The notes under the pieces: generated by a model
What the model was told of the DNA's origin: nothing
The model's input: the letters and a program-made list of their open reading frames with translations, nothing else
Database searches by the model: none
Translations under genes and position numbers: made by a program
Source of the DNA: Petrosia ficiformis
Taxonomy: Eukaryota > Porifera > Demospongiae > Haplosclerida > Petrosiidae
Reading direction: 5' to 3'
Assembly (NCBI GenBank): GCA_947044365.1
Contig: OX345636.1
Location: 29,244,466-29,308,465 of the forward strand
Length of the DNA stretch: 64,000 bases
In this document: piece after piece, positions 1 to 64,000 of the stretch
How the letters are laid out: every line of letters begins with the position of its first letter
How positions within the stretch are numbered: the first letter of the stretch is position 1

Positions 1-797
1 TGTAGCGACATGCCAATCACTAGGGATTCTTTGGCAAACTTTTTGAACTCGAGCCAGGGTAAATCAGATGAGGTGGCAGGAATTCTCCACTTGTGGTTCC
101 AGCAAGCACCATTGTCTTATCATTAAGCTCGATGAGCACCTTTCACCTCCATTGTTCACTGCGAAACTGGAACAAAATGAGTGCCTGTTTGGTTGATGAT
201 TAGAGACGGTGGAACAGACCCATTCGTTGCATCAGACTCTTGGCCCAGTCCTTTGTAAGCTGGATAGTACCACCACTGCTTATAAAAGGCTAGCATCAAA
301 TCCTTGTACTATACCCTCTCCAGCAGAAACTACAATTGCAGTGTTAACAGTAGCATGGGCCTTCCGTAGCTCCATAATGTAGTCTTGTACTTGCCTGTCC
401 AGTTCACTTCCAATCATCAAAGGTTGCCCTTTTTTTTCGCTGGTAAACATCTGATGTCTTTTATGTCTCCTGCCTTTCTTTTTCTTTCAAGTTCACGTAA
501 AAAGCTATCCTTCTAGTCACGTACCGTGTTTTTCCAATTCTCAGGAGCATTTGGAAGTTGATCTTTAAACTTTTTAACTGCTGCCTTGATCCCGTTTTCT
601 GCTGCATATTTCGCTACCTTCGTCTTCAACTGAACCGACACTTTCTGGTATTCTTGTCTCTTCCCCCGTGAAATAGCAGCCTCAACATGCTTGTTAGCTA
701 ATTTAATTGATTTGGTGGGAACAAGCTTTGCCAAATCTCCGTGAGGGTTTGGTAGAGGACGTACAACAGGCTTGAAGTACCGCTCCATCTTGAACAA
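1..797 (-). pseudogene. Pogo/Jerky-like (DDE_1) transposase relic, 5' two thirds
   Basis: The open N-terminal part (797-513) begins MERYFKP, then has the ANKHVEAAISRGKRQEY and YAAENGIKAAVKKF segments typical of the N-terminal DNA-binding region of DDE_1 (pogo/Jerky) transposases amplified in sponges. Beyond the first stop the homology continues in shifting frames: KKGQPLMIGSELDRQVQDYI, then GGTIQLTKDWAKSLMQRMG near 280-220, then GEFLPPHLIYPG near 90-60, which is the usual block after the first catalytic Asp. Several stops and frameshifts separate these blocks, so it is a dead copy. It runs off the left edge of the window. Family assignment is from motif recognition; the individual frames were read directly. 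Confidence 0.75.
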
Positions 798-999
798 AGT
801 TAAATTCTGTCACCTCATATTGACCACGCCCAACAATTAAATTAATTTTCGTGTTTAATTATTGTTCTACACTTTTTGAGAACGAAAAGAACGTAATTTT
901 CCCTCGACAGAATATACCCACTATACGGTGCCTAATTAAGGTGTTAAAGTTATAATCATATTCATAGTTTTCAATTAACTTCTGTCTTTTCCTCTTCAG

Positions 1000-1344
1000 G
1001 TGTATTAATTTTGCACTTCTGATGAGGGCAGTGCTATTTTATTGACAAACCCAGCACAAGTCAGATCTGGGTTTGGTGATCAGAATTTGTGGTACGTACT
1101 GCTTCCAGAGTTTACAGAAAGCACAGAACCCAACTATCCTAGCACTGCTGGTGCCTGTTGCTATGGAATACTTTTCCCACACTGATCGTTTTGTTGTATT
1201 AGATGGCAGTAGTTGGACATCTAGCTTTTTGTATCCAGGTAAACGTACCGGGAGGAGGATAGCATTAACTTTTACATAATTATGTAGAAATTGTACTAGA
1301 TGTTGTTTATCCTCCATAGTTAATTCATTGTGTACTATTACCAT
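1000..1344 (-). pseudogene. Fragment of DUF7869-like transposase family (copy A)
   Basis: The 101-residue reading frame matches one exon of the intact gene at 48619-51258: NAILLPVRLPGYKKLDVQLL, then VGFCAFCKLWKQYVPQ, then ITKPRSDLCWVCQ, followed by an in-frame stop and the degenerate continuation STALIRSA. Exons before and after were not found, so it is an isolated, decayed fragment. The family is recognisable by the block with LLPGR.PGY and the DLCW.CQ cysteine pair. I associate it with Pfam DUF7869-containing proteins; that name needs a profile search. Confidence 0.7.
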
Positions 1345-2553
1345 GGGTCCTGAAAAGGCAAAATGTTTTTGTCACATACTCCGTCACATACTAATTGGAG
1401 TTAATTCACTTACCTAAGTGAAAGACCTTGTTTCATGTAATATGATCTAAGAGCCTTGAACCTGCATGCTCCCACACCATGTAAAAAAAGGAAACTACGC
1501 CTACATACCTAAATGAACATGAATACATGTACAGTGAATGTAAAATTGATGTTCCATTACCTTTTCCCATTGTGAAAGAATTGTGTTGCCATTCTTTTTC
1601 TATCGTGGGTTTCCCTTCCTCTATGTATAACTGACCCATTGGAGGAATTGGCCATTATTTGTAAATGTAACAATAAAACAAAGCTTCGCTTTGTTTTTGT
1701 GTAGAAAATTCGGATAAAGATACTTCTGCAGAGAAAGGGTTAAATTTTAAACTCCGCCCAACCTCCTGAGAAGTACTATTAAGTCTCACTGTGTGTCCAC
1801 TGTTTGCACACTGTTTGCTCTCGGCCTAAGGTTAGTATACATGTATTCCCCATCCTTCAAAGTTGGAACTTGGGACGCGTTTTGATAGAAGCTGTGCCAA
1901 ACACACTTCAACCAAGTCGTGAATAGGCTGGCGTGTTTCTCAGGGAAACAACGTAACTTCTCTCTCACACCATCATTGTGTAGGATGTTGCCTTGTGTTT
2001 GCATGATAACGTTTGTGAGACAAAAAGTGTTTTGCCACCCGAGTGAAATTAAGTTTGTTGTGACTGCCATGTTGTAAGTGGGCGATGGTTCTTTTCCATA
2101 ATTTCAGTTGACAAGTTGACAAAATCTGTAGATTTGAACTCAGTAGTTAGTGTTTGTTATTCTTATTGTTATTATTATTATCATTATTATCATTATTACT
2201 TTGTTGTATAGGTTTAATCATTTAATGGCAACGAAAGCACTATCAGGTATTAAACCTACATATTTCAGTTGTTTCTTCATATAAGAAGTCATGAAAAAAT
2301 GTTAAACTTATATAGTCTCATATGGTATAAGTATTGACATTGATAGGGTTATATCAGGATGTTTTTGTCCTTACTCAAGCATGAGTATTCTGTGGTTGTA
2401 TAAGTATTATACTATTTTGAATGTTTAATAAAGCTACTATACACTGTACTATCCTATATGAAGTAATGACCTGTATTTCAGTATTATTATAAATTATAAT
2501 TACATATATATATATATATATATACTTGATTATTTTTTTCTCTTTTTGTTTTA
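1345..2553. other. Non-coding stretch with microsatellites
   Basis: No convincing gene. Contains AAAGGG followed by TTAA near 1733-1741, which looks like one end of a TTAA-type (piggyBac) element without a visible partner, a TTA/TTG/TCA-rich microsatellite at 2157-2203, and an (AT)n run at 2504-2524. Open frames here have no recognisable motif. Confidence 0.5.
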
Positions 2554-3428
2554 GCTCCCACATATGGGAATTTAATTGATCTACTTGAAGATGCTGAAGA
2601 CTGTTCACTTGCAAGTGATATCAGTGTACCTGAACTTCTATACTTTAAGTTTAAATTGGCCTTTCCTCATGTGAGCATTGGGCGACCTCACCATTTGTAT
2701 GATGCTGTGAAACGCATTACTGCACCTACCCGGCCATCTTTAAGAGGTAGCAGTAAACTGAGTGGCTCAGCTCTGACGCTATATAGGTGCAAGGAGTGGG
2801 TGCCCCGAGCTAGAAATCCAGGACTTCGAGGTAAGTATTTCAGTGTATCACAACAATCATACATGTGCATGAGATTATGGTATGGGTCATGGTGTGATTG
2901 TGCAGTTTCTCCATGCATATGTACATGTATGTATACAACTGTACATGTGTACTAGATTTTATGTTTTCACAGATACTGCTAGCCTACGGTTTGAATGAAG
3001 AACTCCTAGCACAAGTGTTTAGTCAGCTAGGAAGTGACCAGGAGGAGACCCTTTGGTGGTATGTAAGAGGAGTTCCTGATCATGGGTTCTATCAAGATTT
3101 GCACCAATTCTTGAAGAAATGGCCCCAAACTCGCAAATCCACTAAAGTGTCGATTGGAAGGTTTTATGTTGCAATTGATAAGAACCTACAAACTAGAGGT
3201 TTCCGTCCTGATAACGCCTACCGTTTCATTGAGAGACTTACAATGTCTAAGCATCCTCGAAATTCAGTTGTGAGGTATGGCTTGGTAGAACCAGAGGTAA
3301 ATACTCTACAAACCCAATTAAAGGAGTGCTCTGAATTAGCTCATAAGTTGATAACAGACTTAGACACACTGAAGAAAGACCGTGATGAAATGTAAAGACA
3401 ATTGGATTCTGTACAGCGTACCTTAAAG
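2554..3428 (+). pseudogene. Unrecognised two-exon gene fragment with C-terminal coiled coil
   Basis: An acceptor (gttttag) at about 2553 opens an exon encoding YGNLIDLLEDAEDC...LYRCKEWVPRARNPGLR, which ends at a GTAAGT donor at 2832. Splicing to the AG at 2991-2992 keeps the frame and gives AYGLNEELLAQVFSQLG...RFIERLTMSKH, ending in a heptad-like stretch (NTLQTQLKECSELAHKLITD). A TAA at 3393-3395 interrupts the coiled coil, which seems to continue as RQLDSVQRTLKD before retrotransposon sequence begins. I do not recognise the family. Upstream exons may exist in the sequence to the left but were not found. It could be a host gene piece or a module of an element. Confidence 0.45.
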
Positions 3429-5056
3429 GATTCCGAAATTTATGATGCTTTGATTTCATTAGATGAAACCAAGGCCATGGGCATTGATGGTATTCCACCT
3501 ATTATCTTGAAGCATTGTGCACTTGCTCTATGTAAGCCATTTCACCAACTTTTTTGGCTGTGTCTTAAGCAAGGCTGTTTACCTTCAGAATGGAAAGCTC
3601 ACCGTATTACCCCAGAACCTAAATCAGAGGATCTTACTTCTGTTAAAAACCACAAACCTATTACTCTACTTTGTACTAATCTCCAAGGTGCTTGAACGCC
3701 TTGTTTACAACTTTTTTGTCCAGATGCCTATACTCTAAGCAATTTGATTTCATCAAAAATAGCTCTTGCCTGCAAAACTTACTCTTATTTTTCACAAATA
3801 TCTATCACTCTCATGACCTGAACATGAAAACTAATGTAATTTACACAGACTTTAGGAATGAATTACTGATCAAATTGAAGTCTACTGGTATCGGAGGCTC
3901 ACTTTGGCATTGGTTTTGTTCAGTGTGTATCAATTAATAATTCCCTTTCTCCGCTTTTATCAGTTATGTCTGGGGTTCCATAAGGGAGTATTCTCGGTCC
4001 TATCCTTTTTCTAATCTACATAAATGATTTACCTCTATCAATCAAATTTTCTAATCTTTTCTATTTGCAGATGATGGCAAATGTGCTTTGCCAATAGGGG
4101 GGCATCCTGAACAAACTCATCTACAGTCTGATATTAACTCATTATACGAATGGAGTTGCACCTGGCACCTATCTTTTAATGAAGAAAAGTTTACCTTAAT
4201 TAGATTTTTTGCTAATTTTGAGGATACTCCTATTACTCTGAGATCCTCTCACTAAGATTTAGTAGTCATAATCTCCAACGATCTAAAGTGAAATGATCAT
4301 ATAAACTACATTCTGTCTAAACCCTACAAGTTGCTCCATCTCCTACAAAGTTTCACACTGTTAAAACTGTAAACTCAAAAAAAAAATTTATTTATTGCTC
4401 ACAAAATGGGCGGCCTAATTTTATTAAGGACATTAAAGTACTAGAAGATCTACAACGTTGTGCAATCAAATTTATATTAAATGATTTTCCTTCAAACTAC
4501 AAATCCCGTCTAATTCATCTTGAGATTCTTCCCCTCGTGATGTTTTTTGAACTTAATGACGTTTTGTTCTTTGTTAAGTCAGTAAAATTTCCATCTCCTA
4601 CTTTCAACATATTAGACTATGTTTCTTTTTGTAACTCCAAAACCTGATCTTCATCTTCAAAGTTAAAACATACCTTCTCCTCAATCACCTCATCTGCTCA
4701 TTTCTATTTCAATCTCCTTCCAAGGCTGTGGAATACTCTGCCTTTTATAGATCTTAACCAGTCAGTGAGTACTATAAAACAAGATGTAAAGAAAGTTCTA
4801 TAAGAACATTTTTTGAAAAATTTAAACTCCAATAATTCTTGTTCCTTCCATATTTGTTGCCCATGTATTTTAAATTGTGTGAGTGTTAAATTCTATAAAT
4901 TCTCTTATTAGTTTTCTCTGTACCTATTTTGGTTACTGGTAGCTCTTATCAGTGGCCCTCAGTGTTGTAAACGTGTGTCAATATTTTCCCATCTTTTGTA
5001 TATCAGTTTATAGATTTTCTGTACTGTAAAATTCGTTAATAATAATAATAATCCTG
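3429..5056 (+). mobile_element. 5'-truncated non-LTR retrotransposon (CR1/L2/Jockey-like) relic
   Basis: Reverse transcriptase blocks appear in order across shifting frames: DETKAMGIDGIPPIILKHCA, LPSEWKAHRITP, NHKPITLLCT, KVLERLVYNF, FDFIKNSSCLQNLL, VIYTDFR, VMSGVP.GSILGP, LIYINDLPLSI and the catalytic YADD-like site near 4064-4075 (one base short). The 3' part ends with a cysteine-rich CSFHICCPC-like tail near 4840 and a TAA repeat at 5038-5052. The 5' part (endonuclease and ORF1) is absent, as in typical truncated insertions. Many stops show it is inactive. The clade is not resolved without alignment. Confidence 0.75.
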
Positions 5057-5312
5057 ATACGAGTTTTTTGGAAATTCTATGCTGAATGCAATAGTACATT
5101 TCGCAGTCCTTTATCTCACACAGTTTTGCAGTTATATAGCTGAGTAACAGTTGTTTCATGATCAAATTGCATTTGATTGTCCACAATCTGTAAAACTTCA
5201 AGTGTAATTTTTGATGGTCTTCCCGATCCTGGTTGACGCCTGTTTTCTCATACTTCTTCAGAAACCTAGCAATTCCATTTCTGCTTGCTGTTAGTCCTTC
5301 ATGCCTTAAACA
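5057..5312 (-). pseudogene. Tc1-like transposase helix-turn-helix fragment
   Basis: Minus-strand translation gives HEGLTASRNGIARFLKKYEK, then GRPSKITLEVLQIVDNQMQF and a degenerate DETTVTQLYN block. These are the paired helix-turn-helix and GRPSKIT linker that precede the DDE domain of Tc1/mariner transposases. The catalytic part is missing; the fragment abuts the TAA tail of the preceding retrotransposon, which may have inserted in it. Confidence 0.65.
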
Positions 5313-5439
5313 TTGTGAGATGGTATAAGAATGCTTGCTAAGACTTCAATGATACAGAATCCTTTGATGTTTGTAGCTGCTATAAACCATCGTGGTAATT
5401 AGTAATTATTTTTACGGAGTCCAACAGTAATACCACCAG

Positions 5440-5576
5440 ACACACTACCACCAGTCATTAGTTGGCGAGATCTTAGATAAAATAAGGGAATATTGTCCAC
5501 TACAATTTCAGGATATAACGTGTGGACTTTGTGGGATTAGTGGTCATAACAGATGTACCTGTCCAAATGGGGAATG
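5440..5576 (+). pseudogene. C-terminal CCHC relic of DUF7869-like family (copy B)
   Basis: A short frame reads LVGEILDKIREYCPLQFQD then CGLCGISGHNRCTC and a stop at 5574-5576. The layout (DKIREYCP, a short linker, then CX2CX4HX4C) matches the C-terminus of the intact gene at 48619-51258 (DRIREFCP ... CGKCGRLGHNMRTC). No upstream exons of the family were found close by, so this is a 3' remnant. Confidence 0.6.
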
Positions 5577-6150
5577 AACAAGCTAAATATAAGAACCTAT
5601 GCTAGTTTAAGCTAAGTTTATGTTTTACCCTTAAAATAATCCCAGCACAAAGAAAATCTAAAAGTTTAATTTGTAACAAAATTTAATTATTCACCCACCT
5701 CAAAAAGAATTCAGTTATACTTTAAAAAAACTCTTCTGTTACTCTGCAACACCATTCTGTACAACCTTATCTTATCAGCTGAACAAGTGATAACAAGGAG
5801 AAACATACAGCGTTTCTACAATCTTGTTGAAAGCATGATCCCATAACACGGTCTAGTATACAGAGAATGTAGTTAAAATTCAATTATTGCACAAACGTGT
5901 GAGAAATAATTAACTGTCATGGCCACATTCAATGACGCATACCGTATAAGTGGAAATTTTCGTTGGTAACAAATTTTCATGTGCATCTTTGACCAATGAA
6001 AAATAAACACATGAATTTTTTTGTCAAATGAAATGTTGTCACGATGGATAATTAGGACAATGAAAATTCAAAGTAACACGTTGCATGCAGGTTCGATCCA
6101 CGAGGTGTGAACAGTGAAGGCAAGTGAAGGCTAGTCGGATATTCTTGGAG
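5577..6150. other. Intergenic, nothing recognised
   Basis: AT-rich sequence without a supportable gene or clear repeat structure. Confidence 0.5.
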
Positions 6151-7285
6151 ATGGCTTTGTTACGTTACTTAAAATCTGTTGATGGTCTTCCTGACCCAAG
6201 AGGCTTGTTATCGACAAGTATTCCATCCTCTGCTATAGAAGAAGCCAATGCTCAGGTCCAGAAAGTGATGGGAGCGAAATGAAAGCGAGGGCCTTACCAG
6301 ACCTACTCTCCTAGGCTTTGCTTTAAAATTAAAATTGGAGAATACACATGCCGGCATGGAGTGCCATCAGCTGCTCGATATTTCTCCAGAAAGCTAAACT
6401 GTCATGTGAGTGAAACCACACAACGGTCGATAAAAGATTCTTATAAAATTGAGGTTTGAGCCTAACCAACAGGACCAATTGAGTCGCTTCCTCCAAAGAA
6501 GCGTGGCCGACCTTTGTTGCAGGATATGGATGAAAAAGTTCAGTTGTATCTCCTCTATGATTGTCATGGCTGCAGCAAGAGGAATATTGCTTAAATGCAA
6601 TCAGAGAATGCTGGCAGAATGTGGTGGTCACATTGAATTAAATAGATTCTTGTCATTAAAAACTGGTATAATTGTTATAATATTTTTAAATAATAATTAT
6701 CTATGATATTAGGGCTGGGTGATAGCATTGATAATTTTATACTATTGTGACTATAACAATACTGTTAGCACCATCACGATAGTAAAACGTTTTGTTTTCA
6801 GCATACACTCTACATTAACTTATGTAAACCACACTGTATACTGCATCAGTGTTTGTAGTTAGGCTTTGAGGTTCAACAAATACGAGGTCATAATACGAGG
6901 TCATAATGAGGGACCTATATTGGGACAATTTTTGGGGATTTCTTACCCATCCAGCTGATTTACAAGGGGAAAACTGATCAGTTGGTATTTGGAACAAGTG
7001 ATGAAGCAATTGGATGGAAAAGAGGAGAATTTGGAGGCAGCGGAAATTGAGCCAATAGATATGAGCATGCAGGTTATGAAGGAAGTTGGGGCTATGTGGT
7101 TAGTGAGAATGGTTGAGTACATAAATGAAAATCCAGAGTTTATTGTCAATGGATTTGTGAAGTCCGGGATGTCTGGAGTCCGGGATGGATTCTTTGAAGA
7201 GGCGGAACCTACACATGACATAAACGACGAAATTGAGAGTGTTTCAGATTTTAACTTCGAGACTGATGATGAACCCGAACAATGA
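6151..7285 (+). pseudogene. Pogo/Jerky-like (DDE_1) transposase relic with internal deletion
   Basis: Starts with MALLRYLKSVDGLPDPRGLL and SAIEEANAQVQKVM, then after a TGA resumes with KRGPYQTYSP and HGVPSAARYFSRKLN: the N-terminal DNA-binding part also seen at 1-797. PPKKRGRPLLQDMDEKVQ and LLKCNQRMLAECGGHIELNR follow in other frames near 6495-6645. After about 280 bp of unrelated AT-rich sequence, GDFLPIQLIYKGKT (6933-6976) and a long C-terminal tail (AMWLVRMVEYINENPEFIVNG, then an acidic end) close at 7283-7285. Most of the catalytic core is deleted. Confidence 0.7.
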
Positions 7286-7411
7286 TTTTTTCTAGTTATC
7301 CCCATTTTTCTTATTTATCATGATTGATTTTTGATTCTATTTTCTCATTTAGTAAATATTATTGTACACAAAATTTATTTTAAACCTGTCATATATAATA
7401 TATATATATAT

Positions 7412-8080
7412 ATCTCATAATGAGATTCATAGCCCATACATTTCTATGGGGCGTGTAAGTTTATATTTCTCATATAAACCTCAAAATAGGTTGATATTTT
7501 AAAATATCAACCTTGTGAAACTCGATGGCGATTTCTTACGGACTCAATGACAATCTCTTGCAGGACAATCCAAGGTATGAATCTCATTCTAAAATATATC
7601 AGATATAACATGTTTCATCTGTCTATATGCGTTATATAAACCTGCCAACTCGGATGATATCACCCTCGGGCTACGCCCTCGGGTGATATCTTACCTCGTG
7701 GCAGGTTTATATAACGCATATAGACCTCTGAAACATGATATATATAACACATATCTCATAATGAGATTCATAGCCCATACATTTCTATGGGGCGTGTAAG
7801 TTTATATTTCTCATATAAACCTCAAAATAGGTTGATATTTTAAAATATCAACCTTGTGAAACTCGACAGCGATTTCTTACGGACTCAATGACAATCTCTT
7901 GCAGGACAATCCAAGGTATGAATCTCATTCTAAAATATATCAGATATAACATGTTTCATCTTTCTATATGCGTTATATAAACCTGCCAACTCGGATGATA
8001 TCACCCTCGGGTGATATCTTACCTCGTGGCAGGTTTATATAACGCATATAGACCTCTGAAACATGATATATATAACACAT
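7412..8080. repeat. Tandem duplication of a 341-bp unit containing a long hairpin
   Basis: Two almost identical copies lie head to tail: 7412-7752 (341 bp) and 7753-8080 (328 bp). The second differs mainly by loss of 13 bp in the hairpin loop. Each unit contains a 26-bp perfect palindrome around GATATTTTAAAATATC (7488-7513 in copy 1) and, at its end, a long inverted repeat with arms around TATGCGTTATATAAACCTGC and its complement (about 7606-7672 and 7680-7745). (TA)n runs flank both sides. No coding capacity. It looks like a fold-back MITE or its derivative. Confidence 0.8.
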
Positions 8081-8083
8081 ATA

Positions 8084-8118
<35 letters not shown>
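8081..8118. repeat. (TA)n microsatellite
   Basis: Nearly pure alternating TA directly after the second fold-back unit. Confidence 0.9.
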
Positions 8119-8121
<3 letters not shown>

Positions 8122-8165
8122 TCAAGATAACTTCATCTTTATAATTTTTGTTGAACTAAAATACA

Positions 8166-8489
8166 TTAAAATTGTAACAGTTTTTTCAATTTTTCGAGTT
8201 CAATGGACTGCGCTTTAAACAGGACTAGACATGGAATCTCCATTCCTCTTTGTGGAAGGTCAGCTGAATACCTGCGTCTTCCAGATACAGTGCACTTGAT
8301 TACACCTCCTCGCTTCAAGAATAGTGAACAAACACGGGATACTTTTCTTGGTAAGTGTGCAATGATTACCTCGTTCTTTTTCACAGCTACTGCGTATCGA
8401 TCATGGGTTGAAATTCTCTGACACAGTTTAACGTTTCTCCAGGAGCTGCTTCCCATACCTTCTGGTAAACATGGTATCCTCACACACAA
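8166..8489 (-). pseudogene. HIRAN-like domain fragment
   Basis: Minus-strand frame HDRYAVAVKKNEVIIAHLPR, VSRVCSLFLKRGGVIKCTVS, then EIPCLVLF resembles the HIRAN-like module (a small beta-barrel DNA-end-binding fold) that is repeated in many sponge and cnidarian gene models. The beginning of the domain (VWEAAPGETLNCVREF) lies one frame away just upstream, so there is a single-base shift near 8408. No start, partner domain or splice context was found. Domain assignment is by recalled pattern and should be checked by profile search. Confidence 0.5.
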
Positions 8490-8832
8490 AGATTGATCGA
8501 CTATTCTGCTTCAGCCATTAAATTAATGTCAGCGTGAGGACCATTTAACAGCGCATGCGCAGGAGACAAATTTACACGTAGCCAAAAATTTCATGTGGTC
8601 ATATTTTCGTGGGTGTCTGAAAACCACGAAAAGTTTTCACCACGTCATTTTTACACACCAATTTTTTCCAACGTGAAATTTCCACTTATACGGTATCTCC
8701 GCAATGACAGCTCCGATCTCTTAGCAGCAAATGCAAATGGCTATGGTACAGAATATCCTTTAAACCCATTTGCCATAACTAAATTTTGATGAATGTAAGT
8801 AAGTTTCTTTTATCTGTAAATCAATGTTGTAG

Positions 8833-9485
8833 GTGTTAGTGAAGATGAGGTGGAAATAGGTCTTAGTGAAGACAAGGTGGAAATAATATCTGATGATTGT
8901 AAGTTTCTTTTTGCAATAAATTAATTTTAATTAATTAAATAGGTGATGAAATGAATATTGAAATGAATCAAAGAAATAGTGCAGAGAAATGTAAGCTTGA
9001 TATTAGTCAAAAAATAAAATTTATGTAGATTTTCCTGAATAGTTTTGAGTGAAGAGGAGGGGCTTACCTCTGAGAAAATCTAAGAGAATATTGTTAGTTT
9101 GCCCACAGGAAAAGATTATTGGCGGTCTCAATAGGGACTTACAAGGACCCATTGAAATACAGGATGCAGAAGAGAAAGGGAAGGGTGTTTTCGCAACAGA
9201 AGATATACCAAGTAGAATGTACATCTGTGAGTACAAGACGACGAATGTCTACAAAACAGCAGAGTTTATTCCAAAGCAGAGAGAATATGAAATAAATCAT
9301 TTAAAGTAGGACAAACCAAACTACTGTTATGATGCCACCAGGCGATTTAATCAAACGGGACTTTACATGAACCATTCTTGTCGTCCTAATATAAGGCTCT
9401 ACCCACCCATGTTTTTTGTCAGAGAAATTTCCTGCATTGGGATGTATTCTATAAGTGAAATAAAAAAAATGAAGAACTAGTGTGG
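8833..9485 (+). pseudogene. SET-domain part of a SET / C2H2 / tyrosine-recombinase-like fusion gene
   Basis: Two short acidic exons with clean AG/GTAAG borders (8833-8898 and 8943-8990) precede a longer segment from about 9029. From 9049 the frame shows a SET domain of lysine methyltransferases: KGKGVFATEDI, CEY, CYDATRRFNQTGLYMNHSC with the NHSCxPN signature at 9370-9390, and ISEIKK leading to a degenerate EELVW. A TAG at 9307-9309 and a frameshift in an A-run near 9465 break it. The order resembles KMT5A/PR-Set7-type SET domains. The gene continues into the zinc finger and recombinase parts listed next. Confidence 0.65.
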
Positions 9486-9494
9486 AATTAAGGA

Positions 9495-9850
9495 ATCACA
9501 ACTGCCGAAATGCCATGGACAAAATCAAAGATCATCAGCATTCATGACAATTCCAATGACAAATCCAACGATGAAAAAAAGGTTATCACAGGTACATTTG
9601 CAAAATTGGCTTACAAAAAAATATGTTTAGACAACTTTGAACAGTACAGAAAGTATCATTATTGTCCCTTCAAAGGATGCAAGTCCAAATCATTGCAAAA
9701 ACTTTCTAATCACTTTGTAGGTGTCCATAAAATTGTTAATGCAGCTGAAAGAGAAAAAGTATTAAAGGAAGCCAAAAAGATGTTGTAGCTATGCCTCGAG
9801 AAAGAAAACCTGAGGAATCGAGATTGACAATAATTGAAACCTTTCAATTA
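9495..9850 (+). pseudogene. C2H2 finger and linker of the SET/recombinase-like fusion gene
   Basis: The frame at 9510-9788 contains YHYCPFKGCKSKSLQKLSNH then HKIVNAAEREKVLKEAKK: one C2H2 finger with CX4C and HX4H spacing. After a stop, ESRLTIIETFQLSSKKDKII continues in the next frame to about 9890. The position, directly after the SET domain with no promoter-like gap, and the same strand suggest a single ancestral reading frame. Confidence 0.55.
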
Positions 9851-9876
9851 AGTTCAAAAAAGGACAAAATCATTGT

Positions 9877-11079
9877 TTGTCCAATGGTAGCCAGAAAAAA
9901 AGGGTCCTTCATTATGACATCATGAAGACGGAACTGGCTTCATTTTATGCAAATTTTATTAGTTTTGATAGTGGCAATCGGTCATCAACAGAGACCATGC
10001 AAATAGCTATTGATGTTTTGAAGTTTTTAGCCTTTTCTAATGATCATAAATTTCCTTGCATTATTTACTTGACGAGCAGAAGCTGAAATCGTATACACAG
10101 TAATTAAAAGATATTGGATTAGGTCCAGATGGCATTCTTACGAAACTAGAGTGCCTCCAAACATGTATTAAATATTTGTTACATGAACACACCAACTTCA
10201 AAGAGAGAAGAGAATTGATGGATAAGATAGGACTATGGAAGATAAGTTTCCAAAGTGATAAAATCAAGCATACAATGGAAAAGGCTGCTCGTGAAATTAA
10301 CACAATCAAAGATGATCTGGAAACCATGCAGAAGCTTGTAAATGCACAAGGTGCCATCAGAAAAGCGAATCACGTAATTGAAACAGAAGATCCTTCCGAT
10401 GGCGATGTAGACTTCATTGTCACCTACCTTTTTTATGCCTCTCATACAAGCACTTTCAACAGGCAGGGCCAGCAATAATTATGACATCAAACAAGGCTGA
10501 AATTGCCCAGCTTGTATGTGATGAAAGTAGGGAAGAGAGGTTAAAGCTGGTTGTGTCCAAGCACAAAACTGCGAGGACATATGGCCCTGCGATTCTGTAT
10601 CTGACACGAGATGATTCCAAATTATTTTTTCATTATAATGATTACCTACGACCAGATATTCCAACATCGTCAAAGAATGAAGTATTTCTGGTTTGATTGA
10701 ATGGACAGCTGTATGAGAAAAATTGCACAAGATTTGTACAGACATATGCGAAATCCCTTGAGCTTGCAAAACCACCATTACTGCTACGCGAAAGGCAGGG
10801 ACTACAACAGGATGTTCTGCTCTTCCGAAAAAGAAATGGAGGACTTGTCATGGCATATGTCTTACAGTTACTCCACATCTGAATTATACTACAGGGTTAG
10901 AAAGGGAGGTAGGGAATCACTTGAGGCATTCAAGAATATCCAAACATTGTCATGTAAGTGCAAGGTATACAATGTTAACAAAATTAACATTTTTCCATGT
11001 AGATCCACCACAAATTCGTTTACCTGATAATTATGACCAGCCAATAGATGACATCTTCAAGAAAGAAATAGCAAACTAA
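9877..11079 (+). pseudogene. Tyrosine-recombinase-like domain of the fusion gene
   Basis: Blocks in shifting frames: SFYANFISFDSGNRSSTETM, a predicted helical region GLGPDGILTKLECLQTCIKY, then helices with KIKHTMEKAAREINTIKDDL. From about 10420 come features like the catalytic half of tyrosine recombinases: FIVTYLFYASHT, TSNKAEIAQLVCDE, the beta-hairpin Lys in VVSKHKTARTYGPA (about 10545-10590), then EDLSWHMSYSYSTSELYYRV (10836-10895), matching the HxxR-H-Y end with a YY pair. A donor at 10954 and acceptor at 11002 add a last exon ending PIDDIFKKEIAN at 11079. Several frameshifts; not functional here. Confidence 0.55.
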
Positions 11080-11485
11080 AGAATTCTTACTTGCATTTAA
11101 ATGCAAAAAAAAAGAAAACAAGTGCAGGTCAGGGTAAGAACTATAAACAGAAGGTAAAATAATATTATACACAATTATTTAGCCTCCAATTATTTATCAC
11201 CCAATACTTTATTATGTTCTTTATGTATTTCATTTAAACAACCAAGTTCAGTTACATTCTGCATACAACAAAATAAAATTCCATTAACATTATTTAATTC
11301 TACCAGCTATCATCTATATACCTAATCAAACTTGAAGAGTAGGGAAGTTAGATATTAATGAAAATTTAAGCTTTTCACCCAGCAGTGTGTTCTGAAGCAC
11401 AGACACATATGGAAACTGAAGATTTAAAAGTGCTTGAGCAGCATTTTATCATTTTGTCCAAAAGATCAGCACCAGTTTCAAAACA
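11080..11485. other. Intergenic, nothing recognised
   Basis: AT-rich spacer between the fusion pseudogene and the left end of the CACTG element. Confidence 0.5.
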
Positions 11486-11849
11486 CACTGCAAAAACAAT
11501 GGTGTTAATTCAACACTATTTTATGGTGTCTAGCATTTGTGCATTTTTGACCCCAAAGTTCAGTGTCAAACTTCAACACCATTAATTGGTGTCAAACATG
11601 AACATGTTCTATTCCTATAAATAGTATCACGAAGAAGTGATCAGGAAAATACAACATGTCGTTGATAGAAAGAAAAAAATATGAAAGATACATAAAAATA
11701 TAATAAAATGATGAAAAAATGATTTGTTAAAGAGCTTGTACATATAATAACATGTCTGTTATGATATAGTGTACACAATATATGAAACAATTAATGCATG
11801 GATATATGAACATATATAATAATAGAGCTGGTAAATACAAATCTTATAG

Positions 11850-13588
11850 TTAGTTGAATACAAGAAGTCCATTAACAATTGTTTGAACAATAATGGGTAA
11901 TTTTGAACTGTTTGTAGTACTAAGTCCAAGAACATATTCTAGAAGCTCACAAAATGGCTTTGATGTAGGCAGATATTTTATGTTAAAGATGTAGTAGGCT
12001 GCCAAACAGCACTCGATAGCTAACTTGAATGAAGGCATAGATATGATATTCTCCTTCTCAATTATGATTTTCGGGTCCATCAGGGACTTTAGACTGTCAC
12101 CGAATCCAACAATTATAGGATGGTTAACCTTTATGTCATGTAGAACAGCATCAATGTCAATATACTGACCCTGGTTATAAAAAAAACACACATGATGTGA
12201 TTAAGATTAAAGTTGTAAATAATAATAATTACATGTAAAAAAAAAACAAACCTGGAATGGCAAAAATATATTTGCTTTCCCCTTTGGGTAGTTAAGGATG
12301 TGGCAAGAGACATGCAGAATATGACTGTTTGATCTTGTAGGTATAAGCAAACATTATAAATTAGTACAATTATAGTTAAGTATATATATATACCTTCTGT
12401 AGGTTCTTCAATTGAATCATAATTCTTCAGCAAAGACGAAACTTCTCTTTTAGCTTCTTTTCTCGCATAGGATAGAATTTTCTCACAATTCTTCATCAGT
12501 TTAGTTTGTGCCAGTCCCGTAATTTTGTAAAATTCATGAAGCATCTATAGTGAAAATCATAAACAAGAGGACATACAAGCAATTTTGAAGTTACAATTGA
12601 AGATTCTTTTAAACATGGAAAGTACAGTATGTACAGATGGTTTCTCCTCACAAATCCAATGTCTTCGAATTTCTATAAACGTTAAAATTTGTAATTCAAC
12701 ATGCAACAATGATTATGCTGTTAGATACCATAAGTGTCGTTCATTAGAGAACACAAATTAGAAAGTATCCATTTTTTTGTTAGATAAACTTCTTTATGTC
12801 TTTTCTTGTGATGCTCATATTCTTCCAAGAAAGACAAGGATAAGGATGGTGGAGCACTAACACCAGAGTCGGTAGATGTTTTAGCCCTTTTTGGAAATGG
12901 TGTATCATCTAGTGCAATACCAGAGGTCCTTGCCCTTGCTGGCCTATGTAAGTTCATAAATTTGTTCATCAATTTTTTTTTCCATGAAATCTTTGGAAAA
13001 AAGGAGTCAAAAACAACATTTGTAAATGTAAGTTGAATAAGTTCACTTACATGAGAAGCGCCCCCAGGAACTTGATCACGTGCGCTCGGATGTGTTTTTA
13101 CCAAGTTTATTGCTACTTTTTCTAGTTGTTTTGCAGTTGGATGGGTAGTGTGCAACATTATCAGTGTAGCCCACAGCATCGACAATTTCATTCCCATTAG
13201 ATGGCAATAGCACACCTGTAGTACCTCATTTGTTGCCTGTGTAATTGAGCAGTTCTCATGTACAGGAAAAAATGCATCTGGCCTGGCATGCATGAATTTG
13301 ATGCAGGAAAAAAAAAAGGCAGACGGTGCATCATGTATTGCCATACCATGCAACCATCATGACTACACCATTTAATATACATGTCACTGGCAAACACATC
13401 CATTCACAAATCCATCTAACATACCCTGGAAACGGCCAGTTAGATGAAGTTGGAGTTACAGAAATGGCATCAAGTCGCTTCAATGATGGAGCTTGTGGAG
13501 TCTTTGGTGTAGCAGTCAACGACTCTTCATCTATCAAGGTATATTCAATGTACATATACATAGGATAATTGCAGGCTCTGTTTTGCAT
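11850..13588 (-). pseudogene. Second gene of the CACTA element, family of unknown function
   Basis: Minus-strand pieces in order: SVTPTSSNWPFPGYVRWI (about 13500-13400), an alpha-helical block with MLWATLIMLHTTHPTAKQLE and AINLVKTHPSARD (13170-13060), WKKKLMNKFMNLHRPARART with a basic stretch, EVYLTKKWILSNL, then EFYKITGLAQTKLMKNCEKI and, at the end, HPIIVGFGDSLKSLMDPKII...AIECCLAAYYIFNIKYLPTS. This order resembles a family of very numerous fish and invertebrate proteins, often with a SAM domain in front, that have no known function. Acceptor and donor sites at 12131-12190 and 12390-12400 suggest several exons. Frame changes exist; whether it is intact is unclear. Confidence 0.5.
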
Positions 13589-13638
13589 CTACGCAACTGT
13601 ACTTGTGGTGTATTTGAATATTACTTGTTTACTTTCAG

Positions 13639-14830
13639 TTTGTGGAGTCACAGTTTAAACTTCGGTCAAGTGCTCAGGACTCTAAACAATGTGATATTCT
13701 CGATCGAGAGGACTTGACACCCACAGATCGACAACACTACTCACTAATATACAGAGTGAATCGCAGAGCTCTTCTGGATAGCTTATGTTACTTCAGTGTT
13801 ACATCTGGTGCACTTATTCCTGACATCATGCATGATATTCTAGAGGGTGCTCTACCATATGAGGTTAAACTCATGCTGAAAGTACAATAGATAAATGTAT
13901 GCCTAAAAAGGTTGTATAGTCTTAATTTTTCATACAATAGTTTTTTATCATTGATCAAAAACTCTTCACCCTTGAAGATATTGATGCAGGCCTAAAATGT
14001 CTCAATATTCGACCATTTGATGGTGATAAACCCTCCACCATTAATGGTATCTCACTTACAGCAAGCGATTGTAATCTTCATCAGCATGGTGTGTTATGCA
14101 AATGTGGACTTTTGCTCGGTTTTTGCCACTTGTAGTTGGGCACAAGATCCCAGAAAGAGATGAACACTGGGAAAATCTTCTGTGTTTTCTTGATATCATG
14201 AATATTGTATTTGCTCCAGGCATTGCAGTAGAAAGCTGTGGCTACTTGGAATCAATTTGTTTAAGAGAGCTGTATCCCAATGAAGATGCATTCAATGGTT
14301 CATTTACCCCGGCTGATTTTAAAGTATGTTATTTAAATCTAATACTATTGATTTATCCTTCAAGCAATTATATGCTGATATACATGTACATGTAGGTTTG
14401 GACCTGTGGTGAATCATTGGACGACTCGGTTTGAAGCCAAACATAAGTACTTTAAACATCTAGCCAATGTTCTGTGAAACTTTATTAATATATGTTTTTC
14501 ACTGGCACTTCGACAACAGTTATGTCAGTGCTACATTTCTTTGAACTCTATTTCCCATCCAGGGGAAGAAATTGAAATTGATCCTGGTATACGTTCATAA
14601 AAACATTTAACAAATCTTCCTTAACCATGTAATATTGCACTGATGTGTGTTTATAGGTAAGCCTGTTGAGTGTTCGCTTTCCTTCTGGAATTCTACTACT
14701 ATGTTACCAAGTAAAACTTTGTTTAGGTACAGTTGCAAAAATGTGCATGTAAAGCATGCATGTATATTGATAATATGTAACTACTTAAATATTTCTACTC
14801 TACTTAGGCAAACTGGGCGAGAGTAAATGG
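13639..14830 (+). pseudogene. CACTA/EnSpm transposase
   Basis: Exon 13639-13887 reads DRQHYSLIYRVNRRALLDSL, then SGALIPDIMHDILEGALPYE, the PDIMHDxLEG block of animal EnSpm transposases. The next pieces are LFTLEDIDAGLKCLNIRPFD, LTASDCNLHQH, MQMWTFARFLPLVVGHKIPE, DEHWENLLCFLDIMNIVFAP, and near 14400 FGPVVNHWTTRFEAKHKYFK. All are in the order known for the family. A TGA after HLANVL and the frame change near 14095 indicate decay or unmodelled introns. It is divergent from the second gene and shares the roughly 13.4-13.6-kb region with it. Confidence 0.7.
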
Positions 14831-15290
14831 AACAAAATATCAGACACCATGTGCTCCTTTTTGGCAACGTTATCACCATTTTAGTTGATGCTAAATGTGT
14901 CATTTTTGAATTCCAACTTCTGTGAGTTTTGTCATCATTATCATTGTTATTCTTTGTCATTACCACTCATCAATACATCATTAGTCATTGTGATTTACTC
15001 AGTTTCCACCAATATGGTTTGTACCACTGTAACCTCATTTCTGATGATCCTACATTACAATATACTGTTCTCAGAAGTAACATTTACATATGACATTATG
15101 ATATTAAAATGTCAACATCAATTTCATATAGGATTATACAGAAAAGTTTGCATGTTATTATGAAAGGTGTCAATTTGGTGTTCTGTCAGCACCAATAGGT
15201 GTTATGTGTGTTACTGGAGCACCATGGTGTAACTACAGCACTTCAAAATTTGGCACCCCTGTTTTTACAGTGTAGTGTTGTTCTAGCTTT

Positions 15291-15430
15291 TTGATGAATG
15301 CATGTATGTATGTGTGTGTGTGTACATACATACATACTTGTACGTACGTACGTACATACATACATACATACATGTGCACAATTCAAAGAAGAACATTATT
15401 TTGTATGTACATGTATGTATGTAATAATCC
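15291..15430. repeat. (TGTA/CATA)n microsatellite cluster
   Basis: Runs of ATGTATGTGTG, TACATACA and TACGTACG alternate over about 130 bp immediately outside the CACTA right end. Confidence 0.85.
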
Positions 15431-15566
15431 ACAAAGTAGACACAAATGCATATCCAGAGGTATTAATCAACATGCTCATAAAGCCTGCACAAAATATGTC
15501 ACATCACAGTGTAATAGCTATATAAATAAACACAAAACATCAAAAAAATTATTATAATCAGTAAAA

Positions 15567-15963
15567 ATGGGAAACAATTACAGCCATCCAGAAGAAGAAA
15601 GAAGAGAACAGTGTGAAGACGAAATTGAGATGAAAAGGCTGTTGGAGCAATTTGAAGAGAAAAAAATCTAGAGATAGAACAGCTATATATCAGATAAAAT
15701 GAAACATGAGGAAAAACAGAGGAAAAACAGGAACAAAAAGAAGTCGAGGATATACAGACTGACCATCTTTTACATAAAATAAAACAATTAGAAGTGGAGA
15801 TGGATAAACATAGGAGGATGAGGAGACAGAAGTGAAACAAAAAAAAGTCGAGGAGGAAAAGAGGAAGGATGCAAAAATAGAGCACCTTTTATATAAAATA
15901 GAAGAATTTGAAAAACACAGGAGGATAGGAAAAGAGGAAAAGGAGATAGCCGAGAGATTATAG
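15567..15963 (+). pseudogene. Small Glu/Lys-rich coiled-coil ORF, broken
   Basis: ATG at 15567 opens MGNNYSHPEEERREQCEDEI followed by EMKRLLEQFEEKK, then stops at 15669; the same Glu/Lys/Arg bias continues in another frame (KVEEEKRKDAKIEHLLYKIE) to a stop at 15961-15963. MGN at the start resembles an N-myristoylation site, but nothing else identifies it. Three repeats of a TATxAGATAAAAT-like motif occur inside. I do not recognise the family. Confidence 0.3.
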
Positions 15964-16551
15964 ACAAGGATTTTTTTTAGTAAAATACTAAGTATATAAT
16001 ATAATAATTATTTTTAAGTTAGAGGTGAACATCTCATATTTACATACAATTATGGTTCAGCTTTCAAACTGGCGAATAATATATAATAATTATATATACA
16101 TATTATATATATATATTATCCTGCATATACTCAGTAGGTATATACAGATTTTGATCCCTCTACTTTAGTATGACATTTTAATATGGCATTTCTTTCAACA
16201 CATGAGATTGAGTTACAAAAAAAATCACCAACAGTAGTAGCAAATATGTATTATAATCAGGGCATTGGAATTGAAATATCAGAATTGGAATGATTGTGGA
16301 ATTTTAAGAATGGGGTTTGAATTTTTTAACTGCTCTTTTTTAATTAACAGAATGTGGAATTGAATTGTAGTAGATGTGGAATTTTGCAAATTCCGTTGCT
16401 TTTTTTGCGCATGTGCACTTGTTTAGCACGTGTTGTGAGTAATTTGATAGACCATGACATGATCGAGGGTGACCTTCAACTCCAAGATTCTGAAAAACCT
16501 GAATCTCGAAAAGTGAAACCTTCTTTGAACATTATTTTTGTAACTCTGTAG
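15964..16551. other. Intergenic, AT-rich
   Basis: Contains TA-rich simple sequence at 16075-16120. The segment at 16260-16330 begins CAGGGCATTGGAATTG and repeats GGAATT several times, which may be the left end of the hAT element that follows. Confidence 0.4.
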
Positions 16552-18757
16552 TTAGCGACAAGAAGTGGACAGCGAAGTGTAATTTATGTGAAAAAATGAT
16601 CTCAGCAGCAGTGGGAGTAAACTCGAATTTTCGACGACATCAATAAGACTGGTCTTCTTTCCTTGAAGCAGCTGAAACTAGGAAACGAAAAGGACAATCA
16701 ACCTTAACTGAAATATTTCCAGGCCTGGTAAAGTTAACAGAAATGAAGAAAAAGATGTTAGATGAGGCAGTTGTGGAAATGATTTGCATTATCCTTACAA
16801 GGAAGAAAGGCTTCAAGCATTTGTTAATTGTAAGTATATAGCTCCTATTAAGTTAATTGTATGTATTATGTGGTTCACCTGTGTATTATGTATATACACA
16901 TTAGATTGCTGTTCCAGGATATAATCCACCAACCTATAAACATATTTGTGATACCCTCCTACCAGAGAAAATGTCCATAGTGTCAGAGAAAATACAAGCA
17001 GTTCTGACTGAATCAGAATTCTGTGGTATTACCATTGATATCTGGACTTCACGTAGAATGGAAGGGTACTTTGGGGTTACCTGTCATGTCATAGACACAA
17101 AACTTGTTTTCCACACATTCTTGTTGGTCTGTTGTCACTTAATAGGACGTCACACTGCAGAAAGAATAAACCTCTGAGCTTGAAGACATTTTGATGAAAT
17201 GGAAAATTTCACATAAGGTATGTAATTATATTATGTACAGTAGTAGGGATGGCACAGAAAACAAATGGCCGCCCCTACATTTAAATTGCAAGTGATGAGC
17301 TGAAATCTCTGTTAATATTTGGAAATACCTTTTAATGCACATATTATTGTTATTATCATATGTGACTGGATTTGAAGCTTTTTATGCAGTAAAATGTCAC
17401 CCAAATAACCCTTAACTCTCTATTTTTACTCATCTCAAAATTAATAGCTACCCTGGGTTTCACAATCTGGTCACATATTATAATGATATATACCTATGTG
17501 ACCTTTATTATTTTGAACTAAGGCTTGCCAAATGTAATTTTGTCCCCACCCTAGTCCTCTCCTGATTTTGATGGACACTGTACTGATGGAAGTTTTTAAT
17601 AATTAATTATATTTATACAGATTGTTTGCACAATCACTGAAAATGTTGCTAACATGAAAAAAGCATTTAAGCTTCCTGGTTTTGAAATTGAACATGAGGA
17701 TGATTGGATGTACGAGTTGCAATCTTATATTCCAAAACGAGGCAGTTGTAGTGCATTACAACTGGTAGTGAAGGATGGTTTCAAGGTAATTATTATTATG
17801 TGAACTGTGTATAATTTTATATTAATTCTTGATTATGTATGTTCCATAATTATAGGTAATGATTCCTTACATATGCATAACAATGTAAATTATATTGTAT
17901 TTTAAGTGGTTCACTATATAATAACTCTTTACCTTAGGGATATATTGCTGCTCAGAATGTTATATCTAAAGTGAGTCGCTCCATACGCACTATTGATACT
18001 CACACAGTACTGGATATCACTGGCAAACGGTTGCTTACAATGAATATGACTTGGTGGAACTCACAGCTCAAAAAGCTCAGGAGGGTTGATGAAATCCTTA
18101 AAACTGATCCCAACATCCAAGATAAACTTAATAACACAACAAAGCTGAAAGCTTATGATATCAGAGTTCTTCAAGAAGTTTTACTACTACTTCAACCTTT
18201 TGAGGATGCAACTGATGTGCTACAGGGAGAAAATGCAACCGCAGGCTTTTTACTTCCATCTATTGTTGGAATTAGAAAATGAGGGGAATATTCTTCATAT
18301 GAAACAGGTTTTGGCAAATTTAAACAGAAGCATTCGAAGTCGTTTTGATGAGCATGAAAAGGACAAGCTCTTCCAACTTGCAGCGGTGCTTGATCCTAGA
18401 TTTAAATTTCGATGGTGTGAAGGGTCTACAGTTGACCAGATTTAGCAGTGTCTCATAGAAGAGGCAAAAAATATTTTGCCTTTTTCTACACCTCCAAATA
18501 GTAGTGAGGAGCCCAGCCCCTCTGTGGTAGAAAATATCAAACCTCCAAGTTCAAAGAAGTTGCGATTGTTTAGCACGTTCCAGTTCAGTAGTAGCCATGG
18601 TGAACAAAGTGTGGGTAGCAAGCACGAAGCTGAGATTTCTGTTTATTTAGGAGAACCAACCTTAAAAGACCTTGATAGCAACCCACTGCCGTACTGGAAA
18701 GATTTTTCACACAGGTTTCCTATTCTTTCACTTGGAAGTTCAATATTTGTGGGCTAA
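16552..18757 (+). pseudogene. hAT-family transposase (BED finger, RNase H-like core, partial dimerisation domain)
   Basis: Exons with good borders: 16552-16829 (BED-like finger KWTAKCNLCEKMISAAVGVN then FRRHQ), 16918-17217 (GYNPPTYKHICDTLLPEKMS, ITIDIWTSRRMEGYFGVTCH with the first catalytic Asp), 17621-17785 and from 17938 (VSRSIRTIDTHTVL, LLQPFEDATDVLQGE, FQLAAVLDPRFKFRW). The end EISVYLGEPTLKDLD and LPYWKDFSHRFPILS is the start of the hAT C-terminal dimerisation domain, but it stops there instead of continuing into the SERVFS block. Stops after FRRHQ, after ERINL and after IRK show decay. The truncation point coincides with the start of the next gene. Confidence 0.75.
17361..17475. mobile_element. 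115-bp MITE with TGTGAC ends and TA flanks, in a hAT intron
   Basis: The left end reads TGTGACTGGATTTGAAGC; the right end read inward is TGTGACCAGATTGTGAAAC. Both sides are flanked by TA, consistent with a TA target duplication. It lies entirely inside the intron between 17217 and 17621. The TGTGACY start and TA duplication are shared with the 3.7-kb element at 48275-51967. Confidence 0.5.
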
Positions 18758-19733
18758 ACACCACCTGGAGAAAGGCAGTATAGCCACACTCATGTCAACT
18801 AGGTGTAGTGGTAGTAGCTATTTAAATCGTGTTGAACTTCAAAATGGGTGTTTATCGTTAGCTCACGCTAATTTATTCCTTCCATCCACTCTTAAAGGTT
18901 CATGTTCGGACATAAACACAGGAGGAATTGATCAAGATAAGCTCAGAGCTAACCTTGAAGCTGCAACAGACGAGTACATAGATCGTTGTAACTATGCACC
19001 ATGTGGTGATGCTAAGATTGTTCTATTTAAGGTAGCAAATTCCTCCGACCTCCAAAAGAAACGGGAGGATCTGATTACGTTTTTAAAGGGCTCTGATAAG
19101 GCAAAGTGGCAATTGAAAGTAGAAAAACCTGAATTATATAACGAATTTGAACTTATCTGATTGACTAGGTAGGTTTTTACCATGTGTCTCGTTCTCTAGT
19201 CAATATCTCTATTATCTTTTACCTTGCTATAGTAATGGATGCCCACACCCTGTATGCCAGACAGGTAGACCTACACAAGAAGTATCTTTTTTTTGAGAAT
19301 GGCCCTCCAATAACTTACCTGTTTCTACCAGTACCTGATGAAGACAGATCCTGGGGTATGAGCTGTGATTCCTGTGCTACCTGCTATGGCCATTATCTGG
19401 AACCAGGAAAAGCTGTAATTCTATAGTTAGCTGCCCTCTTCCATCTACCATGATCTTGACTTTTTTTAAGGGAAGAAAACCATCTCAGCAACAGTTGGAA
19501 GATCTATCACGTCAAGTTCTCTTACCTTGTAATGAAGTACAAATGTGGTTGGATCATTTGTCTACAGTTCGACAGAGCTGTAAAAGAGGTGCAGCATGAA
19601 GACGAGACAATAGAAGAATTGTGGATTGAATGTAATGCATGCAAGACTTGGTTTCATGGGGATTGTGGGAATTAACAGTACCAAAATACCAGAAGTTTTT
19701 TTTTGTGTTCAACCTGTTAAATATATACGTGGT
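18738..19733 (+). pseudogene. Sponge-type gene of unknown function with PHD-like C-terminus
   Basis: From about 18738 the frame changes to LWAKHHLEKGSIATLMSTRC, AHANLFLPSTLKGSC and ATDEYIDRCNYAPCGDAKIV, ending ELYNEFELI at 19160. Then, in other frames, FENGPPITYLFLPVPDEDRS with CDSCATCYGHYLEPG (about 19290-19405), LPCNEVQMWLDHLSTVRQSC (19530-19580), and a PHD-like IECNACKTWFHGDCG (19625-19675) followed by FFLCSTC. I recall this order from multicopy proteins of sponges and cnidarians, without known function. At least three frame changes, so broken here. The start is fused to the truncated hAT C-terminus. Confidence 0.5.
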
Positions 19734-20660
19734 ACATGAAGTGATCAATTTTTGTTTCAATAATGTAATAATGTAACTTACATAGTTCATTGTAATTTTT
19801 TTCTGAGTTTTACGACATGTCATACTAAACAGATTTCTGATAAACCTGCAGATAAAAGGAAGGGAAGACATTATCACACAATATAATGTCAAGTCCCATA
19901 TCAACCCCCATCCTCATATGTTGAGGTTGGTAGGGGACTTGTCATTATATTGTGTCCCCTGTTGTCGGGTATCTGCAATTTCAAAAATTACAAATCCCCA
20001 TGCTCCCACACAGGTGGGGCATAACATTGATAGGCGCATTAGCACGCACTCGTGCACATTTTTAATTAGGTAGTACCTAAACTGCAACGTACCCTATATA
20101 TATTGACAGAGAACCTTACCGTGTTTCCTTATAGTAGCATCTATTGCGTGATTCTCACACTTGAACAGAAGCTCCACGTTGTAGATTTGACGATTCAGCT
20201 ATAAAAACTTACCTTCCATTCCTCACTTTCATATTGCGAGTGCGGTAGATATCTCATCGTTGGACGTTAGGGACCATTAGAAAAACTTACCGTTTCTTCC
20301 TAAAAATTGCTGTCTCTTAAGAGAGATTACGCAATTTTGTGGGTGTGCGTATAAAGCCTTTTTAGCCACGTCTACACGTAAGAAACCGTGGTAATCATGT
20401 TAATTAAACCATGCCCATAATTTTGCAAATGGAGAAGATAAGAAACAGTTGTTAAAACAGATACTTTAAGAGAAAGAAGAAGCGATCAAGAAAGGTATCA
20501 AAAAAGGTATTTAGAACAGAAAAGATAAGTATGAACAAGAATGAACAGAGTTGGAGAGAGAGAGAAAAGGTCACATCAATGCACATACTTCGAAGTTAAT
20601 TTTATATTTTTATAATAATTACAATATAGATTATAGAGAAAAAGTGACTATACATTACTG
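19734..20660. other. Intergenic with a short fold-back at 19877-19954
   Basis: A hairpin with 21-bp arms (CACAATATAATGTCAAGTCC and its complement with one mismatch) spans 19877-19897 and 19933-19954. The rest to the TTAA at 20661 has no recognisable gene. Confidence 0.6.
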
Positions 20661-20664
20661 TTAA

Positions 20665-23504
20665 CCCTTTGACTGTCATGTTTTTATAAAAGTATTCGTT
20701 TTCCGTTAATTTCTGATGGCTGCATGGAGGAACCTTAAAACAAATTTATTCTTTATCAGTGTTCTCCATGCTTTGTCCAGTTTGTTGATCAAAAATTAGT
20801 CACTATAGTAACCTCAGATCATATGATAATCATGTGACAGTGACCACAGTGTAGGTGACCTATAGTATGGCTGAAAGATATTTTGTTGTGAGTTTTTTTG
20901 AGAAGACAAAAACGAAACTATATATGCGTGATAGTATAGTTCATTGTTGTTTTTATATATCTATGCATATAATCTGGTGTATATAATAAAAGATAAAATA
21001 GTATAGAGTCAGACACTGGCACTAGACTTGTGATACTTGTCAAGGCATGGTGTGGGACACAATCGAACTTTACAAGTACCACAGGCATGTATTGTCTCTT
21101 TTCTTTTTCTAGGTCTTCCCCTTCGTTTTCGGATCCTTGTGGTATCTCCTGGCTTCTTTCCTAGGCAACACAATACACATCTGCCCTTGGGTTGACCAAT
21201 GTCTTCACAGCGAACAAGGGTGTGTGAGCCCTGTGCGATGGTTGGACTTGTTGGGAGTCGTGGACGACCTGTTTGTTTTCTGCATGTGAAGACATCAACA
21301 AGAGAGTCTATCAAGCTACAACGGAAGTCCAAGCTATCCATAGGCTTTATAGGCAGTAATGGTGGATGTAAATTTGCCTGGAGGTTTGCTTTGTATAAGC
21401 AATATGCATTCACTGCAGCAATGTCAATAAAGTGCCATATTAGCCTTAGAGTCCAGTGTTTTGACTTTCGGTTCAGACCATAGTATGATTTCATCTGGTC
21501 AGACTTGTCCACACCACCCATGTATTTGTTGTAACCTGCTAGCATTGGAGGGGCTTGTATAGTGATAACTGTTCCATCCTTTTGTTTTCTCTTCACTTTT
21601 TCATCTGAAGATGGAGGATATGCATTTGACATGTGATAGATGTGCTTATTGTCCTTCCAAACTGTTGCTATAACATTATTTTTCGACTGTGAACTATAGT
21701 CTCCTCGATTCATGGTCTTCAAGAACTGTTTGTCAACAATGGCTGTGGCCCCAGTTAGGCGATTAGAACGTACAGTTCCACATGAATAGATCTTCATATT
21801 TTTTTCAAGATCTTCAAAGAGAGGTATGCTGGTAAAGTAGTTATCCATGTATGCAACATGGTTTTTACCTAGAATATACGGAGGAAATACCTCATGTACA
21901 ATGTTTTTATTATTATAATTATATTTACCTGCAAGTGGACCTAAAAGGTGTTTTACAACTGCATGACTCAAGCCAACTTCAGAATTTTGTAAAGCAGGTT
22001 CTTTATCCGTATAAATTTGAAATTCCTGTAGATATCCACTGCTTGCATCACTACAGCACCATATTTTGAACCCTCTTTTTATTGGTTTCTTAGGCATGTA
22101 TTGTTTCAATGATGATCTTCCCTTGAAGCGAACCATTGCTTCATCTACTGAAATTTGCTGACCAAGATTGTGAGCATTTCGAAATGATTGCTGTAGCATG
22201 TCAAGCATTGGCCTTATCTTGAAGAGTTTGTCATAGTGGGGGTCATCATGGGATGGTGCATTTGTGTTGTCATTCAAATGAAGACTGGTCCAGAGTTGCC
22301 AAAATCTTTTCTTGTGAATATTTTGGCAAAATCAGGGACCCTCAGTACCCAGTGTGATGACCAGTAGTTGTCAAGATGAGGGAGACGATGTATTGCTGTG
22401 CCTAATACAAACCCAACAAAAGCAGTCATCTCTTCTAGTGTGGTATTTACCCAATCTCTTACATTTTTCTGGTTTGCATATATATTTGTTTGCTCAACCA
22501 AATGATCTAAGAGCTGAGTTTCAAATACTTGATGAAAAAAGTCTATAGGAAGAGAGTCTAAGGGGAGTAGAATTGTAGGACCAACTGGTGAAGTTGATGT
22601 GAATGTTGGGAATGTATTTGTGGTGCAGTTCATCGGTGATGACCAATCAGATGTATTTGTTGTTGATTTACTTGTGGAAGTAGCACCTTGTGTTTGCCAT
22701 CGCTTCCTGTGAACTCTAGCATGGTTGTGTGTTATAGTAGATGAAGTACTTGTAGTTACAGGTGGTGGTAACAATTGTACTGGTTGTGATTGTTGTCGTC
22801 GTCCAATAGATATGGTGTAACTGGTGCTTGGTCAACTTTTCTTCTACGTTGTGGTGGTGGCAATATGGAATCATCAGGTTCATAGGAGTCATCATCACTT
22901 TGATTATCATTATTAGGCATGGATGAAGACACTGAAAATCATAGTTGTAGTGTAAGTTTTTTTGCATTGCTATTATATGTATAATTATTATAATATATAA
23001 TTATTATTTTATTGCATATTTTATAATCAAAGTTAGCATTCATTTATACAATAATTATAGTTGTAAAAAAAAAATGAACTGATGAAACAGAATTACACAG
23101 TCATAATAGCAAACGTCTTACAATCTTTGAAGTCCGCATGGTCTTCATCAGTTTCTCCAATATCTTCATGCTCCATATCTCCTTCTACTTCATCAACATC
23201 TGGATCATCTGATAAAAAACCATCGTTTGGGACTTCACTAAACAAGAAATCGTGAATCACATCCACTGTAATATTGCGTGGGAAACTCATAAAACCATCC
23301 ATTTCTTGTTAGTTTTTTTTTTGTTATCTCTACTACCACATGGAATACCGAATTTATAACATTCTATATATCTATTTGAAGCTTATTCTATGTAAAATCG
23401 AAATATCAAAATTAAAGGCTGACCTCGTTCCAGTTCCGAGAAAAGTGAGCGCTGGTACAGGTACGTGTCTAGAGCGCATATATGCGCTCTTGACAGTCAA
23501 AGGG
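20665..23504. mobile_element. Complete piggyBac element 1, TTAA on both sides
   Basis: TTAA at 20661-20664 and 23505-23508 flank ends that match inverted at 15 of 16 positions: CCCTTTGACTGTCATG on the left, CCCTTTGACTGTCAAG read inward on the right. The 2,840-bp interior holds a piggyBac transposase on the minus strand. TTAA duplications and CCCTTT ends are diagnostic of the superfamily. The ends are nearly identical, so the insertion is probably young. Confidence 0.92.
21009..23302 (-). pseudogene. piggyBac transposase of element 1 (nearly intact)
   Basis: First exon at 23302-23135 is acidic (FLSDDPDVDEVEGDMEHEDI) and ends at a GTAAG. A second exon starts near 22935 (SSMPNNDNQSDDDSYEPD). 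The DDE_Tnp_1_7 core follows: FETQLLDHLVEQTNIYANQK, FVGFVLGTAIHRLPHLDNYW, DEAMVRFKGRSSLKQYMPKK, VAYMDNYFTSIPLFEDLEKN, GYNKYMGGVDKSDQMKSYYG, giving the three catalytic Asp blocks. It ends in a Cys-rich domain (CVLCC, CGTC, CPTPC). One base is missing near 22295 (FTRKDFGNS should read on in the other frame as RFWQLW), and the N-terminal frame shifts near 22800. Apart from these it is open. Confidence 0.9.
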
Positions 23505-23755
23505 TTAACTGTACAGATAACATTTATACACACACTTGTCACAATCTGTTAGTCAACCTTTGTATCTTTCAAATTTCTTTTGTGCCTATAAATATGATTT
23601 CACTGCAGCAGTGGAGAATGACTATTGGATGTTTTTGTCCATCTAATGTTAAAACATTTTGTAGAAATAGCTTTGCAAATAGTAAATATTGTTTCCATGG
23701 CAAAATGCCATTTATTCTGGTTAGCATTATTTTAAGTCTCCTCTTAGTTATGGCT

Positions 23756-23782
23756 GGAGATGTTGAGCGTAACCCAGGCCCA
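23756..23782 (+). other. 2A-like translational recoding motif
   Basis: The codons spell GDVERNPGP. In established 2A peptides the ribosome fails to form the bond between the last Gly and Pro of NPGP, releasing the upstream peptide and continuing. Here the upstream piece is hydrophobic, as in 2A-like signal sequences described in sea urchin proteins. Confidence 0.8.
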
Positions 23783-23963
23783 TCTAGAAAATGTCCACAT
23801 TGCCAATTGGAGATTCCAATACGCCAAAAAAAATGCAAACATTGTGGTATGCTAGTAAAATCAGCTAAAAGTAATCAAACAAAGTTAAGCCAGAATACAC
23901 AATATTATCAGAAAAATGTTGTTAGGATTTTAGCCAAAAAAATAGAAAACTATAAGAGTAATC

Positions 23964-24369
23964 CTGATACATATAAAGCTAATCCAGACAAATTCAAGGC
24001 TCTCTCTCAACAAACATATAGAGCTAATCCAGACAAATTCAAGGCTCTCTCTCAACAAACATATAGAGCTAATCCAGACAAATTCAAGGCTCTCTCTCAA
24101 CAAAACTATAGAGCTAATCCAAACAAATTTAAGGCTATCTCTAAAAAAAAATATAAAGCTAATCCAGACAAATTCAAGGCTCTCTCTCAACAAACATATA
24201 GAGCTAATCCAGACAAATTCAAGGCTCTCCTCAACAAACATATAGAGCTAATCCAGACAAATTCAAGGCTCTCTTTAAACAAAACTATAGAGCTAATCCT
24301 GACAAATACAAGGCTCTCTCTAAACAAAACTATAGAGCTTATCCGGACAAATACAAGGCTCTCTCTAAA
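23964..24369 (+). repeat. 45-bp coding tandem repeats (about 9 units)
   Basis: Units of 45 bp centred on GCTAATCCAGACAAATTCAA encode NPDK(F/Y)KALS repeats. A 2-base loss in the sixth unit causes the only frame change in the gene. Confidence 0.9.
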
Positions 24370-25971
24370 ATGAACTATGCAAAAAAACGTGATACTAGGA
24401 TTAAATCTTTTATAACTTACTATAGAGATAACAAAGAGAGCAGATGTGTTTATAGAAGAAACAAGAATATACTAGCAGAGCCTAAGCTTGCTATAAAAGA
24501 ACAGTACTTAAAAGAAATACAGTTCAATCTGTTAGATGATTCCATTGCATGGCTGGAATTATTCAAAGCTTATAAGAAAGAGCATGTAGATTTAGCTAAA
24601 AGAATGTCAAAAGGTATGAGTAAAGCTATCTGTAAGATAGCAGCCAAAAAAATACTCAACAAAACACTACAAATGCATAAGGAGCATGTTGGATCTCTGC
24701 TCAAAGCTATTAGATTAATTAAACGCCTTGATATTAAGGTAAAGGAAGACTTTGGGGAAGGATGTCATACCACTTCCTCTGAGCCTTACTATTACGATGA
24801 AGCTTATCAGCTAATCAAGAGAGACACTGCTATACCTGTTGATCACGATGGCAAGTGTGTAGTAGCAGAAGTAATTAGTAAGTCAGACAATGAGACAAAT
24901 CATCCCATGAAATGGGAATGTTGTAGTGAGTGCAAAGTTCCGACAAAATTAGAAGTAGATGCCATTTTGGCCTTAAAAGAAGCTTTCCAGAAACCAATGA
25001 ATGACATATTAAATACTTTTCGCACATGTCATGATGGTTGTCCTAATCAGCACTATACTAAAGTTGTCAGTAAAGAATATGATAGTGATACTTGTTTGTT
25101 TATAGACCTCAAAGGTCATCCTTTAGTGTGTTATGATAATGATACCCAATGTCGTAGTAAACTCAGGATACTTAGAGCAGTGTCAACCCATTATCCTGTT
25201 TTACGAAATTTCTTGCATGGTTTATACAGTTGTCATATGTATGTATCTACTATTGACAATGCACTAAGTGCTGGTGACTTCCATTCACTAATGGAAATCA
25301 CAAACCTTGAATTTTATAATCTGTTTAGTATTAATGTAGAAGAAAAGTATGAGCAATATACTGAAACAGTAGCAGCTGGCTCTATGCTTAGAGATCCTAA
25401 TCTAGAATCACATCTACTGACTACTTATGCTAAGCTAATGATTGACTTAGATAAAGAAATAGACGACTACCCTGAGCATGTTTGTTGTAGCTGTGAGCGT
25501 CTGCATCAGAGGAAAAGCGTTACAATAGTTTCTCTGTCTGATAACCTTGGCAGTGAGGTGTGGCCTAGATTAAAGAACTTTATAACACAAAATTATCCAG
25601 CTGCTACCGATCAGGAATTGTTTATGTGCAATTATTGCAAAGCCCTTGTCAAAAAAGACAAGTTCCCACCACGGTGTGTTCTGAATGGACTACAAACAGT
25701 TCCCATTCCTTCAGAACTAAGTAAACTTGACTCGTTAAGTACACAACTCATTCAGCGAGCCAAGTCTTATCAAACAATTGTTAGGCTTGGAACGTATACT
25801 GCTAAAGTACCTATCTATAATTCTCTTAAAGCATGTAAAGGTACCATGTTCTTTCTTCCCTTGCCTCTAAATGAAACACTTGAAACTCTAGATGAGGTAA
25901 GGGACTCTAGCAAAGTAGCTTTACCAAACCCTGAATTATATGTAATAGTCAATGGTACAAATATCAACTAA

Positions 25972-27454
25972 GCAAACTAAGCGAACAAAAATATATATTT
26001 TTGTCATTTAATGATTAGTTAAACATCACTATTTTCTCTTTCTCTCGTATTTAAGTTTGTCTCTTATCATTTATGTAATTATTGTAACACTTCATAATTA
26101 TAACTACAAACTTATATTTATCAATATTAATTTATGTTAAGTTTTGACTAAAATTATAAAAGAATAAGTTATAAAATGAAAAGTATGTAGGGATATCAAA
26201 ACAGAAAAAGCACTCTGATTAGTGAAATTTTGGGACACGAGTGAAGGAGTGGCAGATGGTGTAAACTCTCGCACTATCTAGTGACAAGCACACATTAGGA
26301 ATAATTTATTATCTTTGACCTTTCCTCACTCATGGTGAATGGTAGAATAGCTAAAGATCTCAGAGAAGGTTTTGCCAATGCATGGCAACAAGCTGCACCC
26401 ACATGTTTAAATCAATAAAAATTTAAAATTTTAATGCATGCATATAGCGTTGGTGACACGTGTTGTTATAATGGTGTCAGTGTAGGGTCAGTTATTACAT
26501 TATTGCAGAACAAACAACAAAGGGAAGTAAACATGTTGAACACCCAGCACAGATGGTTTCTTTAAAACAAAAATCTAAATGAACAGGGGAAAAACAAAGG
26601 AGAATAAAACAAGATATATAGAGAAAAAAAACATCCCTATGATTGCTTTACAAGTTTAAGTGAAGATAAAAGTATCCTTATGACTGCTTTGTGGTGTCCA
26701 GCATTCAGTAATCATGGCTGACTTCATCAAGCACATGATGGAAGACAACAGCTTATTATAGTTATTATTTTGATTATCTACTCTCCTGACCTTTCAAAGG
26801 ATCTTGTAGAACTTTAGGAATATATTTCAGGCAGAATAGCTAGCTATTACTTCCAGTTTCTACGTAAGCTACACATCTTTCTTTCAGCTGGTGTGTAGAG
26901 CTTGATCGCACGTGTTCAAAGGTCACGCATGATACTGAGCATGCGCATGAAGTAGAGTACTAGAATGTTGAAGAAATCTGCGATAAGCAAGCACTGGCAA
27001 GCTGAAATACAGAACACTGAGAACAGGCATAGAGCACAAAGGATTGAAACACCACAGATTAAGAAGATTACTACTGCTCAAGCAGAAATACAGAGAAGGA
27101 TTAGAGCACAAAGGATAGAAACAACAAAGATTAATTTAGACTACTACTACTGCAAGGCAGAGATCACTCTGTAGCATGTCAGACAATCTAATGCAAGCTT
27201 AAACAGCACATGCAGAGGAGAGCAAGTGAAAGTTTTAGCTACTTGAATTTCTGCTGATATTTGCTAATAATATTATATATAATTTAAATGAAACTTTTAA
27301 AATAATATTATATATATATATATATAATTATGTAATTTAATAATAATATTATAATGTTTTTTTTTATTATAACCCCACCATTTTTGGTTACTTGAATCTG
27401 TATAAACATAAAACAGAATAATTATAATAATAATTATTATTATAAAATTACTTA
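25972..27454. other. Intergenic, AT-rich
   Basis: No supportable gene. At 26985-27130 a segment of about 66 bp with GCTGAAATACAGA and AGAGCACAAAGGAT is imperfectly repeated twice. TA and TAA simple repeats at 27270-27350 and 27415-27445. Confidence 0.5.
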
Positions 27455-27778
27455 TTAACTAACAGTTATAATCTTTGACTCCCCCCTCCCCTTTTGTTTC
27501 CTCCTTCTTTTTCTCCCTTTCTTTGGTGGTGGTGGAGGTGGAGGTGGAGGTGGAGGTGGAGGTGGAGGAGGAGCTCCAACTGGAGGTGGAGGTGGAGGTG
27601 GAGGTCTAACAGGAGACAGTGGACTGACTGGACTCTGGCGTGGAGTTACTTCTAAATCAATATCCATGACGTCTTCAAATTGAGACATTCTATAGTCTAT
27701 ACCTTGAAGGGCAGAAATTATGCTGTTTTTATACTGGAAGGTAGGATCACTTTTGAGGATCAATATAGAATTGACCAA
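27455..27778 (-). CDS. Possible small proline-rich basic protein
   Basis: A 107-residue frame: a short hydrophilic N-terminal half (YRMSQFEDVMDIDLEVTPR), then two polyproline runs separated by VGA, then a basic tail KKGRKRRRKQKGRG that resembles a nuclear localisation signal. The polyproline is encoded by a GGTGGA repeat, so it could be a repeat artefact. Not recognised; possibly one exon of a larger gene. Confidence 0.3.
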   Translation of the reverse strand: MVNSILILKSDPTFQYKNSIISALQGIDYRMSQFEDVMDIDLEVTPRQSPVSPLSPVRPPPPPPPPVGAPPPPPPPPPPPPPPPPKKGRKRRRKQKGRGESKIITVS

Positions 27779-28609
27779 TGAAAATAAAGATTATATTTTA
27801 TTGCAGTAAAATATGAAACATTATTACCAGCCAATGGATTTGTTTACTATATCTACCTAGTATTTTACTTGTATATTATGTACTAATTAGCAGCCTGTTT
27901 ATGTATTGCCTTATTCATGCATGTATTAATTAATTATCAATAAACAATAGTTTAAAATTTTTCTTATAATTTATCAAAATTTTTAAAATTTAAATATGAA
28001 AGTTTCCTTGATCATTCTTTTTGAAATACATAATTGCATTGTTGTTTGACATCTTTCAGACTATAATTACAAAGGAAAATTATTATTATCAATCATACAT
28101 TAATTAAGTGCCATTACACACTAACCATTTATTTTCCACAAATTTTGAAATCTTCAAGGGACCTTTAGCTTTCTACATTAATTATTAAAAGTAGAAGTTA
28201 CCAGCCTGGACCACGAGGAGGCGTCCCTTATGCCAGGCCACCCACCTTCTGAACAGAAAGTGAGGATCCACCATCAACCAATTGGGACAGGGATCAATGT
28301 GTGTTGCAAACAGTGAATGTAAGCAGGGGACCCTAGGGGGTATACAACCAATCAATACGTACACAGAGTATACATAGATGGTATACACCGCCCACTAGGA
28401 AATCCCACACACAATAGAATAGAACATGTATAATAATTATTATTATGATATAATTATAAGGCTCAATACATGTACATCATGTACAGATAAATACAATATT
28501 AAAGTCCAGCTTTAATAACACACATAATTGTACAATAATAACAATACTAAACAATAATTAAAAGCATAAATGTATTATATAGCACAACAATAATTATCAT
28601 CATACACAT
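27779..28609. other. Intergenic, AT-rich
   Basis: No gene seen. A less AT-rich segment at 28200-28400 is open on the minus strand (67 residues), but its bias does not look coding; it may be part of a repeat. Confidence 0.4.
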
Positions 28610-31600
28610 TTACTCCTCACGATCTTGAACATCAGCTCCTCTCAGCCGATCTAACTCTTTAGTTGCCAACTGAGAGGCCTTGATTTTGCTGGATACAAGA
28701 TCAATTATAGCTACACCATCAAGTGTTCTGACACGACTCAGAGCAACATAAGCCATGCCATCTTCAAACACTTTGGGACCTAGGTCAATCACAGCAGCAT
28801 CAAGAGATAACCCTTGTACTTTGTGAATAGTAGCAGCCCAACAGGAAAGTAAAGGTAGTTGAGTCCTTTGTAGTGTGACTCCTTCTCGGCCATAGAATTT
28901 TGCCGTCACAGGTTCAATTGGAACAGCTTCTGCATCATCTTCAACACTCACTCGGCTGATACGACCAACACGAGGATCGTGGAAGTTGACCAGAACATTT
29001 TGAGGTAGCTGTCCAATTTCAGGCTGTGTTGGCTGTCCATCAGGCCAAGTAAATCCCACCACGATTCCACGTGCTCCATTTACTAGTCCATCTTCACAGA
29101 GGATGTTTCTTCGGAGCATGACTTGTGCACCAACCGCCAGTTTCAGACTTCTTGGGAGGCCAGCACAGTCATTGTCATCGGGTGGGATGAGTCTTTCTGG
29201 GACATCAACATGTTGAACGACACCGTAACTCTGTCTAGCAGAATCGGAGTCGACAATTGAATGCTCACCCTTGAATTCGAACACAGTCGACGCCTGCGCC
29301 AACTGTATTCGTCCACCATGACTTTCAAAGGTAACAGACACAGAGCATCTGTGAATGGAGACTGTTCAATATCCACTGGAGTATCTATACCAGAAGTCAG
29401 ACGGGTCCTGAGCAGAGTGATATCGTCTGGAGTTTGCTGTCCAGTGCGAATTCTACCCAGTACTTGAGAGTAAGTGTTGTCACCCATCTGTCTCATGTTA
29501 ATCGTCAGCTCCACCATTGTGAAGATATCTCTCCACAAGTGGGTAGAACCAGGATTATAACCATTACCTTCCTGAAATATAAATTTGTCTCTAACAGGTG
29601 GTAGTTGAAAGAAGTCTCCAACAGCAATGACATTGAGATCTCCGAAGAGAACTTCAGTGTCATCTGTACCTTTGATTTCAGTCAATCTCTGGTGAATAAA
29701 GTTGAGTGTCTGATATGAGACCATACTGATCTCATCAATGATGATCGTGGTGACACTCTTCAAAAGACGTCGCATACCGTGAAGTCTCTCACTCGCTAAC
29801 TTGCGATAGGTGGTTCTTTTACCATGCTCTACAGGCAAGTTGAGCGCTTTGTGAATAGTGAGACCTCCGATATTGAATGCAGCTACTCCAGTTGGAGCCA
29901 TCAACATACAAGCACATCCGTCGCCAATCTGGGCACGTTCAAAGTGCTCATGAACTACACTAATCACATGACTCTTACCAGTACCAGCGCCGCCGGTAAT
30001 GAAAAGCCTAAGTGGCTCAGGTGGTGACTGTACAGCATGCATCTGGTACTCGTGTCGAGCTGTAGTGTAATTCAAAACTTTTTGAAAGGCTAAACGTTGT
30101 GACTCATTGAGGCTATCAACCTTTCGGTGGTAATCTGCATCCGTCATGCGTCTTTGGCCCATTGCACGTACAGTGCGATCATCATCTGCATCAGCAAGGT
30201 AATCATCGGAAGCCAAGTGGTTGACTTCACCAACACCTTGCTGATCAGCAGTTAAAGCGCTGCTATGATTATCAGCTAACAGCGCTTCATCATAATAAAT
30301 TGGGTCTGGTCCAGCACCTTCGTTTTCCATCTCCATATTTCGTTGAGCTGCACCAGGAGCTATTGGGGCATAAACAGTGTCACCAAACTGATTAAGTGCC
30401 CTCAATTGACATGTAGCTCGTTCAACTTCTGCAGCAAACGAAGCTTGGTCACCACCAAGTACTAGGAGACGATCATTGTTGGAAACAAAGGATTGTTTAG
30501 CCGTAGCATGTGAACCCAAGAGATCCACAGTTTCATTACGCCATGGCAAATACAACATAAGCAAGTGGTAGTAGTAGTCGTCACCATTAGCTTCGGGAGT
30601 CAGTGTTGGTACACGAAGACATGCTTGCTTTCTACGCAAGTATATCCATCCACTATTACCTTGTAGTTCGTACCTAGGCTGAGCTCTAGTTGACGTGCCA
30701 AAGGTAGAAGGAGGCTTTGATGTAGCGTACCAAACAGCAAAATGAGCAAGGCTCATATTGTCAAATGGATCACCAACTGGACGAGCAGCATAGCGCTCAT
30801 ATAGTCCACTTTCAAAGACATCAGTATCACAACCATCCATCTCCCAAAGCTTTCTAGTTGACTTTAATACTCTCGTCCTTTTCTGAGGTCTTCCCGTATT
30901 CACAAATATTGTACCTCTCGAAGATCCACGTAAATGAAGACCTGTCGTTCGGTAAACAGCTTCCTGAGCACTCAGAATACGATGACTAATCAAGGTGTTA
31001 CCTATCTTTAACAAACGTGATTTCTGAGTACAATTTTCAGGAAGCTTTTCTAGATTACGAGAAATCAGCTGTCTGAGTTCCTTAGGTTCGTCTTTGCACA
31101 TATAATGGCAGACGTACTGAGCAGGACCGTAGACGGAGCCAACCATTTGCAAGTCCATGTTGGCACCCCAGGCTCTGAGAATGTGAGAGTTGTAAGGATT
31201 GATGTATTCATCACCCTGTTCTCTTTTCAGAACGTAGAATCTAGCTTTATTGCCGATATTCCTGTTACGTTTCAAGTGAGTAGTTGCACTCGCTTTCTTT
31301 GGGAAATCAAATCTACATCTGAATCGACCTTGTTTTCGGCATGTTTGGGTACGAGTGTGTCTCTGTACTCTCATCACTAGCGATCTTAATTCATCATCCT
31401 CACCAATCACTGGTACTCCACACATGTATTTATCAATGAACTCTGGTGTAGCTCTCTTACCTTCGACAGTACGTAGGTTAGGAGCATCTTTCACCCACCA
31501 CAGAGAATGGATGTGAGGTGAGCCTCTCTGCTGAAACTCAGCCCTCCAAAAGTAGTCCAGAATTTCACCAATGGGTTTACCATCTCCATTTAGAATAAAT

Positions 31601-34168
31601 TTCATAAACGAATTGAATCGGTGAGAAAAGTGTTGAGCAACAATCACAGGGTAACTACACAAGAGACGTTTCCGCTGTGTTGTTGGCAATTCTTTCGCCT
31701 GTTGCTCAGTGAGATTCATTCCATCACGGTTTGCTAGGATGTAGAGCAGATCAGTCCAGTTCATATCATCAGCACTGAGTGTGAGGAAGAAAGTGGGAGG
31801 TCCAAGTGTACGAAACATTGCAAATAGATCAAGCTTAGCCCTCTGCCAATATGCAGCTGAGCCGCGAATATTACGCATGAAACCAAAACAATTCTCAGAC
31901 AGGTCAGGGTTCTCTGAGGATGTATCACTCAAGAGATCACCAGCTGTCAAAGCCTGTTGGTCATGCTCTTGATGTTGTGCTTGATCTAAACGGTTTCTAG
32001 GTCGCCTACCCCCCGAGGAGGATCGGATTCTCATTGCTATGCAAACTGCATCACGTAGTCTGTGTTGCTCAAGGAGATTACATGACCACAATAAATAGGG
32101 AATGTGACTAGCCCATCTACTATCAGCATTAAGTAAACGGATTTGAATATAGTCCGTAATACTTATTGCTGGATCACGGGCTGTTAGGAAACCATTGACA
32201 CCATTGGGAAACAAACAGGGAAATGCCATTTCCTCTGCTTTAGCATCAGTAAACAAACTAATAGGCTGGCCTTCAACACGTGGTAGTCTATAAACTGGAT
32301 AATTGAAATCTCCATTACGAATGATGTCAACAGCTTCCGTGTTAGGCATGTTAAAGTCCGTCCTAACTACTGAACTTTCTAATTGGGGAGGCCTATTAAC
32401 TGTACCTTGTTGTTGTTGTTGTTGTTGTTCATCATCTTCTTCATTGGTATTATCATCATTATCTGCATCATTATTATTATTTGCATCATCATCTTCATCA
32501 ATATTATTATCACTATCATCACATGTGATATTACCATTTTCAATGTGAATATCACCATACAATACATTTGAAGTCTTTAACCAATGTAAAGCTCTCATAA
32601 TTTTAGGCTTTCTAACCACATACCCTTTGCTGGAATGAGTGGTTACAGAAGATGATGATGGTACAGTAGATGATGAACCTTCCCCCCCTTCAGCAGTTGA
32701 GGTTGAAGCAGAAGTTGATGATGATGATTGTACTAGTATTACACCAGATTCATCAATTGGTCTAGGTAGAGCATTACATACCTGCGAAACATCAACAGGG
32801 AAATTTATACTTTGGCCAGCCAATGCTCTTTGACCTAATGGAAGTACTATAAGCTTCATAAAGGCTTGTACTTTAGATATCAACCTCTGCTCCATTGTGT
32901 TTAACACAGATAATACAGGAGGGACTTCAACAACTTGTATGTTGTTAATACATGCATAAGGTGGTACTTTCCCTTTACCCAGTATGGACTGACAACGTGT
33001 ACACAACCAAACACACTCACCTTCAGGAACATCAGGAAGTGGTATAGTTGTTGGATGTGAATATAATGGCACTATCAAGTCCTCTACTGTTTCATAGGTC
33101 ACATACAATCCTCCTTGGGGGTAGGTGAGGCGATGACACGAGAAGCAGGAATTACTAGGGCTTACAATAATCTCAGACCTGAATTTCTCCAAATCTTCAG
33201 ATAACTGATGAAGTCGTCTTTGCTCCTCACCACTTACTGGTGGTGTAAGAACAGGAGTAGTACAGGCTCTTGTAGATTGATTATGTATTCTAAGTGTCTG
33301 CAGACGAACTTCTCTAGCTTCAGATGACTCACTACTTCTACGTACATATGCACGGTCACTCATAACCTGAAGTCTGCGTGACCTGTCATCACTGGTCTCT
33401 TCACTAACATGAAAAGCAGTTCTGATTCGTGCATCAGTTAAACGGCTAGATCTCTCTTCTTCAGTCTCTTCACTGACACGTACATTAGCACGTTGACTCA
33501 AGTCAGCAAGACGACTGGTCCTTTCTTCTTCATTCTCCTCACTGACACGTACATTAGCACGTTGTCTTAAGTCAGCAAGACGACTGGTCCTTTCTTCTTC
33601 ATTCTCCTCACTGACACGTACATTAGCACGTTGTCTTAATTAAGTCAGCAAGCCGACTGATCCTTTCTTCTTCAGTTTCCTCATTGACACGTACACTAGC
33701 ACGTTGTCTTAAATCAGCAAGCCGACTGGATCTTTGTTCTTCAGTCTCTACACTGTTAAGTGTAGAAGCTCTTTGTCTGATTCTTTCCAAACGTAGTGCC
33801 TTTGTCTGAGAACTTTCAGACTGTAGACGTCTACAGTCAAGTAACCTTTGTTTATTCAATCGGATACTACGCTGCTCTTCTGTTTCATTTAGTCTTCTCA
33901 GTCTTTCTCTATCTCTCCTCCTCCTCCTCTTTATGCTTATTTCGAATCCATTGTTGTGGGAGGAGCTGGAAGAGTTGTCTGGAGGTAGCTAAACAGCTGT
34001 ACGAGTCTCAGATTCTGAAAGACGAAGTATCTTTGGACTACACGAACCACTTGCATGCTGCTGGACCAAACCACTAGTACTTTCTACACTATCTAAATTT
34101 TCATTTTCGCGTACTCGTTTACACGGAGCACGCTTAGCTTTATTCTTCTCCATACTAACAGTAGACAT
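28610..34168 (-). pseudogene. Helitron Rep/helicase gene
   Basis: Starts at ATG 34168 (MSTVSMEKNKAKRAPCKRVR), has one in-frame TAG near 33990, then repeats of about 23 residues (RLADLRQRANVRVSEENEEE) over 33860-33350. A DUF6570-like region follows (CFSCHRLTYPQGG, CTRCQSILGKGKVPPYACIN). The Rep part has GPPTFFLTLSADDMNWTDLL, the HUH site GSPHIHSLWW (about 31498-31530) and the tyrosine region QYVCHYMCKDEPKEL (about 31075-31120). The PIF1-type helicase has Walker A GGAGTGKS (about 29975-30000) and Walker B IIIDEISMVS (about 29725-29755). Frame is lost at a TTAA duplication (33636-33643) and near 29300, after which the end continues to LRGADVQDREE. Total about 1,800 residues: almost complete. Confidence 0.9.
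33340..33780. repeat. 69-bp coding tandem repeats in Helitron N-terminus
   Basis: Imperfect units of 69 bp, each with GTCAGCAAGACGACTGG and GACACGTACATTAGCACG (plus strand). One unit carries TTAATTAA where its neighbours have TTAA. Confidence 0.85.
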
Positions 34169-36240
34169 ACTAGTAGTAGTAAGCTACCAGGTGTAAAAAC
34201 AAAGGTGAACAGCTGGACGCACAAGTTTCCATTGCTACAGGATTTCGCAGACGATAGAGAGTTCCCAGCACGCTTCTTTATTGGTTCCGCCCCCCGGAAT
34301 TACATCACTTCCTTAACTACGTATACAACGCATACTCGCGTAAGTGGACACAAGAAAATATATATATATATATAAACATACATCGAACCCGTGGGAAAGC
34401 AATCATAGGGATGGCCCTGTGGGCCATAAAAATATTAGAGGGAGGTGCACACTAATACAAGAAAAACATCCATCACAAACAAATTTACAACTATTGTATT
34501 TATTCCTTCTCAAGCAATGAGCAGAACTAACAATTTAAAAAAAATGTTTCTGTACCCTAAGGGCACTGGATAACAAAATCTAAAAAAAGTTCACAACCTA
34601 AAATTTTGCTAATTAAACTAAAACAAACATGTCGTGATAAATATCCGGTAAATTGTACTGTCTTGGATTATTTAAAAATTCGAAAATTGACTTAATCTCC
34701 TCAAGCAAATGTTTCATAAGGTAACTGAATATGTTTAGTCTCCTCTTGTCATTGTCCACTTGTCCAGGCATAGAGCACTGCACAATACTGGAGTAAAGCT
34801 TTAGTTGAACATTATATTATAAATGAAGACTGTAACCCTCATGCAATTTACTATTTTTGAACACGTTTAAAAGCCATTAGAAATGGAAAAACATATAAAT
34901 ATAATGGGCTATATATAGGATAAGAAAGTCAGCAGTGATTTATTATTTCACCATAAACCAATTATAGGGATATATGTAATTTGTTTCTCACTATATATAC
35001 ATGCAGTCTCTTTAAATTGCCCAAATATTTCCATTAGTATTGTATTGGTTAGGAATTACGTTTTAGTTTTAGTTAAGCTAATATATACAGTAGAAAAGAA
35101 GCCTGGAAATAGCAGGTGATAGAATTAACCAGTGCACATATTGGATTTGGTAATCAAAAACTGTTCCGCAACCTTCTACAAGCATCATTTATTGCAGGAC
35201 ACAGCGAGACTTGTATATTTTAGATTGAAATTGTTCATATTTCGATACCCAGTGTTATATTTCAGCCTTGTTTTTTCAGATTCGTTAAGGAGGAGGGAGA
35301 GTTACTGTGGTCCTGGCCAGCAGTGAGTAAAGGGTAGAAGGTAAAAATTTCAGGATTGATACTGCAGTCCTGGCCAGCAGTGACATACATGTGGATTGGA
35401 GTCAAGAAAGGAAGATCATATTCCCTAGAAATGTCTATGAGAATGTGTCGTAGTAGAATCGATCCAAAATCACTTAAAACGACATGGAGGATAACGAAAT
35501 ATCTAATAATTATCTAAGTAATACATGTGAACAGCAAAACCGATTGAGAATGTTAAGTCCACATGGTATTCACCAGCAGCAATTTCTGCGTGTTGGTAAG
35601 TCCCAGTATAACCCAGTAGCGAACTGGATGAAATCTGGTGTTTCTATTTAGTAGCCAACTGTAGGCTAGAAGTGAAAGTAAAAATTTACAATAACACATA
35701 CTCTCCTGTAATATTTATTTGTTACAACTATTAATGGTTTGATGTGTTTAACCCTTTTGAACACGTTAGTTTATTAAAGTTACTATGCACAAAACGTGGA
35801 TGGTGTAATAGTGACTTATTCATAAGCTTTATTAGCTCTGTATTGTTGTTATGGCTATAAATTCTATAAATAAATGAAATCTATTTATAGAACAGGAAGT
35901 TTTGATTAAAAAAACCACAACATTATCAGATGGCTTCTTCTCACTTCTTCGTGATTTTTACCGTTTTTGTTGTTGCTCGAGATTTGGCTTTTGTATCTAC
36001 ACAGTTGTATGCATGCCCCAAATGAAGTGATTCTATATAAGCTAGAAGTCCCCTCCAGCTACAGTGTAAGTTTATAGCTAGCTATTCTTAGCAGATAAGT
36101 CAGGACAAGCGTTCACTTTCTAGAAAGTTGGGCGTCGAGTCTGTCTGCTCACAGTCTTTAATAGAAGTAACATGGTAGTTTAAACTTGGTAGGTACTTAA
36201 TCATAAGCCAGATTAGTCTGGCGAGCCACACCCTTCGCTA
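34169..36240. other. Intergenic; nothing but minor repeats
   Basis: (TA)n at 34360-34373. A short direct repeat TCCTGGCCAGCAGTGA at about 35313 and 35366. TTAACCCTTTTGAACACG near 35748 looks like an isolated TTAA-type end. No gene recognised. Confidence 0.5.
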
Positions 36241-36241
36241 A

Positions 36242-36714
36242 GTGGAGAAAGGGTCTGGTTGCATTGGCGCCGCATACCCAACTCGTTCTAATGGAATGTA
36301 TGACGCAATATTTGTCATATTATTTAGCGTAATGTTAATGACATTCATGATCAACACACGTGTAAACACGTTGGATATGTCAAGTACAAGAGAAGTTTTT
36401 GTCTTGGCTGAGGAGAAGACATAGGCAGAAAGATCCAGTGACAGGCGATCTCTTACCTCTACTGATGCTGGTAGAAGGGTTCAACAGATGTGGAAACATC
36501 TTCTAGAAATAAAACTTGAAGAGAGAAATGGTGACATAGGCATATCTTGTGAGGATCTTACAGAAGATGGTTTGATGTGTAGATCTTGTTTCTCTGCATT
36601 TAATCGGTTATTTCAACTGCAAACAGGAATTAACAGAAACTTAAATCTTTTAGTGGACAAACTGTCCTCAGTTACAATTATTCATTCAAGACAGAAAGTG
36701 AGGAGAGTGGTAAG
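36242..36714 (+). other. Possible exons of an unrecognised Cys-containing gene
   Basis: The frame from about 36438 encodes MWKHLLEIKLEERNGDIGIS, then DLTEDGLMCRSCFSAFNRLF and NLNLLVDKLSSV, ending at a GTAAGTG donor near 36710. A CxxC pair with this spacing occurs at the start of several zinc-finger-type element proteins. Upstream, another open stretch (36242-36424) may or may not belong to it. Divergent to the RecQ-like gene. Function unknown. Confidence 0.3.
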
Positions 36715-36781
36715 TGTTATTATATATATTGTTTACACATTATTATATTATTTGGATTACATCATAAACTGAAAAATAAAG

Positions 36782-38225
36782 TTAATTGTTATTGCATTTA
36801 GAATATCTGCAATCTTTAATACATATATCACAACATATACATTTACAATTTACATCAATATGTTCATAGTTTTCAAATCCACCAAATAAAACATCCTTAC
36901 GACACCTCAATGTATTAGATATGTACTCATGCATGCTCATCTCAAGAGTTCTGGGATTCTTTTCTTTAGCAGCAGTGTGGCATATGAAAGAAGACCATCT
37001 CTTCCACATCTCCCACTTTTCTGTATGTACAACTCTGTGTCATCCATCAGGTGGAGCCACATGATACACGTGCCTTACATCAGGACAGTCTATTCCAAGG
37101 CCAACGATATTGTACAAATCACTACCCTTAGTTGTGATGGTGACGTAAATAGCTTGATTATGTTTCCTCGAACATCTGGATCAGTATATCGGTGAAACAT
37201 GTCAACCAATCTATACCTTGACATGTCTGGAGCATCTGTGGGCTCCACAAAGCTTTGTCCAAGTTTTCTCTTGAAAAAAAAATATGGGTTAGCACAGTCA
37301 TCCATGGTGCGACAAAAAATTATACTCCTATGAGTTGAAGTCTCTGTTCCTTCAAGTTCTTGAGGAGAGGACTGAAGGCGTCATTGAGCGAGTCAATTCT
37401 CACCACTGAATAAACTATATTTGCAGGTGAAATTGCGAATACATTAGGATTATGCATTCCAAGAAGTCTCTGGACAAACAGCCTTGAGGACTGTGATATG
37501 GTAGCAGTGAGAGCCATCACCTTTACATTTGGAAGTACAAGGCTTCGTAGCTCTCCAACCCGTAAAAATACTTCCCTGAAAGACTCACCCCTATAATCAA
37601 AAATAATATACAATGACTATACTTTAGTTTATAGAGAGAATATTGAACATTACCATTTCTTAATACAATGAGCTTCATCAAATACCAAGGCCTTTAGCCT
37701 ATTCTCTAACAATGAGCTTTTCAGCAACTTTCTCCACTTTCTATCAACCAATAAAGACTCCGGTGTGAAGTACATCAGTTGATAATTATGCCTCGTCTAA
37801 ATCTATGTCCTCATTTGTATCTTTGCTAATGTGTAAGCTGAAGTTAGTCCTTTCTGGACATTAGACAATACCTGTTGATGCAATCAATATAATATTAAAA
37901 ACAGCACCGAGTCATCAGAAAAAAACAAGATATGAACAAAGGCTGCAAAAAAATGAAATTGGCTTACTTGATATTCCATCAAAGCTTTCAGAGGACTTAT
38001 CACTATTACCAGAGAATGTCCTGATTCTTTTGAGTGGAGTATATCAAAAGCAGTGGGAAGACAGGAAAAGCAGAGGCTTTTTCCGTACCCTGTTGGTAAA
38101 ACACAAAACACATTGTTTCCTTTGAGAAATGATGTTATGACCTCCTTCTGAACTGGCTTTAAGGACGAGTAGCCAAGAAATGAAGCTGCCTTCTCGCTGA
38201 TCATCACCTCTCTAGAAATCGCCAT
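36782..38225 (-). pseudogene. RecQ-like DNA helicase, broken
   Basis: Exon 1 (38225 to about 37970) begins MAISREVMISEKAASFLGYS, has Walker A CVLPTGYGKSLCF and VIVISPLKALMEYQ, and ends at GTAAGC. The next piece has LMYFTPESLL and motif II DEAHC (about 37670-37685) but contains stops. The third has VKVMALTATISQSSRLF, IIFCRT, YTDPDVRGNIIKLF and, one frame away, GLGIDCPDVRHVYHVAPP (motif VI region). The end CRKDVLFGGFENYEHIDVN then CKCICCDICIKDC fits the RecQ zinc-binding module. At least three frame breaks. RecQ-like genes of this type are multicopy in some invertebrates and may move with elements. Confidence 0.8.
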
Positions 38226-38257
38226 CTTTTGTCATATGATTATGGTGACGTTGCTTA

Positions 38258-38830
38258 TTACTGTAATCTGATTGGGCTGCAATATTTTTGCAGCGAAGAA
38301 CGAATGAAGTATACCAATGCAACCAGACCCTTCCTCCACTCAGAAGCCAAAGCATCATTCTCTACTGCTGAATTTCCAAGTGTCATGAGAACAGATTTCA
38401 TAGAACGTCTAACTGTGTCAACAGCATTAAACATTGACAACCAACGAACAGCATGAATAGGCTTTACCTGTAGGATTGGGTCATCCAATAATATTTGTAT
38501 CTCATGAAGTGCACTAGTTCGTTTTGCTGACTGATGGAAATAAGAATATATAGCTTTCAAAGTATCCTCATATTTTTTACAGTATGGCACAGAAGATGAT
38601 GCATCATGACTAGCTAACGCTAGTCTATGAGCAATACAGTGAATATTCAACATGAATGGATTTTCTTTCCGTAGACGAGCTGCCACTCCATTTTCCTTAC
38701 CAACCATTACACTGGCACCATCTGATGCAAAACCAATTATTTTAGAGGAAGAAATTTCTTTAGCCACTGAATTGAGACAATGAAGGAACAGACACATTCT
38801 TTTACTCCGTTTCATTAACCCTCCCTTGCC
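38258..38830 (-). pseudogene. hAT transposase fragment (ZNF862-like core)
   Basis: The 185-residue frame has SSKIIGFASDGASVMVGKEN, NPFMLNIHCIAHRLALASHD and KPIHAVRWLSMFNAVDTVRR: the second catalytic region of hAT transposases and related ZNF862/C17orf113-type domesticated proteins. Neither BED finger nor dimerisation domain is present. Its 3' end abuts the RecQ-like start, so one probably interrupts the other. Confidence 0.7.
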
Positions 38831-39070
38831 TGCAGGATTACTGTAATCATATTTTATTATGTAATCATTTTATTATGTAATCATTTCATGTAGTTTCAAT
38901 TAGTTCCAAATTTATGGTAACTATATAATTTCAAATAATTTTAAAGAGACCTTCAGAAGAAAAAAAAAAAGAACCTATGTATAATTACAATTAAAAAAAT
39001 CCAATGTACCTTCAGAAGTACAGATATATCTTTAAATAAAATATACTGGTAGTAACTCAAATAAACACAT

Positions 39071-40372
39071 TTAATTTTTTTTTGTCGTTGGATCACTCAA
39101 AAAACGTTCAAACAGTTGTTCATTGAAGTTTCCCTTGTAGAGTTCCTGTAAAAAAGGGTGGGAACTTTGAAGATTAGTTGGCTCATTATTATACTTTATG
39201 TTGTTATCATTGTTAACAAGGTTGAGAAGCATAATTGCCAGTTGTTTATAATCAAGTTTGTAAATATAATCATCAGCTGCATTCATGTAATACATTTCTG
39301 AATTATTGTATTTGCTGCGTAAAACGCCAATGTCTCTTGGTGAAAAATCATTTTCTGTAACTGATCTATCAAGATTGATTAGAACTGGCGTATCATCCTC
39401 CTTAAAACAAATGTTTGGTAGTCGAATGTCAAAATGTGCTATTTTCAAGGCATGCAATTCCCGAATTGCTTCAACCATGGTTTACGATTGAGACCGTTGC
39501 TCATAATTGTTTTTGCGGCCAATTTTGTTAATGGTTGGTGCGGGCATTTTTCAAATACAAAAAAAGTAAGGCCAGTGCCGCCAATGAATTTCAGTTCACA
39601 TGGAAATATAGACTTTGATGGACAGTCAGCCATGAATTTAAGGAAAAGCAACCTTTCAATTTCGTCTTGAAAAAATGGACGCTTGGATGACAAAGGATTC
39701 ACCAGAGCATAGCTGCATTGCACCTCTCCCAAAATTTCTTTACTTAATCGTAGTACGGTTGATTTGTTCTGTTTTGGTCTGTAATGTTTTCAAACACTCT
39801 TTTTTGATCAATAATTACACATTTTAAATCTTCTTCAGCGTCCCGTTTTGAACATAAGACGTCACAAGAGACATTAAAAAGGAGTTTCTTCTCATCCCAT
39901 AAGCATCTAATTTTTTGAATTGGTTTATCAAGAAAAGAAATAGTTGGTAAATAATATCCAACAATCTCAGTTGTATCCATATCAGCTTGTCTTAGACACC
40001 TCAGTTGTTCTGTAAGACCTGCAGCTAATTTTCTTATAGTAGATCTGTAGTCATCAATATTAAATACAGTTGCTCTACTTTTAGTACGGTGCACTTCAAA
40101 TTGCAAGAAGGTCTTTCCATGATCACAGTTAATGAAGATGTCTGGTCGGATGTCTTTCTTCACAAATAATAGTCGCGAAGTATCTGTAGCAAGGACGATT
40201 CTGTCATTAATCCTGATGTCAGAGTCAGGAAACATTTTACTAAGTTTATTCTTCAATTTTTTTTACACGTTTCTTCATGACTACTACAGCCTGTTTCACC
40301 TGAACTCCTCCCCAGAAAGTCACTCAAATATTGATCATTTACGTAATCACCTTCGTGGAAACCAATAGATAT
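39071..40372 (-). pseudogene. PD-(D/E)XK nuclease plus kinase-like fusion (CRN/RHS-type effector-like), broken
   Basis: Minus-strand order: GFHEGDYVNDQYLSDFLG (about 40360), then KKDIRPDIFINCDHGKTFLQ with FEVHRTKS (about 40150-40080), which fits the PD-(D/E)XK nuclease motif, followed by helices. After a frameshift comes a kinase N-lobe-like part (CELKFIGGTGLTFFVFEKCP); after another, ELHALKIAHFDIRLPNICF with the HxDxxxxN catalytic loop (about 39413-39460) and VLINLDRS in the DFG position. Nuclease-kinase fusions are known among Crinkler-type eukaryotic effectors linked to transposons. Three frameshifts make this a pseudogene. Family name is inference from motifs. Confidence 0.6.
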
Positions 40373-40551
40373 CAAAAAGGAGAATTTTGTCGAATGTGAG
40401 TACAATGAAGCACTGACATAGTTACTGCTCACGTTGAAGTAAGTAGTGATAAGAAGCCATAGTCATAATCTAAACCAAATAGAAATATAATTATACACAA
40501 TGGGACAAATACCGTATGGCAGGTTTTATTTGTGGGTTACATTTTAATTAA
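40373..40551. other. Spacer left of MITE
   Basis: No feature recognised. Confidence 0.4.
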
Positions 40552-41122
40552 ACCTTAGAGCACTGATGTTGCATATATGTGACATTTGGACACTTCCTAG
40601 TAGGCGAGGGTTACGTTAATTTATTTAAACAAAGAACCAGCCTTGTTTTCCTTAAATAAAACTACATAAAACAGCTGTACAAACTTACATGCACTTCTCA
40701 AAGATTATCTGTCACATAATGGAATATTAGTCTCGCAGCCTAGCCCTTTCCTGTTGTTATATAATAACTCGAGTTATTATAACAACAGGAGGATAATTAC
40801 ATATGAAATGGTTGAAGATGTTGAACCACACAGAACTGGTTATGCGCATGTATGTTATCAATAAAAAAATTTTTAAAATTGTAATCAGTCATAATCAATT
40901 AAAGAAATTGGAGAGATTAATTTGAGGTGGTTTGAATCTGTCGAACTACTTCAAAGGCTCTTGGGAATTTCTGAGCAGGGAAAGGGTTTAGCTAGACGTA
41001 GCAGCCAATTTTGAAAAAAGGGGCCAGATTTTAGTGTATCGGAAGTAAAACTGAGATTATTGCAGCAGAGCTGCTAGTGTTAGAGGTGCAAAAAATTAAA
41101 GACTTGCTCAGTGCTCTAAGGG
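40552..41122. mobile_element. 571-bp TTAA-type (piggyBac-like) MITE
   Basis: TTAA at 40548-40551 and 41123-41126 flank ends ACCTTAGAGCACTGA and, read inward from the right, CCCTTAGAGCACTGA (14 of 15 match). No coding capacity. A palindrome around ACTCGAGT lies inside. Confidence 0.8.
40750..40789. repeat. Perfect-arm hairpin within the MITE
   Basis: Arms CCTGTTGTTATA...AATAACTC and complement, joined at CTCGAG; only two extra bases on the left arm. Confidence 0.8.
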
Positions 41123-41154
41123 TTAAAAGACCTATAATACACACAGGGACGAGA

Positions 41155-41447
41155 AACAAAGGCAAACGGGGAAAAAAGTGAGGAATCCCTACTATAACTA
41201 TAATATCAACACATATACACAAGGAAATAACAAAGGCAAACGGGAAAAAAGTGAGGAATCCCTACTATAACTATAATATCAACACATATACACAAGGAAA
41301 TAACAAAGGCAAATGGGAAAAAAGTGAGGAATCCCTACTATAACTATAATATCAACACATATACACAAGGAACTAACAAAGGCAAACGGGAAAAAAGTGA
41401 GGAATCCCTACTATAACTATAATATCAACACATATACACAAGGAACT
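41155..41447. repeat. Four tandem copies of a 73-bp unit
   Basis: Copies begin at 41155, 41229, 41302 and 41375 with AACAAAGGCAAACGGG; they are nearly identical (minisatellite). Confidence 0.95.
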
Positions 41448-42060
41448 ATATAACCAAAAATCTTGAGAGAGACCAGCAAAGGGACCAGCAATAACACCAA
41501 CTCAATGGGGCCAGATATTTAAGATGACAATACCAACGAGACCAGCAATAACACCAACTCAATAGGACTGAATCTTGAGAGGGAGAGAGACCAGCAAATA
41601 AATAATATCAACAACACGTACACAAGGAACTAACCAAAAATCTTTAAACAATCACAACCAGACCAGAAAAACTGAGTGACCGAAAATCTTTAGACTATAA
41701 TGAGACCATTAAATAACACCAACTCAATGGGACTGAATCTTGAGAGAGAGAGAGAGACCAGCAAATAAATAATATCAACAACAACACATACACAAGGAAC
41801 TAACCAAAAATCTTTAAACAATTACAACCAGACCAGAAAAACTGAGTGACCGAAAATCTTTAGACTATAATGAGACCAGCAAATAACACCAACTCAATGG
41901 GACCGAAAATCTTGAGAGAGACACCAGCAAATAAATAATATCAACAACACACACACAAGGAACTAACCAAAAATCTTGAGAGAGAGACCAGCAAATAAAT
42001 AATATCAACAACACAAACACAAGGAACTAATAAAAATCTTGAGAGAGAGACCAGCAAACA
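41448..42060. repeat. Higher-order degenerate minisatellite
   Basis: Modules GACCAGCAAATAAATAATAT, GGAACTAACCAAAAATCTT and AACACCAACTCAATGGGAC recur in a compound order with a period near 190 bp. The ACACAAGGAACTAA module also appears in the preceding 73-bp array, so the two share ancestry. Confidence 0.85.
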
Positions 42061-43041
42061 ATGGGTAAATGGGACCACGAATTTATGATCATGTGAGTAA
42101 TTGACCAAATGTACACAGCTCTATCACACCCATTTTTAATTATTTAATTGATTAATTAATTAATAATAATTTATTTTTTGGATTTAATTAATATAAACAA
42201 TGCTACAGCCTTATTATACCTTATACCCACACATGATTTAGACATTTCACTAAATTGAATCTCTCAATTTGCAATTTTTATATTGATAATTTGGTCGAAG
42301 AATGTATATCAAGCCTATCAGGCACACCACATTGACATAAATTTGCAGCTGGCCTGAATGTTTAAATGGCTAGTCCTTAATAGTAGGAGTTGCTAGGTGT
42401 GAGGGTTTAAATTAGTATTGAAATGATACTAATCATATTCGACAGTATCCATCAATCTTCATGCAATCAGATGTGTTATAACTTTGTAAGGGCAACTGTG
42501 GACAATCTGAAGTATATGTACACTGATCAGATTGTTTCGACCTATTGGGGTCTCATCAGCACAGTGTATCCCAAATTCACAATACATTGTGCAAAATGTA
42601 TGTTATATAATAATTATTTTGAAAAGTTTCTATGTAGTACCATGTCTAGTACCTCCAGAGGTACTGGTAATAGATACTATTAGAGCTTTCAGAATTGGAC
42701 TGAAAAACTGAAATACTTACTCTATGTTTCAGATGAGTCAGAAGAAATACATTTCTAGTACAGTCAGCACCTCCAGAATCAAAGTAGAATGTGCTATATA
42801 TAGTAAATGCAGGTAGACAACATACATACATACATGTACATACATAATTATACATATGTGACAGTAGTTGAATATTCATTTCTATGCTCAGAAATAAAGG
42901 ACATTAAAAATGAGTTATCAGCTTATTATAGAGATATAAAACTGTAAACAACTATAGACTACATGATCAAGTACAATACTTAAGTAGTGACTTAATAATA
43001 ATATAAGAGTCTAATAGTATATGTTGGTAGACACAGGTCTT
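42061..43041. other. Intergenic, nothing recognised
   Basis: AT-rich with short TACATA runs near 42830; no gene. Confidence 0.5.
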
Positions 43042-43287
<246 letters not shown>

Positions 43288-43748
43288 ATTCCTGTGGCTA
43301 TGAGATTAAGTCAACACTTGAAGAGACTTCATGTCATGACTCATGAGAACCTTAAACAGAAATTAAGCCTAATGTAAGTAGGAGGTCTTGAAAAATATCA
43401 ATGGACTTCAAAAATGCAACCATTGATACTTATGACATCCACGGTTAATCCTCAAAATTTATTCTTCAAACACATCAATACATTAATGTGATGGAAGTAT
43501 TGATGTGTTTGCAGAATAAATTTTCTACACTAACATCCACCTCCATTCCTCTTCTACACACCCAAAGGCTGAGATTATCCTTACAAGTGTGCAAATAGCA
43601 ACAACAGCTCACACTTAGCCCCATAGCAATATCATAAGTACACCCAGAGGCAGTGGCCACTTCAGCCACAAGTTGCTCCCACATACATGTATTGGCTTCC
43701 ATGGAAATGAAAATAATGGTCCTTTGAAGAAAACATAGCACAACAAAC

Positions 43749-44040
43749 ACATACATGATAAGAAGCGTATTCATACAAGTACATGTACATACTGTACTGT
43801 ATAGACACATACATGATAAGATATATATTCATACAAGTACATGTACATACTGTACTGTATAGACACATACATGTACTGTATAGACACATACATGTACATA
43901 TATACACATACACGTATTCATACAAGTACATGTACATATACACACATACATCATAAGTCGTACAAGTACATACTGTACTATATAGACACATACATGTACA
44001 TATATACACATACATGATGATTTATCTAGTAACATACATG
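43749..44040. repeat. Degenerate tandem repeat rich in ACATGTACAT
   Basis: A unit of about 60-66 bp with GACACATACATG, ATTCATACAAGTACATGTAC and ATACTGTACTGTATA is repeated about four times with deletions. Confidence 0.8.
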
Positions 44041-44150
44041 TATGTATATATATACTACAGTATATCTATCATAAGGTTAATGCATGATTATACTGTAACT
44101 CAATACCCTTACATGTACATGTACTACAGCATATAGTTTAATATCATAAG

Positions 44151-44512
44151 TAGTGTTGTACCTATACTGGTATAGGTAAATGTATAGGTGCCTATACCAA
44201 GGTATAGGTATAGGCAAGTAGTATAGGGCAGATACAGATACTTTATAGACCAAGTTTTGAAACTTTATAGTACTATTTTACTGTTAGGAAAAGATTGATA
44301 CAACAGTCAGAATCATATTTTCCATCTTTTCTAGTAGTTTGTGAGTTTCGTTTTCCAACAGAAATGGCTATATAGAGCAGTGCTAAAACCTAGTGATGCA
44401 CATGAACATATAGATGTACTAGAAAAAGGAGTGAACACATGTACATGTATATGTAGGTATAGGTATAGGTATAGGTATAGGTATAGGTATAGGTATAGGC
44501 AGTACAACACTA
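44151..44512. mobile_element. 362-bp hAT-type MITE with 8-bp target duplication
   Basis: Ends TAGTGTTGTACCTATAC and, read inward from the right, TAGTGTTGTACTGCCTATAC; both flanks are ATCATAAG (44143-44150 and 44513-44520). An 8-bp duplication with T/CAGTG ends is the hAT signature. The interior has tracts of GGTATA and no gene. Confidence 0.88.
44453..44501. repeat. (GGTATA)n hexamer tract inside the MITE
   Basis: Seven to eight perfect units; a shorter related tract at 44165-44215 on the other side lies in inverted orientation in part. Confidence 0.9.
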
Positions 44513-44755
44513 ATCATAAGGTTAAATATGTAACTCAATAACTTATACATGTATATACAGCGCCGATCAGATGCAAGTTAACAGCTGCGCGTGTGTGCAT
44601 CTCGAGTTGCGCGCGAGGGCATATCGTGATGCGTGTGTGAGTATTTGTGGGTGAGCGCATGCGCGAGTGTGTATATAAGACGTTGTGACGATCTCTAGTG
44701 TATGCGGGTAATCTACTGACTTCACTATTGTGTTTTTTCCTCAACTACTTTTAAA

Positions 44756-45780
44756 ATGCCAAGAGTTCGTTGGAGGACAAGGAGGAGGATTGTTGCAAGT
44801 CTGGGTATTCTGTCCCAGATATTTAGAATCGCCTTGCTGAGGAGAGGATTTATACTAGTAAAGTCTCCATCTACAAAATTCTTAAAAAATACCAACAACA
44901 TGGAGTGACAACAGATTTACCCCGAGGTTCCCACACTTCGAAGCTTAGTTTAGACCAGATAAAGTTCATTGACAACACAATGGCAGAGAATGATGAACTG
45001 ACAGGGAGGCAGATGCGTAAACTCTTGCATGAGAAGTGGCCAAATTTAGATGTGTCAATAAGTACTATAAAACGAGCAAGACAAAATATAGGGTGGGTGT
45101 CAACAAGACTGAAGTACTGTCAACTTGTCAGAGCCGTAAATATGGAAAAGAGACTAAGTTGGTGCAAACAGCAAATTTCAGCAAAAGAAACATTTGATAA
45201 TGTAATTTTTACAGACGAATGCTCAGTACAACTGGAGAACCATGGCAGGCTCTGCTTTCGAAAGAAAAATGAGCCTAGGAAGTTGAAACCAAAACCAAAG
45301 CATTCCATCAAAGTCCATGTGTGGGGAGGGATTAGCAGAAAAGGAGCTACATCAATTGTCATTTTCACTGGAACACTGACAGCTATACGCTACTGCACAA
45401 TACTAGATAGCGGTTTAAAACCATTTATTGAGATTACATTCCCTGACAAAAACTATCAATTTCAACAGGATAATGATCCGAAACATGTCAGCAATTATTC
45501 AAAAACTTACTTTGCTGAAAACTCTATCAACTGGTGGCAAACACCTGCGGAGAGCCCTGATCTTAACCCAATCGAAAATGTGTAGGGTTCCCTGAAGTAC
45601 TTTTTACGTCACTCGTATAAACCAAGAAATCAGGACTCATTGATTGCTGGTATTCTTCTGTTTTGGAAGACATTAACACCTGATGTTTGCAGCAAGTATA
45701 TATTACACTTATATAAAGTAATGCCGAAAGTAGTTGAGGTTAATGGTGCTGCTTCCGGATATATTAGAAATCTTCCGATT
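44756..45780 (+). pseudogene. Tc1-like transposase with one stop at the catalytic end
   Basis: ATG at 44756 (MPRVRWRTRRRIVAS) is followed by one frameshift and a TAG before NRLAEERIYTSKVSIYKILK; the frame then stays open for 226 residues. DDE elements: VIFTDECSVQLE, FQQDNDPKHVSNYSKTYF and ESPDLNPIEN. The codon after ENV is TAG (45583-45585), where Trp is usual in the ENxW block. Translation beyond continues as GSLKYFLRHSYKP to MPKVVEVNGAASGY. GRPRG-type linker is replaced by TTDLPRGSHTSKLS. A possible end starts CAGCGCCGATCAGATGCAAG at 44560, but no matching inverted copy was found on the right. Confidence 0.85.
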
Positions 45781-46545
45781 TTGTTTTGTTTTTTTTTTTG
45801 AACGGTTTTTTTAAAGCCACCAATTTACAAAAGAGATCACCCTCTTATTATTTGCTAATACTATACATGTAGTTCATAAAGTGTAAAGTAATAATAACTG
45901 TAATAGAAATTAAATTTTCACACACATAAATAAAACATAAATTGAAAGAAAATAAAGATGTAAACCTGAAAGGCAGATGTTTTACTGCACTTGAAATTAT
46001 CTTTTAAAATTGTTCATAAAGATAGTGTGTTTTACTACAGGTAAAACTGTACTTCTTCTGACTAGCTGACTAGTGAAATAGACTATCACACATTCCACCT
46101 TGGATTTACCAATGTAATGACACATTGAAGACATCCATCTCTCTCTAAGTCATCAAGCAACAATAAAAGTCGGCCATATTGACCCCACAGAGCTCGTTTA
46201 ACAACAAAAAAACTATCAAAACACGAGATGAAGTCTTCAAACGTGGAGAGTTTTGGAACTGGACAGCCAGAAAATTAGTTTTGTTGAGAAAACAGCTTAA
46301 CAGAAGTCCCTACTTGAGTTACTTAATAATCAAGCTGATTAATAATAAGTTTGATTGACTCTTCACAATAGAAGTTGGTACCAGTTAGAAATAGCTCCTG
46401 AATTTTCCCAACAACACTTTCATTATAGCAGTAAAATAATAATAATAATAATAGTATAATATACAGTACACTACAATAGTAATTATCTAAAATTATATAA
46501 GGCCTATCCACGTGGCGATATGAGCATGCTCAGATCACCACATGG
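45781..46545. other. Intergenic
   Basis: AT-rich; no recognisable gene, although 46090-46300 has some coding bias on the minus strand. Confidence 0.4.
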
Positions 46546-47595
46546 CTATTTGCTTCCGTTCAATCGCCTACATGCTTCATCGATGGACATGATACAAGCT
46601 GTCCATGCCTTGGTTGTTGTTTCACTTTCCAGCAATGGGTAGACTTGAAATGCTGTTTTCTCCACAAAACTAATTTTCTGTGGATCCAATCTCATTTTCC
46701 CAAACACCCCCTTAACGTTTGATGTTTTCATCTGCTCTTTTGTGAAGAGCTCTCACAAGATTGGCACAAAAATTTTTTCCTGGAACAGCTCCTCTTTCGT
46801 ACATCAAAAACGTTTATTACATGAGAGAAGTCTGTGGTGGTGGTGGTGATGGTGGTGTCTACAGGTGGCAAATCCAGCTCCAAAAAAAGTTCCATCTCAC
46901 TAGGTGAGTAAATGTCTTGTGATGCTGATGACTGTGATTGTTGTGGTATAGATGTCAGTGATGGTTGTGACGGTACATGTAGGATTGGTACAGGATCTGA
47001 TAGGATTGATGATGGTGGTTAGCAAGGTTGGTTGTGACTGTAGTATCGCCCCTGATGGAAGTGGAGGTGATATAGGATAGCTATATATGTCCATCAAAAT
47101 CAATTTTATATTATCAAGCTTAGCCATTAGTTTTTGACAGCATTTGCATGAGGTAGACTCCTGTAGTATAATACGTTAACAATAAATGTAAACATAATTC
47201 ATTTGAAATGTTAAATAGTTATATGCTGTACATGTATGTACTCTTAGTCTTTTGTAGGTTTCACCTTACCTTGGGTAAAAAATGTTTAATCGGAGTCCCT
47301 TCTGTTGGTGTTGGAACATCATCCCTCTGCAGGCATAATACATGTAGGTAAATTTATAAAAAATACAGTTTACTGTCATATGTACTTACAAAACTAATGT
47401 CTGCTTCTAGTTCTTCCCTCCATTCATTATCCTACAAAATGAAATATAATTATATAATAAATTGTCACAAAGAATTTTCACACTTAAATTATGTTCAAAC
47501 ATAAGTATACACATCAATTCACTATTTGTCAAAGTTTTTTCTTTGGTTTCTGTTGATAATTTTTCTATTGTTTCTATTGATTCTATTGATTGTGC
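46546..47595 (-). pseudogene. BEN-domain-like gene, 3' exons
   Basis: Minus-strand exons with AG/GTAAG borders: AQSIESIETIEKLSTETKEK (starts 47595), DNEWREELEADISF (about 47432-47391), RDDVPTPTEGTPIKHFLPK (about 47328-47272), ESTSCKCCQKLMAKLDNIKL (about 47162 on), and a last exon with GKNFCANLVR, then, one base shifted, LFTKEQMKTSNVKGVFGKMR, KISFVEKTAFQVYP, ETTTKAWTACIMSIDEACRR, stop at 46546. The last block fits the C-terminal half of a BEN domain (DNA or chromatin binding). The 5' exons lie at 54582-54995, beyond a 6.8-kb piggyBac element inserted in the intron between. The frameshift near 46745 suggests decay or a base error. Confidence 0.5.
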
Positions 47596-48274
47596 CTATA
47601 ATTCAAATGAAATATTAACCCTTTATATGCTGTAACGCGTTCACGTGATTTCGAGTTAATTATTAAGAAATGAAAGGTGAAAGGTCGCTCTGTTCTTTTA
47701 CTCGTTTCTCGCTAGTAAGAGTTTCTTGGATGCTGTAAGTTGACTTACTTGTTGGTAGAGACATTAAAATTACGTTTTATATATATTTAACGTGTTTCTG
47801 TATTCCCATCTGAATACTGTGTATCGATCTTTGTCGCGCTTGTGTGTATTGTGATAGTAGTGTGTGTAACCTACCTTTCTCTTTGTGGGATCATGCAGTC
47901 ATGTATCTAGAAGATTGTATTGCCTTCTCAAGTACCACTGTAGTGTGTTACTGTGATATATATTGACGGGTGATCACGGAAAAGTTTTGTTCTTGGTGAG
48001 TAAAATTATTTACGTTAGTTACTCTTTTATCTTTTTTCCACCCTGATGCAGGATTGTTTGTGCCTCTTACTGAAGGTTTTGTCTTCGTATAGGTATGGTT
48101 CATGAGATAAAGAAAACGGTAAGTATTATTGATTTATATACAAGTGCAAACGTATACTAGATTTACACTTGTATTCATACATACATATGATATATAAAGC
48201 ACTAGAAAGATGAATAATGTTTACAATATATAAATATAGTTATTGATTACAATTACCTATATATTTTTGTGATA

Positions 48275-48311
48275 TGTGACCGTGGATGAGAAAATCAACG
48301 TTATGGGCAAA
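48275..48311 (+). repeat. Left terminal inverted repeat
   Basis: 37 bp, starts TGTGACCGTGG; 36 of 37 match with the right end. Confidence 0.9.
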
Positions 48312-48618
48312 TTTAATAACTGTCAGTATAAGCAAAATAACACAAAAATTCAAACGAAAGCAGATTAGCGTTTTATTACATTTTCTTATAGTATAATACC
48401 TTAGCTTCCCTGACAATTAGTTACAGATGTCAGTTCCATACAGATTTCCTATAGCGATCGTTTAAAGAGAGAATGACCAAAAATTGACAGTAACGCCATT
48501 GTAGATACACGGAGATGTAACACGGAAAAGCCCTAACGTAAACAAACCTAATTAGCCCCACCCATGACAACTTGGGTACGTTAGGAACGCGCATTTATTA
48601 CTGCTGCTACTTTTAAGA

Positions 48619-51258
48619 ATGGATTCTGGAGAGGTTGCTCGTTTTGCTACTGCCTTAAACAGCTTTTTTCAAAGCTCCCTCTGTCCTTCTGACAGATCTG
48701 CCTGCAGTTCTATGATACAGGATTATTTTTGCAGCGAGGAAACCCCTACAGGTTAGCCAATTATCATTTTTTATTAATAAAAGTCATTGTAATCATGAAT
48801 ATTATTATCTTGTAATAGAAGATGATAACAGTGATTTTAATCTTGATGAATCAGCTACCAGTGATGAAGAAGACTGTAAGTTAATTTATGGCTTCCAGAG
48901 GAATTTGTTGAAATTATTTTATACAGTAGATTCATCAGAACCTGCAATTGTGGAAATGGATGATATTGACACACAAATAAATGAACATACAACAGATTTG
49001 GAGATAGCCTTTGATAGAAGAGAGATAGACAAGAAAGAAGAGGAGATTGTAAAATCATTTGTGGTGGAAGGGTGTGCATGCAATCTAAATGGAGGAAATG
49101 GGTGTAGTAAGTTCTTCTCACAAGAACACTACCAGTCAATGAAAAACCAATGTGTCGAACTCGATCACGACTCTCTTGATCTATTGATAATGGGACAGAT
49201 AATGGCAACTACAATATTTGAACACACAACAAGATGTGACAAAGAGAGAGAAAGGGTAACAACTCAGTTTTTACATCAAGGAAAGAAGGTAAAAGTCAAT
49301 ACTTACACATACAGGGCTACATAATATTTGGTATTTAATTTTCAAACTAATAACCTAATTATCAAAAAAATCTGTCAAATACCAAAATAACGACATTATT
49401 CGTTTCAGCCATGATACTTATTATTTAACATCTAATGTACCCAATCATTAATTTGTAGATATGCAGGACTACATTTCTGTTTTTACATGCAATTGGGACA
49501 TGCCGGTTCAAAGCACTGAAAACATGGTACTTCAGGGAAGGTCTTGTACCCAGGTAAGAAAGTATGTATTTCAAGTCAACATAAACCAATACAAATTCTC
49601 TAGAACACATGGAAACAAATCTCGTCAGCCTCACCATGCATTGAGAGTGGAGGACATCCAGCATGTGGTAAAATATATTAACAACTATGCTGAGACACAT
49701 GCCATTCTCCTTCCTGGACGCATACCAGGCTACAAAAACTACAGCATGCAACTATTACCATCTAGTTCAGCGAAAAAAGCAGTATGGGAAAATTATAGTG
49801 TAGCTACAGAATCAATAAGTCAGAGGATTGTGGGATTTAGTGCTTTTTGTAAATACTGGAAAAAGTACATGCCACACATTATAATTACTAAACCAATGTC
49901 TGACTTGTGTTGGGTGTGCCAGAAGAACAGCTCTGCAATCATAAGGAGTGCCAACCAACCCGAGGAACAGAAGACAAAAGTAAGTTATCAGCAAATACAC
50001 ATTATGTCCAAATTATAACCATTAAAATTCAGGTTTACCAACAAGCCAGAGAACATATTGACAGAGCAAGTACTGAACGTGCATTCTATAGAGAGGCATG
50101 CAAAGAGGGTAGGGACACACTACGAGCGGCATACACTACAGCAGATGGAGTTTTCTGTCCTCCACTGGTTGCCTCACCATGCTCATTAAATTTGTCTACA
50201 TGTGTACACTATTCTTTTGATTATGCACAACAAGTGCACTATCCCAGCAACCCACTTCAACCAGGACCCATATTTTTCTTAACACCTAGAAAGTGTGGCC
50301 TATTTGGGGTGTGCTGTGAGGGTATACCTCGTCAAATTAATTTTTTAATTGACGAAGCTACTGATATGGGGAAAGGAGCTAATAATGTATGCAGTATGTT
50401 GCATTATTTTTTTAGTCACCATGGTTTAGGTGAAACCAATGTCCACTTGAATGCAGACAACTGTTGTGGTCAGAACAAAAATAACACCGTAATACAGGTG
50501 AGTTTAGTAAATAAATGAAAACTCACAGTAAATTTATTTTTTCCTTTTTGCAGTACTTCATGTGGAGAGTGGCCGTGGGACTTCATCACAACATCACTTA
50601 TTCATTTCTACCTGTGGGGCATACTAAATTTTCTCCGGATTGGTGTTTCGGCTTGGTTAAGCAGAAGTTCCGACATGCAAAAGTTGACAGTCTGCAGGAT
50701 TTAGTGGATGTGGTAGAGAGTTCTGCATCTGTAAACTCTGCTCAACTAGTCGGGACCCAAGATGGAGAGATGGTAGTACCAATCTATGACTGGCAGAGCT
50801 TCTTACTTACTAAATTTAGAAAACTCCCCGGTATAAAGAAGTTCCATAACTTTAAATTTTCTTCGGAGTCTATAGGAGAGGTCATAATAAAAGAATATTC
50901 CAACAGCCTACAGAAAACTATCAACTTACTTCGTGACCCGTCAATTTTGCCATCAAATACAGAGCTACCAACAGTCTTAACTCCCACTGGTCTTTCCCCT
51001 GACCGACAGTGGTATTTGTATGACAGAATTAGGGAGTTCTGTCCAGACAGTACAAAAGATCTCGTATGCCCCCTTCCATCAATCCCACGGTACACTCCAA
51101 CTACACTCCCTTCCACAACCAGAACAGCACTACCTCTCCCATCAACTCTACCGACTCCTATATCCGAACCACCTCAAAAAAGGCAGCGAATCTGTGGTAA
51201 ATGCGGTAGGCTTGGCCACAATATGCGGACCTGTGGAGTTAATCTAAACCTAACTTAA
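48619..51258 (+). CDS. Candidate transposase, DUF7869-like, 730 residues, seven exons, apparently intact
   Basis: Exons 48619-48751, 48819-48875, 48927-49288, 49459-49553, 49604-49979, 50033-50497 and 50554-51258 join with matching phases into one open frame of 731 codons; every intron is GT-AG and short. Residues 1-110 are acidic. Residues 185-216 (CRTTFLFLHAIGTCRFKAL) and THGNKSR begin a region with ILLPGRIPGYKN and DLCWVCQ. The likely RNase H-type core has YSFDYAQQVH (Asp404), LNADNCCGQNKNN (Asp483) and GHTKFSPDWCFG (His519, Asp525). The C-terminus is a CX2CX4HX4C knuckle (Cys710, 713, His718, Cys723). The third intron may include about ten residues present in copy E. Sole visible gene of the element, hence probably its transposase; catalytic roles are inference. 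Confidence 0.85.
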
Positions 51259-51930
51259 ACATTCATTTACCATTTTTTTTTATTCTACAGGTTCTTCTCA
51301 GAACCCCACCACAAACATCAAGATTTCACAAAAAGCAGTTTAACTTATTTTACACATTTTTATTTACCTCTGTCTATTCTGCAGGAACCCCACCCCCTCC
51401 CCCCGAACACCAGACTGTGTTCTGTGGGTCAAAATTTCACCAAAGCCACTTCACCTATTTTATTTATCTTTTATTTAACAGGTTCTTTTCAGAACCCCCG
51501 AATGTCAAAACATTTCACCTTTGTTGTTTCTTAGTAATATAGAATGCATTCACCTTTCTTACAAATAATAGTAATAATAAACTGGGATATAAAAAAAGCT
51601 TAAATAATAACTCATATACATTTAGGATGTGTTAGAAAGCTCCTTGGAGTTGTAAAATGTTCGTTATCGATCCTTTCTCCAGCAACTGTAAAGTCCCATG
51701 TGTTCAATGGTAGTCACATGATATCTCGTAAACGGGAATATACGGCACATATTTAATTAATAATTCATTGTTTTTCAAAACGCGTTATCTCCAAAAATTA
51801 AAGTGCTGATATGACATGTGTTAAATGTCTATAACTTGGTAACGCATTGTCAGATCGCCAAACCGATTTCACCACAGCATAGCTGACATACCAAAGACTT
51901 CAAAAATATGAAAAAATGCATTTCGAAAAT

Positions 51931-51967
51931 TTTGCCCATAAGGTTGATTTTCTCATCCACGGTCACA
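51931..51967 (-). repeat. Right terminal inverted repeat
   Basis: Reverse complement of the left repeat, ending CCACGGTCACA; sequence diverges directly inside. Confidence 0.9.
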
Positions 51968-51969
51968 TA

Positions 51970-54108
51970 TACATAAAAACAGTCATTGTTATTTCCTTTG
52001 TGACATAGGAAAAGGTTGCAGTACCAGGTTGTTTGATACAGATAGTGTGAGCAATAATAGCATCGGTGGATAGCACCTTTTTGTGGAAAATGAAGAAGAG
52101 TTGGTTTCTTAGCAACAGGGGCTGTTACTGACGGACACCCGGCCCGTTTTCTGGAATGGTATGTGCCAATCAATGACATGGCTAATCTCTCTCGAAATTG
52201 TTTTATATTCCGTACAGTTATGGTAGAAGAATAATGTTTAGTCAAGATAAAGGAGTTGGTAACAGAAAGATGAAAAAGAAAGAAAAATATATACCTGTAT
52301 GGTTTCCTTGACTTCATATGAAATGTATAGTAATTACGAAGCTGATCATTTAGGTCGACTCCGCCCATGTATTTGTTGTAGTTTTGTATGGCTTGAGGGC
52401 AATTTATCTGTATAGAAGAACCATCATTTTTTTTACGTGTAGCAGTAGTAGTTTTATCTATAGCCTCTATGTTATTGCTAATAATAATCACTGGCTTTGT
52501 GTCTTGCCACAGGTAGATAGTCATATTTTCACATTGTAATGCTTCATAATCACCTCTGTTACGTAATCCTTTCTTCAATTTAGGTATGAATTGTGCCGGG
52601 AAACCAATTCGATTTCATTTCATCGTGCCACATCCATAGAGCTTGTTCTGGGTCAGTGAAAGAAGCAGTGGAATCGAGGTAAAGAAATTATCAAAGTAAA
52701 TGTGATGATGCTTCCCTTTCAACTTATCTGTGAGTTTCTCTACCACATTTTTTCCTAAACCTTTTTCTCCTTTCTCAGTTGTTTTGCCTGCATACACTTC
52801 TAGTTCAGAGACATAACCATTGATGGCATCCCCTCTAACCCACACTTTGAAACCCCGTTTGATGGGCTTTTTTGGCATGTACTGTTTCATGCTGCTTCTG
52901 CCCTTGAACTTTATCATGGCCTCATCAATACTTATATCACGGTGAGGATTATACATAGACAGAAATCTTTCATTTAGATGGTCAATTACAGGTCGTATCC
53001 TTCCTAGCTTGTCATACGTTGGTGAGCCATAAACAGGCAAACTGGAGTTGTCAACAAAGTGAAGGTATCTGTGAATCTCAAAAAATCGATCACGTGTAAT
53101 GCGGTCTGCTATTGGAGAGTAGTGGTAGATGGGGTTGGTTGACCAGTAGTCGTAAATGGAGGGAAGTGGAATAAGACCCATCAAAAGGAAGAAACCAAGG
53201 TAAGCTTTCACTTCTTCAACTGTTATCCTATTCCACAGTTGGTACATTTCTTCCCCCATACACTGTTCAGCATAGAGGTTAGATTGATCTGTGATCATCC
53301 TTAGTAACCCCTCTGTGAAGAAGCACAAAAACACTTCCAATATTGTGCTCGGCAATATCACCTTCGGTCCTGAGCTAGAAGAGAACTTCTCTACTTGTAC
53401 TTTCTTGTATGTCCTGCTCCATCTCAAAGTCATATCTCTTGCTCTATGTAGTAGAAAATTTATATAAAAAAACATGTAAGCAAGTTTTTGTTTGTAACTA
53501 ACTTCCTGTTCAATTCTTCATTGTTCATTTGTATATCATCATCGTCACTTGTCTCACCATCTTCTCCATTTCTCCCATCATCTCTTTCCTCATTGCAATC
53601 ATCCTGTTGATCATTGCTATCCTCATTGTTATCCTCATCAGCGTTTCTCTCCTCGTCGTCTGTACAAACCTCTACTTCATTATCTCTTTCTTCATTGTCT
53701 TGTTCCTCTTCGTTTTCATACACTCCATTCACTCTCTTTTCATTCTTATCTTCTTTGTTTCCATTGCCTCCGTCATAATTATCTCTTTCATTACTACCAT
53801 CGTCCAATTCAGATTCAGATTCAGAATTAATACTATTCCCTTCTTCACTACAGGTTCAAAAAAATGTCCCAATTACTCTCAAGTTTTTCATGTGTATAGA
53901 ATTTTTTTGCCATAAAGAGTTCTTTTTATCAATTGTATATATTATGTATTTATTTTCAATAAAATAAAATGGAGGAATACATCAAAAATTTTTTTTACCT
54001 GTCTTTCTCATACTCAAATTCATTATCACTTACATTAGTTATCACTTCATTCATGTAATCTTCTTTGTCCAGCATCACAAGTATCTCGTTTGCAGTATAC
54101 GTTGCCAT
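51970..54108 (-). pseudogene. piggyBac transposase of element 2
   Basis: Exon 1 (54108-53999) reads MATYTANEILVMLDKEDYMN and ends at GTAAAA. Exon 2 (about 53848-53500) is very acidic with Asn/Asp/Glu runs. Exon 3 starts after the AG near 53453: ARDMTLRWSRTYKK, then DDE_Tnp_1_7 blocks YLGFFLLMGLIPLPSIYDYW, DEAMIKFKGRSSMKQYMPKK, HIYFDNFFTSIPLLLSL, YNKYMGGVDLNDQLRNYYTF. A TGA follows CGTMK (52615-52617), where this family normally continues into an NRxGFP block, which is present directly after. The Cys-rich end (CYYCSHYL, CNLFLC) is cut by the nested element. So at least two lesions: a nonsense codon and the insertion. Confidence 0.88.
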
Positions 54109-54581
54109 TCCAGCCGTTCTACAATACTCACAAGCCCCACCAAAACTTTCAGTGCTTCAACGCTTAGCTCGAGGGTGTGGCTGCTGGACTATCTAACACT
54201 AGCTTCTCAAGGAACGTTTGAAATCTTGTATAAAAACTTAGCTGGAAGACTAAGCCTTGCAGTACTACCTCTAAACAGTTGCTCCTGCTTACACACCAGC
54301 GCCTGTAATATTTCGAGCGCTCAAACACGTATTATCGCTTTGCTTCCTTTCCCGTCCAGTTAAATGGACACTCGTTATTACACGTTTCTAATTTTTGTCC
54401 AGTAAACTGGACACTCGCGTATAAAGGGTTAATTAAGTGAATATTAAATGCAAAGTATATTACTTGCATTGGTTAGTTTTGGTGATCCCAAGCATAAGAT
54501 TTTAAAGTCTTCCTGTTGGTTGTTTTACATAGATATATATTATAATAATTGATGACTGTAGGCTATTATATAGGCACTTGC

Positions 54582-54995
54582 CTTTTGTTTTGGTAGCTTT
54601 TTTCATGTATGTTTTCCTCCACTGTTTGTTTTTTTTTGATGTTTTTCTTTTACTAGGTTTATCTTCCTGACTTTGAATCTGTGATTGAAGATCATATAAC
54701 AATAATGGGAAAAAAAGATTTGCCTACTGACTTTTTGTTTGTTGGGTTTTGATTTGTTTTGTTCCAACAATTTGTTCTCTATTTTTGACAGTTTTTTTGT
54801 CACCTTTATAAGAATGCAATAATAATGTAGTATAACAATGTTATATATACAATTTATATGTAGATATACAATGTACTTACCTATTCCAACTATTGTCGCA
54901 TTGAGGTATGATGTACCGTATTTCACACGTTTTACAATGCCAATTTCAATATTATCTTCAGTTTCAAATTTCGTTCCATCAATTACAGAGACCAT
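54582..54995 (-). pseudogene. BEN-domain-like gene, 5' exons
   Basis: ATG at 54995 opens MVSVIDGTKFETEDNIEIGI with VKRVKYGTSYLNATIVGIG, ending at GTAAGT (54880). The next exon (54803 on) reads DKKTVKNREQIVGTKQ. A third (after AG near 54680) reads IQSQEDKPSKRKTSKKNKQW and ends at a GC-type donor near 54582. The short beta-rich first exon in front of a basic linker is usual upstream of BEN domains in sponge gene models. I could not keep the frame across all three junctions, so the exon borders, or the gene's integrity, are uncertain. The downstream exons are at 46546-47595. Confidence 0.45.
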
Positions 54996-55104
54996 TGTCG
55001 ATTTGGAATTGCACTAGGTACAAATCTTGAGTGTCTTTCAGTGCAGTTCTGTATGTCATCTTTTAATTTAAAACTATGATAGAGGTTCACAGTTATTGCA
55101 GCTG

Positions 55105-56860
55105 GTAATGCAAACAGGTATTGCGATCACTCGAGCGTGCATGTGCAAACACACACATGTTCGAGTGTCTGACTGTTGAGGAACTTGAAGATGCTGTGAA
55201 GTACATTCTCAGCTATGCTGAAAAAAATGCCATACTTCTACCTGGACGAATACCTGGGTATAAGAAATATAACGTTCAACTATTGCCCTCCAGTTGTACA
55301 AAAAAAGGGGTATGGCAGCTATATGAATCAGCAAATGAAAAAGTAGATGGTAAGAGAGTGGTTCGCCAAAGTACTTTTAGGAAGCTGTGGAATAAATACA
55401 CTCCACATGTTATCACAAAACCTCGTTCTGATTTGTGCTGGACTTGCCAGAAGTACAGCACTGCACTTATAAGGAGGAGTGTGAACACACCTGAGAAGAG
55501 CAGACCAGAAGTCAATTACATGTAAATTAAATGTTAAAACATATGTGTGCATTGATTTACTCACATTATTTCAGTTGTACAGACAAGCTGTCAGTCACTT
55601 AGAAAGGGCTACAACAGAGAGGAAATATTATAAAGATGCATGTGAAGAATCCTCCAAACAAGTGCATGCTTTATTCACAGAAGATAATATATATTCTCCT
55701 CTTCCACAAAATTCTTCTCATCAACCCAATTCACTCGAGATCTGTGTTTATTACTCCTTCCATTTTGCCCAGCAGGTACATCTTCCAAGTGATCCACTTC
55801 AACCTGGACCAATCTATTTTTTAACTTCACGCAAATGTGGTTTATTCGGTGTCACATGTGAGCATCCCTCGTCAGGTCAATTTCCTAATTGATGAAGCAG
55901 TTGATATGGGAAAAGGGGCAAATTCCATATGCAGCATGTTACACTTACTTTTTTAGTCATCATGGTTTGGGAGAACAGACAGTACATCTCAATGCCGACA
56001 ACTGCGTCGGACAGAATAAGAACAATATTGTTATACAGGTACATTTAATAACGTGTGAAAAAGTAATGTTGTGACATCAATTTTTTTATCATAGTACTTC
56101 ATGTGGAGAGTAATGGTTGGACTTCACCAACACATCACCCTATCTTTTCTGCCAGTTGGACATACAAAATTTGCCACTGATGCCTGTTTTGGATTAACTC
56201 TTTCCCGTCTATAATTAAAATAGGCGTTTTCTTTATTAACCCAAATTTAATTAACGAAATTATGTGTGGGCGGAGCGCTTAATATCTAATTCCTATAACT
56301 ATCCTATTTTATAAGACTGAAGATTCTAACTTACTTTGTTGCGAAGAAGAGTGTTTAAGAAACAAATTTAAAAAATTTACACTTCGCTATCCACAGGAAG
56401 AGACCAAGGCGAGCGCTTGTAAGTACAGTAGTCCACGGGCAACGCCCACTTTTTTTTGTCTGCATAGCGCCTGCATTTTAAACAGGAGTGACATTTAACT
56501 CACTCAGTTAGACAGAAGACCTTCTTAGAAAGCCATTGATACTAAAAATATGCTTTGCTAGTTGCAAGAAAGCAGCAAGACGAGTGTTTAAAAATATAGT
56601 AGTCAGCGGCGACGCCCATATTTAGCGTCTTTATCACTTTCGTTTGGCCTGTGACTCCACTTTTTCACTACTATAAACCAAGTACATATCGTCTTCGTAT
56701 TGCATGCTTGTTAGTTTGTTCTATTTTTAAAGAATTTAGCATCAATTTGCACTTTGCTACTTAGGTTGCAAATCTGCAACCTTGGCTAATTCGTGCATTG
56801 TTTAAAAGTTGCATATATGCAACTTTGGTTGGTAAAGGGTTAATTAAACAAAAACTGACT
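55105..56860 (+). pseudogene. DUF7869-like gene, copy D, interrupted by a TTAA MITE
   Basis: Exon 55130-55510: LEDAVKYILSYAEKNAILLP, YKKYNVQLLPSSCTKKGVWQ, ITKPRSDLCWTCQKYSTALI. Exon from 55575: LYRQAVSHLERATTERKYYK, then FHFAQQVHLPSDPLQPGPIY, CGLFGVTCE and, after a frameshift, VNFLIDEAVDMGKGANSICS, a second shift, HLNADNCVGQNKNNIVIQ to a donor at 56039. Next exon 56096: YFMWRVMVGLHQHITLSFLP, HTKFATDACFG, where a 642-bp MITE sits at 56198-56839. After it only about 14 bp match the family. The 5' exons and the knuckle are missing. Confidence 0.8.
56198..56839. mobile_element. 642-bp TTAA-type (piggyBac-like) MITE
   Basis: Flanked by TTAA (56194-56197 and 56840-56843). Ends CTCTTTCCCGTC and, read inward from the right, CCCTTTACCAAC, sharing only the CNCTTT core. 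A perfect 22-bp palindrome around GTTGCATATATGCAAC lies at 56805-56826. The homologous position in copy E reads GGGTTAATTAAAC without insert, which confirms both borders. Confidence 0.88.
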
Positions 56861-56990
56861 GGAATCAAAATATTTGTACCTTCAACAAAATTAATAGTTG
56901 GAGAAGAGGTAAATATACATGTATACACATACATGTAATGTTGTATGTAATCTCTATATTTGTGTGTGTATGTAGATTGATGTACATATG

Positions 56991-56992
<2 letters not shown>

Positions 56993-57053
<61 letters not shown>
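56993..57053. repeat. (CT)n microsatellite
   Basis: About 30 perfect CT units. The Arg-Glu open frame opposite is an artefact. Confidence 0.95.
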
Positions 57054-57057
<4 letters not shown>

Positions 57058-57130
57058 GCTTTACTTTGTTTGGCAATATAACTAACAATACTGATGGTTT
57101 GTTTCTTTTCAGTTTGCTTTACTTGTTAAC

Positions 57131-58017
57131 ATGAGCAGTTCGGAGGACGAACAAGAAGTATGTAATTAAATGGGATTAGGAATAAACTGTGATTGTTCAT
57201 TAAACATTTTTTCTTTTAGGAAACTCTGCAGTCTTTACTGTAAAGTAGAGAAAAGAAAGAAAAGGAACACAATAGTTTAGAAAAGGAACTCGAAACTATC
57301 GATAAGCAGATTGAGAAATTAACAAAATATTCACCTCTCCCAAAAAGGAAGAAAATGGAGATAGACTTAAATCCATCCTCTGTCAAATGGAGTGAATTAT
57401 TTAGCAGAGGAATTGTACAAAAGTTTATAACAATGGTAATACTGCAAGCCGAAGAGCCTCCTTCCTCCTCCTCCTCCTCCACCTCCATATGTACTACCGA
57501 GGATGTGAAAGAATTTACAAGTGTAAATCACATCATTAAAAGAAGACTTCTAGCGCAAAACGAAGCATTTACCGTTCTATTATGTGGTAATATTCTTGCC
57601 CACATAGTCAACCACTTGCAATCACCCTCTGATAATACCTACTGTATAAAGATTTTTTCGATTGTCAAGGAGGATGCCCGAAAAAACAAGAAAACTGATT
57701 ACGTCATCATACGATTAATTAACCAACGAACTGTCGTTGTCATCGAGCTTAAACCAGTTATTAGTGAAGGTATTGGCTATTTAGAGAAAGAGCTTGCACA
57801 GCTCTTTTTAGAGGTGTACTATGCTCGGAAGGAGGATACCAAGTCCAGTTTTCCGTATCAGTCTATGTTAGCTATTTTGTCTGACAGGAACACATGGCAC
57901 GTGTTTGTCCTAGATTTGCATTTGCCAATGACAGTTAAAAACTACTACATGTATAGTAAACCAACAATCTCTGAGATATGTACAGGAATTAGAACCCTTA
58001 TTAAACAGTTAAAATAA
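57131..58017 (+). CDS. PD-(D/E)XK nuclease-like protein (possible CRN/RHS-type module)
   Basis: A short first exon MSSSEDEQE (57131-57157) ends at GTATGT; the next (after AG 57220) has a TAA after ETLQSLL, then a Glu/Lys coiled coil (KEKEHNSLEKELETIDKQIE) and the 220-residue frame from ATG 57355. It contains EEPPSSSSSSTSICTTEDV, NEAFTVLLCGNILAHIVNHL, and the nuclease signature KKTDYVIIRLINQ / VVVIELKP followed by EKELAQLFLEVYYARKE, giving Asp, Glu-x-Lys and a downstream Gln. This order is seen in restriction-endonuclease-like domains of transposon-linked eukaryotic effector families. It may be expressed from 57355, or the gene is broken by the TAA. It lies between inverted copies D and E. Confidence 0.55.
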
Positions 58018-59880
58018 ATATTTAATTAAAAAAACTCGAGCTTCATTTTTTTTTCAAGATAGATTTTTTTTTTGAGGTAATTTGTTTTTTGCAGATTTGT
58101 TTATTAATTAAGAGTATTACACTCGCCCTACTACAAATACAAACAGTTTGGGAGGAGTTAGATTGGTCAAATGCTAAATGACTGTACACTGGTAGTCATG
58201 CCAACCACCCAAAATTTCTCTGCCAATTATATTAGTGCATATAGATCTATATACACTGTAGTATATATCATGTAATATAATATGGCTTCATCTAATTAGT
58301 TGAAACTTTAGTAGATCCAGATATGGTCTTATCCCAGTGTTTACATATGGCCTTAAAAGATGCCTTCCAAAGACTGAGGGTTATTAAAACAGAAGGTAGC
58401 TTTTTCTCAGTGAAAAGAGCAGTCTCAAAGTGTGAAAAAAGCAGCTGTCAAAAGAATTATCTCCACACGTGAAAATAGCAGCTGTCAAAAGAATTATTTC
58501 CACATGTGAAATAGCAGCTGAATTAGTGTGAATAGAACTGCTGAATTGGGCCTTTGTACAATTTACAAACACACATATACTGATTACCACATTGAAGAGG
58601 CAACAATAGCACATACAATACTGCAATAAACCCCTTAATGGACCCCTCCCTTTTCTGCTATGTGAAATTCTATCGAGTATAATAAGTACAGTATATAACC
58701 TGGTCTGTAATGATTACTAATATGAAACACAGTATAAATAGTACATTATATTGTCATCAACATTGAGCCAGCCATCAGTATATGATTCATGTAAGTTACT
58801 AACAGCATTCTGTAATGATAAATACATTGTTTAGTACAGTGTGTGATGGAAATCTGGCTTATTTAGATCATGTACAAACTAATATAGATACATTGATTCC
58901 TTTAAAATACATACGTATCCATTAGCACATTACTACTAACTTCAAGTGCATCCATTAGTACACCTACTTACCTATTCCATTTACTCTTCTTCTTAGAATC
59001 ACTGCAGAAGTGTCCATGTTTTTTCATTTAAAACCATGGGCGGGGAAAGTTATACCGTTATTAAAATTAAAATGAGTATAACCCTATTAATTAAAAGTCC
59101 GTTTTTATCCGTAAATTCCTGTACAGTTTTATAAAACAAAATTCGTCACAAATCATCACCAAAAAATGAATATAGTTAATATAATGATATTCATTGCAAT
59201 TTTTACGTCATAATATGAATAATAATAAGAAAAATGGAGGATTTTATGCCGAAAATAGCCGAAATGGTTGTGCAGATATCTCGACTTTCGGAAATAATTT
59301 CGGACCGAAACCCGCAATTACAGTAGTCTTGTACAATGGACTTTTGAACACGGCATAAAAAAATAAAATTCGTGATTGACGCCCACGCAATTAGTTTGCC
59401 AACATTAATTCATTATCATTCTTATGAAACAACATTCGTATTTATATACACTGTGCCTTAGATATGTGTATGAGTATGCTACTACACTACTAGTTGAAAT
59501 CTTTTGTATATCTGGCCCTAAAAAGAACCCCAAAAAATACAACAGTAAACATAAAAAAAGGTAGGTAGTCAAGCACGTGACAGTTTGGTCACAATGCCGA
59601 TAAAAGGACAACAACAAAAAGAATAGGTATAAGTCAAGCAGCAAAAAAAAGGTAAGTAAACAAAAACAGAAATGGGTAGGTACTGTAGTCAAACACCAGT
59701 GACAATTTGTCACAGTGCCGATAAAATGACATAGATGAAAATCTTGTGTAGACAACAACTGTGACAGTTTGGTCACAGTGCTGATATAACAACAAATGCA
59801 GGTAGCTCCTAGCAGAACCCTACAGAGTAATAAAAAGAAAGAAAAAGATTAGTTTACATAGTAATATTACATGTATTTCT
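58018..59880. other. Non-coding with short tandem repeats
   Basis: 58395-58520 holds about two and a half copies of a 47-bp unit with AGCAGCTGTCAAAAGAATTA. 59570-59785 holds three copies of a motif TGACAGTTTGGTCACAGTGC followed by CGATAAAA, which look like subterminal repeats of the element that carries copy E. No gene recognised. Confidence 0.6.
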
Positions 59881-62385
59881 GTAGTGGCCAGTCCTGCCAC
59901 AGTTACCACAAACTCATTGTTTTTTTGTAGGTAGCTCTTCTCCAGAAAAACTGATGGTCGGTCTAGATGGTGAAGGAAGTGGTGTGGCCGATGAGCAAGG
60001 CATACAAGGTAGAGGACACACGATATCTTTTGTGTCATCAGAACAGAAATCTCTTATTTTTTCATAGAGGTACCTCTGCCTCTCGTTTGAAAGCCCTGTA
60101 GGGTAAAGGAGTTGGGGAAGTTCTGCTGGAGATGGTGACCAAGTGGCATCAGGCAGAAGTGTTATTGTGCTCTTGTCTGTGTTTGAGAACTCACTAATTT
60201 TTACAGTTCCTGGACAGTCGCTGCTAAACACAAACTTGTGAATCTGTTTTATGTGTGAAAGTTTTCTGAATTTAGTTTCAAAGTAATTGTGCCAATCGAA
60301 TAATGGAACGGTTCTTTCACCTGTTAATTGATTTCCAACTGGTTGTGCTATATTAACATGCGATGACCTCTCTACAAGTCTGGCCAAATCATCAATACAG
60401 TCCACTCGTGTATGACAAAATCTTTGTTTAATTAACCCGAAACAGGCATCAGTGGCAAATTTTGTATGTCCAAGTGGCAGAAAAGATAAGGTAATGTGTT
60501 GGTGAAGTCCAACCATTACTCTCCACATGAAGTACTATGAAAAAATAAATCGGTGTCACAACATTACTTTTTCATACATGTTATTAAATGTACCTGTATA
60601 ACGATATTGTTCTTATTCTGTCCGACGCAGTTGTCAGCATTGAGATGTACCGTCTGTTCTCCCAAACCATGATGACTAAAGAAGTAGTGTAACATGCTGC
60701 ATATGGAATTTGCCCCTTTTCCCATATCAACTGCTTCATCAATTAGGAAGTTGACCTGACGAGGGATCCTTTCACATGTGACACCAAATAAACCATATTT
60801 GCGCGGAGTTAAAAAAATAGATAGGTCCAGGTTGAAGTGGATCACTCGGAAGATGTACCTGCTGGGCAAAATCGAAGGAGTAATGAACACAGACCTTGAC
60901 TGAATTGGGTTGATGAGAACAATTTGGTGGAGGAGGAGAATATATATTATCTTCTGTGAATAAAGCATGTACTTGTTTGGAGGATTCTTCACATGCATCT
61001 TTATAATATTTCCTCTCTGTTGTAGCCCTCTCTAAATGACTGACAGCTTGTCTGTACAACTGAAGTAATGTGAGTAAATGTTTAATATCTAATGCATTCA
61101 TATGTTTCAACATTTAATTTAATCTACTCACTTCTGATCTGCTCTCCTCAGGTGTGTTCACACTCCTTATAAGTGCAGTGCTGTACTTCTGGCAAGTCCA
61201 GCACAAATCAGAACGAGGTTTTGTGATAACAACGTGTGGAGTGTATTTATTCCAGAGCTTCCTAAAGGTACTTTGGTGAACCACTCTATTACCATCTAAT
61301 TTTTCAGTTGCTGATTCATACAGCTGCCATACACCTTTTTTTTGTACAACTGGAGGGCAATAGTTGAACATTATATTTCTTATACCCAGGTATTCGTCCA
61401 GGTAGAAGTATGGCATTTTTTTTAGCATAGCTGAGAATGTACTTCACAGCATCTTGAAGTTGCTTTACACTCAGTGAGTGTTGAGGCTGACGATTGGCAT
61501 TGCCATGTGTTCTAAAGACAGGTTCAGTTGATTAATTTTAGTGTTTTGATAAGTGACCATGTCTCACCGAGGTACAAGACCATTTTTCATATATGCAGCT
61601 CTATCTGCTTCTAGTCTCTTCTTGCTAATTCCACGAAGAAAGAAATGTCTTCCTGCAAACCTTTGATAAAAGGAGTCATTATTTTCACACTATAACAACA
61701 CTTGTTAACATAATGATGTGAAGTACACTTACTGATTTTCCATGGTGATAAAAATGTGTGAATATCTTCATTATTTGACCCATGATGACTAGATCTAAAG
61801 CATCATGTTCAAGTTGTGCCATGTTGTTACGCATCTCTCCATAATGCTCTGCAGAAAATTGTTTCCAGCAAAGTTTGTGGCAGCCACACCCTTCTGTTGA
61901 AAATAACAGAACCCGTTCCTCTTCCTTGACATCAATCTCTCTCTTTTCCACATCCACTTCCTTCCAACTATCCTAATCTCCACCCTTCAAACCACCTCAT
62001 CTTCCTGTTCTTCGTAGAGTTCTCCATCGTCATCAGCAGAGTCTCATCTCCATACAGCTGCATCATCATTGTCACCTGTACAAGAACAATGTCAATTTGC
62101 AGCTTATTTATATCTCTAGAGAATGTATTCACTTTCAAAATCTAAGTCTTCATCCTGCTCGTCATTGTCTATTAATTATATTCATTTGTTATTATAAGTA
62201 TATGAATTCATTATAATAATTACTAATTAGCTTACCTTCAGGGTCATCCTCATTCCAAAAATAGTCGGTAATGAAGCAAGTGAGTGCTTCTTGGTCTGAT
62301 GGGGTCAGTGAGCTTTGAAAAAAGCTGTTTAAAAATTGCAATATCTCCAGAATTCCTTGAAACCATCACTCAAACAATAGAAAGA
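59881..62385 (-). pseudogene. DUF7869-like gene, copy E, nearly full length but broken
   Basis: Exon 1 (about 62385-62237) has FFQSS and SDQEALTCFITDYFWNEDDP, matching exon 1 of the intact gene. Acidic exons follow, then EERVLLFSTEGCGCHKLCWK (61950), SFYQRFAGRHFFLRGISKKR (61670), LPGRIPGYKK region with an A-run frameshift, LCWTCQKYSTALI, YRQAVSHLERATTERKYYKD, IPRQVNFLIDEAVDMGKGAN, HLNADNCVGQNKNN, then 60528-59914 open (GHTKFATDACFGLIKQRF ... ERQRYLYEKIRDFCSDDTKD). A TGA after LPTKKQ precedes CGNCGRTGHYRNTC. CGA is expected there, so a CpG transition is likely. Inverted relative to copy D. Confidence 0.85.
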
Positions 62386-62661
62386 CGTGTTACTATGCTT
62401 GTTGCCAGGGGTGTGGCTAGCGGTCAGGGAATTTCCGTGTTTTATTTAGTGTTACATCTCCGTTATGAAAATTTCTGACGGTCTCTGAACAAACACTCGC
62501 TCTGGAAAAACTACGTGGATTTGGACTTTGAAACTGCTGGTAGAGATAGATTTGTCCACATGAAACTACAATAATCACGAATTCACCACTTGGCGTGTTT
62601 TTTGCCAATACTGAAATATTAATTTTAAAAAGATAGCCACCTTTTCACAGAGCGTGTCATA

Positions 62662-63108
62662 TAGTAAAGTCACGTAATACCAGACTACCCCTAATTCCAG
62701 ACACTTTTGATAGACAAGTTTAAACTGACAGAAGAAAAGAATAGGGAAACTTTCTACATATGACAAGAAAGCAAAAAGCATATACCATCTCATGGGCATA
62801 CTATCCAATTATAAAAATTTACTATAAAAGCTTGTAAGACTTATGAACAGTTAAAAACCTACTAAATATAAGTAATCTAAACATATTTTGCAGCTGCTCA
62901 GAATTTAATATACAAATATGTCTGGAATTACAGGACAAACGGAGGTTCTCATATATGAATTATACTCATAGTTTTATACAGCAAGACCTACTGAAGAAGT
63001 AGGTACAAAAATTTTGTCTATAGTCCAACTATTTCAATAATTATAAGGCTACAATATAGTTGAGTTTTAGCTATTGAAAAAATAGTCTGAAATTAGGGGA
63101 CTTTACTA
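62662..63108. mobile_element. Possible 447-bp MITE with TAGTAAAGTC ends
   Basis: Left end TAGTAAAGTCACGTAATACC; right end read inward TAGTAAAGTCCCCTAATTTC; TA flanks both. A related CCCCTAATTCCAGAC motif occurs just inside the left end and TCTGGAATTACAGG further in. No ORF. Confidence 0.55.
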
Positions 63109-63209
63109 TATATATTAAATTATATATATATCATTATGTTATGTATATTTTAATTATCTATATATGCATATAATATATCATTTTCATTCGAGTTATAATT
63201 ATTATTTAC

Positions 63210-63493
63210 TGTTAGGACTTAACTCAGATTTACCAACATAGATCATCAAAAGAATAACAACCAAGTTGATATTGATATACACACAGACACACTGAAAAAA
63301 AACTAAATTATACAAAGTATTTGTAGAAAACTAAAGTCTAGAATGTTCTAGAACATAACATGTGGTCCTACATGTGCTAAGGAATGATCCAGAAGAAATA
63401 ATTATAGAAGTGTTAAATGAAACATGTGACATTGCAGTACAAGAGTACATAAATTAATGAAATAAGTACAAAACACTCACTTAACACCAAACA
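63210..63493 (-). repeat. Candidate 3' LTR of a BEL/Pao element
   Basis: On the minus strand this 284-bp segment starts TGTTTGGTGTTAAG just after the pol end and stops with AAGTCCTAACA; TG...CA ends with short inversion TGTT..AACA. The partner LTR would be outside the window, so the borders are a guess. Confidence 0.4.
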
Positions 63494-63540
63494 TACCGCT
63501 GGCCATGACCGGAGGTGATAGAGTAAAGAATGTACAAATA

Positions 63541-64000
63541 CTACAGTTCTTCAGAGTTAGTAGGGATCAGTAGTACAATCTTATGGATTGGTCTCTTGTA
63601 AATTCTCTTGGCAGTCTTCAGCGTAACAACTCGTACTAAATTGTCATTACCACGATGAATTTCAACGACTTTAGCTATTGGCCACTTAGTTGGAAATGTA
63701 GTTTCATCACGCAATATCACAATATCACCGACAGATACGTTTCTAGTTGGATGAGACCACTTGTAGAACTTGTTGAGTGTTGTGAGATAGTCAGTGGACC
63801 ATTGTCTCCAAAAATGATGAGTGAGATTTTGGCACAAATGCCAACGATGTTTCTGTCACACAATCATTAACAAAATTCACAGGGATTAACGGACGACTAT
63901 TCAAACAAGCTTCAATTTGAACTATGACTGTGGTCATTTCCTCAAAAGTCAACTTTACATCAGGTGTGATTACACGTCTGAAATGGGTTTCCATACTTTT
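63541..64000 (-). pseudogene. BEL/Pao retrotransposon integrase C-terminus and DUF5641
   Basis: METHFRRVITPDVKLTFEEM, TVIVQIEACLNSRPLIPVNF is the end of a Pao-type integrase core. A deletion removes the usual LTPGHFLIG segment. Then HRWHLCQNLTHHFWRQWSTD, YLTTLNKFYKWSHPTRNVSV, GDIVILRDETTFPTKWPIAK and RPIHKIVLLIP form the DUF5641 domain, ending at 63541. The element continues beyond the right edge. The deletion and frame change near 63850 show it is inactive. Confidence 0.85.

Follow-up and report, generated by a model that had tools for sequence, protein, structure and literature searches.

A DUF7869 protein as the probable transposase of a TA-flanked element in the sponge Petrosia ficiformis

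Tc1/mariner transposons have a TA target duplication, a single transposase gene, short inverted ends, and an RNase H core that contains three acidic residues. An interval of 41 residues separating the second acidic residue from the third is within the range known for the group. Sola elements have 4-bp target-site duplications (TSDs). Sola1 to Sola3 are among the listed superfamilies (PMC5753468), and Zator, which was reported to resemble ISAzo13, makes 3-bp TSDs, as does ISAzo13 (PMC10045372). Members of the CMCT clade (EnSpm, Transib, ESTA, and Plavaka) are described as having a C(2)C and an H(3-4)H motif between the second D and the last acidic residue (PMC12730594), and hAT, MuDR, P, Kolobok, and Dada transposases as having a C/DxxH motif between the second D and the last E (PMC10045372, PMC3706591).

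Here, we describe a 3,693-bp element at positions 48275 to 51967 of the window, the 64,000-nt stretch of DNA that was analyzed (C1:29244466-29308465 of a 191-Mb genome in 29 contigs). The element resembled Tc1/mariner transposons in its TA duplication, its one putative transposase gene, its short inverted ends, and a predicted RNase H core for which three acidic residues are candidates. It differed from them in a C-end CCHC knuckle, in ends that begin with TGTG, in the surroundings of the putative triad, and in the absence of a match at E<=1 to the Pfam models of the group.

Ends and gene of the window element

A repeat search identified inverted arms of 43 nt at 48272-48314 and 51928-51970 that were 95% complementary. 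When 48275 and 51967 were taken as the outer bounds of the element, the 37-bp terminal inverted repeats on the left (48275-48311, plus strand) and right (51931-51967, minus strand) matched at 36 of 37 positions, and position 26 was the sole mismatch. The dinucleotide TA, the putative TSD, was located directly outside the left (48273-48274) and right (51968-51969) ends. A first-pass annotation of the window had reported the 37-bp ends, the TA on both sides, and a seven-exon gene of 730 residues without a stop; the arms and the end comparison agreed on the first of these, and the other two were also borne out.

Specifically, joining seven plus-strand exons (48619-48751, 48819-48875, 48927-49288, 49459-49553, 49604-49979, 50033-50497, and 50554-51258, the last with the stop codon) yielded 730 codons plus a stop in a frame that was open throughout, and all six introns were GT-AG. 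The four later introns were compared with those of L030, a member of a second subfamily described below. The introns after codons 184, 215, 341, and 496, which include those following exons 3, 4, and 5, were found in L030 at the same place and in the same phase; the intron after codon 215, which follows exon 4, was missing in L080.

The first-pass annotation had given no Pfam name to the protein. We found that it matched DUF7869 (PF25273), a Pfam entry without a function, with 74.6 bits against a gathering cut-off of 26 (E=1e-20). The domain covered residues 450 to 612 (50357-50901, plus strand), was split by the last intron, and corresponded to the putative catalytic half of the protein. All nine further sequences that we scored (L075, L071, L072, L073, L066, L049, L077, L078, and exon 7 alone) also passed the gathering cut-off. 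Exon 6 held the candidate catalytic residues D404 (50219-50221) and D483 (50456-50458), and exon 7 held the candidate D525 (50638-50640). A CCHC zinc knuckle at residues 707 to 723 (51184-51234, plus strand) scored below Pfam's cut-off (zf-CCHC_4, E=0.019), with CxxCxxxGHxxxxC readable in the sequence.

The window also contained a DDE_Tnp_1_7 transposase frame (52615-53517, minus strand; E=1.1e-62), which we take to be of the piggyBac type; a gap of about 650 bp separates it from the right end of the element. Two further DUF7869 gene copies, read in several frames, were located at 55109-56074 (plus strand) and 59914-61972 (minus strand), and no TA|TGTGA[CG][CG] tip was found near either copy. 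Two outward-facing tips, GGTCACA|TA and TA|TGTGACC, were present about 20 bp apart at 17469-17503.

Association of the ends with the DUF7869 gene

The query for a genome-wide search was TA followed by the outermost 25 bp of the end, with three or fewer mismatches allowed; the reversed pattern served as a control. The query matched 70 sites (33 forward and 37 reverse) and the reversed pattern matched none, so the end matches were not chance occurrences. When inverted neighbors less than 10 kb apart were treated as pairs, 40 of the 70 matches formed 20 element-like pairs, and 30 were unpaired. The first-pass annotation had proposed a search with the 37-bp ends for further full and internally deleted copies.

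Six of the pairs (the window element, L033, L029, L030, L031, and L032) were longer than 3 kb, and each of the six contained the gene of the window element, whole or broken; no other gene was seen in its place. The combination of the same ends with a different gene, which the first-pass annotation had named as the finding that would contradict its assignment of the gene as the transposase, was looked for and was absent. L033 (C1:24303003-24306675) was a near-complete copy that was 97 to 99% alike to the window element in its outer parts; its middle, about 610 bp that were 95% alike, was inverted. The other four long pairs formed a second subfamily, with a protein identity of 49 to 57% to the window protein over long tblastn stretches. 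The L029 and L031 genes had a frame change within the last exon, and L032 showed no tblastn match to residues 45 to 188 of the window protein. Because L029 and L031 shared both flanks, which were about 96.6% identical, they appeared to be one insertion that was duplicated, and the independent insertions of the second subfamily therefore numbered three. The L029 and L031 elements were 99.9% identical, a higher value than that of their shared flanks; the difference might stem from gene conversion or from uneven simple repeats. The 14 shorter pairs (1,175, 425 to 426, 257 to 270, and 86 bp; L034 to L047) yielded no tblastn gene match at E<=0.01.

These results indicated that the gene and the ends travel together. 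They also bear on the reading that a host or passenger gene was caught inside a mariner-type MITE. Among insect MITEs, Tc1/mariner, which has TA duplications, is described as the largest superfamily (PMC5199201), which would suit such an origin. However, the gene was present in all six long pairs, including those of a second subfamily that was half diverged in protein; it was also present in more distant relatives whose TGTG ends differed, and the predicted fold was transposase-like. We rejected the passenger-gene reading, which is highly improbable, on the basis of the six long pairs.

Four more diverged groups were found inside their own inverted ends, and TGTG was the tip common to all groups. 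Three of these groups were flanked by TA on both sides: L079/L080 (ends TGTGACC.AGTCT.AGAAAAA), L083 (ends TGTGAGGAGGCA..GGAAAAGGG), which held the intronless, 649-residue L075 gene, and L078 (ends TGTG.GTGGTTCAAGT.AAACTCAAACC). The fourth, L070 (ends TGTGT.GTGGACTAGGAAAAGGGG), was flanked by AA on both sides, and its gene was broken by stops. At L083, inverted arms of about 400 bp (118-519 and 5929-6323) that were 95.8% alike lay outside the 2.2-kb element of this locus. L071 was dropped as a further group since its TA|TGTGA..TCACA|TA pair matched at only 9 of 20 positions. The flanks of L049, L066, L068, L069, L071, L072, L073, L077, L081, and L082, which were mostly about 1.5 kb or less and made for a weak search, contained inverted seeds of 11 to 15 nt or none. 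A separate DUF7869 type with GHTHEDID (L049, L052 to L055, and similar loci) included the locus with the genome's highest domain score; the flanks of L049, the one GHTHEDID-type locus examined in this way, yielded nothing longer than an 11-nt inverted seed.

The six long pairs, the diverged groups in TGTG..CACA ends, the RNase H fold predicted for a relative, and the three candidate D residues support the earlier proposal that the gene encodes the transposase.

Target duplication and recent movement

Of the 23 elements that were tabulated, 21 had TA immediately next to each end, a count that calls for caution because 19 of the 23 had been found with the TA-containing pattern (three or fewer mismatches). 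The other two were L037, which was flanked by AT on both sides, and L035, in which the last base was altered and no matching pair was present. Elements found without the TA pattern had TA/TA in four of four cases (L079, L080, L083, and L078), or in four of five when L070 was included. In the flanks of the 19 pattern-found elements, TA made up 0.19 of the dinucleotides.

A length of 2 bp was the sole duplication length compatible with every element that had any matching pair. Many of the targets were (TA)n, and it was solely owing to such flanks that longer duplications (4, 6, 8, and 10 bp) were compatible with some copies. Since TA is its own complement, it could in principle belong to the inverted repeat; the AA/AA flanks of L070 argue that it is a duplication instead. 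L086, an unfilled paralogous site, corresponded to the two L044 flanks brought together around a single TA, with 16 matches in the 17 bases across the join. Of the six aligned paralogues, only L086 was that clean, and the rest varied around (TA)n. In the case of the host repeat of L040, the join was spanned in the 40 copies listed, which were the 40 scored of 2,383 candidates.

Several sets of copies were nearly identical. The five copies of 425 to 426 bp were 98.6 to 100% identical to each other (10 comparisons), the four 1,175-bp copies were 99.3 to 99.5% alike, the four copies of 3.1 to 3.4 kb were 99.0 to 99.9% alike, and the four copies of 257 to 270 bp were 90.7 to 96.1% alike. The identity of 98.6 to 100% among gene-less copies indicated recent movement. 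The 425- to 426-bp copies matched positions 1-192 plus 3457-3693 of the window element at about 95%, and because this value was below their mutual identity, they were probably derived from a sister copy rather than from the window element.

When the window gene was compared to that of L002, 24 of 62 changed codons were synonymous, versus 21% for random changes (p=0.0014). The corresponding value was 22 of 54 for L007 (p=0.001). For L033, 5 of 12 changed codons were synonymous (p=0.09), and in L008, a copy with two stops, the value was 3 of 13. The first-pass annotation had called the element possibly active, and as far as can be read from sequence, the intact frame and the near-identical non-autonomous copies are consistent with this suggestion.

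Predicted fold and relation to described superfamilies

The catalytic part of a relative was predicted to adopt an RNase H fold resembling those of mariner transposase and retroviral integrase. Among the matches listed, SETMAR and Mos1 were the top structural rows for the full model of the relative, and retroviral integrases ranked first for the domain model alone, so the fold did not single out mariner. In this model of the relative, the position of D404 fell on the first strand, that of D483 at the end of the fourth strand, and that of D525 in the last helix of the fold; in the window protein, 41 residues lie between D483 and D525. This placement suggested that D404, D483, and D525, whose surroundings included ADNCxGQNKN and GHTxxxxDxxF, are likely to be the catalytic triad.

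The TA target, the mariner-like predicted core, and the DD41D-like spacing could mean that the element is a very divergent branch of IS630-Tc1-mariner. We consider such a placement unlikely. The TA/TA flanks of 21 of 23 elements, the SETMAR and Mos1 rows, and the 41-residue spacing are what it would lead one to expect, but no Tc1/mariner Pfam model matched the window protein or nine further sequences, including exon 7, at E<=1 (although little above about 0.1 passes the HMMER filters), retroviral integrases came first for the domain alone, and the ADNCxGQNKN and GHTxxxxDxxF surroundings are not those known for Tc1/mariner.

The sole echo of a transposase profile was DDE_Tnp_ISAZ013, which aligned with the D2-D3 stretch of the window protein (E=0.0014) and of L075 (E=0.036) and, together with the reported resemblance between Zator and ISAzo13, would fit a divergent Zator/ISAzo13 transposon. 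However, this similarity was below threshold (PF07592, 18.1 bits on the window protein against a cut-off of 26.9), and a 3-bp TSD was compatible with none of the 23 elements. A Zator/ISAzo13 origin is accordingly quite doubtful.

The remaining groups were compared by motif, profile, and duplication length. ESTA and PlavakaA were similar to the window element in their 2-bp duplications, which are TA for ESTA, and in the TGT..ACA ends described for PlavakaA (PMC12730594); neither C(2)C nor H(3-4)H was found between D483 and D525, taking these as the catalytic residues. With the same residues as boundaries, the C/DxxH of hAT, MuDR, P, Kolobok, and Dada was absent, and the TSD of the window element was 2 bp rather than 4 to 10 bp. 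No Pfam model of the PHIS group (Harbinger, ISL2EU, and Spy) matched the window protein or the nine further sequences at E<=1. In addition, six proteins had no above-cut-off match in NCBIfam, and a sequence search of the PDB returned one row at E<=1 (Rrp5, 0.17). Inverted ends bounding the gene and a short, constant duplication, as in DDE/D cut-and-paste transposons, were found in all six long pairs and in the tabulated TA/TA elements, plus L078 (TA/TA) and L070 (AA/AA).

None of the superfamilies compared (Tc1/mariner, Zator/ISAzo13, the CMCT clade, the set from hAT to Dada, and PHIS) had all of the features tested, which makes the DUF7869 group a candidate superfamily. The earlier description of the superfamily as under-described fits this comparison as far as it reached. 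The group may already be catalogued in Repbase or Dfam, for example as a Sola group or an unclassified DNA entry, so that only the link to DUF7869 would be new. The scope of our comparison gives some room to this possibility, which we regard as somewhat unlikely: no mention of DUF7869 was found in the literature searched (Repbase Reports were outside that search and may hold a name for the group), no paper was found that joined any two of GQNKN, GQNRN, and transposase, and none of the titles listed concerned such an element. Moreover, the 4-bp TSD of Sola elements differs from the 2-bp TSD here.

A scan of prokaryotic genome contigs with alignment A3 yielded two loci. In the 3,889-bp contig L094, which came from a Nitrospirales MAG, a 645-codon DUF7869 frame (374-2311) converged on an ISL3 transposase frame (2308-3627), and DUF7869 was found in 1 of 295 genomes of that phylum, namely, the genome of L094 itself. 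L094 may reflect contamination, a chimera, or transfer; L095, from the MAG of a sponge symbiont, is likely to be contamination. Searches of IMG/VR based on the L075 protein, on exon 6, and on alignment A3, each with a few short patterns, confirmed no viral relative, and BFVD yielded none at E<=0.001.

Within this comparison, which extended to neither Repbase nor the Sola proteins, it is plausible that the group is a new superfamily. We give roughly even odds to an unnamed DDD superfamily with a DUF7869 catalytic domain, TGTG..CACA ends, 2-bp, mostly TA duplications, several groups in one genome, some of them recently mobile, and a possible passage into bacteria (L094).

As for the window element, the ends, the gene, their co-segregation, the TA pattern, and the recent copies, together with the fold predicted for a relative, make us confident that it is an autonomous, probably cut-and-paste DNA transposon that inserts at TA and that the 730-residue DUF7869 protein is its transposase. 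The N-terminal half of the protein would probably bind the ends, and the DDD RNase H-fold core would serve as the nuclease and strand-transferase recognizing TGTGACCGTGGATGAGAAAATCAA ends. The transposase would excise the element and join it to TA-rich targets, leaving one TA on each side, and these two steps at TA would proceed in the way known from mariner. The CCHC knuckle may bind nucleic acid. This transposase, or one closely related to it, may have moved internally deleted copies with the same ends in trans. We infer that the protein is catalytic, which residues make up its triad, how excision proceeds, and the pairing of particular proteins with particular non-autonomous families.

Because relatives with similar ends are located elsewhere in the genome and some have moved recently, at least these members of DUF7869 can be read as transposases. 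A function is thereby proposed for a Pfam domain of unknown function, at least for the DUF7869 groups with inverted ends. The termini, the target pattern, and the intact frame make activity directly testable, and the group could add a superfamily whose members are now annotated as uncharacterized genes.
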